Below are positions 1 to 64,000 of a DNA stretch of 64,000 nucleotides, piece by piece. The stretch is taken from NCBI RefSeq assembly GCF_001423765.1, contig NZ_LMPG01000013.1, positions 51,396 through 115,395 on the forward strand, read 5' to 3'. Source of the DNA: Sphingomonas sp. Leaf343. Its GTDB lineage: Bacteria > Pseudomonadota > Alphaproteobacteria > Sphingomonadales > Sphingomonadaceae. The notes below the pieces were generated by a model that saw nothing but the letters and a program-made list of their open reading frames with translations, was not told where the DNA came from and searched no databases. Within the stretch, counting starts at the first letter, position 1, and each line of letters begins with the position of its first letter. Position numbers and translations under genes: made by a program.

Positions 1-272
1 CCGGTCAGGACGACGAACCGCCGCTCGCGACCCTCGCCCCAATGCGCCGCGACCGCCGCTGCCAGCGCGGCCGCATCGGCGAACTTGCCGCCGCCCAGCC
101 CGTCGGTGCCGACGAAATCGGTATCGCAGAACCGGCAGACCGCCGTCGCGCGATCCTGCTCGCGTCCCGACCAGAGATTGCAGCCGGCGAACCGCACGAA
201 GACCGCGCGCGCGCCGGCGTTGACGCCCTCACCCTGCAGCGTGAGGAACATCTCCTTTACCGCATAGGTCAC
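1..272 (-). CDS. queE: 7-carboxy-7-deazaguanine synthase QueE (partial, C-terminus off the left edge)
   Basis: This is a radical-SAM enzyme that converts 6-carboxytetrahydropterin to 7-carboxy-7-deazaguanine in the queuosine/7-deazaguanine pathway. Only the first 90 residues are inside the window. They include the TLQGEG motif near the N-terminus, a CNLWSG segment, and an RFCDTDF segment. Together these form the variant SAM-cluster cysteine cluster of the proteobacterial long-insert QueE type. The start is taken as GTG at 272, because GTGA there overlaps the stop of queC by 4 bp, the usual sign of translational coupling. The upstream neighbour QueC uses the QueE product, which agrees with the call. 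Catalytic residues beyond the edge cannot be checked. Confidence 0.9.
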
Positions 273-988
273 GCGTAGCGCGTCGGATCGGCGACGCCGG
301 CTTCCTCGAAGCCCTTCGATCGCAGACGGCAACTGTCGCACAGGCCACAATGCAGGTCCTCCCCGCCCGCGCCCTTCACGGGGTCGTAGCAGGACCAGCT
401 CACACCCATGTCGAGGCCGAGGCGTACGCCCTCGCGGACGATATCAGCCTTGGTCATATGTTGCAGCGGGGCCTGGATACGGAACGCCTCCCCCTCGACC
501 CCGGCCTTGGTCGCGAGTTCGGCGAGGCCCTCGAACGCGCGGATGAATTCGGGGCGGCAATCCGGATAGCCGGAATAATCGAGCGCGTTCACGCCGATAT
601 ACAGGTCGCGCGCGCCCGCCGCCTCCGCCCAGCCGAGCGACAGGCTGAGAAAGATGGTGTTGCGCGCCGGAACGTAGGTGACGGGGATGCCCGGCTCGAC
701 GCCGCCCTTCGGCACGGCGATGTCGGCAGTCAGCGCGGAACCGCCGAACGCCGACAGGTCGAGCGGCAGGACGACGTGGCGTTCGGCCCCGAGCATCGCC
801 GCGACGCGCGCGGCGGCGGCGAGTTCGACGCGGTGGCGCTGGTTATAGTCGACGGAGAGGGCGAGGAGGCGATGGCCGTCCTCGCGCGCGCGGGCGGCGG
901 CGACCAGCGAATCGAGGCCGCCGGACACCAGAGCCACGGCCAGCGACCCCGTCGCCGCGGGGGAAGACGTTGTTTGCGAAGCTGTCAT
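269..988 (-). CDS. queC: 7-cyano-7-deazaguanine synthase QueC
   Basis: A protein of 239 residues that makes preQ0 from 7-carboxy-7-deazaguanine, ATP and ammonia, for queuosine tRNA modification. The PP-loop ATP pyrophosphatase motif SGGLDS is at residues 22-27. The C-terminal zinc site is visible as [10 protein letters not shown] close to the end. Length and motif order fit the family. The gene overlaps queE by 4 bp (GTGA), so the two are probably one transcript. A hairpin terminator at 1027-1051 separates it from hslO upstream, so queC-queE should have its own promoter in the short gap 989-1026. No strong Shine-Dalgarno is visible before the ATG at 988, and a downstream start cannot be excluded. 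Confidence 0.95.
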
Positions 989-1026
989 GATGGCGCGCGG
1001 CTACTCCGTCGGCCCCAAAAAAGAAA

Positions 1027-1051
1027 GGGCCGCGACGTCCGCGGCCCTTTT
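1027..1051 (-). terminator. Rho-independent terminator after hslO
   Basis: An 8-bp perfect GC stem (GGGCCGCG / CGCGGCCC) with a 5-nt loop at 1027-1047. Read leftward, it is followed by the T-rich stretch TTTCTTTTTT. It lies between the hslO stop (1142) and the queC start (988), so it most likely ends the argD-argF-hslO transcript. The TTTT on the other side would also allow weak rightward termination. Confidence 0.8.
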
Positions 1052-1141
1052 GAGGTTTATGGGTCGAGCCCATCAAGGGAGAAAACCGTGCTGCAATCAA
1101 AAGCACGATCCCCCCATAACGACAGTTAAGTTAAGATTTGG

Positions 1142-2056
1142 TTAACGAATTGGGACCAGATCGGTAGCATTGACCGGAAATATCGTGGCGCAGAACGCGC
1201 AATCCACGGCAATGACACCTTTTTCGTCCGCCATGTCCTGCCGGTCCGCGACCGAAAATTTGGCCAGCACGCTCAGGATATGCTCCGGCGTACAGCGGCA
1301 TCCTCTGGACAGGTCTTGTCCGGCCAGAACGCGTATCTCACTCTCTTCGTTGAACAATCTCCAGACGAGCGTCTCCAGTGGCAACGTCGGGTCGGCCAGT
1401 TCGTCGACGCCCATCGTGACGCCCAGCGCGGCGACGTGCTCCCATTCCGGATGGTCGAGCTTGGTGTGGAGCCGCTCGCGACCCTCCTCCCCCTCCGGCA
1501 GATGCTGGAGGAGCAGCCCGCCGGAGATCAGGGTCCCGTCGGACTGGCGCGCGCTGCCCACGCGGACGAGCGTGGGGATCTGTTCAGACTGCACGAAATA
1601 GCTCTCCGCCGCCGCCGCCAGCGTCTCGCCATCGAGCGGGACGATCCCCTGATAGCGTTCTCCGGTCGTCGCCATGTCGAACGTGATCGCCAGATACCCC
1701 TTGCCGAACAGCGCGAACAGGGTCGGCTGTGCCGGGGCCTCGGCCAGCCGGTCGGCGTCGTACTGGATATAGCCGCGCAGTTCGCCGCCGCGATAATCGC
1801 AGACGAGCAACTGGACGACGCCCGTCTCCGACCGCGTCTGCATCGTCAGTTGCGCGTCGCCGTCCTTCAACGTCGACCCCATCAGCGCGCACAGCGTCAA
1901 CGCCTCCGCCAGCAACGCCTCGATCGCGGGCGGGTAGGCGTGCGCCGCCAGGATGGTATCGAGCGTCGGCCCCAGCCGCACGATCCGGCCGCGCGCATGG
2001 CGGTCCGGAATCGCGAAGCCGAGCGCGCGGTCGAGGGTATCGGTCATGTCCTGCAT
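1142..2056 (-). CDS. hslO: Hsp33 family redox-regulated chaperone HslO
   Basis: A protein of 304 residues. Hsp33 is a cytoplasmic holdase activated when oxidation releases zinc from its C-terminal cysteines. The four zinc cysteines are visible as a CRC pair near residue 255 and a CAFC pair near residue 286, giving the expected CxC-x(n)-CxxC arrangement. The N-terminal substrate-binding domain has normal length. The gene follows argF closely (31 bp) in the same direction. An argF-hslO order is common in sphingomonads, so co-transcription is likely. ATG codons at 2056 and 2047 are both possible; neither has an ideally spaced Shine-Dalgarno. Confidence 0.93.
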   Translation of the reverse strand: MQDMTDTLDRALGFAIPDRHARGRIVRLGPTLDTILAAHAYPPAIEALLAEALTLCALMGSTLKDGDAQLTMQTRSETGVVQLLVCDYRGGELRGYIQYDADRLAEAPAQPTLFALFGKGYLAITFDMATTGERYQGIVPLDGETLAAAAESYFVQSEQIPTLVRVGSARQSDGTLISGGLLLQHLPEGEEGRERLHTKLDHPEWEHVAALGVTMGVDELADPTLPLETLVWRLFNEESEIRVLAGQDLSRGCRCTPEHILSVLAKFSVADRQDMADEKGVIAVDCAFCATIFPVNATDLVPIR

Positions 2057-2087
2057 GCGGCCCGATGTGGGGACGCCGCCGTGACGA

Positions 2088-3005
2088 TCAACCGATCTGC
2101 CCGAAGCACCAGCGCAGGACGGACTTCTGCGCGTGCAGCCGGTTCTCCGCCTCCTGCCAGATCAACGACTGCGGACCGTCGATCACCTCCGCCGTGACTT
2201 CCTCGCCACGGTGCGCCGGCAGGCAGTGGAGGAACGCCGCGCCCGGTTTCGCCGCCGCCATCAGCGCGGCATCGACCTGATACGGAGCGAGCGCCGCCAG
2301 CTTCTCCTCGGCATGAAGCTGGCCCATCGAGATCCAAGTGTCGGTTACGACGATGTCGGCGTCCGCCACCGCCTCGTACGGATCGGTGACGACGCGGGCG
2401 CGGCCGGAGGCGGCGGCGATCGCCTGCTCCTCCGGCGCGAAGCCGGGCGGGCAGGCGGCGACGACGTCGAACCGCATCAGCGACGCCGCCTCGACGATCG
2501 ACGCGAGGACGTTGTTGCCGTCGCCCAGCCACGCGACCTTCAGGCCGGGCAGCGCGCGGCCGGTTTCGAGGATCGTCAGCAGATCGGCCATGATCTGGCA
2601 GGGGTGCGACGCGTCGGTCAGGCCGTTGATGACCGGGACGGAGGCGTGCGCCGCCATCTCCTCGATCTTCGCATGATCGTCGGTCCGGATCATGATCGCG
2701 TCGGCATAGCCCGACAGGATACGCGCGGTGTCGGCGATGCTTTCGCCGCGGCCGAGCTGCATCGAGCCGGCGTCCATGACGATCGACGTGCCGCCGAGCT
2801 GGCGGATCGCCATGTCGAACGACACGCGGGTGCGGGTCGAGTTCTTTTCGAACACCATCGCCAGCACGCGGCCGGCGAGCGGCGCGTCGGCATCGACCAT
2901 GCCCTTCGGCCAGCCGGCGCGCGCGGCCTTGCGGTCGAGCGCATCGGCCAGCATCGCCGCGACGCCGTCCGCGCCCGCATCGGTCAAGTTCAGGAAATGC
3001 GGCAT
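2088..3005 (-). CDS. argF: Ornithine carbamoyltransferase ArgF
   Basis: A protein of 305 residues that forms citrulline from ornithine and carbamoyl phosphate in arginine biosynthesis. The carbamoyl-phosphate loop STRTR, the HPCQ motif and the HCLP ornithine-binding motif near the C-terminus are all present and correctly ordered. I chose ATG at 3005 over an in-frame TTG at 3011 because GGGGAGGA lies 7-8 nt upstream of it. That Shine-Dalgarno is the edge of the palindromic repeat 3014-3130, and on the mRNA it can pair with CCTCCCC just upstream, so initiation may depend on RNA structure. The gene sits between argD and hslO, all leftward. Confidence 0.96.
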
Positions 3006-3013
3006 TATCAAAT

Positions 3014-3130
3014 CCTCCCCGGCACGGGGAGGTGGCGCGCGAAGCGCGACGGAGGGGTGAAACCCTCCGTTACGACGCGAGGCACCCCTCCGTCAGGCTG
3101 CGCCTGCCACCTCCCCTTCCAGGGGAGGAG
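3014..3130. repeat. Large imperfect intergenic palindrome (REP-like element) between argD and argF
   Basis: Two arms of about 46 bp, at 3014-3059 and 3083-3130, are near-perfect inverted copies of each other. Each arm contains its own small palindrome (CCTCCCC...GGGGAGG and a smaller GCGC-type hairpin). The outer sequences CCTCCCC and the inner ACCCCTCCGTC blocks are shared. The element nearly fills the argD-argF gap. I recall similar GC-rich mosaic palindromes as dispersed repeats in sphingomonad genomes, but I see no second copy in this window. It could act as an mRNA processing or stability signal inside the operon. Confidence 0.75.
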
Positions 3131-3134
3131 CGTT

Positions 3135-4325
3135 TCAATCATCGCTGACGGGGACATATACCCGCGCTGCATCCGACAGTTTCTGCGTGAATTCGGCGAC
3201 ATGGCTGTCGTCGATCACCAGCGGCGGCAGGACGCGGACGACGTTGTCGCCGGCCGCCACCGTCAGCAGCCCGTGATGGTCGCGGCAATGCGCGACGAAG
3301 CGGCGGCTGTCGCTCTTCAGCTTCAGCCCGAGCATCAGGCCGCGACCGCGCACCTCCTGAAACAGGTGATCGTGGTTGGGGATCATCTGTTCGAGCGAGG
3401 CGCGCAGCCGTTCGCCCATCTGCGTGACGTGGTCGAGGAAACCGTCGGCGTGGATCACGTCCAGCACCGCCTCGCCCGCCGCCATCGCCAGCGGGTTGCC
3501 GCCATAGGTGGAGCCGTGCGTGCCCGCGACCATGCCGCGCGCCGCCTGTTCGGTGGCGAGACATGCGCCGAGCGGGAAGCCGCCGCCGATACCCTTGGCC
3601 ACGGCCATGATGTCGGGCGTGATGCCGTAGAGTTCGTGCGCGAAGAACTTGCCGGTGCGGCCATACCCGCACTGCACCTCGTCCAGCACCAGCAGCAGGC
3701 CGTGCTCGTCGCAGGCCGCGCGCAGGCCGCGCAGGAACTCCTCGCTGCCCGCCATCAGGCCGCCTTCGCCCTGGATCGGCTCGACCAGGAAGCCGGCAGT
3801 GCTGTCGTCGACCAGTGCCAGCGCGGCGGCGAGATCGTTGAACGGCGCGTACTTGAAGCCGGGCAGCAGCGGCTCGAACCCGTCGCGCATCTTCGCCTGA
3901 TTGGTGGCGGAGATCGTCCCCAGCGTGCGGCCATGGAACGCGTTGTTGAAGGTGATGAGGGTGTGACGCTCCGGATTGCCGCCCGCGAAATGATAGCGGC
4001 GCGCGGTCTTGATCGCGCACTCGACCGCCTCGGCACCCGAATTGGTGAAGAATACCGTGTCCGCGAAGGTGGTGTCGACCAGCCGTTGCGCCAGCCGCTC
4101 CCCCTGCGGACTGCCATAGAGATTCGACACGTGCATCAGCGTCGCCGCCTGATCCGCGATCGCCTTCACCAGATGCGGGTGGCCGTGGCCGAGCGCGTTG
4201 ACCGCGATGCCGCTGGCGAAGTCGAGATACTGCTGCCCGTCCTCCCCGTACAGGTAGACGCCCTCGCCTCGGACCGGACGCACCCCGCACCGCGGATAGA
4301 CGGGCATCAGGGGGGTGATGGTCAC
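3135..4325 (-). CDS. argD: Acetylornithine aminotransferase ArgD (PLP-dependent)
   Basis: A protein of 396 residues in the class-III aminotransferase family. It converts N-acetylglutamate semialdehyde to N-acetylornithine. The N-terminal block reading YLYGEDGQQYLDFASGIAVN, the HG-rich cofactor region (NALGHGHP), the LVLDEVQCGYGRTG stretch around the PLP aspartate, and a following AVAKGIGGG stretch with the Schiff-base lysine are all visible. I placed the start at GTG 4325, because GAAGGAG ends 8 nt upstream. A TTG codon at 4349 would add eight valine-rich residues and has no such site. It is the first gene of a leftward argD-argF-hslO operon. A hairpin with a T-rich tail (4351-4373) lies just upstream of the Shine-Dalgarno. 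Confidence 0.94.
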   Translation of the reverse strand: MTITPLMPVYPRCGVRPVRGEGVYLYGEDGQQYLDFASGIAVNALGHGHPHLVKAIADQAATLMHVSNLYGSPQGERLAQRLVDTTFADTVFFTNSGAEAVECAIKTARRYHFAGGNPERHTLITFNNAFHGRTLGTISATNQAKMRDGFEPLLPGFKYAPFNDLAAALALVDDSTAGFLVEPIQGEGGLMAGSEEFLRGLRAACDEHGLLLVLDEVQCGYGRTGKFFAHELYGITPDIMAVAKGIGGGFPLGACLATEQAARGMVAGTHGSTYGGNPLAMAAGEAVLDVIHADGFLDHVTQMGERLRASLEQMIPNHDHLFQEVRGRGLMLGLKLKSDSRRFVAHCRDHHGLLTVAAGDNVVRVLPPLVIDDSHVAEFTQKLSDAARVYVPVSDD

Positions 4326-4350
4326 GACGACGACTCCTTCAAACAGCAAA

Positions 4351-4373
4351 GGGCGGCCCGAACCGGACCGCCC
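4351..4373 (-). terminator. Probable terminator (or leader hairpin) between the amidohydrolase gene and argD
   Basis: An inverted repeat GGGCGGCCCG-AAC-CGGACCGCCC with one mismatch in the stem. Read leftward, it is followed by TTTGCTGTTT and then the argD Shine-Dalgarno about ten nucleotides later. It could end the transcript of the amidohydrolase gene, or be part of an argD leader. The broken T-tract makes it a weak intrinsic terminator. Confidence 0.45.
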
Positions 4374-4565
4374 GGCCGTGACGATACCGAACGCGGTGGC
4401 GGGCCGTCAACAGGAGGTGGCGAATGGTCCCGAAGGTCACGGGATATCGCGTGAAGACGGGACCTTTCGCCGACACCCGCCCGCCGGCCCGTCGACCATG
4501 ACCCGGCGTAGCGCGATCGGGGTACTGTAGGACAGGCCCGACCGTCGATTCGATCGACCCCGCCC
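4374..4565. other. Non-coding stretch upstream of the arg operon
   Basis: With the flanking repeat and hairpin, the gene-free interval 4326-4638 exceeds 300 bp. I see no convincing gene in it on either strand. It probably carries the arg operon promoter, but no clear -35/-10 pair or ArgR-like palindrome could be assigned by eye. Confidence 0.4.
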
Positions 4566-4648
4566 CCGGATCAGTGCTGCCCCCGGATCAGTCCTGCGTC
4601 CGGATCAGTGCTGCGTCCGGATCAGTGTTGCGCCCGGATCAGTCCTGG
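4566..4648. repeat. Five-copy 17-bp tandem repeat at the 3' end of the amidohydrolase gene
   Basis: Units beginning CCGGATCAG start at 4566, 4583, 4600, 4617 and 4634, an exact 17-bp period with only a few substitutions between copies. The last unit overlaps the 3' end of the amidohydrolase gene and contains its TGA stop (4639-4641, minus strand). The other four copies extend the pattern downstream. Because 17 is not a multiple of 3, each copy shifts frame relative to the gene. Confidence 0.9.
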
Positions 4649-7600
4649 GCCCAGTCGCCGTGACCATGGCCGATGGTCGCCTTCATGCCGCTGCCGTTCG
4701 CGCCCGCCGCGCCTTCCCACCAATAGGGTTTGCGCCGGAAGCTGCCCGTCGCGACCTCGTTCAGCGTCGCCGCGTCGTACAGCCGGCCGCCCAGCATCAC
4801 CTGGCGCACCTTGTCGCTGTTGCGGATGTCGACCGTCGGGTCGGCGTCGAGCACGACGAGATCGGCCAGCTTGCCCACCTCCAGCGAGCCGACATCCTTC
4901 GCATAGCCGAGCGAGGTCGCGGGCATGATCGTGCCCGCGCGCAACGCCTCGACCGGGGACCAGCCGCCGCGCACGAAGCTCCACATCTCCCAATGCGCGC
5001 CCAGCCCCGCCTGCTGCCCGTGCGCGCCGATCGATACCTGCACGCCCTTGTCCGCCAGCTTCTTCGCCTCGCGCGCGCTGGCCGCGTCGACATAATCCTC
5101 CTCCGGCGCGATCTCCCGTCGGGCGTTCTGCGCCGCGAGCGCCGCCGGGGGTGCGTGCCGGGTCAATAGCGGATGCCGCCAGACGTCGGTATGCGCGCGC
5201 CAGTACGGGTCGCCCGCGGGGCCGCCATAGGTGACGACCAGCGTGGGCGTGTAGTTCGTCTTCGTCTGCGACCAGAGCTGCACCAGATCGGCGTAGAAAT
5301 GCTCCAGCGGGACGTTGTGCTCGACGGTCGAATTGCCGTCCTGCACCAGGCTGACGTCCATCGTGAACAGGGAGCCGCCCTCCGGCACGACCTCCAGCCC
5401 CTCCGCCTGCGCGGCCGCGACGACCATCTGGCGTTGCTCGCGACGCGGCTGGTTGTAGTTCTTGACCGAGTGCGCGCCCTGCGCCTTCAGCCGGCGGACA
5501 TCGGCCAGCGCATCCTCGTAACGGTCGATCTCCGCATAGACGTCGGGCGATTTCGCGCCGTAGATCACCTCGCCCGTCGAGAAGGTGCGCGGCTGGAGCC
5601 GGAGCCCGGCGCGCTGCATCTCCGCCGCCGGAAAGATCTCCGCCGACCGCGACGACGGGTCGTGCACCGTCGTCGTCCCGAAAGCGAGGTTCGCCATCGC
5701 GGTCCAGTTCTGTTCCGGGATCAGATCGTCCTCCCCCTGCGGCCCGTGCGCGTGCGCGTCGACCAGACCGGGGATGATCGTCTTGCCGGTCACGTCCACC
5801 GTGGTCGCGCCGGCGGGGATCGCGATGCCGGCGCGCGGCCCGACCGCGACGATGCGGTCGCCGCGGATCAGGATCGTCGCGTCGTCGACGATGCCGCCGT
5901 CGGCGCGCGCCATCGTCACGACGCGCGCGCCGACCAGCGCGACGGTGCCGGTCGGACGCGCGGCGGGCACGTCCATCGACAGCGATATGCCGGTGCGCGG
6001 CGCGGGGAATTTCGGCGCGTCCTCCGCCACCGGAGCCGCCGCGAACAGCGCGGCGGTGTCGGCGGAATAGAGCGTCGGCCCCATGCTCCAGTGGATGCGG
6101 GTGCCGCCCTGCGACCAGTTGATGAAGTCCGCGCCCTCCGCACTGACGCGCGTGACGGGCAACGGCCCGCCCTTGCGATCGATCTCCACCGCCTGTTTGC
6201 CGGGCAGCAGCGGGACCACGAACGCCTCGTAATTCTGGCGGAACGCGACGTAATCGCCGCGCGGGCTGACCTGGAAATCATTGACCAGTTCGCCGGTGGC
6301 GTGGACGCGCTCCGCCTGACCGTTCAGGTCGGTGCTGATAAGCTGGCGCTTGTTCTTGTCGGTCCTGAGCAGGAAGACGCGGGCCGGGTCGCTGGCGAAC
6401 TGCGGCTCGGCGGCGTCCTTCGCGATCCGGACCGGGGGGCCGCCCGCGGCCTCGACCCGATATGCGCCGTTGCCGGGATTGCCGCGCGCCGCCGTCAGCC
6501 CGTCGCTTTCCCCCTGTTCGAACACGATCGTCCGGGCGTCGGGCGAGAAGCGCGGGCGGCGGTAATGGCCGGCGACCGTCGTCACCGCGCGCGGTGCGCC
6601 GCCGCCGGCGGGGACGGTCCTGATCTGGCCGAGACCGGCGTCGGTCCAGCCGACGAACACGATCTGCCGGCCGTCGCGCGACCAGCTCGGCCACAACTCC
6701 ATCTCGTCGGCCCCGCGCGTCAGCCGCCGGGGCGCGCCGCCGGCCACCGGCCGGACCCACAGCTTGCCGAGCGTCTCGAACACGATCTGCCGGCCGTCCG
6801 GGGAGACGCCGGCCCAGCGCGGCATCTTCGTGACGACGCGGTCGGGGGAAACCTCGACCGCCGGATGCGTCGCGTCGATCACCACCCGCGTGTCGGCGAC
6901 GTGGAACGGGATCACCGCCGCGCCCGAACCGTCGGCATCGACGCGGCGCAGCTTGCCGCCCGCCCAGAACACGACCGACCGGTCGTCCGGCGTCCACGCC
7001 ATGTTCGGATAGACGCCGGTGATCGCCCAGGTTTCCTGCACGTCGCGGTCGAGCGCGTCGTAGATCACGCGCTCGATCCCGGTGGCGAAATCCTTGACCC
7101 ACAATCTGGTGCGGTTGTCCTGTCGCCGGACGAAAGCGATGCGTTTGCCGTCATGCGCGGGCGTCGGGCGAACCGATCCGCCGACACCGGAGACCGCCGT
7201 CTCCACCTCGCCCGTGTCGAGGTCGTAGCGTTCGATGTCAAACAGGTCGGTGCGCGAGTTCTGCGCATATTCGAACACCGGGCCGGGCGTGACGTTGCGC
7301 GTATAATAGATGCTCTTGCCGTCCGGCGCATAGACGGGTTCGCCCAGCTCCTTCTGCAACTGTTCGCTGGCGCGCTTGACGAGTTGCACCCCGCCGCCGC
7401 CCGATGCGTGGTACAGCCACACTTCGCCCGTCCCGAGGCTGCGGCCGGTGGTGAAATGCTTGCGCGCGGCGATGAAGCGACCGTCCGGGCTCCATGTCGG
7501 CTGGCCGAGCAGGCGGAAATCCTCCTTCGTCACCTGACGCTTGTCGGAGCCGTCGAGGTTCATCACCCAGATATTGTCGCCGCCGCCGCGATCGGAGGTG

Positions 7601-8073
7601 AAGGCGACGCGCCTTCCGTCCGGCGAGAAGCGCGGCTGATGCTCGAACGCCAGACCGTCGGCGATGCGGGTCGGCGTGCCGCCCGCGACCGGCATCGTGT
7701 AGATGTCGCCGAGCAGGTCGAACGCGACCAGCCGCCCGTCCGGCGACACGTCGACGTTCATCCAGCTTCCCTCCTCGACGTCGATCCGCACGTCGCGCGT
7801 ACGCAGGCCGCGGGGGGCGGTGACATCCCATTTCGGCGGCTTGGCGTCGGTTTTGGCGATCGTGTCGACTGCGGGTGCAGGTGCGGATGGCGCGGGCGAT
7901 GCCGGCGGCACCGGCAGGGGCGCCACCGTCGCGCCGGGATCGTCCTTGCGGATGGCCTGATCCTCGGGCGCCTGCGTGGCCTCCACGGGGTTCCGGACGG
8001 GGGCGGGAGCGATCTGGGCGGTGAGTTCGCCCGCGAACAGGCACAGGGCGACGGCGGTGGCGGCACGGTACAT
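4639..8073 (-). CDS. Secreted TolB-propeller / amidohydrolase fusion protein
   Basis: A protein of 1144 residues. It begins with a typical signal peptide (about residues 1-20, ending ELTAQ) and a low-complexity Pro/Ala linker. Residues about 100-700 carry repeated blocks such as SPDGRRVAFTSDRGG and WSPDGRFIAARK, the signature of WD40-like PD40/TolB beta-propellers. From about residue 730 a metal-dependent amidohydrolase domain follows, with VDAHAHG (metal-binding His pair, about residue 773) and the C-terminal VGKLADLVVLDADP block. Proteins with this architecture are annotated as secreted amidohydrolases or dipeptidase-like enzymes of unknown substrate. It stands alone, and its last codons lie in a 17-bp tandem repeat. 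AAGGGG lies upstream of the ATG. Confidence 0.85.
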   Translation of the reverse strand: MYRAATAVALCLFAGELTAQIAPAPVRNPVEATQAPEDQAIRKDDPGATVAPLPVPPASPAPSAPAPAVDTIAKTDAKPPKWDVTAPRGLRTRDVRIDVEEGSWMNVDVSPDGRLVAFDLLGDIYTMPVAGGTPTRIADGLAFEHQPRFSPDGRRVAFTSDRGGGDNIWVMNLDGSDKRQVTKEDFRLLGQPTWSPDGRFIAARKHFTTGRSLGTGEVWLYHASGGGGVQLVKRASEQLQKELGEPVYAPDGKSIYYTRNVTPGPVFEYAQNSRTDLFDIERYDLDTGEVETAVSGVGGSVRPTPAHDGKRIAFVRRQDNRTRLWVKDFATGIERVIYDALDRDVQETWAITGVYPNMAWTPDDRSVVFWAGGKLRRVDADGSGAAVIPFHVADTRVVIDATHPAVEVSPDRVVTKMPRWAGVSPDGRQIVFETLGKLWVRPVAGGAPRRLTRGADEMELWPSWSRDGRQIVFVGWTDAGLGQIRTVPAGGGAPRAVTTVAGHYRRPRFSPDARTIVFEQGESDGLTAARGNPGNGAYRVEAAGGPPVRIAKDAAEPQFASDPARVFLLRTDKNKRQLISTDLNGQAERVHATGELVNDFQVSPRGDYVAFRQNYEAFVVPLLPGKQAVEIDRKGGPLPVTRVSAEGADFINWSQGGTRIHWSMGPTLYSADTAALFAAAPVAEDAPKFPAPRTGISLSMDVPAARPTGTVALVGARVVTMARADGGIVDDATILIRGDRIVAVGPRAGIAIPAGATTVDVTGKTIIPGLVDAHAHGPQGEDDLIPEQNWTAMANLAFGTTTVHDPSSRSAEIFPAAEMQRAGLRLQPRTFSTGEVIYGAKSPDVYAEIDRYEDALADVRRLKAQGAHSVKNYNQPRREQRQMVVAAAQAEGLEVVPEGGSLFTMDVSLVQDGNSTVEHNVPLEHFYADLVQLWSQTKTNYTPTLVVTYGGPAGDPYWRAHTDVWRHPLLTRHAPPAALAAQNARREIAPEEDYVDAASAREAKKLADKGVQVSIGAHGQQAGLGAHWEMWSFVRGGWSPVEALRAGTIMPATSLGYAKDVGSLEVGKLADLVVLDADPTVDIRNSDKVRQVMLGGRLYDAATLNEVATGSFRRKPYWWEGAAGANGSGMKATIGHGHGDWAQD

Positions 8074-8216
8074 TGTGGCGGATCCCCTTGTTCCGCGACA
8101 TCTTTTAACGCCCGATCGCGCGCCGTCACGCCCCGATCTGGCGCTGTAGCGGCGACGCCGTATTCGGGGCGGACGATTCCATACCTATATCGGGCCTTCG
8201 ACGAAGCGGAGTACAG

Positions 8217-9131
8217 ATGATGAAAGCGGTTCGAATCCATCGATATGGCGATGCCGACGTGCTCGATTACGACGACGGGGTGCCCGAACCGGCGGTCGGT
8301 CCCGACACCGTCCTGATCCGGTCGGTCGCGACCAGCGTGAACCCGATCGACTGGAAGATCCGGTCCGGCGCGCGGCAGAAGGACTTCCCGCTGGATCTGC
8401 CCGCGATCCTGGGGAGGGACGTGAGCGGGATCGTCGAGGCGGTCGGGCAGGAGGTCCGGACCTTCCGGCCGGGCGATCGGGTGATCGCGCTGGCCGATGC
8501 CGCCTATGCGGAGCTGGTGGCGGTGCCGGAGGCGCTGGTGACGCACCTGCCGGACGGCGTCGATCCGATCGACGCCGCGGCCATTCCGCTCGTCGTGCTG
8601 ACGGGGGATCAACTCGTCCGGCTGGTCGTGCGGGCGCAGGCGGGACAGACGATCCTCGTCAGCGGCGCGCTGGGCAGCGTCGGCCGCGCGGCGGTGCACA
8701 GCGCGAAGAAACTCGGCGCGAGGGTCATCGCCGGCGTCCGCGCCCGGCAACTGGCGGAGGCGGAGGGTCTGGGAGCCGACGCCACCGTCGCGCTGGACGA
8801 TGCGGCGGCGCTCGATGCGCTGGAGCCGGTCGACGGCGTCGCCGACACGGTGGGTGGTGCGGTCGCCGCGACCTTGCTGGGCAAGGTCAAGGCCGGTGGC
8901 CGGTTCGGCTATGCCTCCGTCCTGCCGGACGATGCGGCCAGGCCGGCAGGGGTCGAGATCGGCCGCGTCTTCGCGAAGCCCGACGCCGCCAAGCTGCGCG
9001 AATTCGCCGACGACATCCGCGACGGACGCTTCGTCCTGCCCGTCAGCCAGCGCCTGCCGCTGGCCGAGGTGCGCGCGGCGCACGCGCGGCTGGAGCAGGG
9101 CGGCGGCGGCAAGATCGTGCTGATCCCCTAG
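8217..9131 (+). CDS. NADP-dependent MDR-family oxidoreductase (quinone-reductase-like)
   Basis: A protein of 304 residues in the medium-chain dehydrogenase/reductase superfamily. The N-terminal GroES-like domain (about 1-125) includes the GRDVSGIVEAVG motif typical of zinc-free quinone oxidoreductases. The Rossmann segment SGALGSVGRAAVHSAKKLG starts near residue 150. No catalytic or structural zinc cysteines are present, so it is not a zinc alcohol dehydrogenase. The substrate is unknown; family members reduce quinones or enones with NADPH. The start ATG at 8217 (or the next codon) follows GCGGAG with good spacing. It is divergent from the amidohydrolase gene, with a 143-bp gap that must hold both promoters. 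Confidence 0.85.
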   Translation: MMKAVRIHRYGDADVLDYDDGVPEPAVGPDTVLIRSVATSVNPIDWKIRSGARQKDFPLDLPAILGRDVSGIVEAVGQEVRTFRPGDRVIALADAAYAELVAVPEALVTHLPDGVDPIDAAAIPLVVLTGDQLVRLVVRAQAGQTILVSGALGSVGRAAVHSAKKLGARVIAGVRARQLAEAEGLGADATVALDDAAALDALEPVDGVADTVGGAVAATLLGKVKAGGRFGYASVLPDDAARPAGVEIGRVFAKPDAAKLREFADDIRDGRFVLPVSQRLPLAEVRAAHARLEQGGGGKIVLIP

Positions 9132-9143
9132 CCGGTTACGGCG

Positions 9144-10352
9144 TCAGGCGGGCACGCGTTCGATCAGCAGGGCGACCCCCTGCCCGACGCCGACGCACAT
9201 GCAGGCGATCGCATAGCGGCCACCCACGACGTGCAGTTGCTCCACCGCGGTCATCGCGATGCGCGCGCCCGACATGCCCAGCGGATGACCGAGCGCGATG
9301 GCACCGCCGTTCGGGTTGACGCGGGGGTCGGCGGGATCGACGTTCAGGTCGCGCAGGACGGCGATCGCCTGCGCGGCGAAGGCTTCGTTCAGCTCGATGA
9401 CGTCGATCCGGTCGAGCGTCAGGCCGCCGAGCCTCAGCACCTTTCGCACGGCCTCGACCGGGCCGATGCCCATCACGCGCGGCGCGACGGCGGACGATGC
9501 CATCGCGATCACGCGTGCCCGCGGGATCAGGCCGTTCGCCCGCGCCGCCGCCTCCGACGCGACCAGCATCGCCGCCGCGCCGTCGTTCAGGCCGGACGCG
9601 TTGCCGGCGGTCACGGTGCCGCCCGCATGGACGACGGGCCTGAGCTTCGCCAGCGCCTCCGCGTTCGTGGCGCGCGGATGTTCATCCCGATCGATGCGGA
9701 CGGGATCGCCCTTCTTCTGCGGAACCATGACCGGCACGATCTCGACGGCGAAGCGGCCGTTCGCCTGCGCGGCCGCGGCCCGGGTCTGGCTGGCGAGGGC
9801 GAAGGCGTCCTGATCCTCGCGGCTGACCTGCCATTCCGCGGCGACGTTCTCCGCGGTTTCCGGCATGGAGTCGACGCCGTATGCGTGGCGCATCGCCGGG
9901 TTGACGAACCGCCAGCCGAGCGTGGTGTCCTCGATCGCCTGCGCGCGGTCGAACGCGCTGGCGGCCTTGCCCAGCACATAGGGTGCGCGCGTCATCTGTT
10001 CGACGCCGCCCGCGATCATCATCGCGGCATCGCCGCTGCGGATCGCCTGCGCGGCCATGCCGACCGCGTTGAGGCCGGACGCGCAGAGACGGTTGACGGT
10101 CGCGCCCGGGACCTGCGGCGGCAACCCGGCGAGCAGCACCGCCATGCGAGCGACGTTGCGATTGTCCTCGCCCGCCTGATTGGCGCAGCCGAGGATACAG
10201 TCGTCGACCGCCGCCCAGTCGACGCCGGGATTGCGATCGATCAGCGCCGCGATCGGCAGCGCGGCGAGATCGTCCGCACGGATCGTGGCGAGCGCGCCGT
10301 TCAGGCGACCGATCGGCGTGCGGACGGCATCGCAGATAAAGGCGTGGGTCAT
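9144..10352 (-). CDS. pcaF: Thiolase, probably 3-oxoadipyl-CoA thiolase
   Basis: A protein of 402 residues of the thiolase II type. The active-site cysteine lies in NRLCASGLNAVG (about residue 90), and the C-terminal NPNGGAIALGHPLG and CMCVGVGQG blocks supply the His and the second Cys. The N-terminal sequence (ICDAVRTPIGR, ILGCANQAGEDNRNVARMA) and the YGVDSMPETAENVA segment resemble PcaF, which cleaves 3-oxoadipyl-CoA to succinyl-CoA and acetyl-CoA, more than biosynthetic acetoacetyl-CoA thiolases. That preference is from memory of the family. The start is ATG 10352, with GGAGG upstream; a longer frame to 10487 has an arginine-rich, non-conserved N-terminus. No other beta-ketoadipate gene is adjacent. 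Confidence 0.85.
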   Translation of the reverse strand: MTHAFICDAVRTPIGRLNGALATIRADDLAALPIAALIDRNPGVDWAAVDDCILGCANQAGEDNRNVARMAVLLAGLPPQVPGATVNRLCASGLNAVGMAAQAIRSGDAAMMIAGGVEQMTRAPYVLGKAASAFDRAQAIEDTTLGWRFVNPAMRHAYGVDSMPETAENVAAEWQVSREDQDAFALASQTRAAAAQANGRFAVEIVPVMVPQKKGDPVRIDRDEHPRATNAEALAKLRPVVHAGGTVTAGNASGLNDGAAAMLVASEAAARANGLIPRARVIAMASSAVAPRVMGIGPVEAVRKVLRLGGLTLDRIDVIELNEAFAAQAIAVLRDLNVDPADPRVNPNGGAIALGHPLGMSGARIAMTAVEQLHVVGGRYAIACMCVGVGQGVALLIERVPA

Positions 10353-10483
10353 GCTGTGGTCCCCTCCGGTGCGGCGTCGCGGTCGGCCGTGCGGCGCGTT
10401 GCCGCCCTGGCGACTATGGCCGCGACGACCGGGTGACCGCAACCTTGCCGGACCCGGCGCGAGTACCGGTCGATGCCGGGTCC

Positions 10484-11422
10484 TCACTCCACCTTGCGGA
10501 GGGGTTCGACCACGGCGGCGATGTCGTGGTCGGCGAACCCCTGCCCGGCCGCCGCGTCGAACCGCGCCCGCGCCGCGACCGCCAGGTCGGAGGTGATGCC
10601 GAACGCCTCGAGTGCCTGCGCCGCATAGGCGAGGTCCTTCGCCATCAGCGGGACGAGGAAATGCGGATCATAGGCGCGGTCGACCATCCGTCCCGACACC
10701 GCGCCGACGATCGGGCTGCCGGGTGCGCCGCTGGTCAGCAGCCCGACGGCGGTCTTCACGTCGAGGCCGCTGCGCTCGATCGCGCCCATCGCCTCCGCCA
10801 GACTGGCGACCTGGACGCCGCAGAGGAAGTTGTTGATGAGCTTCAGCGTCGCGCCGCTGCCGCTCGGCCCGAGCAAAAAGCTTTCGCTGCCCAGCACGTC
10901 GAGCACCGGCCGCGCCCGGTCGAGCGTCGCCGCATCGCCGCCGACGAGGAAGCGCAACGCGCCGCCCGCGGCCTGGATACGGCTGCCGGTGACGGGCGCG
11001 TCGAGGAAACCAACGCCCCGCGCCTGCGCCTCGCCGGCCAGCGCGACGGTCCAGTCGCGGGTCAGGGTGCTGCATTCGATCCCGACCGCGCCGGCCCGCA
11101 TCGCCGCGAGCGCACCGCCCTGCCCCAGACTGCCCTGCCCCAGACTGGCCTGCCCCAGACTGGCCTGCCCCAGACTGGCCTGCCCCAGCCAGACGGCGCG
11201 CGACGCGTCGTCGTCCGACAGCATGGCGATGACGACATCGGCCCCGTTTACGGCATCGGCGGGATCGGTCGCGACGCGTGCGCCGGCATCGCCCAGCGCC
11301 GCCGACCGGGCGGGATTGCGGTTCCACACGGTGACCGGAAAACCGTTGTCGAGCAGCCGGCGCGCCATGCCCGCCCCCATGATGCCCAGTCCCAGCACCG
11401 CAACATTCGTCGTCGTCATCAC
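10484..11422 (-). CDS. 3-hydroxyisobutyrate-dehydrogenase-family NAD(P) oxidoreductase with an in-frame tandem-repeat insert
   Basis: A protein of 312 residues. The dinucleotide motif GLGIMG is at residues 11-16, the substrate-binding DAPVTGS block at 141-147, and the catalytic lysine in GSGATLKLINNF is K194, all as in beta-hydroxyacid dehydrogenases such as tartronate semialdehyde reductase. Residues about 79-103 are an insertion of five copies of LGQ(A/G)S, encoded by a 15-bp tandem repeat. This sits where relatives have a short loop between the Rossmann core and the GALAAMRAGAV helix. The gene starts at GTG 11422 (or ATG 11419), overlapping the stop of the sugar-acid dehydratase gene. It is therefore the last gene of the GH39/TonB operon, perhaps reducing a semialdehyde or keto-acid product. 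Confidence 0.85.
   Translation of the reverse strand: MMTTTNVAVLGLGIMGAGMARRLLDNGFPVTVWNRNPARSAALGDAGARVATDPADAVNGADVVIAMLSDDDASRAVWLGQASLGQASLGQASLGQGSLGQGGALAAMRAGAVGIECSTLTRDWTVALAGEAQARGVGFLDAPVTGSRIQAAGGALRFLVGGDAATLDRARPVLDVLGSESFLLGPSGSGATLKLINNFLCGVQVASLAEAMGAIERSGLDVKTAVGLLTSGAPGSPIVGAVSGRMVDRAYDPHFLVPLMAKDLAYAAQALEAFGITSDLAVAARARFDAAAGQGFADHDIAAVVEPLRKVE
11120..11194. repeat. 15-bp in-frame tandem repeat inside the dehydrogenase gene
   Basis: The unit CTGCCCCAGACTGGC recurs at 11120, 11135, 11150 and 11165 with exact 15-bp spacing (the first copy has one change), plus a degenerate copy at 11180. Because 15 is a multiple of three, copy number can change by slippage without breaking the reading frame. 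The encoded unit is ASLGQ on the minus strand. Confidence 0.92.
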
Positions 11423-12597
11423 CCGGTCACCTCGAATTTGGACAAAGCCGCCTCGTCGATCTCCAGCCCCAGACCCGGGACATCGTCGTCGAGGTCGATA
11501 TAGCCGTCGCTGGCCATCGGCTCACCCTTGAAGATATACCAGAACAGCTCGTTCCCGACCTCGACATCGACGGGCGGAAAGAATTCCGCGATCGGCGAAT
11601 TCAGGCTGGCCATCACGACGTGGTAATTGTGCATCTGCCCCGCGTGCGGCACGACCGGAATGGAATAGGCCTCCGCCAGCGCCTGGATCTTGCGCGCGGC
11701 GGTGATGCCGCCGACGCGGTTGGTGTCGAACTGGATATAGTCGAGCGCCTTCGCCTCGATCAGCTGGCGGAAACCGTAGCTGGTGAACTCATGCTCCCCC
11801 GCCGCGATCGGGGTGCTGCCGAACCGGCGCAGCTCGTGATAGCCGTGGATGTCGTCGGGGATGATCGCCTCTTCCAGCCAGCGCAGGTTGAACGGCTCCA
11901 GCAGGCGCATCATCCGCTTCGCGTAATCGAGGCTCCAGCCCATATAGGCGTCGGCCATCACGTCGATCTCGTCGCCCACCGCCTCACGCACCGTGCGGAC
12001 GAGGTCGATGTTGCGCGCCATGCCCGCCGCCCCGTCGACCGGTCCCCAGCCGAACCGCAGCTTCATCGCGCCATACCCTTGCGCCTTGTAGCGCGTCGCC
12101 TCGGCGGCGAGATCGTCCAGCCCGATCGAATAGAGGCGGCTGGCATAGACGGGGATGCGCGGCTTGGTCCGCCCGCCCATCAGGCGATAACAGGGCTGCT
12201 TCGCGGCCTTGCCCATCAGGTCCCACAGCGCGATGTCGACCGCGGAAATGGCGACCATCGCCACCCCCTTGCGCCCGAAGGCCATCGTCTTGCGGTACAT
12301 GTGCTGCCACAGGAACTCCGTGTCCCACGGGTTCTGCCCGATCAGCAGCGGCGCCAGATACTGGTCGATCACCTGCTTCGTGACGAGCGGCGACAGCGCG
12401 GCGTTGCCGATCCCGACCAGCCCGGCGTCGGTGAAGATCTCGACGATCAGCCAGCCGTGGAAGGTGAAGGTGCCCATCGTGTCGCGCGTCATCATCGGCG
12501 ACACGAGGTCCATCGGGTTGGTGCAGAAATGCGGCGGCAGCGCCTGCGTGGCCCCCTGCCACTGGACGACGCGGGTACGGACTTCGGTGATCTTCAC
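11419..12597 (-). CDS. Mandelate racemase/enolase-superfamily sugar-acid dehydratase (L-rhamnonate-dehydratase-like)
   Basis: A protein of 392 residues. The enolase-superfamily capping domain is at about 1-125 and the barrel follows. Candidate metal ligands are Asp216 (MADAYMGWS), Glu242 (LEEAI) and Glu268 (AAGEHEF). The catalytic His is probably His318 in VPHAGQ, with His23 from the capping domain; that arrangement resembles L-rhamnonate dehydratase (RhmD) more than mandelate racemase. Such enzymes dehydrate aldonic acids to 2-keto-3-deoxy acids. The start is GTG 12597, which overlaps the MFS transporter stop (GTGA). It also overlaps the next gene downstream. A longer frame to 13149 is an artefact. 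The exact sugar acid is not determined by sequence alone. Confidence 0.8.
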   Translation of the reverse strand: MKITEVRTRVVQWQGATQALPPHFCTNPMDLVSPMMTRDTMGTFTFHGWLIVEIFTDAGLVGIGNAALSPLVTKQVIDQYLAPLLIGQNPWDTEFLWQHMYRKTMAFGRKGVAMVAISAVDIALWDLMGKAAKQPCYRLMGGRTKPRIPVYASRLYSIGLDDLAAEATRYKAQGYGAMKLRFGWGPVDGAAGMARNIDLVRTVREAVGDEIDVMADAYMGWSLDYAKRMMRLLEPFNLRWLEEAIIPDDIHGYHELRRFGSTPIAAGEHEFTSYGFRQLIEAKALDYIQFDTNRVGGITAARKIQALAEAYSIPVVPHAGQMHNYHVVMASLNSPIAEFFPPVDVEVGNELFWYIFKGEPMASDGYIDLDDDVPGLGLEIDEAALSKFEVTG

Positions 12598-13895
12598 GGA
12601 CGGACCTTTCGGCTGAAATCGAGTTGGCGGATGGTCGGGATCGTCGCGCAGATCAGCGCGAACGCCGCGACGTGGAGGGAGGCGGCGACGATCAGCACGG
12701 GGGTGTAGCCATGGCCGGCATCGAGCGCCCAGCCCGCGGCCTGCCCCATGACGATGCCGCCGAACGCGCCGCCCATGCCGACCAGCCCGGCGAGGCGGCC
12801 CAGCACCGCGCGCGGCACCAGATCGGTCGGCAGCGTCATGACGAGCGTCGACCAGCTCTGCTGACCGGCGAAGGCGAGGCTGAACAGCGCGATTACCGCC
12901 GGGATGGCGTGTGTCGTGGGCACGAACATCACCCACGGCATCATCGCCGCGCTGAGGCCCAGCGCGATCTTGCGCGCGGCGTTGACGGAGCGCCCGCCCG
13001 CCATCAGCCGGCTCGACAGCCAGCCGCCGAGCAGGCTGCCGATCCCCGCCGCGGCATAGGGTATCCAGCCGATCGTCGCGGCCTGTTTCAGGTCGAAGGC
13101 ATGCGCCTCGAACAGATATTTGGGCAGCCAGAACAGGTAGAAATACCATGCTCCGTCGCTCAGGAACTTGGCCCCGACGACGCCCAGCACTTCCCGCCGC
13201 GCCAGCAGCGCGCGGAGCGACGGGGCGGGGCCTGTCTCCACTACGGTGTCAACCTGCACGCCGGGCGGCAGGCGATAGCGGACGAACCACCAGCCGGCCC
13301 ATGCCAGGCCGAAGCCGCCGGTGACGAAGAACACCCAGCGCCAGCTCGCCAGACCCAGCCAGTCGCCGTGCAGCAGGATCAGCGCGATCAGCGGCGGCGC
13401 GATCACCGCACCGACTGCGGTGCCGGCGTTGATGAGGCCGATCGCGGCGGCGCGATCCTTCGGCGCGAACCATTCGGCGACGGCGCGGGTCGCGGCGGGA
13501 AAGCCGCCGCCCTCGCCCACGCCGAGCAGCAGCCGGCTGGCGGCCAGCGCGACGACCCCGCCGGCCAGACCGTGGCTGGCACAGGCCAGCGACCAGAAGA
13601 TCATGATGCCCAGAAAGCCGCGCCGCGTCCCGACCCGGTCGAGCAGCCAGCCGCCGCCCAGATACATCAGGCCATAGGTGGCGAGGAACGCGCTATCCAG
13701 CGCCGCCTTGGTCTGGTTCCCGATCGGGATATCCGCCTCGATATGCTTGATCGCCCAGGGCAGCGTCTGGCGATCGAGATAGCTGATCGCGATCGCCGTC
13801 GCGATCAGCAGCGCGATCCCCCAGCGTCCGGCGTGGCGCACCTGCCCCTCGCCGGACGCCGGACCGACCCCGCCATTCCGGGCGTCAGCGGCCAT
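12594..13895 (-). CDS. MFS transporter, anion:cation symporter (hexuronate/sugar-acid) type
   Basis: A protein of 433 residues with about twelve hydrophobic segments. The first membrane helix ends in YLDRQTLPWA. The loop after helix 2 carries DRVGTRRG, the MFS signature between helices 2 and 3. These match the ACS family (ExuT, galactonate and phthalate transporters), which take up organic acids or uronates across the inner membrane. The gene overlaps the GH39 gene upstream by 11 bp and the dehydratase downstream by 4 bp (GTGA). Coupled translation implies that it imports the substrate released by GH39 and consumed by the dehydratase. Confidence 0.87.
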   Translation of the reverse strand: MAADARNGGVGPASGEGQVRHAGRWGIALLIATAIAISYLDRQTLPWAIKHIEADIPIGNQTKAALDSAFLATYGLMYLGGGWLLDRVGTRRGFLGIMIFWSLACASHGLAGGVVALAASRLLLGVGEGGGFPAATRAVAEWFAPKDRAAAIGLINAGTAVGAVIAPPLIALILLHGDWLGLASWRWVFFVTGGFGLAWAGWWFVRYRLPPGVQVDTVVETGPAPSLRALLARREVLGVVGAKFLSDGAWYFYLFWLPKYLFEAHAFDLKQAATIGWIPYAAAGIGSLLGGWLSSRLMAGGRSVNAARKIALGLSAAMMPWVMFVPTTHAIPAVIALFSLAFAGQQSWSTLVMTLPTDLVPRAVLGRLAGLVGMGGAFGGIVMGQAAGWALDAGHGYTPVLIVAASLHVAAFALICATIPTIRQLDFSRKVRP

Positions 13896-15579
13896 CGATC
13901 ACCACCAGCGCCACGCCCTGCCGCGCCAGACGGACGTCGAGCGTCGTCGCGCCTTTCGCGCCGCGAACCGGCGTCAGCGTTTCGGGCCGGAGTTTCGACG
14001 CTTCCTCCAGCTTGGCATACAGGTCCTGGTTCGGCGACTGCACCGATCCCAGCCGCTTCCATTCGGCGAAGGAGTTGGCGTGGTCGCCGTCGATCCGCCA
14101 CAGGGTCGCGCCGCCGCCCTTGCCGCCGCGCCGCTTCAGCCCGTCGATCGTCAGCCGGATCGCGGCGTCTGGGCCGGGCAGGTCGTCGTCGTGATAATGC
14201 CACAACAGCACCGCGACCTTGCCGTCGCTGGTGCGCGTCGCCAGCGTGCCGACGTCCGCCGGCCCGCGCACGCCCTCCGTCATCACTGTGTCCAGCGGCA
14301 GTTGCGCGTCGCTGGTCGCGGTCAGCCGCTCGGTGCCGAGCCTGGCGAACAGGCGGAACACGTTCAGCACCGGCAGGTCGACGCCGTTGGTCGACAGCTG
14401 GCGATAGCCCGCGAACCACGGCTGATCCTCGAACTCGAAGGACCAGGACAGCACGCCCTCCAGATTCACCCGCCGCCGCGCCGCCAGTTCCCAGATGCGC
14501 GCGAAGCTGGCCGCCGTGTAGCTGGAATACATCGTGCCGTTGCGATAGTCGTTGGACCGGCCCGGACAGGCGGCGCACCCCTCCGGATCGCTTTCGCCGA
14601 TCACCACCGGCTTGGTCGCGAGCGACGGGATCGCGGTGACCTTCACGAAGCCGCGGTCCGCCTCCTTCAGGTGCGTGGAGATGCCCATCCGGACGTGGTC
14701 GTCGACGAAGCTCGGCTGGCCCTTGGCGTGGAAGGACAGGAAATCGGTCGGCGTCCCCGTCTGGCCGGTGACGTAGTTTTTGCCCGACGACACGTGCTTC
14801 AGGAACCCGTCCATGAAACTGCCGCCCGCGCCCGCGACGTCCGGCCCGCCGACCTTCGCGGTCGGCAGCGCGCGCCGCACCGCGTCGATCGCGAAGTCGT
14901 GCAGCTTGTAGAATTCGTCGGGGCTGCCCTGCCAGTAGAAGTTGGAATTGGGCTCGTTCCAGACCTCGAAATACCAGCGCTCGACCTCCGCCCGGCCGTA
15001 GCGTTCGACGTTGTGCTGCGTCCAGCGATAGACCAGCTCCGCCCATTTCTCGTAGCTTTTGGGTGGATAGGTCCAACCCGTCGCGATCAGCTTGTAGTCG
15101 AAACCGGGCCGCCACAGATGCTGGTACGGCATGCCGGGGGGCGCGGTCGACATCGCCTCCGGCATGAACCCGATCTGGAGATAGGGCCGCACGCCGCGCG
15201 CCAGATAGGCGTCGATGATCCCGTCCACGACCGTCCAGTCGTAGACGGGCTTGCCGTCCCGGGTCTCGGTATAGGCGTTGGTGCTGCCCCATTTGAATGC
15301 GGGCGTACCGTCGCCGGTGCTGAGCAGATTGTGCGCGCGGAAGAACACCTCGCCCGATTTCAGCTTGCCGAGTTCGACCAGCAGCTTCCGCCCGTCCTTC
15401 ATCGTCGCATAGTTCGGCTCGTCCGCGCCGAAGAAGCGCCACACCGGCGGCAGCGTGCCCGCCGGCCGGTCCGCCTGCACCGTCACCGCGACCGGCCGCG
15501 GCGGCGCATCCCCCTGCGCCATGGCCGGCATCGTCCAGATCGCGGCGACGGTCGCGGTGGCCGTCCACAGATGCTTCAT
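13885..15579 (-). CDS. Secreted glycoside hydrolase family 39-like enzyme
   Basis: A protein of 564 residues. The start is taken at ATG 15579, with AAGGA about 7 nt upstream and a signal peptide (MKHLWTATATVAAIW... ending MAQ). An upstream ATG at 15609 lacks a signal peptide start. WYFEVWNEPN (acid/base Glu in the NEP motif) and PVVIGESDPEG (nucleophile Glu candidate) have the clan GH-A arrangement of GH39. Characterised GH39 members include beta-xylosidases, alpha-L-iduronidases and arabinogalactan-acting enzymes, so specificity is open. It lies 26 bp after a TonB receptor and overlaps an MFS sugar-acid transporter, so it probably acts in the periplasm on an imported oligosaccharide. Confidence 0.85.
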   Translation of the reverse strand: MKHLWTATATVAAIWTMPAMAQGDAPPRPVAVTVQADRPAGTLPPVWRFFGADEPNYATMKDGRKLLVELGKLKSGEVFFRAHNLLSTGDGTPAFKWGSTNAYTETRDGKPVYDWTVVDGIIDAYLARGVRPYLQIGFMPEAMSTAPPGMPYQHLWRPGFDYKLIATGWTYPPKSYEKWAELVYRWTQHNVERYGRAEVERWYFEVWNEPNSNFYWQGSPDEFYKLHDFAIDAVRRALPTAKVGGPDVAGAGGSFMDGFLKHVSSGKNYVTGQTGTPTDFLSFHAKGQPSFVDDHVRMGISTHLKEADRGFVKVTAIPSLATKPVVIGESDPEGCAACPGRSNDYRNGTMYSSYTAASFARIWELAARRRVNLEGVLSWSFEFEDQPWFAGYRQLSTNGVDLPVLNVFRLFARLGTERLTATSDAQLPLDTVMTEGVRGPADVGTLATRTSDGKVAVLLWHYHDDDLPGPDAAIRLTIDGLKRRGGKGGGATLWRIDGDHANSFAEWKRLGSVQSPNQDLYAKLEEASKLRPETLTPVRGAKGATTLDVRLARQGVALVVIDGR

Positions 15580-15605
15580 CGGGATATCCTTTCCAAAGGG
15601 GTGGA

Positions 15606-18344
15606 TCACAGCCGCGCCCGGAAGCCGACCGCGAACGTCCGTGTGTAGAGCACCGTATCACGCGGATAGAGCGCCGGGTCGGTGAACGACGTCTGGTACA
15701 GGTCGCGCAGGATGTTCGTCGCGTCGAACACCACCGTGAATTGCGGATTGATGTCGTAGGCGATCGACACGTCGAGATTGTTGATCGCGCCGTTGGTGAT
15801 GCCGTTCGGATTGACGCCGGTGAAGTGCAGCCCGGCATTGTATTCGTCGCGCCAGACATAGGAGGCCCGCGCCGACAGCCCGTCCTTTTCGTAGATCAGC
15901 GTCCCCGTCGCCGAATATTTCGACACGTTCTGGAACGGGATCGTCAGGAAACCGGTGACACCCGGCAATGGCGAGAACGCCTTGTTCTTGCCGTCGATAT
16001 ACGTGCCGTTGGCGCTGATGCCGAAGCCGTCGAGGAATTTGGGGAAGAGCGTGATCCCGCCCTCGATTCCGGTCAGCTTGCCCGATCCGGAGTTCTCGGG
16101 CCGGGTGATCTGGTATGTGCCGTTGTCGGCGCCGAGATAGTCGATATCGAAATTGCTGGTCACCGACTGGATGAAGCCGCTGACCTTGCGGTGGAAGAAG
16201 GTGGCGGTGATCGAACTGGTGCGATCGATGTACCATTCCAGCGCGACGTCGTAATTGGTCGAGCGGACCGGTTTCAGTTCCGCATTGCCGCTGGTGCCGC
16301 GGCCGAACGGCTGCTGTCCGGGTACCGGCGGCGTCAGCGTCAGCGCCGGATTCAGCTGCGCGAAGCTGGGCCGGGTGATCGTGCGGCTCGCCGAACCGCG
16401 CAGGAAGACGGTGTCGGTGATCCGGTAGCGCGCCGCGAGGCTGGGCAGCACGTCGGTGCTCCTGTTCTCGATCGTGACGGGCGTAGTCGCGCCGCGCAGG
16501 ACGAGAAAGGCGTTCGACGTGATGTCCGTCTGGATGACGCGCGCGCCGGCCTGTCCGTCGAACCGGCCGATCTCGAAGCTCGCCTGACCATAGCCGGCAT
16601 AGCTGTTCTCACGGATGTCGAAATGCTGCGTGTCCTGGAACGCCGGGTCGCCCGCCGGCAGTCCGAAGCGCTGGCGCAACGCACCGGTCCCGTCGAGCAG
16701 CGCCTCGGTCGCGGGCGTCGCCCATTGCCGGACATAGGGGCGCACCCCCTTGAAGAAACCACCCGGCGTCGTGGTCATCAGGCCGGGAATCGAGTTCGCA
16801 CGCACGCTCAGGCAACGGACCGCGCCGGTGGCGGAGCAATTGACGATCTGCGTGAACGAATCCGAATTGGCCGTGCGCCGGTTGAGCCGCGCACCGGCGG
16901 CCAGTTCGGTGAAGATCCACAACGGATCCTTGTACTTCACGTCGCCGCGCCACGTATATTCCTCGCCCAGCGCCTCCGTCCGGCTGGTGCTGAGCCGGGA
17001 CAGGAAATAGCGCGACGGATCGGCGATATCGTCGAACGGCAGGGTGAAGGTCGGCGTGCCGCTCCCCTCGAAATTGAAGGCTCCGTCGGTGCGCCGCGCG
17101 GTGAAGTCGATATCCAGGTTGGTGGCGAGATCGGTCGCCTCCGAACGGGTGTACGACCCTTCGGAAAAGATCGACCACGCACCCGCCGTCCACTCGCCGC
17201 CCAGCGCCCCCTGCCAGCGGTCGGCGTTGTTGACGTAGGCGGCGCCGAAATTGGCGACGCGGCCATTGGCGATGCTGACGCGGTCGACCAGCTTGGTGTC
17301 GCCGAAGAAGGTCAGCGGCGCGAGCAGCGTGCCGTTCATCGACGTGAAGTTCTGGTGCGCGTTGCCGCGGTCGCGAAAGCCGTAGAACAGGCCGTCGGCG
17401 AAGATCGTCAAGTCGCTGCTCGGTGCCCATTGCAGCGTCGCATTGACCGCCGGCCGCTGCCGTTCCCCGATCCGGTCGATGCCGCCGATCACATCGGTGC
17501 GGAATACGCGGGGATCGGTCGCGCTGGTGCCGCGCGGATCGAGCGGAACGCCAGGCGTGTAGGGCGCACGGCTGTTGTCGAGATTATAGCCGAAGAAGCC
17601 GCCGCCGTAGATCGTCTCGTCCCGGTAGCGGGTCTGGTGGAACGACCCGCTGATGAGCGCGCCGATCTCGCCGATGCCGGTCGACCAGCGGTTCGACAGC
17701 AGGATGCTGGCATACGGATCGATCGTGTCCGGCTGCTCGCTATACACCTGCCGCGCCGCCACCGCGAACTGCGCGCCCTTGAAATCGAAGGGCCGCCGCG
17801 TGCGGACGTTGATGAGGCCGGCGATGCCGCCCTCGATCTGGTCGGCGGAGCGCGATTTGTAGACGTCGACGCCCGCGACCAGATCGGCCGGAACGTCGGC
17901 GAGCGAGAGCGAGCGTCCGGTCGTGCTGAAGATGTTGCGCCCGTTCACGACGGTGACGACGTCCGGCAGGCCGCGGATCAGCACGGTCGCGGATTCGCCG
18001 CGCGCGCGGGGCGATACCTGCACGCCGGGGACGCGCTGCAACGCCTCCACCACATTGTTGTCGGGCAGCTTGCCGATGTCCTCGGCAACGACGGAATCGA
18101 CGATCTGACGCGCGTTGCGCTTGATCGCCTGCGCCGAGGAAAGGCTGGCGCGGACGCCGGTCACGACGATGTCGTCGCCGGCCGCCTGATCGCCCCCGCC
18201 CTCGCGACCGAGCGAGTCCGTGACCGACGGCGGCGTTTCCGCCTGAACGGCCGGCGCGGCGGCAGCCGGCGCCGCATCGGTTTGTACCTGCCCCGTCGCA
18301 AGCGCCAGCGCGGACGCGCCGGCATAGACGATCCCGTAGATCAT
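15606..18344 (-). CDS. TonB-dependent receptor (Caulobacter/Xanthomonas type) for a glycan
   Basis: A protein of 912 residues: a short hydrophobic signal sequence, an Ala/Pro-rich segment, then DDIVVTGVRAS (TonB-box-like region) and the plug domain with KLPDNNVVEALQRVPGVQV and ADQIEGGIAGLINV. The rest is a beta-barrel ending in VGFRARL. The pattern is that of TonB-Xanth-Caul receptors, which import oligosaccharides over the outer membrane. A strong Shine-Dalgarno (GGGAGGAGG) precedes the ATG at 18344. It is the first gene of the leftward operon TonB receptor-GH39-MFS-dehydratase-reductase. Two 17-bp direct repeats in front of it (18387-18458) are probable operators of the divergent GntR regulator. 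Confidence 0.92.
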   Translation of the reverse strand: MIYGIVYAGASALALATGQVQTDAAPAAAAPAVQAETPPSVTDSLGREGGGDQAAGDDIVVTGVRASLSSAQAIKRNARQIVDSVVAEDIGKLPDNNVVEALQRVPGVQVSPRARGESATVLIRGLPDVVTVVNGRNIFSTTGRSLSLADVPADLVAGVDVYKSRSADQIEGGIAGLINVRTRRPFDFKGAQFAVAARQVYSEQPDTIDPYASILLSNRWSTGIGEIGALISGSFHQTRYRDETIYGGGFFGYNLDNSRAPYTPGVPLDPRGTSATDPRVFRTDVIGGIDRIGERQRPAVNATLQWAPSSDLTIFADGLFYGFRDRGNAHQNFTSMNGTLLAPLTFFGDTKLVDRVSIANGRVANFGAAYVNNADRWQGALGGEWTAGAWSIFSEGSYTRSEATDLATNLDIDFTARRTDGAFNFEGSGTPTFTLPFDDIADPSRYFLSRLSTSRTEALGEEYTWRGDVKYKDPLWIFTELAAGARLNRRTANSDSFTQIVNCSATGAVRCLSVRANSIPGLMTTTPGGFFKGVRPYVRQWATPATEALLDGTGALRQRFGLPAGDPAFQDTQHFDIRENSYAGYGQASFEIGRFDGQAGARVIQTDITSNAFLVLRGATTPVTIENRSTDVLPSLAARYRITDTVFLRGSASRTITRPSFAQLNPALTLTPPVPGQQPFGRGTSGNAELKPVRSTNYDVALEWYIDRTSSITATFFHRKVSGFIQSVTSNFDIDYLGADNGTYQITRPENSGSGKLTGIEGGITLFPKFLDGFGISANGTYIDGKNKAFSPLPGVTGFLTIPFQNVSKYSATGTLIYEKDGLSARASYVWRDEYNAGLHFTGVNPNGITNGAINNLDVSIAYDINPQFTVVFDATNILRDLYQTSFTDPALYPRDTVLYTRTFAVGFRARL

Positions 18345-18386
18345 GACATCCTCCTCCCGACCGTCTTTAGCAACGGTGTTTTCTAT

Positions 18387-18403
18387 TTCTCGTACTAGAT
18401 TGA
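18387..18403. promoter_or_regulatory. Candidate GntR operator, copy 1
   Basis: The 17-mer TTCTCGTACTAGATTGA lies 43 bp upstream of the TonB receptor start. An identical copy occurs 55 bp away. The core CTCGTACTAG is a partial palindrome, as expected for a GntR-type dimer site. Confidence 0.65.
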
Positions 18404-18441
18404 TGGAGCTTGAATGGTTTGTAAAGCCTCGATCGTCGATA

Positions 18442-18458
18442 TTCTCGTACTAGATTGA
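18442..18458. promoter_or_regulatory. Candidate GntR operator, copy 2
   Basis: A perfect second copy of the 17-mer at 18387. It lies 57 bp upstream of the chosen regulator start (18515), so a bound repressor could control both divergent genes, including autoregulation. Confidence 0.65.
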
Positions 18459-18514
18459 CGCGGCGGGCCAGCGGCAGGCTTGACGAGGCCGGTGGATACG
18501 TTCCACCTCGCCCG

Positions 18515-19258
18515 ATGGAGATGATCGAGGCCCCGTTCGGACGCATGCGGTTCGGTGCCGAGCGGCCCAAGGGTATCCACAGCGGGATCGCGCACGATCT
18601 GGGGATCGCCATCGTCAGCGGCGTCCACCTGCCCGGCGACGTCCTGTCCGGGGAGGAGCGGTTCAGCGCCGACAACAATGTCTCGCGCACCGCCTATCGC
18701 GAGGCGATCCGCATTCTCGCCGCAAAGGGCCTCGTCTACAGCCGCACGAAAAGCGGGACGCGGGTCAGCCCGCGCGAGCGGTGGAACATGCTCGACCTCG
18801 ACGTGCTGGCGTGGATGTTCGAAGCCGGGCCGACGCCGCAACTGATCCGCGACATCTTCGAACTGCGCCGTATCGTCGAACCGGCCGCGGCCGAACTGGC
18901 GGCGGAACGGCGCGACGAGCGTGAACTGGCGCGGATGGGGCATGCGCTGGAGGAGATGGCGCATCACGGGCTCGCCGATCCGGTCGGCCGCGCCGCCGAC
19001 GAGGCGTTTCATTATCTGATTCTGAAGGCGACGCGGAACGAGCCGCTGATGACGCTGTCCACGTCGATCGCCGCCGCCGTCGAATGGACCACCGCGTTCG
19101 CGCGCCAGACGCCGCATCAGATGCGGGATCCCATGCCGGATCATCACGCCGTCTATGCGGCCCTCGTCCGCAGCGATCCGGAGGAAGCGCGGTCGCAGAT
19201 GGCGAAGCTGGTCCGGAACGCGTCGGAGGATGCGGGCCTGTCTCCGCGCCGCGCCTGA
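18515..19258 (+). CDS. GntR family transcriptional regulator with FCD domain
   Basis: A protein of 247 residues. The N-terminal winged helix-turn-helix includes GDVLSGEERFSADNNVSRTAYREAIRILAAKGLV (about residues 40-73), and the C-terminal all-helical FCD ligand domain contains the ELRRIVEPAAAELAA and DEAFHYLIL segments with the expected Asp/His metal-ligand positions. This is the FadR/UxuR subfamily, which responds to organic acids such as uronates and aldonates. It is divergent from the GH39/TonB operon, with the two 17-bp repeats between, so it is the probable local regulator. The start is uncertain: ATG 18515 and 18521 are both possible, and a TTG at 18455 would lie inside the second repeat. 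Confidence 0.88.
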   Translation: MEMIEAPFGRMRFGAERPKGIHSGIAHDLGIAIVSGVHLPGDVLSGEERFSADNNVSRTAYREAIRILAAKGLVYSRTKSGTRVSPRERWNMLDLDVLAWMFEAGPTPQLIRDIFELRRIVEPAAAELAAERRDERELARMGHALEEMAHHGLADPVGRAADEAFHYLILKATRNEPLMTLSTSIAAAVEWTTAFARQTPHQMRDPMPDHHAVYAALVRSDPEEARSQMAKLVRNASEDAGLSPRRA

Positions 19259-19327
19259 TCGCCGACACCCACCGGTCGGGTCGGGATACGGGGGTGGACC
19301 GTCCGCCCCGGTCGGCGCGTTGAGCGG

Positions 19328-20377
19328 GTGATGGCACGACGCTGGTTTCCCCACCGCGACACCCGGATCGGGAGGTTGGCGGCTTCGCCTCGCGTCCGCA
19401 CCGTCGGCGCGGCGCTGCTGATGCTGGTCGTCGTCGTCGTGGCGATCGGCGCGCTGCGGCAGATCCTGTCGGGGCTGAGCTGGGCAGACATCCGCGGCGA
19501 GCTGGCGCGCATCCCGCCCGGTCGCATCGCGCTGTCGGTGGGGCTGACCGTCGCCAGCTATATCGTGCTGACCGGGTACGACGTCGTGTCGCTGCGGATC
19601 ATCCGGCGGCCGGTGCCGTATCGCACCGCGGCGCTGGCGTCGTTCACCAGCTATATCTTCAGCCATAATTTCGGCTTTGCGGTCCTGACGGGCGGCGCGG
19701 CGCGGCTGCGCATCTATCGCCGCCACGGGCTGACCCTGGGGGAGGTCGCGCAGATCATGGCGATGACCGGCGTCACCTTCTGGATGGGCGTCCTGCTGCT
19801 GCTCGGCATCGGCTTCGTCACGGTTCCGGACGCGCTCGCGATCGGCGGCTGGGGGATCGGCCACGGCTATCAGGCGGGCATCGGATTGCTGATCCTCGCC
19901 GCGCTGGCCGGCTATGTCGCGATCCTGCACCGGCGCGCGGGCCAGGCGCTGACCCTGTTCGGATGGACGCTGGTCCTGCCCTCCCCCCGGATCGCGGCGG
20001 TGCAGTTCCTCCTCGCCGCCGTCGACCTGACGCTGGCGACGGCGGCCCTGTTCGTGCTGGTGCCCGGCCTGTCGATCGCGGTGTTTCCGGTGATGCTGGT
20101 CGGATACCTGCTCGCCTTCCTGTCCGGGCTGCTCGCGCATGCGCCCGGGGGTGTCGGCGTGTTCGAGGCGGTGATGCTGCTCGCCCTGCCCGACGTCGAC
20201 CGGTCCGCGCTGTTCGCGGCGCTGCTGCTGTTCCGCCTGATCTATTACCTGATCCCGCTGGCGATCGGCATCCTCGTCTTCGCCGCGCACGAACTGCACA
20301 GCCGCTGCCATCCGCGTGATGGTGCGGCCGACGAACCGACGACGCCGGCGGTCGCCATGATCCGCACGACCGCCTAA
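19328..20377 (+). CDS. UPF0104 / lysylphosphatidylglycerol-synthase transmembrane domain protein
   Basis: A protein of 349 residues with about eight hydrophobic segments. It includes SFTSYIFSHNFGFAVLTGGAARLRIYR, characteristic of the flippase-like transmembrane domain of MprF/UPF0104 proteins, and LAHAPGGVGVFEAVML near the C-terminus. It lacks the cytosolic aminoacyltransferase domain of full MprF, so it cannot aminoacylate lipids alone. A role in lipid translocation is inferred from the family only. GTG 19328 and ATG 19331 are adjacent start candidates. The CPA1 antiporter follows 36 bp later in the same direction and may be co-transcribed. Confidence 0.8.
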   Translation: MMARRWFPHRDTRIGRLAASPRVRTVGAALLMLVVVVVAIGALRQILSGLSWADIRGELARIPPGRIALSVGLTVASYIVLTGYDVVSLRIIRRPVPYRTAALASFTSYIFSHNFGFAVLTGGAARLRIYRRHGLTLGEVAQIMAMTGVTFWMGVLLLLGIGFVTVPDALAIGGWGIGHGYQAGIGLLILAALAGYVAILHRRAGQALTLFGWTLVLPSPRIAAVQFLLAAVDLTLATAALFVLVPGLSIAVFPVMLVGYLLAFLSGLLAHAPGGVGVFEAVMLLALPDVDRSALFAALLLFRLIYYLIPLAIGILVFAAHELHSRCHPRDGAADEPTTPAVAMIRTTA

Positions 20378-20413
20378 AGCCGGCGGGTCGCGCCCGGCCA
20401 GCGGAGTTACGCC

Positions 20414-22057
20414 TTGGAAGTCATCTCGATCGTCCTGTTCCTGCTGCTGGCGGTCGTCGTCAGCGGCTCCGTGTCGCGGATGCTGCCGCTGCCGATCCCG
20501 ACGCCGCTGGTGCAGATCGTGCTGGGCGGACTGATCGGCCTGTCGACCTCCTATCGGGTCGAGCTGGACCCGGAACTGTTCCTGCTGCTGTTCCTGCCGC
20601 CGCTGCTGTTCCTCGACGGGTGGCGCATTCCGAAGGACGAGCTGCTGAAGGATCTGCCGGTCGTCCTCGAACTCGCGCTCGGGCTGGTGTTGCTGACGGT
20701 GGTCGGGATGGGGTTCCTGATCCACTGGATGATCCCGGCGATGCCGCTGGCGGTCGCGTTCGCGCTGGCGGCGGTGGTGTCGCCGACCGACCCGATCGCC
20801 GTCTCGGCGATCGCCGCGCGCGTGCCGATCCCCCGGCGGATGATGCACATACTGGAGGGGGAATCGCTGCTCAACGACGCGTCGGGCCTCGTCTGCCTGC
20901 GCTTCGCCATCGCCGCCGCGCTGACCGGCAGCTTCTCGCCCGCCGCCGCCGCCGCGAACTTCGCGTGGGTGGCGGGCGCGGGGATCGCGATCGGCGTGCT
21001 CGTGACGATCGCCGCCACGCGCGCCAAGGCGTGGGTATCGCGCCGTTACGGGGAGGAGACGGGATCGCAGATCCTCGTCAGCCTGCTGATCCCGTTCGGG
21101 TCGTACCTGCTGGCGGAACACCTCCACGCATCCGGCATCCTCGCCGCGGTCGCGGCGGGCGTGACGATGACCTTCGCCGAAATCTCGCGGCAGGCGATGG
21201 CCGCCACGCGGATGCGGCGCAATTCGGTGTGGGACACGATCCAGTTCGCATTGAACGGCATCATCTTCGTGCTGCTGGGCGAGCAACTGCCCGGCGTGCT
21301 GGCGGGCGCGGCGCAGACGGTGCGGATCACCGGGCACGGCAATCCGCTATGGCTGGGCGGCTACGTCCTCGCGATCGTCGCCGGGCTGGCGGCGTTGCGC
21401 TTCGGCTGGGTCTGGGTGTCGCTGCGCCTGACGCTGCTGCGCCAGCGGCGGGATGCGCCCGACGGCACGCTGCGCAGTCCCGAATGGCGGCTGGTGGCGG
21501 CGATGTCGTTCGCGGGCGTGCGGGGCGCGATCACGCTGGCGGGCGTGCTGACGCTGCCGCTGGCGCTCGACGACGGATCGCCGTTCCCGGCGCGCGACCT
21601 CGCGATCTTCCTGGCGGCGGGCGTCATCATCCTGTCGCTGGTCATCGCCAGCCTGTTGCTGCCGGTGCTGCTCAACGGCCTGACGCTGCCGCCGGAACCG
21701 TCGTTGCAGGCGGAGGAGGATGCCGCGCGGGTGATCGCCTGCGAAGCCGCGATCCGCGAGATCGAACATGCCCAGCACGAACTGGCGGAGCAGCACGGCA
21801 ATGCCGATTTCTATTCCGCCGCGGGCAGCCGGGTGATGGACCTCTACCGCGACCGGATCGAAAGCCGCAGCCAGGGAGCGCGCATTTCGGCGGAGGCGCG
21901 GTTGCAGGACCGGCTGGAGCGCGACCTGCGCCTCCGCGGCCTGAAGGCGGAGCGCAAGGCGATCATCGACACCGCGCGCGATCGCCGGATCGGCAGCACG
22001 ACCGCGCAGAAACTGATCCGCGAACTCGATCTGCAAGAGGTCCGGACGCGGGGATAG
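20414..22057 (+). CDS. CPA1-family Na+/H+ antiporter
   Basis: A protein of 547 residues with about twelve membrane segments. VVSPTDPIAVSAIA and GESLLNDASGLV carry the ion-binding Asp residues (TDP and ND motifs) of CPA1 exchangers. A C-terminal cytoplasmic helical tail (about 430-547) is rich in charged residues, as in the bacterial NhaP/YjcE group. The function is exchange of sodium (or potassium) for protons at the inner membrane. The start is TTG 20414, chosen because GGAG ends 7 nt upstream and the protein then begins directly with the first helix. Confidence 0.9.
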   Translation: MEVISIVLFLLLAVVVSGSVSRMLPLPIPTPLVQIVLGGLIGLSTSYRVELDPELFLLLFLPPLLFLDGWRIPKDELLKDLPVVLELALGLVLLTVVGMGFLIHWMIPAMPLAVAFALAAVVSPTDPIAVSAIAARVPIPRRMMHILEGESLLNDASGLVCLRFAIAAALTGSFSPAAAAANFAWVAGAGIAIGVLVTIAATRAKAWVSRRYGEETGSQILVSLLIPFGSYLLAEHLHASGILAAVAAGVTMTFAEISRQAMAATRMRRNSVWDTIQFALNGIIFVLLGEQLPGVLAGAAQTVRITGHGNPLWLGGYVLAIVAGLAALRFGWVWVSLRLTLLRQRRDAPDGTLRSPEWRLVAAMSFAGVRGAITLAGVLTLPLALDDGSPFPARDLAIFLAAGVIILSLVIASLLLPVLLNGLTLPPEPSLQAEEDAARVIACEAAIREIEHAQHELAEQHGNADFYSAAGSRVMDLYRDRIESRSQGARISAEARLQDRLERDLRLRGLKAERKAIIDTARDRRIGSTTAQKLIRELDLQEVRTRG

Positions 22058-22181
22058 CGATGCCCCCGTGCAGATGCCGACCGGCCGAGTTACTGCCCCG
22101 CCTTGCCGACCCGTCTTGCCACCCCGCCCGGTTGCGGGGGTCGGCGCGTCACGCTAGCTGGGCAGCAAGCGGGAGATGACG

Positions 22182-23792
22182 ATGGAAACGATCGGGCGCG
22201 ACCTGCGCGAGATGCAGCGCATCCCTCTCGGGCCGGACCATATCGCGGCGATCCGCAATGCGGGCACGACGCGGCAGTACGCACGAGGCGCATATCTCGC
22301 GGAGATCGGTGCTCCGGCGGACCGGTTCTTCTATGTCGAGCACGGCGAGATCGAGGTCGTCGATCCGTTCACCGGGGACCGCCTGGTGCCGTCGACGCTG
22401 GGCCCCGGGCAGTTCATGGCGGAAGTGTCGCTGTTGTCCGGCGGCAGCTGGTCGATGCCGATGCGCGCGGCGGCCGATACCACCGTCGTGGAGGTGCCGC
22501 GGCCGGCAATGCTCGAACTCATGGCCGCGGTGCCCGAGATGTCCGACATCATCATCACCGTGCTGGCGGCGCGGCGGCGGCGGCAGCTCGAATCCGGCGA
22601 CGGCATGCTCGTGCTGGTGGGTGAGGAGAGCGACCGGGCGATCCGGCGGATCGCCGAGTTCGCGGCGCGTAACCGCATACCCTATCGTTCCTACGCGATC
22701 GGCAGCGAGGAGGCCGCCGACGTGTCCACGAGTTGCGGCACCGGCCCCGACGCACCCGTGGTCGTGTTCGGTCGGGATCTGGTGGTGGCCGATCCCACGC
22801 CGGAAAAGGTCGCACGCCTGCTGGGGCTGGATCAGGACCTGCCGGAGGATGACGCGTTCGATGTGCTGATCGTCGGCGCGGGACCGGCCGGCGTGGCCGC
22901 CGGGGTCTATGCCGGGGCCGAGGGACTGAAGGCGCTGGTCGTCGACGACATCGCGATCGGCGGACAGGCGGGTACGTCGAGCCGGATCGAGAATTATATG
23001 GGTTTCCCGACCGGCATATCGGGTGCCGACCTCGTCTGGCGCGGCGAGATACAGGCGATGAAGTTCGGGACGCGCTTCGTGATGCCGCGCCGGGTCGCTG
23101 CGCTCGAACAGCTGCCGGAGGGCGACTATTGCGCGACCTTCGCCAACGGACAGCGCATCCGCACCGCCGCGGTGGTGGTCGCGACCGGCGTCCAGTACCG
23201 GCGACTGCCGCTCCGGCGCCTCGCCGATCTGGAGGGTTCAGGCATCTACTATGCCGCGACCGAGAACGAGGCGCGCTTCTGCCGGCACGGTGAGGTCGTG
23301 GTGATCGGCGGCGGCAATTCGGCGGGTCAGGCCGCCATGTTCCTCAGCCGCGTCGCCCGCCGCGTGCGCCTGCTGGTGCGTGGTCCGACCCTGGCGACGT
23401 CGATGTCGCATTACCTCTCCAGCCGGCTGGAGGCCGATCCCGCGATCACGATCGAATACGGCGCGCATGTCGCCGAACTTCATGGCGACGATGCGCTTCG
23501 GGCGGTGACGATCCGCGATGCCGCCGGCGACCGGACGGTCGACACCTGCGCCATGTTCGTCATGGTCGGCGCGGCCCCCAATACCGCCTGGCTGTCCGAT
23601 CTCGTCGCGCTGGACGACAAGGGCTTCGTGCTGACGGGCGAGGCCGCGGGTGCGACGTCGACCTATGCCACATCGCGACCGGGCATCTATGCGGTCGGCG
23701 ACGTGCGGGCGGGATCGACCAAGCGCGTGGCGTCGTCCGTGGGCGAAGGATCGGTGGTCATCGCGAGCGTCTGGGACCACGTGCGCGGTTAG
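22182..23792 (+). CDS. Cyclic-nucleotide-binding domain fused to a thioredoxin-reductase-like FAD oxidoreductase
   Basis: A protein of 536 residues. Residues about 15-140 are a CRP-type cNMP-binding fold (FFYVEHGEIEVVD, GQFMAEVSLLSGG). A thioredoxin-like linker follows (about 140-215). From about residue 225 there is a thioredoxin-reductase fold with FAD motif VGAGPAGVAAGVYAG and NAD(P) motif VIGGGNSAGQAAMF. The redox CxxC expected just before the NAD motif is missing; the segment reads YYAATENEARFC. So it is not a classical TrxB, and its acceptor is unknown. ATG 22182 is chosen over 22176 because GGGAG ends 6 nt upstream of it. A perfect 30-bp palindrome follows the gene. Confidence 0.87.
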   Translation: METIGRDLREMQRIPLGPDHIAAIRNAGTTRQYARGAYLAEIGAPADRFFYVEHGEIEVVDPFTGDRLVPSTLGPGQFMAEVSLLSGGSWSMPMRAAADTTVVEVPRPAMLELMAAVPEMSDIIITVLAARRRRQLESGDGMLVLVGEESDRAIRRIAEFAARNRIPYRSYAIGSEEAADVSTSCGTGPDAPVVVFGRDLVVADPTPEKVARLLGLDQDLPEDDAFDVLIVGAGPAGVAAGVYAGAEGLKALVVDDIAIGGQAGTSSRIENYMGFPTGISGADLVWRGEIQAMKFGTRFVMPRRVAALEQLPEGDYCATFANGQRIRTAAVVVATGVQYRRLPLRRLADLEGSGIYYAATENEARFCRHGEVVVIGGGNSAGQAAMFLSRVARRVRLLVRGPTLATSMSHYLSSRLEADPAITIEYGAHVAELHGDDALRAVTIRDAAGDRTVDTCAMFVMVGAAPNTAWLSDLVALDDKGFVLTGEAAGATSTYATSRPGIYAVGDVRAGSTKRVASSVGEGSVVIASVWDHVRG

Positions 23793-23912
23793 CGATCGGC
23801 AGCGCCTCCCTCCGCGAACATCATGGCGGCCATCCGGCCCCGGGCGCCGAAGCCTGGAAGGCTTCCGACCTGCGTGGCCCATTCCCCGCGGCCGTTCGAA
23901 AAGGGTCGGTCA

Positions 23913-23942
23913 GGCCGGGCACCGATCGATCGGTGCCCGGCC
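23913..23942. terminator. Perfect 30-nt palindrome between convergent genes
   Basis: GGCCGGGCACCGAT and its exact reverse complement flank a central CG (effective tetraloop TCGA). It lies between the 3' ends of the cNMP/oxidoreductase gene (+) and the GH127 gene (-). There is no immediate U-tract, though on the minus strand CCCTTTTCG follows about ten nt later. It is probably a bidirectional 3'-end stabiliser or terminator. Confidence 0.55.
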
Positions 23943-23955
23943 CCCGTCGCGAACC

Positions 23956-26802
23956 TCAGACGGCGTTCAGCCAGACCTGCGATTTCGGCCCCTGATGACG
24001 GCGTGCGGGTTCCGCTCCCCCGGCGGCGGCCGACGCCCCTTCGGGCTGCGATGCGCCCGGCGCATATTCGACCGATCCGCGGCCGGGGAACTCCTTTATG
24101 GGTCCGCCGTCCCGGTTCGCCCGGGCAAAATTCGGGATGGCGAGCATCGGCGAACCGTCCGCCCACGTCCCGCGCACCACCATCACCCCGCCCAGCAGGT
24201 CCGGTCGCCATTCCGTCTCCAGCGGTGCGGGCGACAGCGGCTGGTCGATACGGGGCTGGTCGACGGTTTCGACATTGTAGATCAGCGGGCCGTACCGCAC
24301 CGCGACCTTGCCGCGCGTCGCATCGATCCGGTCGTCGGCGCTGACGCGCTGCACGGCCATCGGCAGTTCGAGTTCGATCGTGTCGCCGCGCCGCCATTCG
24401 CGCGTGATGACCGCATAACCGTTCTCGATCTGCGGCGTCACCGCCTTGCCGTTGACCGCGAGGCGCGTCAGCCCCTGCACCTCCGGCCGGGCGGAATACA
24501 GCGCGCTGGTCTTGCGCTGCGGTACGCGCACGCGCACGGCGAAGCGCTTCGTCTCCTTCGGGTTGACGGTGATCGCCACCGCGCCTTCCCAGGGGTAGTT
24601 GGTCTTCTGCACCATCTGGACCTGCGTTCCCGCCACATCGCCCACGTCGATCCGGCTGCCGACGAACAGGTTGACGTAGACGCCGCCCGCATCCTTCACA
24701 TACGTCCAGGTCGGCATCATCAGCAGCGTGCGCGGGATGTTGCCGACGCAGCACGGGCAGGTGTGCCACTTGGCGCGCTCGGTATCGACCAGCGGGTTGG
24801 TGTAGCAGAAGCTTTTGCCGCCGAGATCGGTCGCGCCGAGCAGCGCGTTGTACATCGTCTCCTCGTACAGATCGGCGTATTTCGCGTCGTGGTACGACAG
24901 GTTGAGCTTGTACTGGAAGAAGATCAGGCCGCAGCTGGAACAGGATTCGCAGTACGCGTCGTTGCGCAGCGCGTAATTGCCGCCGAACCCTTCCGACGTA
25001 TCGCCGCTGCCGACGCCGCCGGTGACGTAGTATTTGCGGTTCACCATATTGTCCCACAACGACATGGTGGCGCTTTGATAGTCGCGGTCGCCGGTTTCCG
25101 CGGCGATGTCGGCCATTCCCGAGTAGAAATAGACGGCACGGACGGCATGTCCGACCGCTTCGTATTGCTGTTCGGGTGGCAGGTGGCTCTGGTCGTATTC
25201 GGATCCGCCTTCGCGCGAGTCGAGCAGGAAGCGCGCGAGCCTGATATATGCGTCGCCGCGCCCGCCGCCTTCCATGTCGTTGACGAACCGGCCGAAGCGG
25301 ACCAGCGCCTGCTCCATTTCCTGATGCCCGTCGAACCATGCCTTCCTGCCGGGGCCGATGTTCGCCACCCAGCAATCGGCCAGCTTCTTGGCGGCATCGT
25401 ACAGGCGCAGGTCGCGACCGCCGGTCAGCGTGTGGTGGTTGATCGCGGACTCGATGAAGTAGCCGGCGACATAGCCCTCGTGATCGCCCCGATGTTCGGG
25501 CGACCAGCGTTCGGGCCACTCACCCCGGTCCGCGAGCGTATAGGCGGTGTGGAGATAGCCGTCCGATTCCTGCGCGGCGAGAACGATCGGGATCCAGCGT
25601 TCCAGCGTCTCGCGCATATGCGCCTGCGCGGTCGCCATCTCCTTGTCGCCTTGCGGATCGACCATCAGCGCGATGCACATCGATTCCATCGTCTGGTGGA
25701 CCCATGCGTTGGAGAACACATAGCCCTTGTGCCTCGCGTGCGATTGCCCCCGCAACGCCTTCGCCGCCTCGACGAAATTGTCGAGGCCGCCCTGCCCGTC
25801 CTTCAGGTCGGTGCGCTCGCAATAGGCGATGCAGTGCGGAATCCAGTTGACGATCAGCGCCTTGGCGCGCGCGGTCCACAGCGGGCTGTCGATCGCGTAC
25901 GGCGTCGTATAGACGACGTCGAGCCGCTTCGCCGGCGGCGGCGCGACGACGCGCAGGTTCAGCGTGGCGCTGGCATCCTTGCTCCCCGCGTTCGCTGCGA
26001 GTTGCAGGACGTAGTCGCCCGGCGCGCTGACCGTTGCGCGTGTCGAGGGTGCGGCGGCATCGGCGAAGACGACCTCGCCGGGACCACTGACCTTGGTCCA
26101 GCGCGCCGCGTCGCCGGACCGGCGCTGGAGCCAGTCCGCCTTGCCCGCCAGAAAGGTCTGCGCGCCGATCACCATCGACCGGTCGATCCCGGCCGCGACG
26201 GTGGGCGCGAAGGCGGGCACCGCGCCGGAATTGTAGACCTTCCACTGGAGGATGCCCGCCGACTTCTCGCCGTCGCCTTCGAATTCCAGCTTCAGGCGGG
26301 TGGTGACGACCGGGTCGAACGCGATCCGGTTATACCGGTTCGCCAGCACCCCGGCGTCGCGGCGGCTGCGCACGGGCACGAACGCGCTGCCGGTCCAGTA
26401 GAGCAGCCGCGCCGATTTCGGGGCGGCGATCCCGCGTCCGTCCTGCCACCAGTAGATATCGACACTGCCGGTGGAGACCGGTTGTGACCATTCGTACGAC
26501 ACCCACTGCCGATCAACCCGCGGCCACGTCCCATAGGCACCTTGGGCGGCGTCGTTCGAATGCGTCGGTTCCGCACCGCTGTTCAGCGCCGACAGGCTGG
26601 TGTCGCCCGACACGTAAAGGCCCGCGGGCGTCGCCGCCCTGGCGAGGTTCACCGGCCCGTCATCCTGTGCGGGGAGGGCAAAGCCGCGCTCGGCCAGCGA
26701 CAGGGCGACTACCCCGGCCGCGCCGGTCAGGATGTGGCGACGGGGAAGGCCGGCCAGCGGTGATGCCTGCGCATCGTTCGAAACCATCTTGTCTGCGCAC
26801 AT
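23956..26802 (-). CDS. GH127 family beta-L-arabinofuranosidase with N-terminal sugar-binding-like domains
   Basis: A protein of 948 residues. A twin-arginine-like signal (PRRHILTGAAG, residues 20-30) precedes a discoidin-like beta-sandwich (about 48-190) and an Ig-like segment (about 195-288). The DUF1680/GH127 catalytic part starts near residue 295. The zinc-thiolate catalytic set is visible: E619 and C621 in YCESC, and C684-C685 in CPCC. These match the acid/base Glu-x-Cys and Cys-Cys nucleophile site of HypBA1-type beta-L-arabinofuranosidases. GGGAGAAG precedes the ATG. The gene is divergent from a second arabinofuranosidase, with a candidate operator at 26893. Confidence 0.88.
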   Translation of the reverse strand: MCADKMVSNDAQASPLAGLPRRHILTGAAGVVALSLAERGFALPAQDDGPVNLARAATPAGLYVSGDTSLSALNSGAEPTHSNDAAQGAYGTWPRVDRQWVSYEWSQPVSTGSVDIYWWQDGRGIAAPKSARLLYWTGSAFVPVRSRRDAGVLANRYNRIAFDPVVTTRLKLEFEGDGEKSAGILQWKVYNSGAVPAFAPTVAAGIDRSMVIGAQTFLAGKADWLQRRSGDAARWTKVSGPGEVVFADAAAPSTRATVSAPGDYVLQLAANAGSKDASATLNLRVVAPPPAKRLDVVYTTPYAIDSPLWTARAKALIVNWIPHCIAYCERTDLKDGQGGLDNFVEAAKALRGQSHARHKGYVFSNAWVHQTMESMCIALMVDPQGDKEMATAQAHMRETLERWIPIVLAAQESDGYLHTAYTLADRGEWPERWSPEHRGDHEGYVAGYFIESAINHHTLTGGRDLRLYDAAKKLADCWVANIGPGRKAWFDGHQEMEQALVRFGRFVNDMEGGGRGDAYIRLARFLLDSREGGSEYDQSHLPPEQQYEAVGHAVRAVYFYSGMADIAAETGDRDYQSATMSLWDNMVNRKYYVTGGVGSGDTSEGFGGNYALRNDAYCESCSSCGLIFFQYKLNLSYHDAKYADLYEETMYNALLGATDLGGKSFCYTNPLVDTERAKWHTCPCCVGNIPRTLLMMPTWTYVKDAGGVYVNLFVGSRIDVGDVAGTQVQMVQKTNYPWEGAVAITVNPKETKRFAVRVRVPQRKTSALYSARPEVQGLTRLAVNGKAVTPQIENGYAVITREWRRGDTIELELPMAVQRVSADDRIDATRGKVAVRYGPLIYNVETVDQPRIDQPLSPAPLETEWRPDLLGGVMVVRGTWADGSPMLAIPNFARANRDGGPIKEFPGRGSVEYAPGASQPEGASAAAGGAEPARRHQGPKSQVWLNAV

Positions 26803-26892
26803 GCGTCTTCTCCCGGCCTATGTCCTCACCCCCGCGCGGTTCGCGGTCGATGGATCGAGGGACAGCTCGCCATCCGCTCACGATCGATACTG

Positions 26893-26906
26893 ATATGGTA
26901 TACGAA
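26893..26906. promoter_or_regulatory. Candidate operator A of the arabinan locus
   Basis: ATATGGTATACGAA lies in the 150-bp gap between the divergent GH127 and GH146-like genes. Its reverse complement TTCGTATACCATAT agrees with the site at 31915 in all but one position. It resembles the TGGTATACCA type of site bound by UxuR-like GntR regulators. Confidence 0.6.
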
Positions 26907-26952
26907 ACCGTCTTGTCTGACTATAGCCGCTGCAACGGGAGGGTCATTTTAC

Positions 26953-29334
26953 ATGTCAGCGATCACCAGACGAGCTTTAATGCAGCAGGGTTCGGCACTT
27001 GCGGCGGTCACGCTGGCGGCCGGGCCGCTTGAGGCGGCTGCACGCGAGTCGCAGATGCTGCCGAAGCTGAAGTCGCTGCCGCTAACGGCGGTTCGGCTGA
27101 AGCCATCGGATTTCGCGACCGCGGTGGCGGTCAACCATCGCTATCTGCTCGGCCTGAGCGCCGACCGGCTACTGCACAATTTTCGCAAATATGCCGGGCT
27201 TGAACCGAAGGCGGAGATATACGGCGGGTGGGAGAGCGACTCGCTCGCGGGCCATACGCTGGGCCATTACCTGACGGCGCTGGTGCTGATGAACGCGCAG
27301 ACCGGCGACGCCGAATGTCGCCGTCGCGCCGATTATATCGTCGCCGAGCTGGCCGAGGCGCAGGCGAAGCGCGGCACCGGCTATGTCGGCGCGCTCGGCC
27401 GCAAGCGAAAGGGCGAGAGCGCCATCGTCGACGGCGAGGAGATCTTCCCGGAGATCATGAAGGGCGAGATCAAGTCGGGCGGATTCGACCTCAATGGATC
27501 ATGGTCGCCGCTCTACACCGTCCACAAGCTGTTCGCGGGCCTGCTCGACGTCCACGAGGCATGGGGCAACGCGCAGGCGCTGACGGTGCTGATCGGTCTC
27601 GCCACCTATTTCGAGCGCGTGTTCGCCGCGCTGGACGATGCGCAGATGCAGGAGGTCCTGGGGTGCGAATATGGCGGCCTGAACGAAAGCTACGCCGAGC
27701 TCTACGCACGCACGAAGGATGCCCGCTGGCTGAAGGTCGCGCAGCGTATCTACGATCGCCGCGTCCTCGACCCGCTCGCCGCGCGGGAGGACAAGCTGGC
27801 CGGCTTTCACGCCAATACGCAGGTGCCGAAACTGGTCGGGCTGGCGCGCCTGTACGACCTGACCGGGGAGGAGCGGTATCGCACCGCCGCGCGCTTCTTC
27901 TGGGAAAGGGTGACGCAGCATCATAGCTACGCGATCGGCGGCAATGCGGATCGCGAATACTTCTTCGGACCGGATCGCATCGCGCAATCGCTGAGCGAGG
28001 CGACGTGCGAGCATTGTAATACGTACAACATGCTGAAGCTGACGCGGCAGTTGTTCGCGTGGGAGCCGGACGGCGCGCTGTTCGATTATTACGAGCGCGC
28101 GCACGTCAACCACACGCTGTCGCAGCTGAACCCGCGCAATGCCGGCTTCTCCTATTTCACGCCGATGCTGTCGGGGGCGGCGCGCGAATATGCGCCGGCG
28201 GGCGAGGAGGGCTTCGTCTGCTGCGGCGGCAGCGGGATGGAGGCCCACGCGAAACACGGCGACTCGGTATTCTGGGAAGGGGACCGGATGCTGATGGTCA
28301 ACCTCTACATCCCGGCGGACGCGAGCTGGGCGGCGCGGAAGGCGACGGTGGCGCTGGAGACGGGCTATCCGCACGACCCGGAGGCGCGGCTGACCTTCGC
28401 GACATTGGGCAAGGCCGGCCGCTTCCGCGTCGCGCTGCGCGTGCCCGGCTGGGCGGCGGGCAAGGAGGCGGTGACGGTCAACGGACAGGCCGTGCCGGTT
28501 TCGCGCATCGCCGGCTATGCGATCGTCGAGCGCCGCTGGAAGGCGGGCGACACCGTGGCGATCACGTTGCCGCTGGAGTTGCGCACCGAGGCTGCACAGG
28601 GCGGCGGGCCGATCGCGATCATGCGCGGTCCGCTGGTGATGGCTGCCGATCTCGGCCCGGCGGACACGAAGTGGACGGGAATGGAACCCGCGCTGGTCGG
28701 CGACGACGTGCTGAGCGCCTTCGCTCCAGTGGCGACGAAAGTCTCGACCTTCACCGCGCGCGGCGTGGGCCGACCGGGCGACCTGACGTTCGTGCCCTTC
28801 TACAGCCAGTTCGACCGGCGTAGCGCGGTGTATTTCCGCCAGTTCACGCAAGGCCAGTGGCAGCAGGAAGAGGTCGCGTTCAAGGCCGAGCTGGCCCGGC
28901 AGAACGATGTCGCCGCCCGCTCCATCGACATCATGTATTTCGGCGAGATGCAGCCGGAACGCGACCACAATCTGGAAAGCGAACAATCGTGGCCGGTCAG
29001 CTATCGCGGACGCAACGGCCGCGACGTCCGGTCGGGCGGCTATATGGCGTTCACGCTGAAGACGCGGCCCGGCCCGCTGGTGTTGCAGGCGACCTATTGG
29101 GGCGAGGACAAGAACCGTGACTTCGACATTCTGGTCGACGATGTGAAGGTCGCCAGCGAGCAACGGACGGGCGACGCGCCCGGCAAGTTCGTCGACGTCG
29201 ATTATCCGCTGCCGCCGGCGCTAACGCGCGGCAAGGCGAGCGTGCGCGTGCGGTTCGTTCCGCATGAGGGGGGGACGGCGGGGCCGGTCTTCGGCGCACG
29301 CCTGCTCTCCGCCGACGCAGGAGCGGTGAAGTGA
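26953..29334 (+). CDS. GH146-like beta-L-arabinofuranosidase (DUF1680 superfamily)
   Basis: A protein of 793 residues with a twin-arginine-type leader (ITRRALMQQGSALAAV). The (alpha/alpha)6 domain spans about 45-440, with catalytic E353 and C355 in CEHC and the Cys423-Cys424 pair in FVCCGGSGMEAH. These correspond to the zinc/thiolate site of GH127/GH146 enzymes. The C-terminal beta domains (about 440-790) resemble those of GH146 members. It removes beta-L-arabinofuranosyl units, as in plant pectic arabinan side chains or hydroxyproline-linked arabinans. It starts a rightward operon with the GH43 gene, with which it overlaps by 4 bp (GTGA). An upstream GGGAGGG is about 11 nt from the ATG. Confidence 0.87.
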   Translation: MSAITRRALMQQGSALAAVTLAAGPLEAAARESQMLPKLKSLPLTAVRLKPSDFATAVAVNHRYLLGLSADRLLHNFRKYAGLEPKAEIYGGWESDSLAGHTLGHYLTALVLMNAQTGDAECRRRADYIVAELAEAQAKRGTGYVGALGRKRKGESAIVDGEEIFPEIMKGEIKSGGFDLNGSWSPLYTVHKLFAGLLDVHEAWGNAQALTVLIGLATYFERVFAALDDAQMQEVLGCEYGGLNESYAELYARTKDARWLKVAQRIYDRRVLDPLAAREDKLAGFHANTQVPKLVGLARLYDLTGEERYRTAARFFWERVTQHHSYAIGGNADREYFFGPDRIAQSLSEATCEHCNTYNMLKLTRQLFAWEPDGALFDYYERAHVNHTLSQLNPRNAGFSYFTPMLSGAAREYAPAGEEGFVCCGGSGMEAHAKHGDSVFWEGDRMLMVNLYIPADASWAARKATVALETGYPHDPEARLTFATLGKAGRFRVALRVPGWAAGKEAVTVNGQAVPVSRIAGYAIVERRWKAGDTVAITLPLELRTEAAQGGGPIAIMRGPLVMAADLGPADTKWTGMEPALVGDDVLSAFAPVATKVSTFTARGVGRPGDLTFVPFYSQFDRRSAVYFRQFTQGQWQQEEVAFKAELARQNDVAARSIDIMYFGEMQPERDHNLESEQSWPVSYRGRNGRDVRSGGYMAFTLKTRPGPLVLQATYWGEDKNRDFDILVDDVKVASEQRTGDAPGKFVDVDYPLPPALTRGKASVRVRFVPHEGGTAGPVFGARLLSADAGAVK

Positions 29335-30881
29335 GGAGCGCAATCACCACAGCCGCCGCGCTGTTGCTGGCCGGGCCGTCGATCGCGCAGACGGGCGCGC
29401 CGGTCGCCGCGCCGGGCAATCCGATCCTGTCGGACGGCCGCTATTACTCGACCGATCCGGCTCCGATCGTGGATGGCGACACGCTGTGGATTCTCGCCGG
29501 CCGCGACGAAGCCAGGGCTGGCGTCAACGACTTCATCATGAACGAATGGCAGTTGCTGTCGACGAACGACCCGGCATCGGGCCGCTGGACGCATTATCCG
29601 GCGATCGCCACGCCGGAGGCGGTGTTCGCCTGGGCGGAACCCGGCCGTGCCTATGCCGGACAGATCGTCAAGGGGCCGGACGGCCGCTTCTACCTCTACG
29701 CACCCGTGCTCCAGCGGAAGAGCCCGGCGGAGGACAGGTTCGCGATCGGTGTCGCGGTCGCGGACCGGATCACCGGCCCGTGGCGCGATGCGCATCCCGC
29801 CGGTCCGATCGTGTCGCAGACCACCCCGGTCGCGAACGACATCCAGAACATCGATCCCACCGTGCTGATCGACGACGATGGCCGCGTGTATCTGTACTGG
29901 GGCACGTTCGGCCAATTGCGCGGCATCGAGCTGGCCCCGGATATGGTTACGACCAGGGGTGCACCCGTAGCCGTTCGATCGCTGACCGGCTTCTTCGAAG
30001 CACCGTGGCTGATGAAGCGGCGCGGCACCTATTACATGCTCTATGCCGGCAACAATGCCGGGCCGGACTCCGCCTGCACGCCGGCCGTCTATCACGCCTG
30101 TATCGCCTATGGCACGGCGGCGTCCCCGCTCGGCCCGTGGACCTATCGCGGTACGGTGCTGAAGCCGGTGAGTTCGACCACCAGCCATCCCGGCGCGGTC
30201 GAGTTCAAGGGTCAGTGGTATCTCGCCTATCACACCGCCGATGCGGCCGGCGGCGGGCATTTCCGCCGCAGCGTCGCGGTCGACCGGATGGAGTGGGACG
30301 ACAGCGTCTCGCCCGCCGCGATCCGGCCGGTCGTGACGACGCGCAGGCCGGCGCCATCCCCCGCCCCGACCCGCAACGTCGCGGCGGCGGCACAGGCGCA
30401 CGCCTCGAACGAGCCGGTACCGGTGCAATACTGGATCAAGGCGCTGAACGACGGCATCGTCAGGGACGCGCCCTTGCCCCCCGACCTTTGGGGAAGCTGG
30501 TCCCCGTCCAATCCACCGCAGCAGTGGATCGAGTATCGCTGGCCGCAGCCGGTGACGCTGGACGGTAGCCGGATCCGTTTCTGGGCGGATCATCCCGCCG
30601 GTGCGGACGAGGGAGTCGCGCCGCCGGCGGCGTGGCATCTGGAATATTGGGACGGCGCGTGGAAGCGGGTGCCGGGTGCCGGCGCCTATGCCACCGCGCC
30701 GGATGTGTGGCAGGCGGTGCGTTTTCCGGCGATCACGACCCGTTGCCTGCGCGCGGTCTTCGACGCGTCGGGACGCGGCACGCGCCGTGCCGGGGTCGCG
30801 GTGTCGGAGTGGGAAGCGCTCGCTCCGCAAACTGCGCCACCGGTGGTGGCGCCGGAGGGTCCGTTGCCAGCGTGCGGTTAG
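29331..30881 (+). CDS. Secreted GH43 family glycosidase (arabinofuranosidase/xylosidase-like) with C-terminal discoidin-like domain
   Basis: A protein of 516 residues with a signal peptide ending SIAQ (residue 20). The five-bladed GH43 propeller shows the three catalytic acids: D42 (STDPAP), D175 (NIDPTVL) and E223 (FFEAPWL). A C-terminal beta-sandwich (about 370-505) resembles the N-terminal domain of the neighbouring GH127: both carry a QW-I/V-YEW/YRWPQPV pattern followed by a YWDGAW/YWTGSAF pattern. The start is GTG 29331 within the GTGA overlap. The activity is probably alpha-L-arabinofuranosidase or arabinanase; GH43 is too diverse to be sure without subfamily assignment. Confidence 0.87.
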   Translation: MRSAITTAAALLLAGPSIAQTGAPVAAPGNPILSDGRYYSTDPAPIVDGDTLWILAGRDEARAGVNDFIMNEWQLLSTNDPASGRWTHYPAIATPEAVFAWAEPGRAYAGQIVKGPDGRFYLYAPVLQRKSPAEDRFAIGVAVADRITGPWRDAHPAGPIVSQTTPVANDIQNIDPTVLIDDDGRVYLYWGTFGQLRGIELAPDMVTTRGAPVAVRSLTGFFEAPWLMKRRGTYYMLYAGNNAGPDSACTPAVYHACIAYGTAASPLGPWTYRGTVLKPVSSTTSHPGAVEFKGQWYLAYHTADAAGGGHFRRSVAVDRMEWDDSVSPAAIRPVVTTRRPAPSPAPTRNVAAAAQAHASNEPVPVQYWIKALNDGIVRDAPLPPDLWGSWSPSNPPQQWIEYRWPQPVTLDGSRIRFWADHPAGADEGVAPPAAWHLEYWDGAWKRVPGAGAYATAPDVWQAVRFPAITTRCLRAVFDASGRGTRRAGVAVSEWEALAPQTAPPVVAPEGPLPACG

Positions 30882-30918
30882 GGGGTCGGGTCTAGAGCGA
30901 CCGCTGGCGACGCAGCTC

Positions 30919-30946
30919 CGTCACCCCGGACCGATCCGGGGTGACG
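30919..30946. terminator. Perfect 12-bp-stem hairpin between convergent genes
   Basis: CGTCACCCCGGA and TCCGGGGTGACG flank the loop CCGA. It lies between the 3' ends of the GH43 gene (+) and the HExxH protein gene (-). No U-tract follows on either side, so it is a 3'-end hairpin rather than a textbook terminator. Confidence 0.55.
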
Positions 30947-30994
30947 AACGAGGTACGGCGGTCCATGCCGACCTGCGTCGATGACTCCCGGGCT

Positions 30995-31897
30995 TCAGCA
31001 CACCTCCGCGGTGGAGGTCGGCGGGGGGCCGGGGGGCACGCGGGCGGGGTGCATGTAATAGGCGTCGCCGGGCACGCGGTGGCTGGTACCGTAGACCTCG
31101 CTCAGGACATTGAACAATGCCACGTCATAGGCGGCGAGATCCGCATCCGACAGGATGCGGCGGCCGTCGACGACTGCCAGCTTGTTCGAATTGAACCAGG
31201 TCTGCGTTCCCTCCGCCCAATATTCGTCGACCGTGACCGCGGCATATTCGCCCGTCCACATCTTGCGCGCCATCGCCGAGGCATAGGCGCGCTCGACCCG
31301 TGCGTAGAGGCCGGGATCGGTCGTTCGCGCCGCCTCCAGAATGGCGTGCGAGAATTCGTGAACGAAGATATTCTCTCCGTAATAGCGCGTCCCCGGAACG
31401 CCGAGCAGGTTCTCCGTCGCCGCGCTGGTCAGCGAACCACCCATGCCGCGCGCGCGCGCGTTCCAGTATTCGGCATCGCTGAGCTTGCCGATCCGCTCAG
31501 GATAGAGCTTGCGTTCGCAGATCGTCAGACGCGGATCGTCGATGGCCGGCTTCTTCCAGTCGCGTTGTTCGGGAAGGTCGACCGTGCCCTCCTTCGTGGC
31601 CATGATGGCGACGCGGAAGCCGGACGCGATCATCGCGCGGCGCAGGTCCGGCCGCTCCGCGAGCATCGCCACCGCGATGTCGCGCGCCAGCAGCAGCGCG
31701 GTGTCCGGCACCGCCGCCGACGAGGCGATCGGAATACCCCCGGCATCGATATAGCGTCGGTAGAAGGGGTCGAGCTTCAATGCCGCCGGCGGCGTTCCGA
31801 TCATTACGCTTGAATAGGATGGCGATGGTGCCTGCTGCGCTTCGGCCGCCGGAGCGCCCAATGCCAGCAGCAAAGCCACGACAGACATCTGCGACAT
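30995..31897 (-). CDS. Secreted protein with HExxH metallopeptidase-like motif
   Basis: A protein of 300 residues with a signal peptide (MSQMSVVALLLALGAPAAEA). HEFSH at 180-184 is an HExxH zinc motif. About 45 residues later EYWAEGTQTWF (225-235) could supply the third zinc ligand Glu, a gluzincin arrangement. I do not recognise the family more precisely and know no substrate. The start is ATG 31897, because GAGGGG lies 6 nt upstream; a preceding TTG is less likely. Its promoter region contains the palindrome 31915-31930, shared with the arabinofuranosidase and TonB-receptor promoters, so it probably belongs to the same glycan regulon. A role on glycoprotein (for example extensin) substrates is speculation. 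Confidence 0.65.
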   Translation of the reverse strand: MSQMSVVALLLALGAPAAEAQQAPSPSYSSVMIGTPPAALKLDPFYRRYIDAGGIPIASSAAVPDTALLLARDIAVAMLAERPDLRRAMIASGFRVAIMATKEGTVDLPEQRDWKKPAIDDPRLTICERKLYPERIGKLSDAEYWNARARGMGGSLTSAATENLLGVPGTRYYGENIFVHEFSHAILEAARTTDPGLYARVERAYASAMARKMWTGEYAAVTVDEYWAEGTQTWFNSNKLAVVDGRRILSDADLAAYDVALFNVLSEVYGTSHRVPGDAYYMHPARVPPGPPPTSTAEVC

Positions 31898-31914
31898 CAA
31901 ATACCCCTCTCAAA

Positions 31915-31930
31915 TTCGTATACCGTATAA
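31915..31930. promoter_or_regulatory. Candidate operator B of the arabinan locus
   Basis: TTCGTATACCGTATAA contains the perfect 11-bp palindrome TATAC-C-GTATA. It lies 18-33 nt upstream of the ATG of the HExxH protein gene. That is close enough to overlap its promoter, consistent with repression. Confidence 0.6.
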
Positions 31931-32095
31931 CTGGTGCCGCGGGGCGGAGTAAAGGGTGAGCAAAAAATCTTCGTCCGTCGCACCGCGGGCAACCAACGGC
32001 GCCACCCCGTGATGAAAGATGATTTCTACCGTATGTGGCAAAATTACAACGACACAGACTATCCTGGTCGTTGACAACTGCTCCTACTAATTCAA

Positions 32096-32108
32096 GTATA
32101 CGATATAC
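32096..32108. promoter_or_regulatory. Candidate operator C of the arabinan locus
   Basis: GTATACGATATAC is a perfect palindrome (GTATA-CGA-TATAC). It lies about 20 nt upstream of the TonB receptor start and is related to the sites at 26893 and 31915. Confidence 0.6.
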
Positions 32109-32129
32109 ATAAACATAGGGGTGGTTCAC

Positions 32130-34925
32130 ATGCTGATGAGATTCCGGTTCGGTCCGTTAATTGCCGCAGCATCACTGGTGTCGACCGGTGCATGGGCGCA
32201 GACAACGACGATCTCCACGGCACAGGAGGGTGATCCGCAACAGGATCGCACCGACATCGTCGATCCCACCGGCACGTCGGACACCCCGCAAAAGACCGAC
32301 ATCGTCGTGGTAGGCATCCGCGGCTCCGTCGCGTCTGCCGCCAACAAGAAGAAAAACTCCAAGCAGATCGTCGACTCGGTCGTATCGGAAGATGCAGGCA
32401 AGTTGCCCGACAACAACGTCGTCGAAGCCTTGTCGCGCGTCACCGGCGTGCAGATCGAGCGTTCGCGCGGCCAGGGACAGAGCGTCGCGATCCGTGGCCT
32501 GTCCGGCGTGCAGACGACGATCAATGGCAACGACACGAGCCTTGGCGATGGCCGATCGCTCGATCTTTCCGACATTCCGGCCGAGTTGCTGAAGTCCGTC
32601 GACGTCTACAAGACGCGCACGGCGGATCAAGTCGAAGGCAGCATCGCGGGCACGGTGAACGTCGAACTGCGCCGTCCGCTGGACCTGCCCAAGGGCTGGA
32701 CCGTCGCGGGCAGCATCAAGGGCAGCTATGACGACATCGCCAAGAACGTCAGTCCGTATGGCAGCCTGTTGGTGGCGAATCGCCGCGACACGGGCATCGG
32801 CGAGATCGGCCTGCTGGTGAACGCGTCATGGACCCGGACGAAATACAAGGAGAACTACATCGAGAGCGAGTCTCCCGATGTGCCGTTCGGCAGCAGCGAC
32901 GAACCCGGTACGCCTCGTGCCGGACTGCCCGCCGGGCTGGAGAACACTGTCATCCCGTACCGCGCCTATTACGGGCTGGAACAGGGCCGCGTCGACCGCC
33001 CCTCGATCAGTGCGTCGCTGCAATGGCGTGCCAACGACAATCTCGATTTCGTTTTCGAAGGCGGGTATCTGGGATCGCGGGCGCAGAACACCTCCGATCG
33101 CCTGTTCCTGCTGACCCGCGAATTCGGATCGCAGTACAGCAATGTCGTCCTGCAGCCGGATGGGCGCACTGCGAAGTCGTTGACCGTCACTGTGCCCCTG
33201 ACCGCCACCGGGCGGAGCGCGCTGCCCGCAGGCATCGATTCGATCTACAACGAATTCAAATCCGATCTCTACACGACCAACTTCGAAATGCACTGGCGGA
33301 CCGAACGTGCACAATTGAACACCAGCGTTCAGTATAACTGGAGCAAGGAAAGCAATGTTCAGGTCGAACATCTGACCCGGCCCTATGGCCTGACCACCGC
33401 CAATGTCGATTTCGCATCTGACATCTATTCAAAGCCGGTACCGTCGATCACCTTTCCCGGCGCGAACCTGGGCGCCGTGAGCAGCTATGGCGTAGAGCGC
33501 TATCAGGATCTGGCGGGGGGATCGAAAAACCGTGAGTTCGCGACGCAAACCGACCTGACGATCGTCGCGAGCGAATCAGGGCTGCTTCGGACGATACAGA
33601 CGGGCGTTCGCTTCAACCGGCGCGATCCGAGCAATTTCTATGGCTATCGCGACGGGTTTCCCAGGAGCGGCGGCCAGTTCACGCCGCTGTCGCAATTTCC
33701 AGGTGGCGATCAGGCGGAGCTGGTCGGCCCCGACCTGCCGGGAGCGCAGAGCTGGTATCGCATACCGGGCAAGGTGGTGTTCGCGAACCGCCCGGCCATC
33801 CGCAACTACATTCAGGCCAATGATCCCGGCAGCGCAGAACGCTTTGCGACAGAAGAGATCCCGTCAGATCGCGGGCAAACCTACACCGGGCGGGAAAACC
33901 GCCTCTCCTATTATGCCCAGATTGGCTATGCCTTCGACCTCCCCATCCCTGTCGATGGCCTGATCGGCGTGCGATACACCAACACATGGGGGGGATCGAA
34001 CAGCTATAATTTCCGCCCCGGCAATGAGGCCACTGGTGGTCAGGATATCGTCCAATACACGCCGGCACGGGGAAATTATGTCGACGTCCTGCCGAACGCG
34101 ACCGCCACGATCCATTTCACGCCGAAGACGCAGCTCCGCCTATCGTACACGACGAACGTCCAGCGTCCGAGCTTCTACGATCTGCGTCCGTTCTACTTCG
34201 CTGATACACGGGCCGTGCCGCCGGTCATCTACGCGGGCAACCCCAAGCTGAAAGCGCAGCGCGATCAGGCGTTCGATGCCAGCGCAGAATATTACTTCGG
34301 ACGTGGCGGACAGTTGTCGTTTGCCGGCTACTACAAGAAGGCGACGGGATTCCTGTTTTACAGTCGCGAGGAGGCAGGCGATCTCGCCGAATATGGACTG
34401 CCCGGGCAAAGTGGTTTCATCGAGCAGCAACGCAATGCCGGTGATGGTACATTTGCCGGCCTGGAAGCGACCGCGCAGACGTTTTTCGACATACTGCCCG
34501 GGTTCTGGCGCAATTTCGGCGTCAGCCTCAACGCCAGCTACATCCTGAAGGCGCGGGTCGAATATCCGTTCCCGGAGACCTTCCCCGGCGCTTACGACTC
34601 CGTCAACACGTCCAAGTGGACCGCCAACGCCGCCTTGTTCTATGACACCCCCACGTTCAGCACGCGCGTGGCGTTCAACTACCGATCGGCCTTCCGCTTC
34701 TTCATCTGGGAGGCCAACCCGGAATACTCCTTCTTCAATGACGATACCTATCGCCTGGACGCCGCCGTCAACTACACGCCGGTCAAGTTCATGACGCTGT
34801 CGGTCGAGGGGACCAACCTGCTGGGCAACGACGTCTACCGGTATTTCGGCAAGCAGAATCTGCTCCCCCTCGGCGTCCGCACCCTCGCGCGGACGGTTCA
34901 GGCCAGCGCCCGGTTCCGCTTCTAG
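32130..34925 (+). CDS. TonB-dependent receptor (Caulobacter/Xanthomonas type) of the arabinan locus
   Basis: A protein of 931 residues with a signal peptide ending AWAQ, a TonB-box-like DIVVVGIRGS segment, and a plug domain with KLPDNNVVEALSRVTGVQI and ADQVEGSIAGTVNV. The long barrel ends in the canonical C-terminal aromatic (SARFRF). It is the probable outer-membrane importer for the arabinose-containing oligosaccharides processed by the adjacent GH127, GH146-like and GH43 enzymes. The start is ATG 32130 with AGGGG 8 nt upstream; a GTG at 32121 would add three residues. The candidate operator at 32096 lies directly upstream, and a perfect hairpin (34939) follows the stop. Confidence 0.93.
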   Translation: MLMRFRFGPLIAAASLVSTGAWAQTTTISTAQEGDPQQDRTDIVDPTGTSDTPQKTDIVVVGIRGSVASAANKKKNSKQIVDSVVSEDAGKLPDNNVVEALSRVTGVQIERSRGQGQSVAIRGLSGVQTTINGNDTSLGDGRSLDLSDIPAELLKSVDVYKTRTADQVEGSIAGTVNVELRRPLDLPKGWTVAGSIKGSYDDIAKNVSPYGSLLVANRRDTGIGEIGLLVNASWTRTKYKENYIESESPDVPFGSSDEPGTPRAGLPAGLENTVIPYRAYYGLEQGRVDRPSISASLQWRANDNLDFVFEGGYLGSRAQNTSDRLFLLTREFGSQYSNVVLQPDGRTAKSLTVTVPLTATGRSALPAGIDSIYNEFKSDLYTTNFEMHWRTERAQLNTSVQYNWSKESNVQVEHLTRPYGLTTANVDFASDIYSKPVPSITFPGANLGAVSSYGVERYQDLAGGSKNREFATQTDLTIVASESGLLRTIQTGVRFNRRDPSNFYGYRDGFPRSGGQFTPLSQFPGGDQAELVGPDLPGAQSWYRIPGKVVFANRPAIRNYIQANDPGSAERFATEEIPSDRGQTYTGRENRLSYYAQIGYAFDLPIPVDGLIGVRYTNTWGGSNSYNFRPGNEATGGQDIVQYTPARGNYVDVLPNATATIHFTPKTQLRLSYTTNVQRPSFYDLRPFYFADTRAVPPVIYAGNPKLKAQRDQAFDASAEYYFGRGGQLSFAGYYKKATGFLFYSREEAGDLAEYGLPGQSGFIEQQRNAGDGTFAGLEATAQTFFDILPGFWRNFGVSLNASYILKARVEYPFPETFPGAYDSVNTSKWTANAALFYDTPTFSTRVAFNYRSAFRFFIWEANPEYSFFNDDTYRLDAAVNYTPVKFMTLSVEGTNLLGNDVYRYFGKQNLLPLGVRTLARTVQASARFRF

Positions 34926-34938
34926 GCGGCACGGCGAC

Positions 34939-34970
34939 GGGATGTAGCGTCCGCGGCGATGCTACATCCC
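34939..34970. terminator. 10-bp-stem hairpin after the TonB receptor gene
   Basis: GGGATGTAGC and GCTACATCCC flank a 12-nt loop. It lies 14 bp after the receptor stop and before the convergent DUF427 gene. There is no U-tract, so termination may be Rho-assisted. Confidence 0.55.
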
Positions 34971-35071
34971 GCCTGCCGGCCGGACCGGCACGAAATTACT
35001 GACAGCGGTTTTCGTAATCGCCCGCCGCCACGTTCGTGGGGATCACCGTCGAACTCGCTCGGACCACGCAT

Positions 35072-35566
35072 TCACCATCCCATGCTGCCCGCTACGCCCT
35101 TGAACGGGCCGGCGAGGTCAGAGGTGATCCAGCCGCCATAGAAACCGCCGGGCTGCGGACGGACCGGCTCGCCATCGACGGAGCACAGGTCGAAGGGTGC
35201 GGCATAGAAGGCGATGTGGTCGCGCAGGATCGCGAATGCGGGCGTGGGATCGGGATAGCTCCACCCGACGTCGCGCAAAATCTGTCCACTGACCTCCAGA
35301 TGCCAGTAGCGCGCCTCGCCCTTCCATTCGCAGAACGAGTGGCGGGTCGACGGGCGCAACAGTCCGGGTGCGATCGCGTCCGGCGGAATGTACCAACCGG
35401 GTGGATGGCTGGTTTCGATCGTCCGCACCGCCGCGCCGGTGTCGGCGACCACGATCCCGGCATGCACGATCCGGATGCGACGATCGCTCCGTTCGGCGAT
35501 CGGGGGCCGGGGATAGTCCCAGACGCTTTCCTGACCGGGCGCGGGGGTATCGGGCCGTGGCTTCAT
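35072..35566 (-). CDS. DUF427 domain protein
   Basis: A protein of 164 residues with a single DUF427 domain: DYPRPPIAERSDRRIRIVHAGIVVADT at the start, then an RHSFCEWKGEARYW segment and a GWSYPDPTPAF segment, all typical of the family. The biochemical function of DUF427 is unknown to me. The start is ATG 35566, with GGGAGAG about 6 nt upstream. It overlaps the DCC gene stop by 4 bp. The longer upstream frame is the shadow of the DCC gene. It is the last gene of a three-gene operon with the FAD-TspO fusion and the DCC oxidoreductase. Confidence 0.85.
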   Translation of the reverse strand: MKPRPDTPAPGQESVWDYPRPPIAERSDRRIRIVHAGIVVADTGAAVRTIETSHPPGWYIPPDAIAPGLLRPSTRHSFCEWKGEARYWHLEVSGQILRDVGWSYPDPTPAFAILRDHIAFYAAPFDLCSVDGEPVRPQPGGFYGGWITSDLAGPFKGVAGSMGW

Positions 35567-35922
35567 GCGTGTCTCTCCCGTCGGGCGAGCCATCGTTGCA
35601 GGGTTGGCCGCATCGTAAGGAAGCGGAGATAGGCGCGTTCCAGCAGGGTCAATACGGGACGATACCGGGCCAGCAGGCCGATCGGCCTCAGCAGCGGGAT
35701 CGCGCGCCACATCGCGGCGAAGGCCGCCGCGCCGGACAGCATCCGGCCGTCTTCCATCGCGTGGAAACGCGCCAGCAATGCGGCACGATCGACCGGACAG
35801 TCGACGGGGCCGGTCGCATCCACGAAGTCGATCCGGCCACGGCGGTCCAGCCGCCGCATCAGCGAGATTTCGCGCCGGCACAGCGGGCAATTCCCGTCAT
35901 GCCAGACCGTGACGCGGCTCAT
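35563..35922 (-). CDS. DCC (DUF393) family thiol-disulfide oxidoreductase
   Basis: A protein of 119 residues. The name-giving motif is visible at the N-terminus as DGNCPLCRREI, with the redox pair Cys12 and Cys15 after a short first strand. The rest of the thioredoxin-like DCC fold follows at the usual length. The start is ATG 35922, which overlaps the stop of the FAD-TspO gene (ATGA); its own end overlaps the DUF427 start. The partner is not known. The tight coupling suggests it serves redox maintenance or the same membrane-associated process as the upstream fusion protein. Confidence 0.85.
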   Translation of the reverse strand: MSRVTVWHDGNCPLCRREISLMRRLDRRGRIDFVDATGPVDCPVDRAALLARFHAMEDGRMLSGAAAFAAMWRAIPLLRPIGLLARYRPVLTLLERAYLRFLTMRPTLQRWLARRERHA

Positions 35923-37652
35923 CGCCCCCCGGCCGGATTGTCGCGCCGGATGCGTTCCGCGAGCAGGGTCGCGAAGCCGAGCCACGCGGCGAACGGCACA
36001 CCGACCGCCGCCGCCGGTCTGTCGACGCGCGCAGCCGCCGCGACATAGGCGCTGCCCGATACGACCATCGCCGCCGATGCCGCCGCGCTCGCACCGAGTT
36101 TCCGCTCCCGGAAGAACAACTGCGTCCAGCCGCCGACCATCGCCGAGTTGAGCAGCCACAATCCGACCGCGGTGTTGCGCGCCGCCCCCGGTGGCCGACG
36201 CAGCAGGCGGTAGCCACCGACGGCGAGGCCGGTTTCCAGCACCGGCCAGACCGCGCCGAACGCCGCATCGGGCGGGGTGAACCCTGGTTTTTCGAGCCGG
36301 CGATACCAGCGGCGGATGGCGGGATGCGACGGATCGGGGGCGTTGCGCCGCCCGACGATCGCGCTTGCGCCCAGCACCGCCGCGACCGCGCCCAGCGCCA
36401 GTAGCGGCGACAGCCCGCCCGGCTTCGGTGCCTCCTCCCGCAATCCGGCCGCCGTGTTTCCAACGGTGCCGTCGTAGCGCGACAGGTCGGGTTCTTTCCC
36501 GCCGCCGCCGAACAGCGTGCCCGTAATCTTGCGAACGGCGGGCCGGCTCGCGATGCCGAGTGCGCCGTGGAGCAGGCGGATGCCCAGCCGGCTGTGCGGG
36601 TTCATCAGCCGGGGCGCGATCTTCGGCACGCCCTGCGCATCCTCGACCATCGGGCGCATCGCCTCCTCATAGGCTGCGAAGGCGGTCGCGCTATCGTCCG
36701 TGCGCGCCAGTTCGGCCGCGAGCACATAGGCACCCGTGACCGCGAGCGTCGTGCCGAGGCCGGCGATCGGCGTCGCGCACCACGCCGCGTCGCCGGTCAG
36801 CACCACCCTGCCCTTCGACCAGCGCGGCATCCGCACCTGTCGCAGCACGTCGAAATAGAAGTCGTCGGTATCGTCCATCCCGTCCAGCACGCGCGCAGAC
36901 TGCCAGCCGGCGTCGGCGAACCGCTCGCGCAGCCAAGCCTTCTGCCGATCCACGTCCCAGTCCTGCTCGCCGCCGGGCGGCTGCTGCACGGACAGCATGG
37001 CGCGCGTCGTGCCGTGACGATCGGGCCGCAACGATACGCTGCGTCCGTCCGGGGCATTGTACCAGCGCCACAGCCGGTCGTCGTCCGCGGTTCGCGGGAT
37101 CGTGAAGTAAGCGATCGTCAGGTCCATCCAGCGTGGCGCGTTCTCTTCCGGGAAGACCAGCGCGCGGGTGGCGGAGCCGACGCCCTCGGCGACGATGACC
37201 GCATCATAGCGTCCGGTCGTCCCGCTCGCGAACGTGACATTCGCGGCATCGCCATCGTCGACGATCGTCGCGACGCTGTCCCCGAACCGATAGGTCACGC
37301 GCTGCGCGGCGGGTTCGTAGAGAAGGCGGGCGAGATCGCCGCGCAGGATCTCCATCTCGGCCGTCGGTCCGTCGGTCGTCTGGTCGGCGGTCAGGAACTG
37401 GGCGGCGACCCGCCCGGCCTCATCGACCCACGCCGTTCCTTCCTCGCCGGTACCCTGATCCAGCGCCGCCTGTTCCAGACCCATGCGCCGCAGCACCTCG
37501 CGCCCCGCTCCGCGCACGTCGATATTCTGGCCGCCGTCACGAAAGGCGGGCGCACGCTCCACGACGGTCACGGCGAAGCCGGCGCGGCCGAGCCACCACG
37601 CGGCGGTATTGCCGGCGACGCTGGCCCCGGTAATCAGGATATGACGGGACAT
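35919..37652 (-). CDS. FAD-dependent monooxygenase fused to a TspO/MBR membrane domain
   Basis: A protein of 577 residues in one uninterrupted frame. Residues 1-390 are a PheA/TfdB-type flavin hydroxylase: an N-terminal ITGASVAGNTAAWWLGRAG dinucleotide motif, then GRYDAVIVAEGVGS, and GRVVLTGDAAWCATPIAGLGT for FAD binding. Residues about 412-577 are a TspO/MBR domain: a first helix, WYRRLEKPGFTPP (449-461), FGAVWPVLE, and LNSAMVGGWTQLFF with its downstream charged residues. TspO proteins bind tetrapyrroles and act in stress and light responses. GAGGAG precedes the ATG. I do not recall this fusion as a standard architecture. Substrate and direction of any electron or ligand transfer are unknown. 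Confidence 0.85.
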   Translation of the reverse strand: MSRHILITGASVAGNTAAWWLGRAGFAVTVVERAPAFRDGGQNIDVRGAGREVLRRMGLEQAALDQGTGEEGTAWVDEAGRVAAQFLTADQTTDGPTAEMEILRGDLARLLYEPAAQRVTYRFGDSVATIVDDGDAANVTFASGTTGRYDAVIVAEGVGSATRALVFPEENAPRWMDLTIAYFTIPRTADDDRLWRWYNAPDGRSVSLRPDRHGTTRAMLSVQQPPGGEQDWDVDRQKAWLRERFADAGWQSARVLDGMDDTDDFYFDVLRQVRMPRWSKGRVVLTGDAAWCATPIAGLGTTLAVTGAYVLAAELARTDDSATAFAAYEEAMRPMVEDAQGVPKIAPRLMNPHSRLGIRLLHGALGIASRPAVRKITGTLFGGGGKEPDLSRYDGTVGNTAAGLREEAPKPGGLSPLLALGAVAAVLGASAIVGRRNAPDPSHPAIRRWYRRLEKPGFTPPDAAFGAVWPVLETGLAVGGYRLLRRPPGAARNTAVGLWLLNSAMVGGWTQLFFRERKLGASAAASAAMVVSGSAYVAAAARVDRPAAAVGVPFAAWLGFATLLAERIRRDNPAGGR

Positions 37653-37784
37653 GGAAACACTCTCCTCGCGTCGTCCAACGATTGATGGGGCGGAAGGTCG
37701 CCGGCCGGCTGTCGATGACGTCTCCGTCGCGATCCCGCCCGATCGAGGAACGTCGACGGGCTTCGGGCTTGCCGGTACACAGGC

Positions 37785-38963
37785 ATGATGACGCGACTAG
37801 AACGTGCGAACAACGTGGCCGACCTGCGTCTGATGGCGCGCAGCACGCTGCCGCGGCCGATCTTCGACTATATCGACGGCGGGGCGGACGACGAAGTGTC
37901 GCTGCGCCGGAATACCGCCGCGTTCGCCGACTATGAGCTGGTCCCCGACGTCCTCAACGACGTGTCGGACATCCGGACGGAAACCCGGATCTTCGGGCAA
38001 TCGTCGCGCTGGCCGCTGATGCTGTCGCCGACCGGCCTGACGCGGATGTTCCATGGCGAGGCCGAACTCGCCGTGGCCCGCGCGGCGGCGCGACACGGGC
38101 TTCTCTACAGCCTGTCGACCATGGGCACGACGCGGCTGGAGGATCTCGCGCAGGCGTTCGCCGGACCGAAGGTCTTCCAGATCTACATCTTCAAGGATCG
38201 CGGCCTGACCGCCGAATTCGTGGCGCGGTGCCGGGAAGCCGGCTTTCACGGCCTCGCCCTGACGGTCGACACGCCGGTCGCGGGCAACCGGGAGCGCGAC
38301 CGGGTCAGCGGCCTCTCGCTGCCGCCGAAGCTGACGCTCCGGTCGCTGCTCAGCTTCGCGCTTCATCCTTCGTGGTCCCTGCCCGCGCTAACGGGATCGA
38401 AGTTCGATCTCGCCAATGTCAGCCACAAGGTCGATGCGCTGGCATCCGGGCCGATGAGCCTGTTCGACTATATCGGCGGCCAGTTCGACCGTTCGGTCGG
38501 CTGGCGCGATGTCGAATGGCTCGCCCGCGAATGGAACGGGCCACTCGCGATCAAGGGCGTAATGACCCCGGAGGACGCCCGCCGATCGATCGGGTCGGGT
38601 GCGACCGGGGTCATGATCTCCAACCATGGCGGGCGACAGCTGGACGGCGCCCCCGCCCCCGTCGATCAGATCGAGGCGGTGCGGAACGCGGTCGGCGATG
38701 GCCCGGATGTGATCTGCGACGGCGGCATCCGGCGCGGGTCGGACGTGGTTAAGGCGCTGGCGCTGGGGGCGACCGCCTGCTCGATCGGAAGGCCGTATCT
38801 CTATGGGCTGGCGGCGGGTGGCGAAGCGGGCGTCGATCGTCTCCTGACGCTGCTCCGCGAGGAGTTCGAGCGCACGCTGACGCTGGCGGGGATCAACGAT
38901 GTCGCAGCCGTGTCGCGCCGCCACGTCCGCCATCGGCCAGGACGGTCGGATCGTGCAGGGTAA
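37785..38963 (+). CDS. FMN-dependent alpha-hydroxy-acid oxidase/dehydrogenase (LldD-like)
   Basis: A protein of 392 residues in the glycolate oxidase/L-lactate dehydrogenase family. It has an N-terminal FDYIDGGADDE segment, YSLSTMGTT, and the diagnostic SNHGGRQLD motif with the catalytic His near residue 283, followed by DGGIRRGSDVVKALALGA for FMN phosphate binding. It oxidises a 2-hydroxy acid to a 2-keto acid. L-lactate is the common substrate, but mandelate- and glycolate-type members look alike. Two adjacent ATG codons (37785, 37788) are possible starts. It is divergent from the FAD-TspO operon with a 132-bp gap. Confidence 0.88.
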   Translation: MMTRLERANNVADLRLMARSTLPRPIFDYIDGGADDEVSLRRNTAAFADYELVPDVLNDVSDIRTETRIFGQSSRWPLMLSPTGLTRMFHGEAELAVARAAARHGLLYSLSTMGTTRLEDLAQAFAGPKVFQIYIFKDRGLTAEFVARCREAGFHGLALTVDTPVAGNRERDRVSGLSLPPKLTLRSLLSFALHPSWSLPALTGSKFDLANVSHKVDALASGPMSLFDYIGGQFDRSVGWRDVEWLAREWNGPLAIKGVMTPEDARRSIGSGATGVMISNHGGRQLDGAPAPVDQIEAVRNAVGDGPDVICDGGIRRGSDVVKALALGATACSIGRPYLYGLAAGGEAGVDRLLTLLREEFERTLTLAGINDVAAVSRRHVRHRPGRSDRAG

Positions 38964-38997
38964 TCGCCCCGCGCGAGCGAACGCCGCGGCGATACGC

Positions 38998-39021
38998 AGC
39001 CCGGCCGCCGCCGCCGGCCGG
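38998..39021. terminator. 9-bp-stem hairpin between convergent genes
   Basis: AGCCCGGCC and GGCCGGGCT flank a 6-nt loop in the 67-bp gap between the hydroxy-acid oxidase gene (+) and the PEP-CTERM gene (-). There is no U-tract on either side. Confidence 0.5.
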
Positions 39022-39030
39022 GCTCCTTCG

Positions 39031-39666
39031 TCAGGCGAGGCGGACCGTCGCCCGCCGACGGCGGACCACGCCGCCGACAGCGCCGAACCCGGCGATCAGC
39101 ATCGCCCAGGACGCTGGTTCCGGAACCGCCGTCGCCGACAAGACGACGTTGTCGATCGCGAACTCCGGAAACTCCGGTCCGCCCGTGATCGTCAGAGACG
39201 ACAGGTTCGTGAAGTCCGCGAACGTGAAGTTCGTGAAACTCTCCGCCTCCTGCGCACCGACGACGATCGTGGTGGTCACGACGCCACCGGTTCCCGATCC
39301 GGTCAACGTCAGGGTCAGGGGCCGGTCGTTGCCCGTCAGCGTCTGCGCGGCGTCGAGGGAGGTCAACGAGAACAGGCCGCCATTCTCCAGATCGAACGTC
39401 ACGCTGCTCTCGTTGAACGCGTAGAGGGCGATCGTTCCGTTGGACGCGCACCGGGGATTGCACTGGCCGAGATTGTCCGCCGGATCGTCGATCAGGGTGA
39501 AACCGAACGGACTGATCGGTTCGTAGCGGACCCGGAAGCCATCTTCGACGAAGCTGTAGGGGAAGTAATAATAGCCCCCGGCCTCAGCCTCGAAGTCGAT
39601 GGTTTCCGCCTGCGCCGATGTCGTCAGAAGGGCGGTCGCAACGGCCAGCGAAATCTTTTCGATCAT
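39031..39666 (-). CDS. PEPxxWA-CTERM sorted exported protein
   Basis: A protein of 211 residues. It has a signal peptide (about 1-20, ending SAQAE), a beta-rich, Thr/Gly-rich body of unknown function, and a C-terminal sorting signal: VPEPASWAM, a hydrophobic helix, and the basic tail RRRR. This PEPxxWA variant is processed by exosortase systems that normally accompany exopolysaccharide production in proteobacteria. The glycosyltransferase operon a few kilobases away is a plausible but unproven partner. The start is ATG 39666, 6 nt after GAGGA; ATG 39669 would be too close. Confidence 0.85.
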   Translation of the reverse strand: MIEKISLAVATALLTTSAQAETIDFEAEAGGYYYFPYSFVEDGFRVRYEPISPFGFTLIDDPADNLGQCNPRCASNGTIALYAFNESSVTFDLENGGLFSLTSLDAAQTLTGNDRPLTLTLTGSGTGGVVTTTIVVGAQEAESFTNFTFADFTNLSSLTITGGPEFPEFAIDNVVLSATAVPEPASWAMLIAGFGAVGGVVRRRRATVRLA

Positions 39667-39669
39667 CAT

Positions 39670-40034
39670 TGTTCCTCTCGTCCGGAGAACGGGTGACATC
39701 ACGCCAACAACCATCCTCTCCGCCGAGTCTTCATCGTGCCACGCGGCGGTCGCCCGCAAATCCGCAGCCGTGAAATCTGGGACAAAGCTCGTTCTAATTC
39801 AGTGGCTTGTCAATCCGTTCGGCGGCCGCGGCGAAGGGAGCGCGGGCCGGCACGCGGGCGCGATGTCGCCAGACCGGAGCGGGGCCGTCGGCAGCGGCCG
39901 CGACGGGCAGCGGTTTGGAGGGCGATCGACGTTCGTGGCGAAGGCGACGCATCAGTGCGGATGCAGGAGCCGCCGAGCGACGGCTCCCGCACAGATCCTC
40001 AGGCTTTGGCGGTATCCGTCATTCCGAAGATGGG
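39670..40034. other. Non-coding interval of about 365 bp
   Basis: Upstream of the PEP-CTERM gene and downstream of the unrecognised gene at 40035. It presumably carries the PEP-CTERM promoter. The open frames here are arginine-rich and look non-coding. I see no RNA gene or repeat. Confidence 0.4.
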
Positions 40035-40724
40035 TCAGCCGGGCATCGGCACGTCACGCACGATCAGCGGATGCGCGGGGTCGAGCAACGCCGTGGAGAT
40101 GACGGTACGCACCTTTGTGGTGCCGCCGGCTGCCAGCGTCAGCTTGGTATATTGCGAATAGAGTTTCCACTTCCCCGCCTCGAACCGGAGGAAGTTGAAC
40201 GTCTGGAAGAAGGTCCCGGCGGTGGCCGGGGTGTTATAATCCACCTCCGCGAATTCGAAGACGATCGCGCGTTCCGTGATCCCGCTCGCGGCGTTGACGA
40301 TCGCGCGCGACACGCCGCTGGGATGCTGATGATGGTGCAGGCGGAAGCAGTCGGGCTTGTCGGACGCCGTCACGATCAGCGAGCAACCGTTCATCGCCGC
40401 GGTGAAGACGTAATCCGTCGTCGGCTTGGTCTTCGGGATATCGACGAAGCCGGCTTTCCCGTTGGATTGGGCGAACGGGCACCAATAGGCGACGAGCGCC
40501 TGATCGCCACCGGTCGCGGCGGTGAGCGACGCCTCCCGCAACCACGCCTGACCGCCGTCCGCGCTGAGGTCGAACGCGCCATATTTGATGGTGTCGATCA
40601 TCGGCGAGGTCGAGACGGCGCCGCCAGCCGCGATCGTGCGCGGCAGGATGGCGGACACATTCACCGGGCGGGCGGCGAGAAAGCTCGCGGGATCGGTGGC
40701 GAAACTGGTGTTGAGTCCGTGCAC
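40035..40724 (-). CDS. Unrecognised protein with a GC...H motif
   Basis: A protein of 229 residues that I do not recognise. It starts at GTG 40724 with AAGGA 7 nt upstream and has no signal peptide or membrane segment. The middle contains AAMNGCSLIVTAS with Cys114, followed 16 residues later by His130 in LHHHQHP. A Gly-Cys followed by a His at this spacing recalls the CheD/CNF/BLF1 class of glutamine deamidases, but that resemblance is motif-level only. The C-terminal half is beta-rich (YSQYTKLTLAAGGTTKVRT). It stands alone between the PEP-CTERM gene and the glycosyltransferase operon, with a 218-bp AT-rich upstream gap. Confidence 0.7.
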   Translation of the reverse strand: MHGLNTSFATDPASFLAARPVNVSAILPRTIAAGGAVSTSPMIDTIKYGAFDLSADGGQAWLREASLTAATGGDQALVAYWCPFAQSNGKAGFVDIPKTKPTTDYVFTAAMNGCSLIVTASDKPDCFRLHHHQHPSGVSRAIVNAASGITERAIVFEFAEVDYNTPATAGTFFQTFNFLRFEAGKWKLYSQYTKLTLAAGGTTKVRTVISTALLDPAHPLIVRDVPMPG

Positions 40725-40942
40725 GGGAAAGTCCTTTGCGCCTGCTGGTGGATCAGCACCAAGGACGCTTGGCCAAGCCCCTCGAATAGAAGACCAATCC
40801 AGCGATTTGATCGCAACCCGCTTTAGCGAAGCCGCCGGCTTTCACCAGCCATACCCATCCTGCCCGATAGTCGACAGACAGGGGAAACGCGTCGATTATC
40901 AGTTATGATGCTGTAATAGAATGACAATCTATCCCGATATAT
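40725..40942. other. AT-rich intergenic region after the glycosyltransferase operon
   Basis: The part at about 40890-40940 is clearly richer in A/T than its surroundings. It separates the last glycosyltransferase gene from the unrecognised gene at 40035-40724 and should contain the latter's promoter. No terminator hairpin with a T-tract was found. Confidence 0.4.
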
Positions 40943-41854
40943 TTACCTGCCGCGCCAGCCGGACTGGTTTTTGAGGCGAGCCGTCAACGCGAACTTCGCG
41001 AAACCTTTGACCACCCCCCCGAGGCGGAAGGCATGGAAGAAGCGGATGGACGCGAATGGCCTTTCGCCGCCGCCGCATTCCGCGATCGCGTCGCAAACGT
41101 CGCGCCATATCGCTCTGGCGATGCGGGAACCTCCAAACAGATGCTTGGCATAGAGGGCGCCGTCACCGAACGCATAACCGGCCAGCAACCGGCGGAGCGT
41201 GTCGGCAGATCGTCGCCCATGATGATGCGAGACCACGATATAGGGATCGTAGCGCACCGGTATCTGACAGTCCAAGGCGCGCAGGACGAAGTCCGTGTCC
41301 TCCGCGGCCCGGAAGCGTGCACCTGCGCCGAAGCGCTCGTCGAAACGGCCGATGCGATCCACGACGTCACGCGTGAAGGCGAGGTTCGCACCCATCACGA
41401 AGCCATGCGGAAAGCTGTCGTGCGGGGCATCCATGACGTGATCCTCCAGCTTGATCGTCACGGGGAGGTCGTCCGGATCGCCGAGCAGGATACGGCCGCC
41501 GATAACGACCGGCGCCGGGTTCAAGGCGAAACGCGCGACCAGCATCGCGAAGTACCCTGCGTCGAGCACGCAGTCGTCGTCCGTCATCGCGACGATGTCT
41601 CCGCGCGCGCGCGACAATCCGGCATTGCGGGCGCGTGCCAGTCCGGCTTGAGGTTCGTCGACGACCGTCACCGGAAAAGCCTGCCGGGATCGCCACGTCG
41701 CCAGTCGCAGGGGCGTGTCGTCGGACGATCCGTTGTCGACGACGATCACTTCGAGGACATTGAACCCGGCCGCCGCCCGCGTGATCGAAGCCAGCGTGCG
41801 GTCCAGCGATGCGCCGCGATCCCGCGTACAGACGAGCAGGCTGACGCGGATCAT
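40943..41854 (-). CDS. Family 2 glycosyltransferase (sixth gene of the operon)
   Basis: A protein of 303 residues with a GT-A fold. It has SLLVCTRDRGASLDRTL at the N-terminus, VIVVDNGSSDDTP for nucleotide binding, the metal-binding MTDDDCVLD (DxD-like), and FRAAEDTDFVLRALD with the candidate catalytic Glu-Asp. The start is ATG 41854, overlapping the pyruvyl transferase stop (ATGA). It is the last gene of a six-gene leftward operon. It most likely adds one sugar to a surface glycan or glycolipid; donor and acceptor are not readable from the sequence. Confidence 0.87.
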   Translation of the reverse strand: MIRVSLLVCTRDRGASLDRTLASITRAAAGFNVLEVIVVDNGSSDDTPLRLATWRSRQAFPVTVVDEPQAGLARARNAGLSRARGDIVAMTDDDCVLDAGYFAMLVARFALNPAPVVIGGRILLGDPDDLPVTIKLEDHVMDAPHDSFPHGFVMGANLAFTRDVVDRIGRFDERFGAGARFRAAEDTDFVLRALDCQIPVRYDPYIVVSHHHGRRSADTLRRLLAGYAFGDGALYAKHLFGGSRIARAIWRDVCDAIAECGGGERPFASIRFFHAFRLGGVVKGFAKFALTARLKNQSGWRGR

Positions 41855-42756
41855 CGCACTCCGCGCATCAACTGCGGCGCTTCCGCGGTCCACGCGTCGA
41901 TATAGGCGGACAGTTTCCCGTATTCGTTGTCGAGCGCGACGTGCGGGATATCGAGCAGGATCGCGAGAATGTGAGCGTGCAGGCGATCGGTCACGATACG
42001 ACGCCCCCTCGACAGGGTCGCCAGACCGCGCTCGACCCTGGCGATAGCCATGGCGCGGTAATGGTCGGAGCGCGTTTCTCCCGCTCGGGCAAGCGGCAGC
42101 ACTCCGTCGTCGAGCCAGTCGACGACCACCCGATCGTCGCAGTCGCCAACAGTCGCAGGGTCGTGCGTCACCCGTTCATCGTCCGTCCGCATCAGCATCA
42201 GCACGTCGCAGTCCGCCTCCATCCGCGACTGTGGCCCTAGCGCGAAGGCGCTGTCCGGCGCGAGATCGGTCGGGCAGCGCCAGTGACCCTGGGCGATAGT
42301 CAGGCTCGGTCGATCACGAACATAGAGGTGGAAGTCGGGGTGCGCGGCAACGACCTCTGCGAAGGCCGCAACCCCGTCCGGGGCCCGAAAGTGGATCGAC
42401 TGCGGAAGTTGCACGATGCTCCGGTCGCGGACATCGCGCAGCACGCGTTCGCGGAAGCGCTGGTGATGGGGCCAGATGTCGCCGAGATTGCCACCGCCAT
42501 GCAGGAACAGCACCCCCGCGGGGCTGGCCGCCCGGAACGCGTCCGGATCGAATCCGTCCCAGGTCGCGACGTAATCCGGATCGCGGCCGGTGACCGTGCG
42601 CAGCATCCGCATCTCGCCGAGCCAGATCGCACTGTCACCGACGTTGGCATGATCCGGAAAGTCGATCAGCGCATAGCGATCGCCGAGCCCCACATGACGG
42701 CGATACAGGGCCAGCAGGGCAGCCTGCTGCGTCGCGACGACGTCGGTTCCGCTCAT
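41851..42756 (-). CDS. Polysaccharide pyruvyl transferase family protein
   Basis: A protein of 301 residues. DHANVGDSAIWLGE (GNxGD-like motif near residue 40), VLFLHGGGNLGDIWP and VTDRLHAHILAILLDIP are the hallmarks of CsaB/ExoV/WcaK-type pyruvyl transferases, which transfer pyruvate from phosphoenolpyruvate to a sugar as a ketal. This decorates exopolysaccharides with a negative charge, as in many sphingans. The start is ATG 42756, overlapping the upstream gene's stop (ATGA). Its own stop overlaps the next gene's start, so translation is coupled on both sides. Confidence 0.87.
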   Translation of the reverse strand: MSGTDVVATQQAALLALYRRHVGLGDRYALIDFPDHANVGDSAIWLGEMRMLRTVTGRDPDYVATWDGFDPDAFRAASPAGVLFLHGGGNLGDIWPHHQRFRERVLRDVRDRSIVQLPQSIHFRAPDGVAAFAEVVAAHPDFHLYVRDRPSLTIAQGHWRCPTDLAPDSAFALGPQSRMEADCDVLMLMRTDDERVTHDPATVGDCDDRVVVDWLDDGVLPLARAGETRSDHYRAMAIARVERGLATLSRGRRIVTDRLHAHILAILLDIPHVALDNEYGKLSAYIDAWTAEAPQLMRGVR

Positions 42757-43823
42757 GCCGCGGAGGCGGTGCGGGTGGAACCGACCTCCCGGTAGAGATC
42801 TTCGCAACGGTCGAGCCACCGGTCGCGGGTGAACAGCCGCTCCATCCGGTTCCGTGGCACGGTTCGCGGTATCGCCACGGCGTCGGCGATGACGTCGGCT
42901 AGCGCTTCCCATTCGTCCGGAGGCGCGAAACGGCCGGCGTCGCCCACGACCTCCCGCGCTGCGCCGCGATCGAACGCGGCGACGGGCAGGCCGCAGGCCA
43001 TCGCCTCGATCGCCACGAGACCGAAGGGCTCGTCCCAGCACGGCGTGAAGAGGAACACCGCCGCCCGACCGAGTTCGGCGGCCAGTGCCTCCCCCTGCAG
43101 GTGACCGCCATAGACGATCGTCGGCCCGAGCAGCGGCTCGACTTCCGCGGCCCAGTAATCGCGATCCTCGATCGAACCGAACAGCAGGAGCGGCACGCCG
43201 GCGCGCAACGCCGCCTTCGCGGCAAGGTGCGTGCCCTTGTTCGGGGTGATCCGGCCGCACCAGATCGCGCCGCCGCCACCGTCGCCAAAGGGCCATGCCG
43301 CGGGATCGATCCCGTTATGCAGCACCGACACCTGCGGCGGCGCACCGTCCGGAAACCAGGCCCGCAACTGGGTGTGCGACGTCACGGTCAGCCGGTGTGT
43401 CGACGTCGGGCTGGCCTTCACGAACCAGTGCAGCGCGTCATAGGGCGGGACGTGCAGCGAGGTGACGGTCGGAACGCGTGCGGTGCGGGCCGGCTCGATC
43501 GGAAAACGATGCAGGCTGTTGTTGTGAACGACGTCGAAGCCGCCGCGCGCGATCCGGTCGCACGCGGCGGCGTAGCCGGCGTCGACATGCGCGATCAGCG
43601 GTGCCGACCCGCGATGCTCCGCCCACGGAAAGGTGCGCTCGTAATGTTCGTCGAGGACCGGATCGAGCGTGAAGCGCCGATCGCTGTCGCCCGACGCGAA
43701 CAGCACGACCTCGTGTCCGCGGGCCATGAGGCCGTCGGCGAGATACCAGCTGTGCGACTCCATGCCGCCCATGAACGGTTGCGCGATACGCTGGCGGACA
43801 TGGGCGAGCAGCGCGATCCTCAC
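42753..43823 (-). CDS. Family 4 glycosyltransferase
   Basis: A protein of 356 residues with a GT-B fold. The N-terminal half contains FMGGMESHSWYLADGLMARGHEVVLFA. The C-terminal half has WCGRITPNKGTHLAAKAA and the nucleotide-sugar motif PCWDEPFGLVAIEAMACGLPVAAF, with the EPFGLVAIE retaining-GT4 signature. The start is GTG 43823, overlapping the preceding gene's stop (GTGA). It belongs to the glycosyltransferase operon and probably transfers a hexose to the growing glycan; the sugar cannot be stated. Confidence 0.88.
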   Translation of the reverse strand: MRIALLAHVRQRIAQPFMGGMESHSWYLADGLMARGHEVVLFASGDSDRRFTLDPVLDEHYERTFPWAEHRGSAPLIAHVDAGYAAACDRIARGGFDVVHNNSLHRFPIEPARTARVPTVTSLHVPPYDALHWFVKASPTSTHRLTVTSHTQLRAWFPDGAPPQVSVLHNGIDPAAWPFGDGGGGAIWCGRITPNKGTHLAAKAALRAGVPLLLFGSIEDRDYWAAEVEPLLGPTIVYGGHLQGEALAAELGRAAVFLFTPCWDEPFGLVAIEAMACGLPVAAFDRGAAREVVGDAGRFAPPDEWEALADVIADAVAIPRTVPRNRMERLFTRDRWLDRCEDLYREVGSTRTASAA

Positions 43824-44740
43824 GCGGCGACACGCTCCGACGACGCCGGTCGCGCCTCCAGCACGCGAATGACGCTGGCGGTGTTGGCATAGGGTTGATG
43901 GCTCTGCTGCCCCGTCAGCGCGAAGTCCCCGGCATCGGGCCGGCGCAGGATCCGGATGGGAAGACCCTCAGTATCGTCGATCAGGCCCATCAGGCGAAAG
44001 GCGTACAGCCAATGCCCCATCGTCCGGTAGCCCCAGCGCGCCTCGAACAGCTCGGCGTTGCGGACGACGCTGTCGAGGTGATGCACCGGTGGCATATGGT
44101 GCGGGTGATATTGGTGATGCGCCAGTCCGCCCTTGATCCACGCGATCGGCACGCCGGCCGTGTCAAGGACCTTGCCGAAATCGGTATCCTCTCCCCCATA
44201 TCCGCGATACCCTTCGTGGAAGCCGCCCACGGCGGCGAAGGTGGCGCGGGTCATCGCGAAGTTGAGCGACCAGAAGCAGCGATAGTCGTTACAAAGTTCG
44301 ATACCATCGGCGGGCGGGCCGCGCCGGTCCGAATGACGGACGGCGACGGCGTCGAAATCCTCGCTGCGCCAGTCGCCGGTGTTGGCGCCGCCGGGCAGGT
44401 ACAGGACTTCGCCCATCAATAGCCCGTCGAGTTCCTGCAGGCGGCGCGCATAATCGGCGATCAGTGACGGGGCCGGAATGCAATCCATGTCCAGAAAGAC
44501 GAGCTGATCGCCGGTCGCGTCACGCGCGGCGGCGTTGCGCGCCATCGCGAGCGGCAGGTCCGCGCCGGCGATCATCAACTGGCGCACCGGGAACGGTGCC
44601 GCCGGCAGATCATAGACGGTGTCCTGCATCACCGCGACGATCAGTTCGACCGGCAAAAGGGTCTGGCGGGTCAGGCCGATGACCAGATTGCGAAGGTGAT
44701 CGGGCCGGCCGCCGGCCAGCGTAACGACGGAAATTGTCAT
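43820..44740 (-). CDS. Family 2 glycosyltransferase with galactosyltransferase-like C-terminal domain
   Basis: A protein of 306 residues. It has an N-terminal ISVVTLAGGRPDHLRNL strand-loop, VFLDMDCIPAP (DxD metal site), and GYGGEDTDFGKVLDTAG, which matches the GEDxD motif of the beta-1,4-galactosyltransferase C-terminal-like domain. A His-rich loop (GLAHHQYHPHHMPPVHH) follows. The start is ATG 44740, chosen for the GGAG 7 nt upstream and because the frame beyond it is arginine-rich shadow. It lies 13 bp after the preceding operon gene and overlaps the next by 4 bp. Confidence 0.87.
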   Translation of the reverse strand: MTISVVTLAGGRPDHLRNLVIGLTRQTLLPVELIVAVMQDTVYDLPAAPFPVRQLMIAGADLPLAMARNAAARDATGDQLVFLDMDCIPAPSLIADYARRLQELDGLLMGEVLYLPGGANTGDWRSEDFDAVAVRHSDRRGPPADGIELCNDYRCFWSLNFAMTRATFAAVGGFHEGYRGYGGEDTDFGKVLDTAGVPIAWIKGGLAHHQYHPHHMPPVHHLDSVVRNAELFEARWGYRTMGHWLYAFRLMGLIDDTEGLPIRILRRPDAGDFALTGQQSHQPYANTASVIRVLEARPASSERVAA

Positions 44741-44753
44741 GGGCAGGCTCCGG

Positions 44754-45902
44754 TCAGATCGATGGAAACGGATCGGTCGCAACCGGATCGGCGGCGACGG
44801 GTATCGGCGGCCATAGTCGCGCCGCCAGCTCTTCCAGCCATAACGCGGCCTCGGTGGCGGGCGCATCGGCGATCATCGCCCGCTGGCGAGCGGGCCGGTG
44901 CATCGCGAGGGCCTCGCCGATCGCCTGCATCCAGGCGTCGGCGGACGACGGCAGATGCGGCCGAACGCAGGCGACGCCCGCCGCGGCCAAAGCCTGTGCT
45001 TTGCGATGCTGCTCGTCGAAATACCGCCACTCCGGCACCGCCAGCCAGGGGCGTGCCGCGGCGAGGATCTGCTGGCAGGTCGTGTTGCCGGTGGAGGCGA
45101 TCACCAGATCCGCGGCCGCGACATAGTCGGCGGCATCGTCCACCCAGCCGCGATGTTCGATGTTGGCGGGCTCGGTCGCGTGCCAGTCGCGCACGACCGG
45201 TCCGATCGTGATCCAGCGCGCGGCGGGACGGCTGCGCGCACCGACGCCGAGCGGTGCCTGCGCGAAGCCGCTGCCGCCACCGCCGGCCATGACCAGGATC
45301 ATCTCCTCATCCGCCGCGACGCCGATCCGTTGGCGCGCAAGCTCCCGTTCCGGGATGCGGGTGTCGACCCCCAGACCACCCGCGAAACAGGTCCGCGACA
45401 GCATCGCGCCGTCCCATTCGGGCTGCGCCAGATCGGCGTGAAAGGGGGCGAGCAGTCCCGCCGCGCCGTCATAGGCGGCCCGGTGGCCGGCATCGCTCCG
45501 ATCGCCATGTTGCAGGATTTTGACGTGCGGAACGCTGCAGATGCGGGCGAGCTGTGCGACCTCCGCCGAAACGTCGCAGATCATCAGGGCCGGGTCCGCG
45601 TCCGCGAACCACCGCGTCATCGTTGCCATCGCCATCCGAATGCCGGGCCAACCCAGGGGCGCGCAGTGGAGCGTGGAGGGTGTCGGCACCCAGTCCGCCG
45701 TCGTGGCTTCATTCCCGGACGGCTCGAACAACGATGGAATGCGCACGACGGTGGCGCGGGCCGGCAGCGTCGGGAAAATGTCGTCCCGCGCGGAGAAGAT
45801 CGTCAGCGGCCGATCGACCGGCAGCGCATGGGCGATCGCGGCGCAGCGTTCCGCGTGACCACGCCCCTGATGATGCACGAAATAGCCGAAGGGGCGCGTC
45901 AT
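44754..45902 (-). CDS. MurG-like (GT-B, GT28-type) glycosyltransferase
   Basis: A protein of 382 residues. The N-terminal FGYFVHHQGRGHAERC resembles the glycine-rich entry loop of GT28/GT1-type transferases. The C-terminal half contains ILVMAGGGGSG, AADLVIASTGNTTCQQILAAARPWLAVP and a Glu/Gln-rich nucleotide-binding region, as in UDP-sugar transferases of the MurG or macrolide type. The start is ATG 45902, overlapping the stop of the GT4-HAD gene (ATGA). It is the second gene of the operon. The donor sugar is not known. Confidence 0.82.
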   Translation of the reverse strand: MTRPFGYFVHHQGRGHAERCAAIAHALPVDRPLTIFSARDDIFPTLPARATVVRIPSLFEPSGNEATTADWVPTPSTLHCAPLGWPGIRMAMATMTRWFADADPALMICDVSAEVAQLARICSVPHVKILQHGDRSDAGHRAAYDGAAGLLAPFHADLAQPEWDGAMLSRTCFAGGLGVDTRIPERELARQRIGVAADEEMILVMAGGGGSGFAQAPLGVGARSRPAARWITIGPVVRDWHATEPANIEHRGWVDDAADYVAAADLVIASTGNTTCQQILAAARPWLAVPEWRYFDEQHRKAQALAAAGVACVRPHLPSSADAWMQAIGEALAMHRPARQRAMIADAPATEAALWLEELAARLWPPIPVAADPVATDPFPSI

Positions 45903-47917
45903 GCCGCGATCTTCGTGTCGGTCGTGATCCCCAGCCGTTCCAGCCCCTCCAGCACGCCCGCCGCATGGTGTCGCCCGGCACGATAGAGGCCGGGCCGGGG
46001 CGTCAGCGCCGCGAGTTCGGAACCGGCATTGCCGACCACGATCGCCGCGCCGCACCGTTCGAGCATGTCCAGATCGTTGCCGCTGTCGCCGGCCGCGACG
46101 CAATCGGCCAGCGTCAGCCCGATGCTGCGCGCATAGGCATCGATCGCCGCCGCCTTGCCGCCGCCGGGAGCCAGAACGTCGATCAGTCGCCCGTGCGAAA
46201 AGATCACATGCGCGGACAGACCTGCGATGCGCAACGTATCGCGGATCGCCTCGGCATCCCGGGCCGTGCCGAAGAAGCTAAGCTTGTGCAGCCCGGCGGT
46301 AGCGTCGGGTTGCGATACGACGTCGAGCGGCGCGAGCGCCGCACGAACGGCGGCCAGATCCCAGCCGATGTCCAGCGTGGCGGCAAAATCCGCGCAGGCC
46401 CCCCAGTCACCGCTCGCATCGCGGCGCATGATCCGGGTGCCGACATCGGTGATGAACGCGTCCGGCTCCGGAAGTCGCCACTGGACCAGCACCCGGCGGG
46501 CATCGGCGAAGGAGCGACCGGTCGCAACGACGAAGGGCATGTTCCCGGAGCGACGCCACCGCAAGAATGCCTCGGCCCCGCGGATACAGCCGGTCAGCGT
46601 GTGATCGATATCGCATGCGAGCAGTGCCGGTCGACGGCGCATCCCCCTGTCCAATCCCGCATAAACGGCGATGGAGCGCCTCGCATAGCGGGTCCAGTCG
46701 TACTGGCCGTGGTGCGCGCGGGCCGCGGCCTGGAACCGGGCGTGGAGCGCGGCATCTTCGATCACCGCGCTGCATGCGTCCGCGATGGCCGACGGGTCGC
46801 GCGGATCGATCAGGATGCCGTGGCCGATCGCCGCAACGATTTCGGTGGGGCCGCCGTGCCGCGTCGCCACGACGGGCACGCCTGCCTCCGCCGCCTCGAT
46901 CAGGGTCAACCCGAACGGTTCGTGCAGAGCGGGATTCACGAACACGCCACCGAGCGCCGCGCGCCGGTACAGCGCGGCGACATCGCCCGCGTCATGATGC
47001 GGGGGCAACGCGACGCGCCGGCGCAGCGACGGCGTATCGCACAGGTCGCGCAATTCCCGGCGCACGGCGTCTTCTTCCGGAGAAGACCGGCCGTCGTCCT
47101 GTCCGGCCAGGATCACCAGATTGGCGTGTTCGTACAAACGGGGATGCGCGGCAAACGCACGCACCAGCCCCGCCAGGTTCTTCTTGGCGACGGGGCGGGC
47201 GATCGCCAGAACGATCGGCAGGTCCGGCCGATCCAGTACCTCGCCGAGGCGATCGACGAGGCTGCGTGCGGTGAGATCACACCGACGCTGCGGCACGCCG
47301 GGCGCGATGCAGTGGATGCGGTCGCTCGCCTCGACACCATATGCCCGCACCTGCCGGTCCGCTTCGTCGCGGGTCGAGACGATCAACGCGTCCGCCTCCG
47401 CAATGGCCGCGCACTCCGCGACGATCCGCGCATCGAGTGCGCCGTCATCGAGCCCCTGATCCCGCTTGTCGATGCCCAGCGCATGCGGGGTGTAGACGAA
47501 GGGGATGCCGAACCGGCGCCGGGCCTCGATCGCAACCTGCACTGCGTCGGCGAAGTGCGCGTGGATGACATCGGGCAGCGTCGCGAGCGATGCCAGATAA
47601 CGGCAGAAGGTGCGGGTGAAATCCGGTATTTCCGCCGCGAGTGCTTCCTTTTCGAGGTAGCGGCTGCTGGATGTCGCGATCCGGTGGATCACCACGCGGT
47701 CGCCGACCTGCTCCCGATCGAGATCGTGGTTCGCCGGCAGATGCGCCTCGGCGAACCGGCGGGTGACGATGGTCACGTGCGACGATTCTGAAATTTCGGC
47801 CTGGGCCTGTGCGGCTTCCATTACATAGGCCAGGTGCCCTCCGGAATCGGCGGTAATGCCGAAATCCAGCGGCGGTGCCTTCAGACATCCGCCCAGCGCC
47901 ATGTGCAATATGAACAA
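45899..47917 (-). CDS. Sucrose-phosphate-synthase-like GT4 fused to a HAD-IIB phosphatase
   Basis: A protein of about 672 residues. The N-terminal GT-B part (about 1-430) has FGITADSGGHLAYVMEAAQA, DVIHAHFADAV, VLAIARPVAKKNLAGLVRAFA and HEPFGLTLIEAAEAGVPVVAT, closely following sucrose-phosphate synthases. From about residue 432 a HAD-IIB domain begins with ACDIDHTLTG, and ends with GDSGNDLDML, like sucrose-phosphate phosphatase. The fusion suggests synthesis of a phosphorylated disaccharide followed by dephosphorylation. The start is uncertain: TTG 47917 begins the first strand (LFILHMALGG) and ATG 47902 is the alternative; no earlier start is convincing. It is the first gene of the six-gene glycosyltransferase operon. 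Confidence 0.82.
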   Translation of the reverse strand: MFILHMALGGCLKAPPLDFGITADSGGHLAYVMEAAQAQAEISESSHVTIVTRRFAEAHLPANHDLDREQVGDRVVIHRIATSSSRYLEKEALAAEIPDFTRTFCRYLASLATLPDVIHAHFADAVQVAIEARRRFGIPFVYTPHALGIDKRDQGLDDGALDARIVAECAAIAEADALIVSTRDEADRQVRAYGVEASDRIHCIAPGVPQRRCDLTARSLVDRLGEVLDRPDLPIVLAIARPVAKKNLAGLVRAFAAHPRLYEHANLVILAGQDDGRSSPEEDAVRRELRDLCDTPSLRRRVALPPHHDAGDVAALYRRAALGGVFVNPALHEPFGLTLIEAAEAGVPVVATRHGGPTEIVAAIGHGILIDPRDPSAIADACSAVIEDAALHARFQAAARAHHGQYDWTRYARRSIAVYAGLDRGMRRRPALLACDIDHTLTGCIRGAEAFLRWRRSGNMPFVVATGRSFADARRVLVQWRLPEPDAFITDVGTRIMRRDASGDWGACADFAATLDIGWDLAAVRAALAPLDVVSQPDATAGLHKLSFFGTARDAEAIRDTLRIAGLSAHVIFSHGRLIDVLAPGGGKAAAIDAYARSIGLTLADCVAAGDSGNDLDMLERCGAAIVVGNAGSELAALTPRPGLYRAGRHHAAGVLEGLERLGITTDTKIAA

Positions 47918-48173
47918 GCTGCCCCCGTGACCGTTAGCGAGCCGTAACGATCCGGATCGGGCATGTTTCCGCTGATTTCGCACGTTTTTTAATCTATGTG
48001 ATTTTGTCCGGCTATCAGTCCCGGCTGCCTTTCCAAGCGATCGGCAGCGGCCCGGGGCTACCAAGACCCGACGTCCGACGCCGAAGCGGCAGGCGGGGAA
48101 CACGGCGACCCATGTCATAGTTTAGGTTGCGGACGGGAGTTCGGCTTACCAGCACGTCTCCGGGGAGGCGTGA
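47918..48173. other. Divergent promoter region of the glycosyltransferase operon and LOV kinase
   Basis: A 256-bp gap. It contains an AT-rich segment at about 47985-48010 (GTTTTTTAATCTATGTGATTTT), on the side of the glycosyltransferase operon, and an EcfG-like promoter candidate at 48097-48122 on the side of the LOV kinase. The frame-extension of the GT4-HAD gene into this gap has no plausible start codon. Confidence 0.4.
48097..48122 (+). promoter_or_regulatory. Candidate EcfG (general stress response) promoter of the LOV kinase gene
   Basis: GGAAC, a 17-nt spacer, then AGTT, ending about 50 bp before the LOV kinase ATG. The alphaproteobacterial EcfG consensus is GGAAC-N17-CGTT, so there is one mismatch in the -10 element. 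A match this short occurs by chance fairly often. Confidence 0.3.
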
Positions 48174-49274
48174 ATGAACCAGCGAGACGATTGGCACCTG
48201 ACGGAGGCGCTCGACTACGAGCATGGGCGCGCCGACCCGTTTGCAGCCGCTGTCCGGGCGACCCGCATGCCGATGGTCATCACCGACCCTTCGGAGCCCG
48301 ACAACCCGATCGTGTTCTGCAACGAAGCGTTCCAGAAGCTGACCGGTTATGATCGCGACGAGATCATCGGGCGCAATTGCCGCTTTCTGCAGGGGCCCGA
48401 CACGAGCCGGGATGACGTCGCGAGGGTGCGTACAGCGGTAGCAGCGCAGGCGGACATCGCCGTCGACTTGCTGAACTATCGCAAGGATGGCTCCACCTTC
48501 TGGAACGCCCTGTATCTCAGCCCGGTGCGCAACGATGCCGGGGACGTCGTATTCTTCTTTGCGTCACAGCTCGACGTTACCGAGCGGGTTCAGGCGCAGA
48601 TCACGATCGCCGGTGAGAAAACGGCCGTGGAGCGCGAGGTCGAGGCGCGGACGGCCGACCTGAAAGCGGCCCTCGAAGCCAAGACGCTGCTGCTCCACGA
48701 GGTGGATCATCGGGTCAAGAACAACCTGACGATGATCGGGTCGTTGCTCCGCCTTCAGGCGCGCAGCATCGCCGATCCTGCGATCACGTCGAAGCTGGAG
48801 ACCATGCTCGAACGCGTCGATGCGCTGGCCACGGTACACCGCCGCCTGTATCAATCCGAAGACGTCACCCGGTTCGACCTCGGCGCGTTCGTGGAGAACC
48901 TCGTTTCGGATGTCGTCGGTGCCAGCGGCCGCACGGACATCGCGATCGAAACCGACGTCACCCCGATCGAGGTGCCGTCCAGCAAGGCCGCGGCATTGGG
49001 TCTGATCCTCAATGAAATCACGACCAACGCGATCAAGCACGCCTTCGTCGACGGAAGGGCCGGGACGATCACGATCCGGGCCAGCCTGCAAGGGTGCGAT
49101 GCCGTCGTCGAAATCAGCGACGATGGTCATGGTCTGGCGTCGGAGCAAGCCAGGCCGGATGGAATGGGCAAGACGCTGATCGCCCGGCTGGCAAGGCAGG
49201 TCACCGCCGATGTCCGCTGGTCGGACGCTGTCCCCGGCGCGCGCGTGACCGTCTCCTTCCCGGTGACAGACTGA
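48174..49274 (+). CDS. Blue-light LOV-domain histidine kinase (HisKA_2 type)
   Basis: A protein of 366 residues. The LOV domain (about 30-140) contains GRNCRFLQGP with the flavin-adduct Cys69. The partner segments NPIVFCNEAFQKLTGY and ASQLDVTERV are also typical of LOV/PAS. After a coiled linker the HisKA_2 dimerisation domain has LLHEVDHRVKNNLTMIGSLL with phospho-acceptor His179. The ATPase domain shows LILNEITTNAIKHAF (N-box) and ISDDGHGL. It should autophosphorylate in a light-dependent way. A receiver protein follows with a 1-bp TGATG overlap and is the likely partner. GGGGAGG precedes the ATG at 48174. Confidence 0.93.
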   Translation: MNQRDDWHLTEALDYEHGRADPFAAAVRATRMPMVITDPSEPDNPIVFCNEAFQKLTGYDRDEIIGRNCRFLQGPDTSRDDVARVRTAVAAQADIAVDLLNYRKDGSTFWNALYLSPVRNDAGDVVFFFASQLDVTERVQAQITIAGEKTAVEREVEARTADLKAALEAKTLLLHEVDHRVKNNLTMIGSLLRLQARSIADPAITSKLETMLERVDALATVHRRLYQSEDVTRFDLGAFVENLVSDVVGASGRTDIAIETDVTPIEVPSSKAAALGLILNEITTNAIKHAFVDGRAGTITIRASLQGCDAVVEISDDGHGLASEQARPDGMGKTLIARLARQVTADVRWSDAVPGARVTVSFPVTD

Positions 49275-49726
49275 TGTCGAACCATCCGCATGCGCCCCTC
49301 AGCGTCCTGATCGTCGAGGATGAGGCGCTGCTTGCCATGGATATCGAGGCGATGGTCGAGGATGCGGGGCACCGGGTCGTCGGCGAAGCGGCGTCGCTCT
49401 ACGATGTCGAGGGGTTGCCCGGACACCTCCGTCCCGATCTGGCGTTCGTGGATATCCAGCTTGCAAAGGGCACCAGCGGACTGGACGTTTGCGCGGTGAT
49501 CCGGCGACGCTGGACGGACGCGATCGTCGTGTTCGTTACCGCCAATCCGCTCAAGATTCCTGCCGACTTCGCCGGCGGGCACGGGGTGATCCCCAAGCCG
49601 TTTTCCCGCAACGGTCTGATGTCCGCGATGCGCTTCATCGAGGAGGGCGTTTGCGACCCCCCGCCGCTGTCGCCGCAACCGGCCAGCTTCATCGCCGCCC
49701 CCGCCTTTGCCGCGTCATGGTCGTGA
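49274..49726 (+). CDS. Single-domain response regulator paired with the LOV kinase
   Basis: A protein of 150 residues with one receiver domain and a short Pro/Ala-rich tail. It has the acidic pair in VLIVEDEALL, phospho-acceptor Asp60 (AFVDIQL), switch Thr89 (FVTAN) and conserved Lys108 (IPKPFS). There is no DNA-binding output domain, so it may act as a phosphate sink or a stand-alone signal protein, comparable to LovR beside LovK in Caulobacter. The start ATG overlaps the kinase stop (TGATG), so the two should be co-translated. Confidence 0.88.
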   Translation: MSNHPHAPLSVLIVEDEALLAMDIEAMVEDAGHRVVGEAASLYDVEGLPGHLRPDLAFVDIQLAKGTSGLDVCAVIRRRWTDAIVVFVTANPLKIPADFAGGHGVIPKPFSRNGLMSAMRFIEEGVCDPPPLSPQPASFIAAPAFAASWS

Positions 49727-49797
49727 TCCGGTGATATCCGACGGCGACGGACGGCATCCGGGTTCCGCACCTGCCGGTCCGCCGGAGCTGCGGTGTC

Positions 49798-51330
49798 GTG
49801 TTGCCCGATCAACGACTTACCGCTAGGCCCGTTCCCGATTTGGACCGGAAGTCACTCCCCTTCGCGCCGAGCAGGCCATTTGTCGCACCGCCTGTCGTGC
49901 AACGAGCGGTGGAAGCGTTCGTGCGCGATCTGGACGACAGTGATCCGTTCGTCGCCGCATTCGATCATTGCATCACGCCGATGGTCGTCAGCGATCCCAC
50001 GCTTCCCGACAATCCCCTGGTGTACGTCAATCAGGCGTTCGAGCGATTGACCGGCTTCTCGTCGGCGGATGTGGTCGGCCGCAACTGTCGCTTCATGCAG
50101 GGCCCCCTGACCGAGAAGGCCGATGTGGACAGGATGCGTCTTGCTATCGCGCGTCGGGAGCGGATCGACGTCGATCTGCTCAATCATCACCGCGACGGCA
50201 CCCCGTTCTGGAACCGGCTGATGGTCGCACCGGTGTTCGACCGCGCCGGTGAATTGCGCTATTTCGTCGCGTCGCAACTTGACGTCACGCTGGAGCGCCA
50301 CCGGCTGCAGCAACTGGAACGCGACCGCGACAGCCTGAGCGCCGAAGTCGCCAGGCGGGAGGTGGCGCTGGCGGAACGGGAAGCGCGGCTGGCGCTGGCG
50401 CTGGAAGCCGGCGGCCTCGGGACCTGGACGATCGACCTGCCCGCATGGCGGCTCAGCTATTCGCCGAGCAGTCTCGTCAATTTCGGGCGACCGGCCGGTG
50501 AGGTCCTGTCGATGGAGGGCATGCTGGCATGCGTCCACCCGAGCGACCGGGAGCTGGTGACGGCATCGCTGAATGCTGCGATCGAGCAGGATGTTCGATA
50601 TGACATCGAGTATCGCATCCTGACACCAGCGGGAGAACAGCGCTGGATCCACTCGCAAGGGTCGCTGCAACGCCGGGCGGATGGATCACCGTTGGCGATC
50701 TCGGGGTTCTCCAGCAATATTTCGGCGCGCAAGTTCGCGGAGGAACAACGGGGGGTGCTGGCACAGGAACTGACCCACCGCGTGAAGAACACGCTCGCGA
50801 CGGTCGGTGCTGTGGTCAGTCAGACCCTGCGCGACGCGGCATCGCTGGATGCCGCGCGTAAGGCGGTGTCCGGGCGAATCGCCAGCCTGGCATCCGCGCA
50901 CGAATTGCTGCTGAAGGACGAGATAGAGGGCGCCGCGATCGGAGACATCGTCAAACGCGTGCTGGACCCTTTCATGGACAGCGGCGGAACACGCTTTTCG
51001 GCGAACGGTCCGACGGTCCGGCTTACCCCGGAAGTGACGCTGGCACTCTCCATGGCGCTGCACGAACTCGCCACCAATGCGATCAAGTACGGCGCGCTGT
51101 CCGTGCCGGACGGTCAGGTGACGATCCGGTGGGCTGTCGAAGGCGGCGAAGCGCAGCGTCGGTTCAGCTTCTCCTGGGCCGAACTCGGCGGTCCCGCGGT
51201 AGTGCCGCCGACCCGCGTCGGGTTCGGTACGCGGATGATCGAGCGCGTGTTGTCACGGCACGTGAGAGGCAAGGCCGAGATCAGTTATTTGCCCGAAGGT
51301 GTGCGCTTCGAAATCAAGGCGCCGATCTGA
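49798..51330 (+). CDS. LOV-PAS histidine kinase of the HWE family
   Basis: A protein of 510 residues. The LOV domain (about 50-165) has GRNCRFMQGP with flavin-adduct Cys97. A coiled linker follows (about 170-195), then a PAS domain (about 195-315) with RWIHSQGS. The HWE kinase core has LTHRVKNTLATVGAVV with phospho-acceptor His327 and the N-box LHELATNAIKYGAL. HWE kinases in alphaproteobacteria often feed the general stress response phosphorelay. The start is GTG 49798, with GGAG about 10 nt upstream. It lies 72 bp after the first LOV kinase/response regulator pair. Confidence 0.9.
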   Translation: MLPDQRLTARPVPDLDRKSLPFAPSRPFVAPPVVQRAVEAFVRDLDDSDPFVAAFDHCITPMVVSDPTLPDNPLVYVNQAFERLTGFSSADVVGRNCRFMQGPLTEKADVDRMRLAIARRERIDVDLLNHHRDGTPFWNRLMVAPVFDRAGELRYFVASQLDVTLERHRLQQLERDRDSLSAEVARREVALAEREARLALALEAGGLGTWTIDLPAWRLSYSPSSLVNFGRPAGEVLSMEGMLACVHPSDRELVTASLNAAIEQDVRYDIEYRILTPAGEQRWIHSQGSLQRRADGSPLAISGFSSNISARKFAEEQRGVLAQELTHRVKNTLATVGAVVSQTLRDAASLDAARKAVSGRIASLASAHELLLKDEIEGAAIGDIVKRVLDPFMDSGGTRFSANGPTVRLTPEVTLALSMALHELATNAIKYGALSVPDGQVTIRWAVEGGEAQRRFSFSWAELGGPAVVPPTRVGFGTRMIERVLSRHVRGKAEISYLPEGVRFEIKAPI

Positions 51331-51420
51331 CCTCGATCCGGATTTCCATACCAATTACGGTTGCTGATGGACCCATCGGTCCCTGTCGCTGGTTGAAGCG
51401 ACTTAACCGGGATCAACATC

Positions 51421-51771
51421 ATGTGTCATGTGCTCGTCATCGAGGATGATTTCCTCATCGCCGATCACATCATCCAGTTGATCGAAACGGCTGGCGCGAC
51501 GTCGTTCGCGCAGGCGGGATCACAGGACGAGGCGATCGCGGAAGCCCGTTTGCGCCCCCCCGCCTTCATCATGTCCGACGTCACGTTAAGCGCCGGCACG
51601 GGCCCGCATGCGGTGCGCGCGATCATCGCCGAACAGGGCGCGATGCCGGTGATCTTCGTGACGGGAACCCCCGGTGCGTGCCACCCCTGCCATGCGCCGA
51701 TGGTGATCCTCGAAAAGCCGATCAACGAACGTCTGCTGATCGACACCTTTCGCCGCCTGGCACCGCATTGA
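51421..51771 (+). CDS. Single-domain response regulator
   Basis: A protein of 116 residues that is only a receiver domain: VLVIEDDFLI acidic pair, phospho-acceptor Asp53 (IMSDVTL), switch Thr81 (FVTGTP) and Lys99 (LEKPI). It follows the LOV-PAS-HWE kinase by 90 bp in the same direction and is its probable partner or a feedback element. The absence of an output domain means its action must be through protein-protein contact. Its distinctive cysteines (CHPCH, about 87-91) are not part of the common receiver pattern. Confidence 0.88.
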   Translation: MCHVLVIEDDFLIADHIIQLIETAGATSFAQAGSQDEAIAEARLRPPAFIMSDVTLSAGTGPHAVRAIIAEQGAMPVIFVTGTPGACHPCHAPMVILEKPINERLLIDTFRRLAPH

Positions 51772-51774
51772 CGG

Positions 51775-51969
51775 TCAGCCGCTACCCTCGGCCTGACGCC
51801 GCATGAAGGCCCGGTCGATCAGGGCTTCGATCGAGGGGCTGAGCGCCAGACCGATGCCGCTCAACGACTGTTCGACCCAGGGCGGAACCTGCGGATAGTT
51901 CGTGCGGGGACGATCCCGTACTTTTCCAGCGCCTTCGTCGCGCGTTTCCCGCTCTGCTTCATCCGGCAT
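51775..51969 (-). CDS. Small hypothetical protein
   Basis: A 64-residue frame ending 4 bp from the receiver gene, convergent with it. The N-terminal third is charged (PDEAERETRDEGAG). The C-terminal part (YPQVPPWVEQSLSGIG, then LSPSIEALIDRAFM) looks like amphipathic helices and has a natural amino-acid composition, which argues against a shadow frame. I do not recognise it. It is not NepR-like. GTG 51981 is an alternative start; neither has a clear Shine-Dalgarno, and it may not be a gene. Confidence 0.4.
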   Translation of the reverse strand: MPDEAERETRDEGAGKVRDRPRTNYPQVPPWVEQSLSGIGLALSPSIEALIDRAFMRRQAEGSG

Positions 51970-52127
51970 CAGTGCCCACACCCGATGAAGCCGGGTGCCC
52001 CCATATACCCCCCGGAGGAGTTCCGGTTGGATGAAACACGCTGCGACAGGATGGGACGCGGAAGCGCCTCAAATGTCTCGCAAGACGGTGCCCCTGATAC
52101 TGGGCAGTCCGGCATGAGAAACTCTGC

Positions 52128-52217
52128 TGGCGGAGACGGAGGGATTCGAACCCTCGGTACGGTTTCCCGTACGACGCTTTAGCAAAGCGTTGGTTTCAGC
52201 CACTCACCCACGTCTCC
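52128..52217 (-). tRNA. tRNA-Ser (GCT anticodon)
   Basis: The reverse strand folds as a type-II tRNA of 90 nt. The 7-bp acceptor stem is GGAGACG with CGTCTCC. The D arm is GGTGAGTGGCTGAAACC. The anticodon stem ACGCT/AGCGT has loop TTGCTAA, so the anticodon is GCT. There is a long variable arm with a CGTACGG stem and the T arm GAGGG-TTCGAAT-CCCTC. The discriminator is G and the terminal CCA is encoded. Confidence 0.97.
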
Positions 52218-52354
52218 GGATGCGGCAGTCGGGTGGCTATAGCCAGCGTCGCGGCGGCGATCAACCGTTTGGCGCATCGGTTCGGCGACTCGTTCATTGC
52301 GTGGCAAGCCGCGGGTTGGTTAACGTGGCCGCTATGGCGACAGGGGTTCGGGTT

Positions 52355-53110
52355 ATGCGGGGCGGCGGGATCATCATGGCGGCGGTGGCGGCGGCGCTGT
52401 CGCTGGGGGCGGGGCCCGTCGCGGCGCAGGTGCGGACGATCGATCCGAACAGCGCGATCGACAGCGACCTCGCCCCCGGCGCGCCCGGCGCCCCCGCCGC
52501 ATCGCGTCCCTCGCCCGTCCGACCGGCGAGCCCGGCCCCCACCCCCGTTCAGTCCGCGTCACCCGCCATCCCGGCGGACGCCCAGGTCGCCGCGGAAGCG
52601 CGCAAGGAGGCGACGACGCGCGCCGCCGACACCTATGAGCGCGACGACCTGCTCGCCGCCGGCGAAGGCGTGTTCGGCAAGGGAGCGGAGGGGCTGGCGG
52701 GGATCCTGGAGAAGGTCCTGAAGGACCAGGGGCGGCCCAACGCCTATATCGCCGGACGCGAAGCCTCCGGCGCGTTCGTCGTCGGCGTCCGCTATGGCTC
52801 GGGCGTGATGACGCACAAGGTGGAGGGGCAACAGCCCGTCTACTGGACCGGCCCGTCGGTCGGCTTCGATGTCGGCGGCGACGCGAACAAGGTCTTCGTG
52901 CTCGTCTACAATCTCTACGACACCGAAGAGCTGTTCCATCGCTTCCCCGGCGCGGAGGGACGGCTCTATCTGGTGGGGGGATTCGCAGCGACGTACCTGC
53001 GGCGCGGCAACGTCGTACTGATCCCGATCCGGCTGGGCGTCGGCTGGCGCGCGGGCGTCAACGTCGGCTACATGAACTTCACGCACAAGAGCCGCTGGCT
53101 GCCCTTCTAA
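52355..53110 (+). CDS. DUF1134 exported protein
   Basis: A protein of 251 residues with a signal peptide ending PVAAQ, a Pro/Ala-rich linker (about 40-85), then the DUF1134 domain (about 100-251) with YIAGREASGAFVVGVRYGSG, PVYWTGPSVGFDVG and ATYLRRGNVVLIPIRLGVG. DUF1134 proteins are small periplasmic or outer-membrane-associated proteins of unknown function, widespread in Alphaproteobacteria. ATG 52355 gives a clean n-region (MRGGGIIM) with AGGGG upstream; ATG 52334 is the alternative. Confidence 0.85.
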   Translation: MRGGGIIMAAVAAALSLGAGPVAAQVRTIDPNSAIDSDLAPGAPGAPAASRPSPVRPASPAPTPVQSASPAIPADAQVAAEARKEATTRAADTYERDDLLAAGEGVFGKGAEGLAGILEKVLKDQGRPNAYIAGREASGAFVVGVRYGSGVMTHKVEGQQPVYWTGPSVGFDVGGDANKVFVLVYNLYDTEELFHRFPGAEGRLYLVGGFAATYLRRGNVVLIPIRLGVGWRAGVNVGYMNFTHKSRWLPF

Positions 53111-53188
53111 CGCGTCGCGGTCGCGAAGGTCGTGACGCTGCCGTCATGACACTGGCGGAGCACGCTCCGTCGGGCTAGGCTTGCCGCG

Positions 53189-53917
53189 ATGCAGGCGATC
53201 GCGGTCTACAGCCCCAAGGGCGGCGTGGGAAAGACCACCTTGTCGGTCAACCTGGCATGGTGCGCAGCGACGCTGTCGGCGCGACGGACCCTGTTGTGGG
53301 ACCTCGATCCGCAGGGTGCGTCGACCTTCCTGCTCGGCCATGACCGTGCGCTGGATGGACAGGCGCGCGCGGTGTTCGCACGCGACGTGGCGGCGGACAA
53401 GCTGATCGTCGCGACGGGGATCGATCGGCTCGATCTGCTGCCGGCGGATACGTCGCTGCGTGGCCTCGATCTGCTGTTGCACGGGCTGGGAAAACGCAGG
53501 CGGCTGAACCGGTTGCTGGAGGCGCTGGCAGATCGGTACGACCGGGTGATCCTCGACTGCCCGCCGGGTTTGACGGAAACCGCGGAGCAGGTGGTGCGCG
53601 CCGCCGCCCTCATCATCGCGCCGGTCATCCCCTCCCCCCTGTCGCGGCGCGCGTTCGACGAGATGGTGCGCCATCTGGATCGCGGCGGCGGGCGACGGCC
53701 GGCGATGCTGCCGGTGTTCGGCATGGCCGATCGTCGCCGCAGCGTCCACAATGCAGCGATCGCCGCCGATCCCGACTGGCCCGTCATCCCGATGGCGAGC
53801 ATGGTCGAGGCGATGGCGACCCGTCGCCAGCCGCTGGGCGCGTTCGCACCGTCCAGCCCGCCCGCACGCGCGGTAGCGAATCTCTGGACCGCGATCGAGC
53901 GACGGCTGGCGGCGTAA
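53189..53917 (+). CDS. ParA/MinD-family ATPase
   Basis: A protein of 242 residues. It has the deviant Walker A motif KGGVGKTT (10-17), LLWDLDPQGASTFLLG as the A'/switch region, and VILDCPPGLTETAEQVV as Walker B. It is an orphan: no parB or DNA site follows, so it is not the chromosomal partition ATPase but one of the solitary ParA-like proteins used for positioning other cargo. A non-coding interval of 344 bp follows it. Confidence 0.85.
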   Translation: MQAIAVYSPKGGVGKTTLSVNLAWCAATLSARRTLLWDLDPQGASTFLLGHDRALDGQARAVFARDVAADKLIVATGIDRLDLLPADTSLRGLDLLLHGLGKRRRLNRLLEALADRYDRVILDCPPGLTETAEQVVRAAALIIAPVIPSPLSRRAFDEMVRHLDRGGGRRPAMLPVFGMADRRRSVHNAAIAADPDWPVIPMASMVEAMATRRQPLGAFAPSSPPARAVANLWTAIERRLAA

Positions 53918-54261
53918 CGCGCTACAAGCGCCCGACAAAATGCGACGGCCGCTGTTCTACACGGCGCACCTGTCAAAGGCTTCGACCCGTCCGACCGGAC
54001 CGATGTTCACCCGAGCTGCTCTTCGTATCGCCCGACCAACGATGCCGAAGGTGCTCGCCTGCCTTAACAGCGTCGTTGGACTAGCCCTGGCCTGACCTTC
54101 CGATCCGGTGAGGCCGAAAACGAACGTGTTTCGACACCGCGCCGATGCCACCTGGTCCGGTGATATGCCGTTTGCGCCGAAGCGAGCCGGCGGTCGCGCC
54201 TGCTCGCAGATCACTCACCCTGCCGTCCGATGTGACAGCCTGACCAACGGGACCGTTGCGT
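53918..54261. other. Non-coding interval of 344 bp
   Basis: The interval between the convergent ParA-like gene and dihydroorotase. I see no clear gene, RNA fold, repeat or terminator with a T-tract. The open frames here have no convincing start site or composition. Confidence 0.45.
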
Positions 54262-55614
54262 TCAGCCGAACTCGACCGCATCGAACCGGATCGGCTTGCC
54301 GGCGGGGGCCGCGCCCAGTTCGTCCTCCCACATCGCCGTTTCGCCACGGACGATCGTGCCGACGGGCTTGCCGGTCAGCGTCATGCCCGTGAACGGCGAC
54401 CAGCCCGCCTTCGACGCCAGCCACGGCTCCTCGACCGTCCACTGCTTCTTCAGGTCGACCACGGTGAAGTCGGCGTCATAGCCGACCACGATCCGCCCCT
54501 TGCCGGTGATGCCGAACACGCGCTGCGCGCCCGCGCTGGTCAGCTCGATCAGGCGTTGCAGCGTCATCCGCCCCGCCGCGACATGATCCAGCAGCAGCGG
54601 CAACAGCGTCTGCACGCCGGGCATGCCGCTGGGCGAGTTGGGATATTCGTTCGCCTTCTCCTCCAGCGTGTGCGGCGCATGATCGGATCCGATCACATCG
54701 GGCACGCCCTGGTTCAACCACGCCCACAGCCCGTCGCGGTGCGCGCCCGACCGGATCGGCGGGTTCATCTGCGCCAGCGTGCCGAGCCGCGGATAGACCT
54801 CCTCGCCCGCCATCGTCAGATGCTGCGGCGTGACCTCGCACGTCGCGATGTCCTTGTTCTGGCCGAGCAACGCGAGTTCGGCGGGCGTCGTCACATGCAG
54901 AACATGGATGCGCCGCCGCGCGGCCCGCGCCAGCGCCAGAATGCGCCGCGTCGCCAGCAACGCGCTTTCGTCGTCGCGCCAAACCGGGTGCGACGAGGCA
55001 TCGCCCGTCACCCGCTGATCGATGCGCGCCTGCATCCGCGCCTCGTCCTCGGCATGGATCGCCACGCGACGGTGGCCGGATGCCAGCACGTCCGCCAGCG
55101 ACGCGTCTTCGGAGACCAGCAGGTCGCCCGTCGATGCGCCCATGAAGATCTTGACGCCCGCGGTGCCGGGCAGCCGCTCCAGCTCCGCCAGATCGGCCGC
55201 ATTGGCGTTCGTCGCGCCGACATAGAAAGCATGATCGCACCACATTGCGCCGCCGACCGACCCGGAGCCCGGCGCACCGGCCGCACGCGCCAGCTTGTCG
55301 GCGATCGCCGCCGCGCTGTCGGTATTGGGCTTGGTGTTCGGCATCTCGAACACCGCAGTCACGCCGCCCAGCACTGCCGCGCGGCTGCCGCTCGCAAGGT
55401 CCTCCTTGTGCGTCAGCCCGGGCTCGCGGAAATGGACCTGCGTGTCGATCACGCCGGGCAGCACGTCCAGCCCGGTACAGTCGATCGTGCGGCCCGCGTC
55501 GCCGATGCTGCCGATCGCGACGATGCGCCCATCGGTCACGCCGACATCGACCCGTGCGGGGCCACCGGGCAGATGGACGGTGCCACCGGACAGCTTCAGG
55601 TCGATCGTCGCCAT
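54262..55614 (-). CDS. pyrC: Dihydroorotase (class I, AllB/PyrC type)
   Basis: A protein of 450 residues that cyclises carbamoyl-aspartate to dihydroorotate in pyrimidine synthesis. TQVHFREPG (metal His pair and substrate Arg), KIFMGAS (bridging carboxylated Lys), IHAEDE, ILHVTTPAE and GSDHAPHT are all in family order, and the length is normal for the larger dihydroorotase type. It is divergent from ygfZ with a 56-bp gap. Some relatives are inactive PyrC-like subunits; here the metal ligands look complete, so an active enzyme is expected. Confidence 0.93.
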   Translation of the reverse strand: MATIDLKLSGGTVHLPGGPARVDVGVTDGRIVAIGSIGDAGRTIDCTGLDVLPGVIDTQVHFREPGLTHKEDLASGSRAAVLGGVTAVFEMPNTKPNTDSAAAIADKLARAAGAPGSGSVGGAMWCDHAFYVGATNANAADLAELERLPGTAGVKIFMGASTGDLLVSEDASLADVLASGHRRVAIHAEDEARMQARIDQRVTGDASSHPVWRDDESALLATRRILALARAARRRIHVLHVTTPAELALLGQNKDIATCEVTPQHLTMAGEEVYPRLGTLAQMNPPIRSGAHRDGLWAWLNQGVPDVIGSDHAPHTLEEKANEYPNSPSGMPGVQTLLPLLLDHVAAGRMTLQRLIELTSAGAQRVFGITGKGRIVVGYDADFTVVDLKKQWTVEEPWLASKAGWSPFTGMTLTGKPVGTIVRGETAMWEDELGAAPAGKPIRFDAVEFG

Positions 55615-55670
55615 CGCGGCAGGCTCCTTCGGGTGTTTCGCTTGCGGTGCCGGCTTCCTACCTTGGGGAC

Positions 55671-56366
55671 ATGACAGACACCACCCCGGGGATGCTGGAG
55701 GATCGCGTCGTGCTGCGCATCGCCGGCGAAGATGTGCGCGGCTTTTTGCAGGGGCTGGTGACGAACGACGTCGCGGCGCTCGCGCCAGATCGACCGGTCT
55801 GGGCAGGCCTGCTGACGCCGCAGGGCAAGGCGCTGTTCGATTTCATCCTGTGGGATGGCGGCAATGACGGGTCGGTGCTGATCGACTGCGAGGCGGCGCA
55901 GGCGGATGCGCTGGCGAAGCGCCTGACCATGTACCGGTTGCGCCGGGCGATCACGATCGAACGCTCGCCGCTGGCGGTGTGGTGGTCGTTGGACGGCGAC
56001 CGCGGCGTACCCGATCCGCGGCTGGCGGCACTGGGTGGCCGCTGGCTGGATGAACCGGGCGGGCCGGCGAAAGGTTGGCACGCGCATCGCCTCGCGCTGG
56101 GCGTGACGGAGGGCGTCGCCGAACTCGGTAACGGCGAGACATTATGGCTGGAATGCAACGCCCGCGAACGGAACGGCGTGAGCTTCACCAAGGGCTGCTA
56201 TGTCGGTCAGGAGAATACCGCGCGGATGCACCATCGGGGCAAGGTGAACCGGCATCTGGTGGTGGTGCCGCTGAGCGAGGCCGGGGAGCGGACGCGGGCG
56301 GTGTATGCCGACTTGTGCTGGATGGTGGAGCATCGGCGAGTGGAGGCGGATGCCACGTCCGGATAA
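55671..56366 (+). CDS. ygfZ: Folate-binding Fe-S assembly protein YgfZ/GcvT-like
   Basis: A protein of 231 residues. It starts with a GcvT-like folate fold (VVLRIAGEDVRGFLQGLVTNDV) and carries the YgfZ hallmark KGCYVGQE, with the conserved cysteine, near residue 180. YgfZ/IBA57-type proteins assist folate-dependent iron-sulfur cluster repair. The start is ATG 55671; the frame further upstream is a shadow of pyrC. The C-terminal part is short compared with E. coli YgfZ, as is usual in Alphaproteobacteria. Confidence 0.87.
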   Translation: MTDTTPGMLEDRVVLRIAGEDVRGFLQGLVTNDVAALAPDRPVWAGLLTPQGKALFDFILWDGGNDGSVLIDCEAAQADALAKRLTMYRLRRAITIERSPLAVWWSLDGDRGVPDPRLAALGGRWLDEPGGPAKGWHAHRLALGVTEGVAELGNGETLWLECNARERNGVSFTKGCYVGQENTARMHHRGKVNRHLVVVPLSEAGERTRAVYADLCWMVEHRRVEADATSG

Positions 56367-56400
56367 CGGAGCCGATCCACAAAGGTCGAGCCTTCGACGC

Positions 56401-56431
56401 AAAAAAAGAGGGGCCGGTTTCCCGACCCCTC
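56401..56431 (-). terminator. Rho-independent terminator of the Oar-like TonB receptor gene
   Basis: GAGGGGCCGG and CCGACCCCTC form a 10-bp stem with one mismatch and a small loop. Read leftward, it is followed by seven T residues. It lies 22 bp after the receptor stop, the best intrinsic terminator in the window. Confidence 0.9.
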
Positions 56432-56452
56432 CTGAAGTACAAGTCGGTCGAC

Positions 56453-59400
56453 CTAGAAGTCGAAGCCGAGCTGAAGACGAATGTACCGCGGCTGCTGATA
56501 CTGCGACACATAGCCATAGTCGCCGCGCGGGTTGCCATTTGCCTGCGTACCCGTCTCGTTAAAGTCGGTCTCCGCGCTTTCCTTGAACAGGTTGAACACG
56601 TCGAGGCGAAGCGTTCCGCTGAACGTGTCGGCAGGGACGCGGAAGACGAGGCTGATGTTCGTCTGCGTAACCCAGTCGGACTTGAACGCCGTACCACGAC
56701 GGACGAGCTGCAGGTTGCTCTGCGCCGGGGTTCCGGTGCCGGCGGTCGGATCGCTGATGATCTGGCCATTGACGACGTTACAGTAAGCGCCGGCTGCGCC
56801 GTATCCGCCCGCGAACACATCGACCCGGCTCGGAACGCGGCCGATACAGCCATAACGACGCGGCGACGAAGCGGCGAAGTTCGCACCGAACGTGAACCAG
56901 TCGTTGACCTGATACGAACCGTACGCCTTGATGTTGTGACGACGATCGTTTGGCAGATACCCGTACTGACCGTTGACTAGGCCCGGCTGATCGAACGAGG
57001 TGGTCAGGCCGGAGTCGGTCTGGCCGTTGTCCGAGCGGACACCGCCTTCGATGTTACCGTAGCTCTTGGCGTAGGTGTAGTTGCCGCTGAAGCTCCACAC
57101 ACCGTCAAACTCGCGATCGACCGTCAGCGTCACCGCCTTGTAGATGCGCTCTGCCTTCGGATAGCCAAGCTGTGCGCCCGTGAAGTCGATGGTGCGCGCC
57201 GTCGACTCGCCATTGACCGGGTCGGACAGCGTGATCGTCGAATTCGAGCCCGGATTGGCCAGCACATACTGGTGGAAGCCATCCCAGATCGGACCGCGCA
57301 GGTTCGGGTTGGCGGTCGTCGGCGTCGCCTTGGTGCAGTCCAGATTGTTCTGGGCACAATAGGTGTTCACCGCCGCATCGATCGCGATGTCTTCCAGCGA
57401 TTCGTTCAGCTTACGGTAGATGCCGAAAGCGCCAACGCGCCAGCGGCTACCAATCCGCTGCTCGTAGCCCACGACGTACTCATCCATCGACTGCGATTTC
57501 AGGTTCTTCGCCACCGTGGACTCGGTCGAAGCGGCGACACCATCTGCGTTGACTTCGCAGTTGTTGGTCGTGCCGGTCGAACCCGGCGTCGGTCCGGGAC
57601 ACGCGATGCTGCCGCTGAAGATCACCGGCGCGCCGAGGATCGGCGCATTGTTGGCCTGCGTACCATTCACAAGATAATAGGCGGTGTAATCGAGCTCGGC
57701 ACCCGCGAGGCGGATGTTCGTGTTGGTCGGCACCGGCAGGTAGTAGCGACCGAAGAAGCCGTAAACCTTGGTACGCTGATCGCCGATCGGATCGAACGAC
57801 ACGCTAAGACGCGGCGCCCACTGGTTGCCGGTCTTGTAGTAGGTGACGCCATTGATGTTGTCGTTCGTGAAACGATCGTTACGAACGCCCAAGTTCATGT
57901 TCAGGCGATTGCTGAACAGCGACCATGCGTCCTGCACATAGAAAGCCTCGTTCATCGACTTGAACGAACCACCGGTGATGTACGTACGACCGGCCACGTA
58001 CAGCGTGTTCGGCGTGCTGACGCGTGCATCGCCCGCCGGACCAGAGTTGTTGTACGTCCAGAACACGTCGCCAGTGTAGTTCGTCTGTGCGACGGTTTTC
58101 AGATTCTCCCGATCGTAACCACCGCGAAAGTGATGCTGGCCGAGCAGGTTGACGTAGATATCGGCATCGGCGCGGTAGAATTCGCGCGTGTCGGTATTGT
58201 TGTTGATCGTTGTGTTCGGATTGCCGATCAGCACTGGCGTGAAGTTGCCGCTCTGATCGCTGATGCCCGGGTTGACAGTGTCCGCCGGCAGGCCGATGTC
58301 CCGCGTCTTGGTCTTGCCGTACGCGCCCGACAACGTCAGCCAGTCGGTGAACTGACCCGTGTAACGACCGACATAGCTCTCACCGCCGCCAAGCCCGACG
58401 CCCTGTCCGGCGAAGCTGCCGGTACGCGGACCGGCTGGATCGACGCGGCTGTCATACCCGCCGCCCTGAGCGTCGACGACGTTGAAGCGGTTCGTGACGG
58501 TGCGGTCGTTCGTATTGAAGTAGGTGAACTCCAGACGCTGCCCATCGACGATCACCGCGTCCACCTTGCCTCCGTAGAAGGGCGAGTTGTTCGTGGTTAC
58601 CGTGCGGAACGTACCAGTGCTGAACGGCGGCACAGCCTGCGTCCCGGTGATCGCGCCCGATGCGTTGCGGATCGTCAGGATGGTGTTGGCGTTGGCGGCG
58701 AGACCGGTGTCGGCAGTCTTGTAGTTGTTCGTCTGGTAGAAACCATAGAAGAACAGGTGATCCTTGATGATCGGACCCGACAGGTAGAACACCGACTGCT
58801 TGCGATCGCGAACGTCGTCAGCGTTCCACGCGTACAGCGTGTTCCTCTCGTCTTCGCGCAGGTCGTCATTCTCCCAGTTAAAGAGCATGCCGCCGTGGAA
58901 TTCGTTACCGCCCGACTTCGTCGTTGCGTTGATAAACGCACCGGTGAAGCGGCCATATTCAGCCGGGATCGAACCGATCTTCGTTTCAACGGTGTTGTAG
59001 AATTCGAACGGCACCAGCGCGGCGCCGAGGCCGTTGCGCTGGTTGGTGACGTTCAGACCGTTGATGAAGAACGCGTTTTCCGACACCGACGAGCCAGCGA
59101 CCGAAGGCAGGTTGCCGAAAGTGGTATCGCCGGCAAGGGCGCCGGGTGCCAGCAGCACGACCGAGGTCAGGTCACGGGCGACGGGAACGCGCGTGGCGAG
59201 CTCACCGATGGGGATGACCGCGCCGACCGTGTTACGATCGAAGTCCGACGTCTGCACGCGACCCGCGGTGACGACGATGTCGCCGCCGGCCGAGGCACCC
59301 TCGACCGCCAGCGTGAACTGGTTGGCGGAGTTGCCCTGCGTCAGCACGACGCTGTTGTCGTTCAGCGTGTCGAAGCCGGGGGCCTCGATCGTGAACGTGT

Positions 59401-59737
59401 ACGTGCCCTGCGGCAACGCGGCGACGCGAAAGCTGCCGTCGTTGCTTGTCGTGACGTTGCGCGTGAAACCCTGATCGTTGGACGTGACCGTCACCGTGGC
59501 GCCGGCGATCGGCTGACCATTCGTACCCTGAACGCGACCGGTTGCATTAACGTTCGTGAAGTCCTGCGCCGCCGCCGGAGCGACGAAACCCATCGCGCCG
59601 ACACCGGCACCGAGCAGCGCCAGCGCGTGAAGCGCCGTGCCGCCGCGCAGCATCTTGCGCGCGAAATTTAAGCTGTTGGTCACGTGAAGCCATCCCCTTA
59701 GCTGCGACGACAACGGCTGCTTTACAGTCCGGGTCAT
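56453..59737 (-). CDS. Oar-like TonB-dependent receptor with N-terminal carboxypeptidase-regulatory-like domain
   Basis: A protein of 1094 residues. A long leader (ending AAQD, about residue 59) precedes a carboxypeptidase regulatory-like beta domain (about 60-150, with GTNGQPIAGATVTVTSND and NDGSFRVAALPQGTYTF). The plug (DIVVTAGRVQTSDFDR...) and a large barrel ending LQLGFDF follow. Such receptors, related to Oar of Myxococcus, occur in outer membranes of sphingomonads and may import peptides or large substrates or bind adhesins. GTG 59683, after AAGGGG, would give a more typical leader (MTNSLNFARKM) and may be the true start. The codon use and base composition look less GC-biased than in the neighbours. 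Confidence 0.9.
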   Translation of the reverse strand: MTRTVKQPLSSQLRGWLHVTNSLNFARKMLRGGTALHALALLGAGVGAMGFVAPAAAQDFTNVNATGRVQGTNGQPIAGATVTVTSNDQGFTRNVTTSNDGSFRVAALPQGTYTFTIEAPGFDTLNDNSVVLTQGNSANQFTLAVEGASAGGDIVVTAGRVQTSDFDRNTVGAVIPIGELATRVPVARDLTSVVLLAPGALAGDTTFGNLPSVAGSSVSENAFFINGLNVTNQRNGLGAALVPFEFYNTVETKIGSIPAEYGRFTGAFINATTKSGGNEFHGGMLFNWENDDLREDERNTLYAWNADDVRDRKQSVFYLSGPIIKDHLFFYGFYQTNNYKTADTGLAANANTILTIRNASGAITGTQAVPPFSTGTFRTVTTNNSPFYGGKVDAVIVDGQRLEFTYFNTNDRTVTNRFNVVDAQGGGYDSRVDPAGPRTGSFAGQGVGLGGGESYVGRYTGQFTDWLTLSGAYGKTKTRDIGLPADTVNPGISDQSGNFTPVLIGNPNTTINNNTDTREFYRADADIYVNLLGQHHFRGGYDRENLKTVAQTNYTGDVFWTYNNSGPAGDARVSTPNTLYVAGRTYITGGSFKSMNEAFYVQDAWSLFSNRLNMNLGVRNDRFTNDNINGVTYYKTGNQWAPRLSVSFDPIGDQRTKVYGFFGRYYLPVPTNTNIRLAGAELDYTAYYLVNGTQANNAPILGAPVIFSGSIACPGPTPGSTGTTNNCEVNADGVAASTESTVAKNLKSQSMDEYVVGYEQRIGSRWRVGAFGIYRKLNESLEDIAIDAAVNTYCAQNNLDCTKATPTTANPNLRGPIWDGFHQYVLANPGSNSTITLSDPVNGESTARTIDFTGAQLGYPKAERIYKAVTLTVDREFDGVWSFSGNYTYAKSYGNIEGGVRSDNGQTDSGLTTSFDQPGLVNGQYGYLPNDRRHNIKAYGSYQVNDWFTFGANFAASSPRRYGCIGRVPSRVDVFAGGYGAAGAYCNVVNGQIISDPTAGTGTPAQSNLQLVRRGTAFKSDWVTQTNISLVFRVPADTFSGTLRLDVFNLFKESAETDFNETGTQANGNPRGDYGYVSQYQQPRYIRLQLGFDF

Positions 59738-59933
59738 CCCTGAGCGCCCCTCCTCAGCCGTGCATCAACGGCATGAATTAGGGCATGGCGATAGCAATGC
59801 GGGGCGGTATGCCGCCTGTAAAGGTCGGCATTCATAAGAGGTTCAAGATTAGGATCGGGTGTAACGCGAAAGCCACAAACACCCGTCAAAGGGGCTGGTT
59901 CCCTGCCTATGCCGCGATCATCGGAAAACATTG

Positions 59934-59950
59934 TGCCCGTTCAACGGGCA
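59934..59950 (-). terminator. Hairpin overlapping the M23 lipoprotein stop codon
   Basis: TGCCCGT and ACGGGCA flank a 3-nt loop, which contains the TGA stop of the M23 gene on the minus strand. It is followed leftward by CAATGTTTTCC. It may function as a weak terminator. Confidence 0.4.
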
Positions 59951-60831
59951 TTTTCTACAGGCACACCAGCGACCAGCAGTGGATCGAGCTTCGCGCCCTG
60001 CCATTGCAGGCTCCAGTGGACGTGCGGACCGGTCGCCCGGCCGGTCGCCCCGGACAGGGCGATCGGCTGGCCCTGGCGGACATGTTGCCCGACGACCACG
60101 TCGATGCGCGACAGATGCAGCAGCGCGCTGTTCAGCCCGCCCCCGTGGTCCAGCATCAACAGATTTCCCTCCAGCGTGAAGGGCCGCGCCGCTGCTAGGA
60201 TCACGACGCCGTCCGCAGGAGCGGTGACGACGGTGCCGGTGGGCACCGCGACGTCCGCGCCGGAGTGATAGCTGCCGGGCTTGCCCTGATACACGCGCTG
60301 CGCTCCGAACCGGCCGGACAGCCGCCCCACGGCGGGCCAGCGCAGGTCCTGCCGCCAGCCGGCCGCATCGCTGACCTTCGCCCGCGCCGCGACGATCTGC
60401 GCGAGTTCGGCGGGACGCAGCGCGGCGAACTCGGCATCGGTCTTGCCGGCCCGGTACGGGGCATCGACACGCTCGATCGGCCAGTCGCGCGGGGCGACGG
60501 CCAACGGCCGCTCGGCGCGCGTGCCGTTGGATGCGGTCAGGACCAGCAGAGCCGAGGGTCCGGCATCGCGGTCGAAGGCGATCAGGAACGCACCGTCCGG
60601 CGCGATAGAAACGGGCTTGCCGTCCAGTGACAGCGTGCCGCCGCTGGCCGTACCACGCAGGATGCCGCCCTGGATGGGCTGCCCGGTCACGGTCAGGCGC
60701 GGCGCGGGTGCCGGAACCGGAGCAGGCGCGGCCACTCGTGGTGGCGGTGGCGATGCGATCTCCGGTGCACCGACACATGCGACCAAACCGGCGCTTATCA
60801 ATACCGCGCTAGCCACCGTCACGCGCGTCAT
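59941..60831 (-). CDS. M23 family metallopeptidase lipoprotein
   Basis: A protein of 296 residues. The start at ATG 60831 gives a lipoprotein signal with lipobox LVAC (Cys19), then a Pro/Ala linker. The C-terminal LytM/M23 domain has YHSGADVAVP (zinc His and Asp) and GPHVHWSLQ (HxH), with GRFGAQRVYQGKPG before it. With the zinc ligands complete it is probably an active peptidoglycan endopeptidase. It overlaps the DUF2093 gene upstream by 4 bp (ATGA) and ends an xseA-DUF2093-M23 operon. Confidence 0.88.
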   Translation of the reverse strand: MTRVTVASAVLISAGLVACVGAPEIASPPPPRVAAPAPVPAPAPRLTVTGQPIQGGILRGTASGGTLSLDGKPVSIAPDGAFLIAFDRDAGPSALLVLTASNGTRAERPLAVAPRDWPIERVDAPYRAGKTDAEFAALRPAELAQIVAARAKVSDAAGWRQDLRWPAVGRLSGRFGAQRVYQGKPGSYHSGADVAVPTGTVVTAPADGVVILAAARPFTLEGNLLMLDHGGGLNSALLHLSRIDVVVGQHVRQGQPIALSGATGRATGPHVHWSLQWQGAKLDPLLVAGVPVENAR

Positions 60832-61028
60832 TGCGGCGCGAGCGCCTCGCTGGCGATCGCGGCGGTGGCATAGGCAGCCTGGTCGCTCACGCTCCAGTAG
60901 CGCAGATCCTCCAGCCGGATGCGCGCGCTCGTCACCGCGCAAACGACGTGGTCGCCCGGCGACAACACGCGAAAGCCGTTGGCCATATAATGAAGGCGCG
61001 CCGCGCGGTCGGTGTTGGACATCAGCAT
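60828..61028 (-). CDS. DUF2093 domain protein
   Basis: A protein of 66 residues. ARLHYMANGFRVLSPGDHVVCAVTSARIRLEDLRYWSV is the DUF2093 signature. It contains an xxPGDxVxCAVTxxxIxLxxLRYWSV pattern known in short alphaproteobacterial proteins, always of about this size. Function is unknown. It lies 18 bp after xseA and overlaps the M23 gene by 4 bp. ATG codons at 61028 and 61022 are both possible. Confidence 0.87.
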   Translation of the reverse strand: MLMSNTDRAARLHYMANGFRVLSPGDHVVCAVTSARIRLEDLRYWSVSDQAAYATAAIASEALAPQ

Positions 61029-61046
61029 CGAAGGGAACTTTCCGGA

Positions 61047-62462
61047 TCAGAGCAGCGTCGGCTGCGCGTCGGTGGCGACATAGGCGCGGCCTCCACTCCG
61101 CTCAACCCGCGGCCGGGCTGTAGAGGGGGCAGCGGCCGGCGCACCATCGACCCGCGCATCGACCGCGCCGTCCCTGAACCGAAGCGTCACCGCCCCCGCT
61201 GCACGCACCGCCGCGCTGGACGACAGCGTCTCTCCACCCGCGCTGGCCGTCACCCGGGCATAGCCGCGCTCCAGCACGTTGTCGGGGTTGAGCGTCTGCA
61301 CCAGCCGCCATGTCGCCGCCAGCCGGTCGCGCGACGCCGCCACCTGCCGCTCCAGCACCGCCGGCCGCAAGGCCCCCGCCGCACGATCGAGCGTCCCGCG
61401 CGCCGCGACCACCCGCCGCTCCAGCCCGCGATCGAGCCTCTGCCCCGCCTCGTCGGCGCGCTGCCGCTGAGGACCGAGCAGCGCATCGCGCTTCGGCAGC
61501 AGGCGCGCGACGCCGTCCAGCCGCTGCCGCCCGTAATCGACATAGCGACGCGCGCAGCGCTCAATCCGCTGGCGGTGGCTGGCGACGGTCAGGCGCAGGT
61601 CGGCGATCACCGGCACCGCGATCTCCGCCGCCGCCGTCGGAGTTGGCGCGCGCAGGTCGGCGGCGTGATCGCATAACGTGGTGTCAGTCTCGTGCCCCAC
61701 AGCGGAGATGATCGGGATCGAACAGTCGGCCACGGCGCGCACGACAACTTCCTCGTTGAAGGTCCAAAGGTCCTCGATCGAGCCGCCGCCCCGCGCGACG
61801 ATGACGAGGTCTGGGCGCGGTACCGGTCCGTCCGCGGGCAAGGCGTCGAAGCCGCGCACCGCCGCGGCGACCTCCGCCGCCGCGCCCTCGCCCTGCACCT
61901 TCACCGGCCACACGACGACGTGGGTCGGACAGCGGTCCTCCAGCCGGTGGAGGATGTCGCGGATCACGGCGCCGGTCGGGGACGTCACGACGCCGATGAC
62001 GCGCGGCATGAACGGCAGCGCCTGTTTGCGACCGCGGTCGAATAACCCCTCGCCGGCCAGCTTGGCGCGCAGCTTCTCGAATAGCGCCATCAACGCGCCG
62101 GCACCGGCCAGCTCCATCCGCTCGATCACGACCTGATATTTGGAGCGGCCGGGATAGGTCGTCAGCTTGCCGGTCGCGATCACCTCGATCCCGTCCTGCG
62201 GACTGAAGGCCAAGTGCGACGCCGCCCCCTTCCACATCACGCCGTCGATCACCGCCGCCTCGTCCTTCAGGCAGAGATAGGCGTGACCCGACGCGGCGCG
62301 CTTGTAGCCGCTGATCTCGCCGCGCAGGCGAACATGGCCGAACTCGCCCTCCACCATCCGCTTGAGCTTCATCGACAGCTCGCCAACCGACAACGCGAGC
62401 GCGTTGTCGCCGGGCACGGCCTCCGCTACGAGCCGGGCTTCATCGGAAAAGGGGTCTGGCAT
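61047..62462 (-). CDS. xseA: Exodeoxyribonuclease VII large subunit XseA
   Basis: A protein of 471 residues. The N-terminal OB-fold (about 20-115) has a [25 protein letters not shown] segment. The catalytic domain contains [34 protein letters not shown] and [13 protein letters not shown], which hold the conserved active-site residues. The C-terminal coiled coil is Arg-rich. The enzyme degrades single-stranded DNA with a small XseB subunit (not in the window). The start ATG at 62462 overlaps the divergent purD ATG (CATG). Its Shine-Dalgarno AGGA lies inside purD, and the purD Shine-Dalgarno lies inside xseA. Confidence 0.93.
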
Positions 62463-63729
62463 GAACGTCCTGCTACTGGGCTCGGGGGGGCGCGAACACG
62501 CACTGGCGTGGAAGCTGGCCCGGTCCAAGTCACTGGATACGCTGTATGCCGCACCGGGCAACCCCGGCATCGCCGGCCATGCGACGATCGTAGCGCTGGA
62601 CGCGACCGATCACGCCACCGTCGCCGGTTTCTGCCGCGACCATGCGATCGGCCTTGTCGTGATCGGGCCGGAGGCGCCGCTGGTCGACGGGCTGGCCGAT
62701 TCGCTGCGCGCGGCGGATATTCCGGTGTTCGGGCCATCGAAAGCGGCGGCGCAACTGGAGGGATCGAAGGGTTTCACCAAGGACCTGTGCGCCCGCGCCG
62801 GCATTCCCACCGCCGGCTATATCCGCGTCACCGACCGCGCGACCGCGGAGGCGGCGCTGGCGGGTACGTTCGGGCTGCCCGTCGTCATCAAGGCGGACGG
62901 GCTGGCGGCGGGCAAGGGCGTGACCGTCGCGATGACGAAGGACGAGGCGATGGCCGCGATCGCCGACCTCTTCGCGGGCGATGGCGGCGAGGCGGTGATC
63001 GAGGAGTTCCTCGATGGCGAGGAGGCCAGCCTGTTCGTGCTGACCGACGGCACCACGCTGATGCCGTTCGGCTCCGCGCAGGATCACAAGCGGGTCGGCG
63101 ACGGCGACACCGGTCCGAACACCGGCGGCATGGGTGCGTACAGCCCGGCCCGCGTGCTGACGCCCGAGTTGGAGGCGCTGGCGATCGACACCATCGTCCG
63201 CCCCACGGTCGAGGCGATGGCGGCAGAGGGTACGCCCTTCGTCGGCGTGCTCTATGCCGGGCTGATGCTGACGCGGAGCGGACCGAAGCTGATCGAATAC
63301 AACGCCCGGTTCGGCGATCCGGAGGCGCAGGTGCTGATGCCGCGCTTCGAGGGCGATCTGGTGCAGGTGATGCTGGCCTGCGCCACCGGCACGCTGGCGG
63401 AGGTTGCACCGCCGGTGTTTTCGGATCGGACAGCCCTGACGGTCGTCGTAGCAGCGGCCGGCTATCCCGCCGCGCCGCGCACCGGCGGGCGGATCGTGGG
63501 TCTGGACGAGGCGGAGGCCACCGGCGCGACCGTGTTCCAGGCGGGGACCCTGACCGATGGCGGCACCCTGCGGACCAGCGGCGGCCGCGTGCTGGCCGTG
63601 ACCGCGCTCGATGACAGCGTCGGCGCGGCGCAGGCCGCCGCCTATCGCGCGATCAAGGCGTTGCGGGTGGAGGACGGGTTCCACCGGACCGACATCGGCT
63701 GGCGCGAAATAGCGCGGGAGACCCGTTGA
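62461..63729 (+). CDS. purD: Phosphoribosylamine-glycine ligase PurD
   Basis: A protein of 422 residues of the ATP-grasp type, making glycinamide ribonucleotide in purine synthesis. [19 protein letters not shown] starts the N-domain. [10 protein letters not shown] and [19 protein letters not shown] form the ATP-grasp region, and [17 protein letters not shown] is the GARS signature. It uses ATG 62461 with AAGGGG 7 nt upstream. That site is inside the first codons of the divergent xseA gene, whose own start codon overlaps the purD ATG. So the purD promoter must lie within xseA. Confidence 0.95.
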
Positions 63730-63800
63730 TCGCCCATCGCCTATGTGACAATGTCACATCGGGGTATCCGGGTCGACTGGTTGCGCCGGGAGGGTTCATC

Positions 63801-64000
63801 ATGCGTCTTCGTGCCGCCGTCGCCGCCGTCTCGTTGCTGGTCACCACGTCGGCGGCCCCGCCCCCGCCCGCACCGCCGTCACCGTCACCATCACCGTCAC
63901 CGGCGCTTCAGAGAACCGGAGGAGCGGCGCGATCGGTCGCCCGCCATCCCGACGCACGGTCGCCGGTGCATTGCCGCATCGGTGACGGGGGGGCCGGCCT
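63801..64000 (+). CDS. Exported proline-rich protein (partial, runs off the right edge)
   Basis: The first 66 codons of an open frame without a stop. It begins MRLRAAVAAVSLLVTTSAAPP, a signal-peptide-like start. A Pro/Ser-repeat segment follows (about residues 20-34, alternating PS), then a basic stretch. ATG 63801 has GGGAGGG ending 6 nt upstream, a strong Shine-Dalgarno. Function cannot be called because the folded part is beyond the edge. Confidence 0.55.
   Translation, partial: MRLRAAVAAVSLLVTTSAAPPPPAPPSPSPSPSPALQRTGGAARSVARHPDARSPVHCRIGDGGAG

Follow-up and report, generated by a model that had tools for sequence, protein, structure and literature searches.

The window analysed here, a stretch of 64,000 nucleotides from Sphingomonas sp. 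Leaf343, holds a flavin-dependent oxygenase and a TspO/MBR membrane protein in one reading frame, and so raises the question of whether the two are genuinely fused and, if so, what a TspO protein gains from an attached enzyme or the enzyme from TspO. A sequence-only reading had described the frame as an uninterrupted union of a complete flavin hydroxylase and a complete TspO domain, a description that is borne out: the frame at 35919-37652 on the minus strand is single and stop-free, starts with ATG, encodes 577 amino acids and contains two Pfam domains that both exceed their cut-offs. The class A FAD monooxygenase part (residues 1-394; 36471-37652, minus strand) matches FAD_binding_3 (PF01494) at residues 5-337 (E 1.7e-22; 80.6 bits against a cut-off of 22) over positions 4-343 of the 349 in the profile, which is nearly the full model; the TspO part (residues 412-577; 35922-36419, minus strand) matches TspO_MBR (PF03073) at residues 425-568 (E 6.5e-27; 94.5 bits against a cut-off of 24); and a linker of 17 amino acids (residues 395-411; 36420-36470, minus strand) separates them. 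The motifs that we take to characterize class A FAD monooxygenases, an N-terminal dinucleotide-binding glycine motif and a GD...P..G motif, are found in the FAD half as GASVAG at residues 9-14 and GDAAWCATPIAGLG. The NCBIfam models that best fit the FAD half are PRK07588, PRK05868 and the tetracycline destructase family, all below their own cut-offs (216.3 bits against 550 for the tetracycline destructase model NF033476), and the TspO equivalog NF047825 likewise scores 67.4 bits against a cut-off of 180.

An AlphaFold2 model of the fusion built on 55 aligned sequences (mean pLDDT 89.2, pTM 0.73) predicts two well-formed halves joined by a disordered linker, with low confidence at residues 399-407 and a mean pLDDT of 41 over residues 401-410. 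The TspO half is predicted to form five long helices (residues 416-437, 462-484, 490-515, 519-541 and 545-571) and thus to possess the five transmembrane helices that define the PF03073 family. Over the whole FAD part, the nearest solved sequences and folds are tetracycline destructases of the Tet(50) type (5tue, 5tul, 5tum), at about 31-32% identity; the comparison with Tet(50) gives a VIA-align Z of 44.4, an rmsd of 2.4 over 376 residues, 32% identity and a Foldseek E of 1.1e-29, although matches to the FAD domain take up the VIA-align list, which thus bears on the FAD fold and says nothing about the TspO fold. The fusion differs from these enzymes in falling below the family cut-off of NF033476 and in carrying TspO.

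The fusion is not peculiar to one assembly. Among 295 genomes of the same genus, 24 contain one match that extends over both halves with no internal stop (20 of these carriers were fetched as loci and 4 read from the match table), and a scan of genome contigs yielded 71 loci, among them 16 fusions of full length and one with an internal deletion (L068, Sphingomonas gellani); the two sets share some species and therefore overlap. Among 298 genomes drawn from the family, the full-length matches listed are the window's own and one in another genus (G094). The 16 fusions of the contig scan come from records titled Sphingomonas, except for one titled Microvirga sp. SRT01 (L035), which has the same coordinates as a genome counted in the window's genus (G368), so that its title is probably a misnomer. 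The genes in this record and in one titled Arthrobacter sp. TPD3018 (L076) group with those of Sphingomonas, and both titles look wrong. In Sphingomonas gellani, the deletion (L068, 5001-6155; L135, 1743-2870) runs from about residue 290 to residue 505 of the fusion and leaves one open frame; a genome evidently of the same strain (G340) also has a FAD-only gene that is intact and adjoins a MarR gene (L133).

The linkers of the full-length fusions have twelve lengths (9, 10, 11, 12, 16, 17, 18, 20, 21, 22, 24 and 26 amino acids), mostly bordered by DLSRY at the start and GLSPL at the end. The junction position of about 36410-36430 given earlier falls at the TspO end of the linker (36420-36470). 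Because the fusion class is defined by one shared frame, its members are in frame by definition; what does not depend on this definition is that both halves lie in different frames or segments in none of 142 loci (E 1e-8). A frameshift or an assembly error at the junction, named at the outset as what could undo the covalent pairing, was rejected as the source of the fusion and can be considered virtually excluded, since separately sequenced strains in many assemblies have the same junction. Ratios of dN/dS across 10 pairs, some of them with a sequence in common, range from 0.092 to 0.210 for the FAD half and from 0.025 to 0.293 for the TspO half, with the TspO half below the FAD half in 8 of the 10, and indicate that purifying selection acts on both halves in every pair. 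Across 12 loci, no start codon (ATG, GTG or TTG) is common to all within the linker and the first 12 TspO codons, and two loci (L038, L041) have none in this interval; in five others (L033, L037, L040, L043, L121), the fifth or sixth TspO codon is TTG or GTG by manual count, so that an internal start giving a separate TspO is possible there.

A common architecture was also considered and rejected. A search with PF03073 of 398 genomes of the phylum found matches in 103, and among the matches listed in open frames of at least 400 amino acids there is no fusion besides that of the window: five such frames (L143-L147) were considered as further TspO fusions and rejected, because Pfam sees TspO alone in each, with no second domain, and they appear to be long shadow frames. 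None of 72,556 plasmid records, 433 of which have some match, covers at least 80% of the fusion in one place. No description of a FAD monooxygenase-TspO architecture appears in the titles and the beginnings of abstracts listed by searches of the open-licence literature. We conclude that the fusion is real, conserved and, within this literature, not found described, and that it is built from two known families.

The fusion gene heads an operon. Its stop codon is overlapped by 4 bases by a gene for a DCC1-like thiol-disulfide oxidoreductase (PF04134; 35563-35922, minus strand), identified by gene call and synteny, and the third gene encodes a DUF427 protein (PF04248; 35072-35566, minus strand) that is syntenic with fused and free-standing tspO alike; Pfam assigns no role to the DUF427 family. 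The succession tspO-DCC-DUF427 (here 35072-35922), with or without genes for glutaredoxin or photolyase-like proteins, is a recurrent Sphingomonas arrangement: many free-standing tspO genes are followed by genes for DCC1-like and DUF427 proteins, some have a glutaredoxin gene upstream, and one (L075) lies next to a photolyase-like gene. With flanks of differing lengths, the 43 TspO-only loci have matches to glutaredoxin in 14, DCC in 24, DUF427 in 20 and photolyase in 1, and the 19 fusion loci (two of which are the window's own place) in 0, 11, 12 and 5, respectively. Pseudomonas TspO has GrxC and PhrB as predicted partners according to the available part of one account (PMC4237140), and the phrB-tspO locus of Mycobacterium kansasii is light-induced according to that of another (PMC9861118). 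As these partners of other TspO proteins match the genes that neighbour relatives of the fusion, a setting of light or oxidative stress is reasonable. Other features of the window are a divergent gene for an FMN-dependent dehydrogenase (37785-38963, plus strand), matched among fusion loci only at the window's own place; a gene for a predicted protein with a PEPxxWA-CTERM sorting signal (39031-39759, minus strand); and a region (29331-34925) with genes for a glycosyl hydrolase of family 43 and a TonB-dependent receptor of the Xanthomonas/Caulobacter type, which may serve in the use of plant polysaccharides. Elsewhere in the genome, contig 14 contains a second, free-standing TspO gene (L001, 278180-278605; 135.8 bits in Pfam), the product of which is 36% identical to the fused TspO.

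The two halves have different relatives. The TspO half has free-standing relatives, mostly at 61-84% identity, in other Sphingomonas and further members of Sphingomonadaceae. Those of the FAD half, mostly 394-429 amino acids long and 54-77% identical to residues 1-394, occur in Methylobacterium, Rhizobium, Agrobacterium, Aureimonas, Xanthomonas and Massilia, with further relatives on plasmids of Methylobacterium, Roseomonas, Shinella, Aureimonas, Agrobacterium, Novosphingobium and Rhizobium. In one set of 37 FAD-only loci, a MarR-type gene adjoins the FAD-only gene in 12 and tspO is near it in none; a MarR-type gene is also found at L070, L131, L133, L134, L136 and L142. As each half has free-standing relatives elsewhere, those of the FAD half on plasmids as well, a mobile oxygenase gene probably landed upstream of the resident tspO of a tspO-DCC-DUF427 operon and fused with it.

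Phylogeny suggests that this happened once. After removal of identical rows (90 to 76 for FAD; 84 to 67 for TspO) and then of 15 distant or long FAD rows (76 to 61), the FAD tree of 61 rows has a single clade (bootstrap 96, SH-aLRT 96) made up of 24 fusion rows and 8 FAD-only rows, the FAD-only group having been chosen after a first FAD tree was seen, so that the result is not an independent test. The fusion label changes five times on this tree, most simply by one gain and four losses, and the earlier FAD tree is alike; the FAD trees are relied upon because the TspO tree is weakly resolved. A single origin of the fusion is most likely, as the tree fits one gain.

The TspO half appears to have been lost in four lineages and the FAD half in at least one. 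Seven of the eight FAD-only rows within the clade (L123-L127, L129, L132) still have a DCC, DUF427 or photolyase gene or gene fragment alongside, and at the eighth (L130) none of these three was found. In one (L126), the FAD half is followed by the linker, one hydrophobic helix, a stop and the overlapping DCC gene. In two of the four lineages (L123-L126 and L127), the oxygenase has a single hydrophobic segment at its C terminus (Kyte-Doolittle mean over 19 residues, 2.0-2.6), unlike the free-standing FAD monooxygenases listed from other genera, which have none there; the other two have no clear anchor, one (L129/L132) ending in tails of 7-8 amino acids and one (L130) in a long frame. A distant relative of the oxygenase, 48% identical (L142, 2001-3374), has a C-terminal hydrophobic segment of its own (Kyte-Doolittle 2.0-2.6) and an adjoining MarR gene. 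Loss of the other half is suggested by sequence resembling the C terminus of the FAD domain before TspO in three loci (L137, L139, L140), which is significant alone only in L137; the remnants in L139 and L140 rest on extension of the TspO match and, for L139, also on manual reading of the DNA, which finds, upstream and in a frame other than that of TspO, a short stretch resembling the start of the FAD half, as would follow if a fusion had undergone deletion of that half. In the TspO tree, which is weakly resolved in its other parts, these three loci cluster with two fusions, L121 and L122 (SH-aLRT 99).

The fusion may constrain how TspO sits in the membrane. Reviews, as far as their available parts extend, assign Rhodobacter TspO to the outer membrane, its N-terminus facing outward, and Pseudomonas TspO to the inner membrane, and their accounts of its orientation differ (PMC8243069, PMC4237140). 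In the model of the fusion, the first strand of the FAD half starts at residue 4, which would leave no room for an export signal; a domain that has no such signal and that requires FAD, and probably NAD(P)H, should lie in the cytoplasm, and the TspO half would then be in the inner membrane with the N-terminus on the cytoplasmic side. Loop 1, however, is strongly positive and is the most positive loop of the fused TspO, which by the positive-inside rule speaks for the reverse orientation. We nonetheless infer a cytoplasmic FAD domain and an inner-membrane TspO half with its N-terminus inside.

Whether the TspO pocket serves the oxygenase can be approached through its residues. We take 8e7x to be the TspO of Rhodobacter sphaeroides, with a ligand-binding role for W38, W39 and W44, 2mgy to be mouse TspO and 4ryi that of Bacillus cereus. 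The fusion shares with these TspO/MBR chains the five helices, the WY..L.KP loop and the W..FA...L signature, and differs from them in having an enzyme attached, in the conserved GRRNAPDPSHP of loop 1 and in replacement of the three tryptophans of 8e7x, which align with G457, F458 and A463; thus, its range of ligands may differ. The motif given as LxKPsW/F in the available part of one account (PMC4237140) reads LEKPGF in the fusion. A comparison of 24 fused with 35 free-standing TspO sequences at least 55% identical to that of the window found no position separating the two groups at a threshold of 70%, at which a subtler difference would be missed. Phototrophy was considered as a common factor and rejected: the photosynthetic reaction-centre family PF00124 has matches in 42 of the 295 genus genomes, comprising 2 of the 24 carriers (G343, G535) and 40 of the 271 others, so that carriers are not enriched, and it has none in the window's own genome. 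With reaction centres in so few carriers, bacteriochlorophyll metabolism is not what they have in common. The link of TspO to light and oxidative stress named in the sequence-only reading fits the setting among DCC and DUF427 genes and, in some relatives, among genes for glutaredoxin or photolyase-like proteins.

The explanation that we favour, at about even chances of being right, is that one gene fusion made a membrane-tethered class A FAD oxygenase and that the TspO half retains its own ancestral ligand function. In a single event, a soluble class A FAD monooxygenase would have been joined to the N-terminus of a resident TspO; with the FAD domain in the cytoplasm and TspO in the inner membrane, N-terminus inside, the gain would be to keep the oxygenase at the membrane, as part of the TspO/DCC/DUF427 stress operon, and it might there hydroxylate a lipophilic or aromatic compound that it encounters. 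TspO would keep its ancestral ligand function, and the halves would be coupled by proximity and a fixed 1:1 dose rather than by an obligatory channel. The hydrophobic ends of L123-L127 and L142 suggest that an anchor may have been favoured more than once, and membrane tethering may therefore be the selected feature, although the two TspO-loss lineages that have no clear anchor argue that it is not essential. By analogy, a precedent for C-terminal anchoring is the human kynurenine 3-monooxygenase, a flavin monooxygenase held at the membrane by a C-terminal part needed for its activity according to the available part of PMC3969302; its anchor is not TspO, and the bacterial structures of this enzyme match the FAD part at 19-20% identity. 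The single helix kept in two TspO-loss lineages, and the separate one in the more distant L142, might suggest that TspO is a mere anchor with its ligand function gone. This is improbable to a degree that we regard as considerable: the modelled TspO half keeps all five helices, the residues invariant in its subfamily are retained, no position is specific to the fused form at the threshold of 70%, and in 8 of 10 pairs its dN/dS lies below that of the FAD half, all of which argues that it is not decayed to a plain anchor. The apparent reversion of the fusion to single domains several times would suit neutral operon compaction, by which the stop codon between neighbouring operon genes was lost and the product tolerated with no functional gain, a reading that we consider distinctly unlikely given that the fusion has been kept in 24 genomes of the genus through many changes of linker length and that an adjacent but split pair occurs in none of 142 loci.

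A closer partnership, in which TspO binds a membrane-borne porphyrin, quinone, carotenoid or lipid product and hands or reports it to the oxygenase, resembles the earlier suggestion of a TspO pocket that supplies the enzyme with, or senses, a substrate such as a porphyrin or a lipid intermediate. Fused genes often encode steps of one process, and both halves of this one are under strong constraint as judged by dN/dS. Moreover, porphyrin levels rise when TspO is lost in Bacillus cereus (PMC13185565) and Rhodobacter TspO is described as controlling porphyrin efflux (PMC7074977), as stated in the available parts of these papers. Nevertheless, substrate coupling of this kind is unlikely. Fused and free-standing TspO are alike in their residues and the tryptophans of 8e7x are replaced; free-standing oxygenases adjoin a MarR gene (12 of 37 FAD-only loci) rather than tspO (none of the 37); a FAD monooxygenase lies beside tspO in one of 36 TspO-only loci by tblastn (L078, a distant enzyme at 26% identity), with a relative of that locus (L076) having the same gene by clustering; there is no link to phototrophy; and each half appears to have been lost without the other. 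The feeding or sensing role is thus not supported, and the idea of tetrapyrrole feeding is weakened by these comparisons. Direct hand-over of substrate from TspO to the oxygenase is possible but unsupported. A bolder form, doubtful though a little less so, is that TspO draws a lipophilic ligand from the membrane for oxidation by the fused flavin domain, the cytoplasmic enzyme confining TspO to the inner membrane and keeping its N-terminus on the inner side; if true, this would be a TspO with a hard-wired catalytic partner, contrary to the outer-membrane model of Rhodobacter.

Both the working partner of TspO and its orientation in bacterial membranes are disputed in the available parts of the reviews (PMC8243069, PMC4237140). 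Because the fusion names one partner and ties the N-terminus of TspO to a domain that should be cytoplasmic, both disputes become testable in cultivable Sphingomonas, among which the gain of the fusion and its apparent repeated loss in close relatives supply ready-made natural controls. A natural fusion would in this way provide a handle on the working partner of TspO and on its orientation in the membrane.
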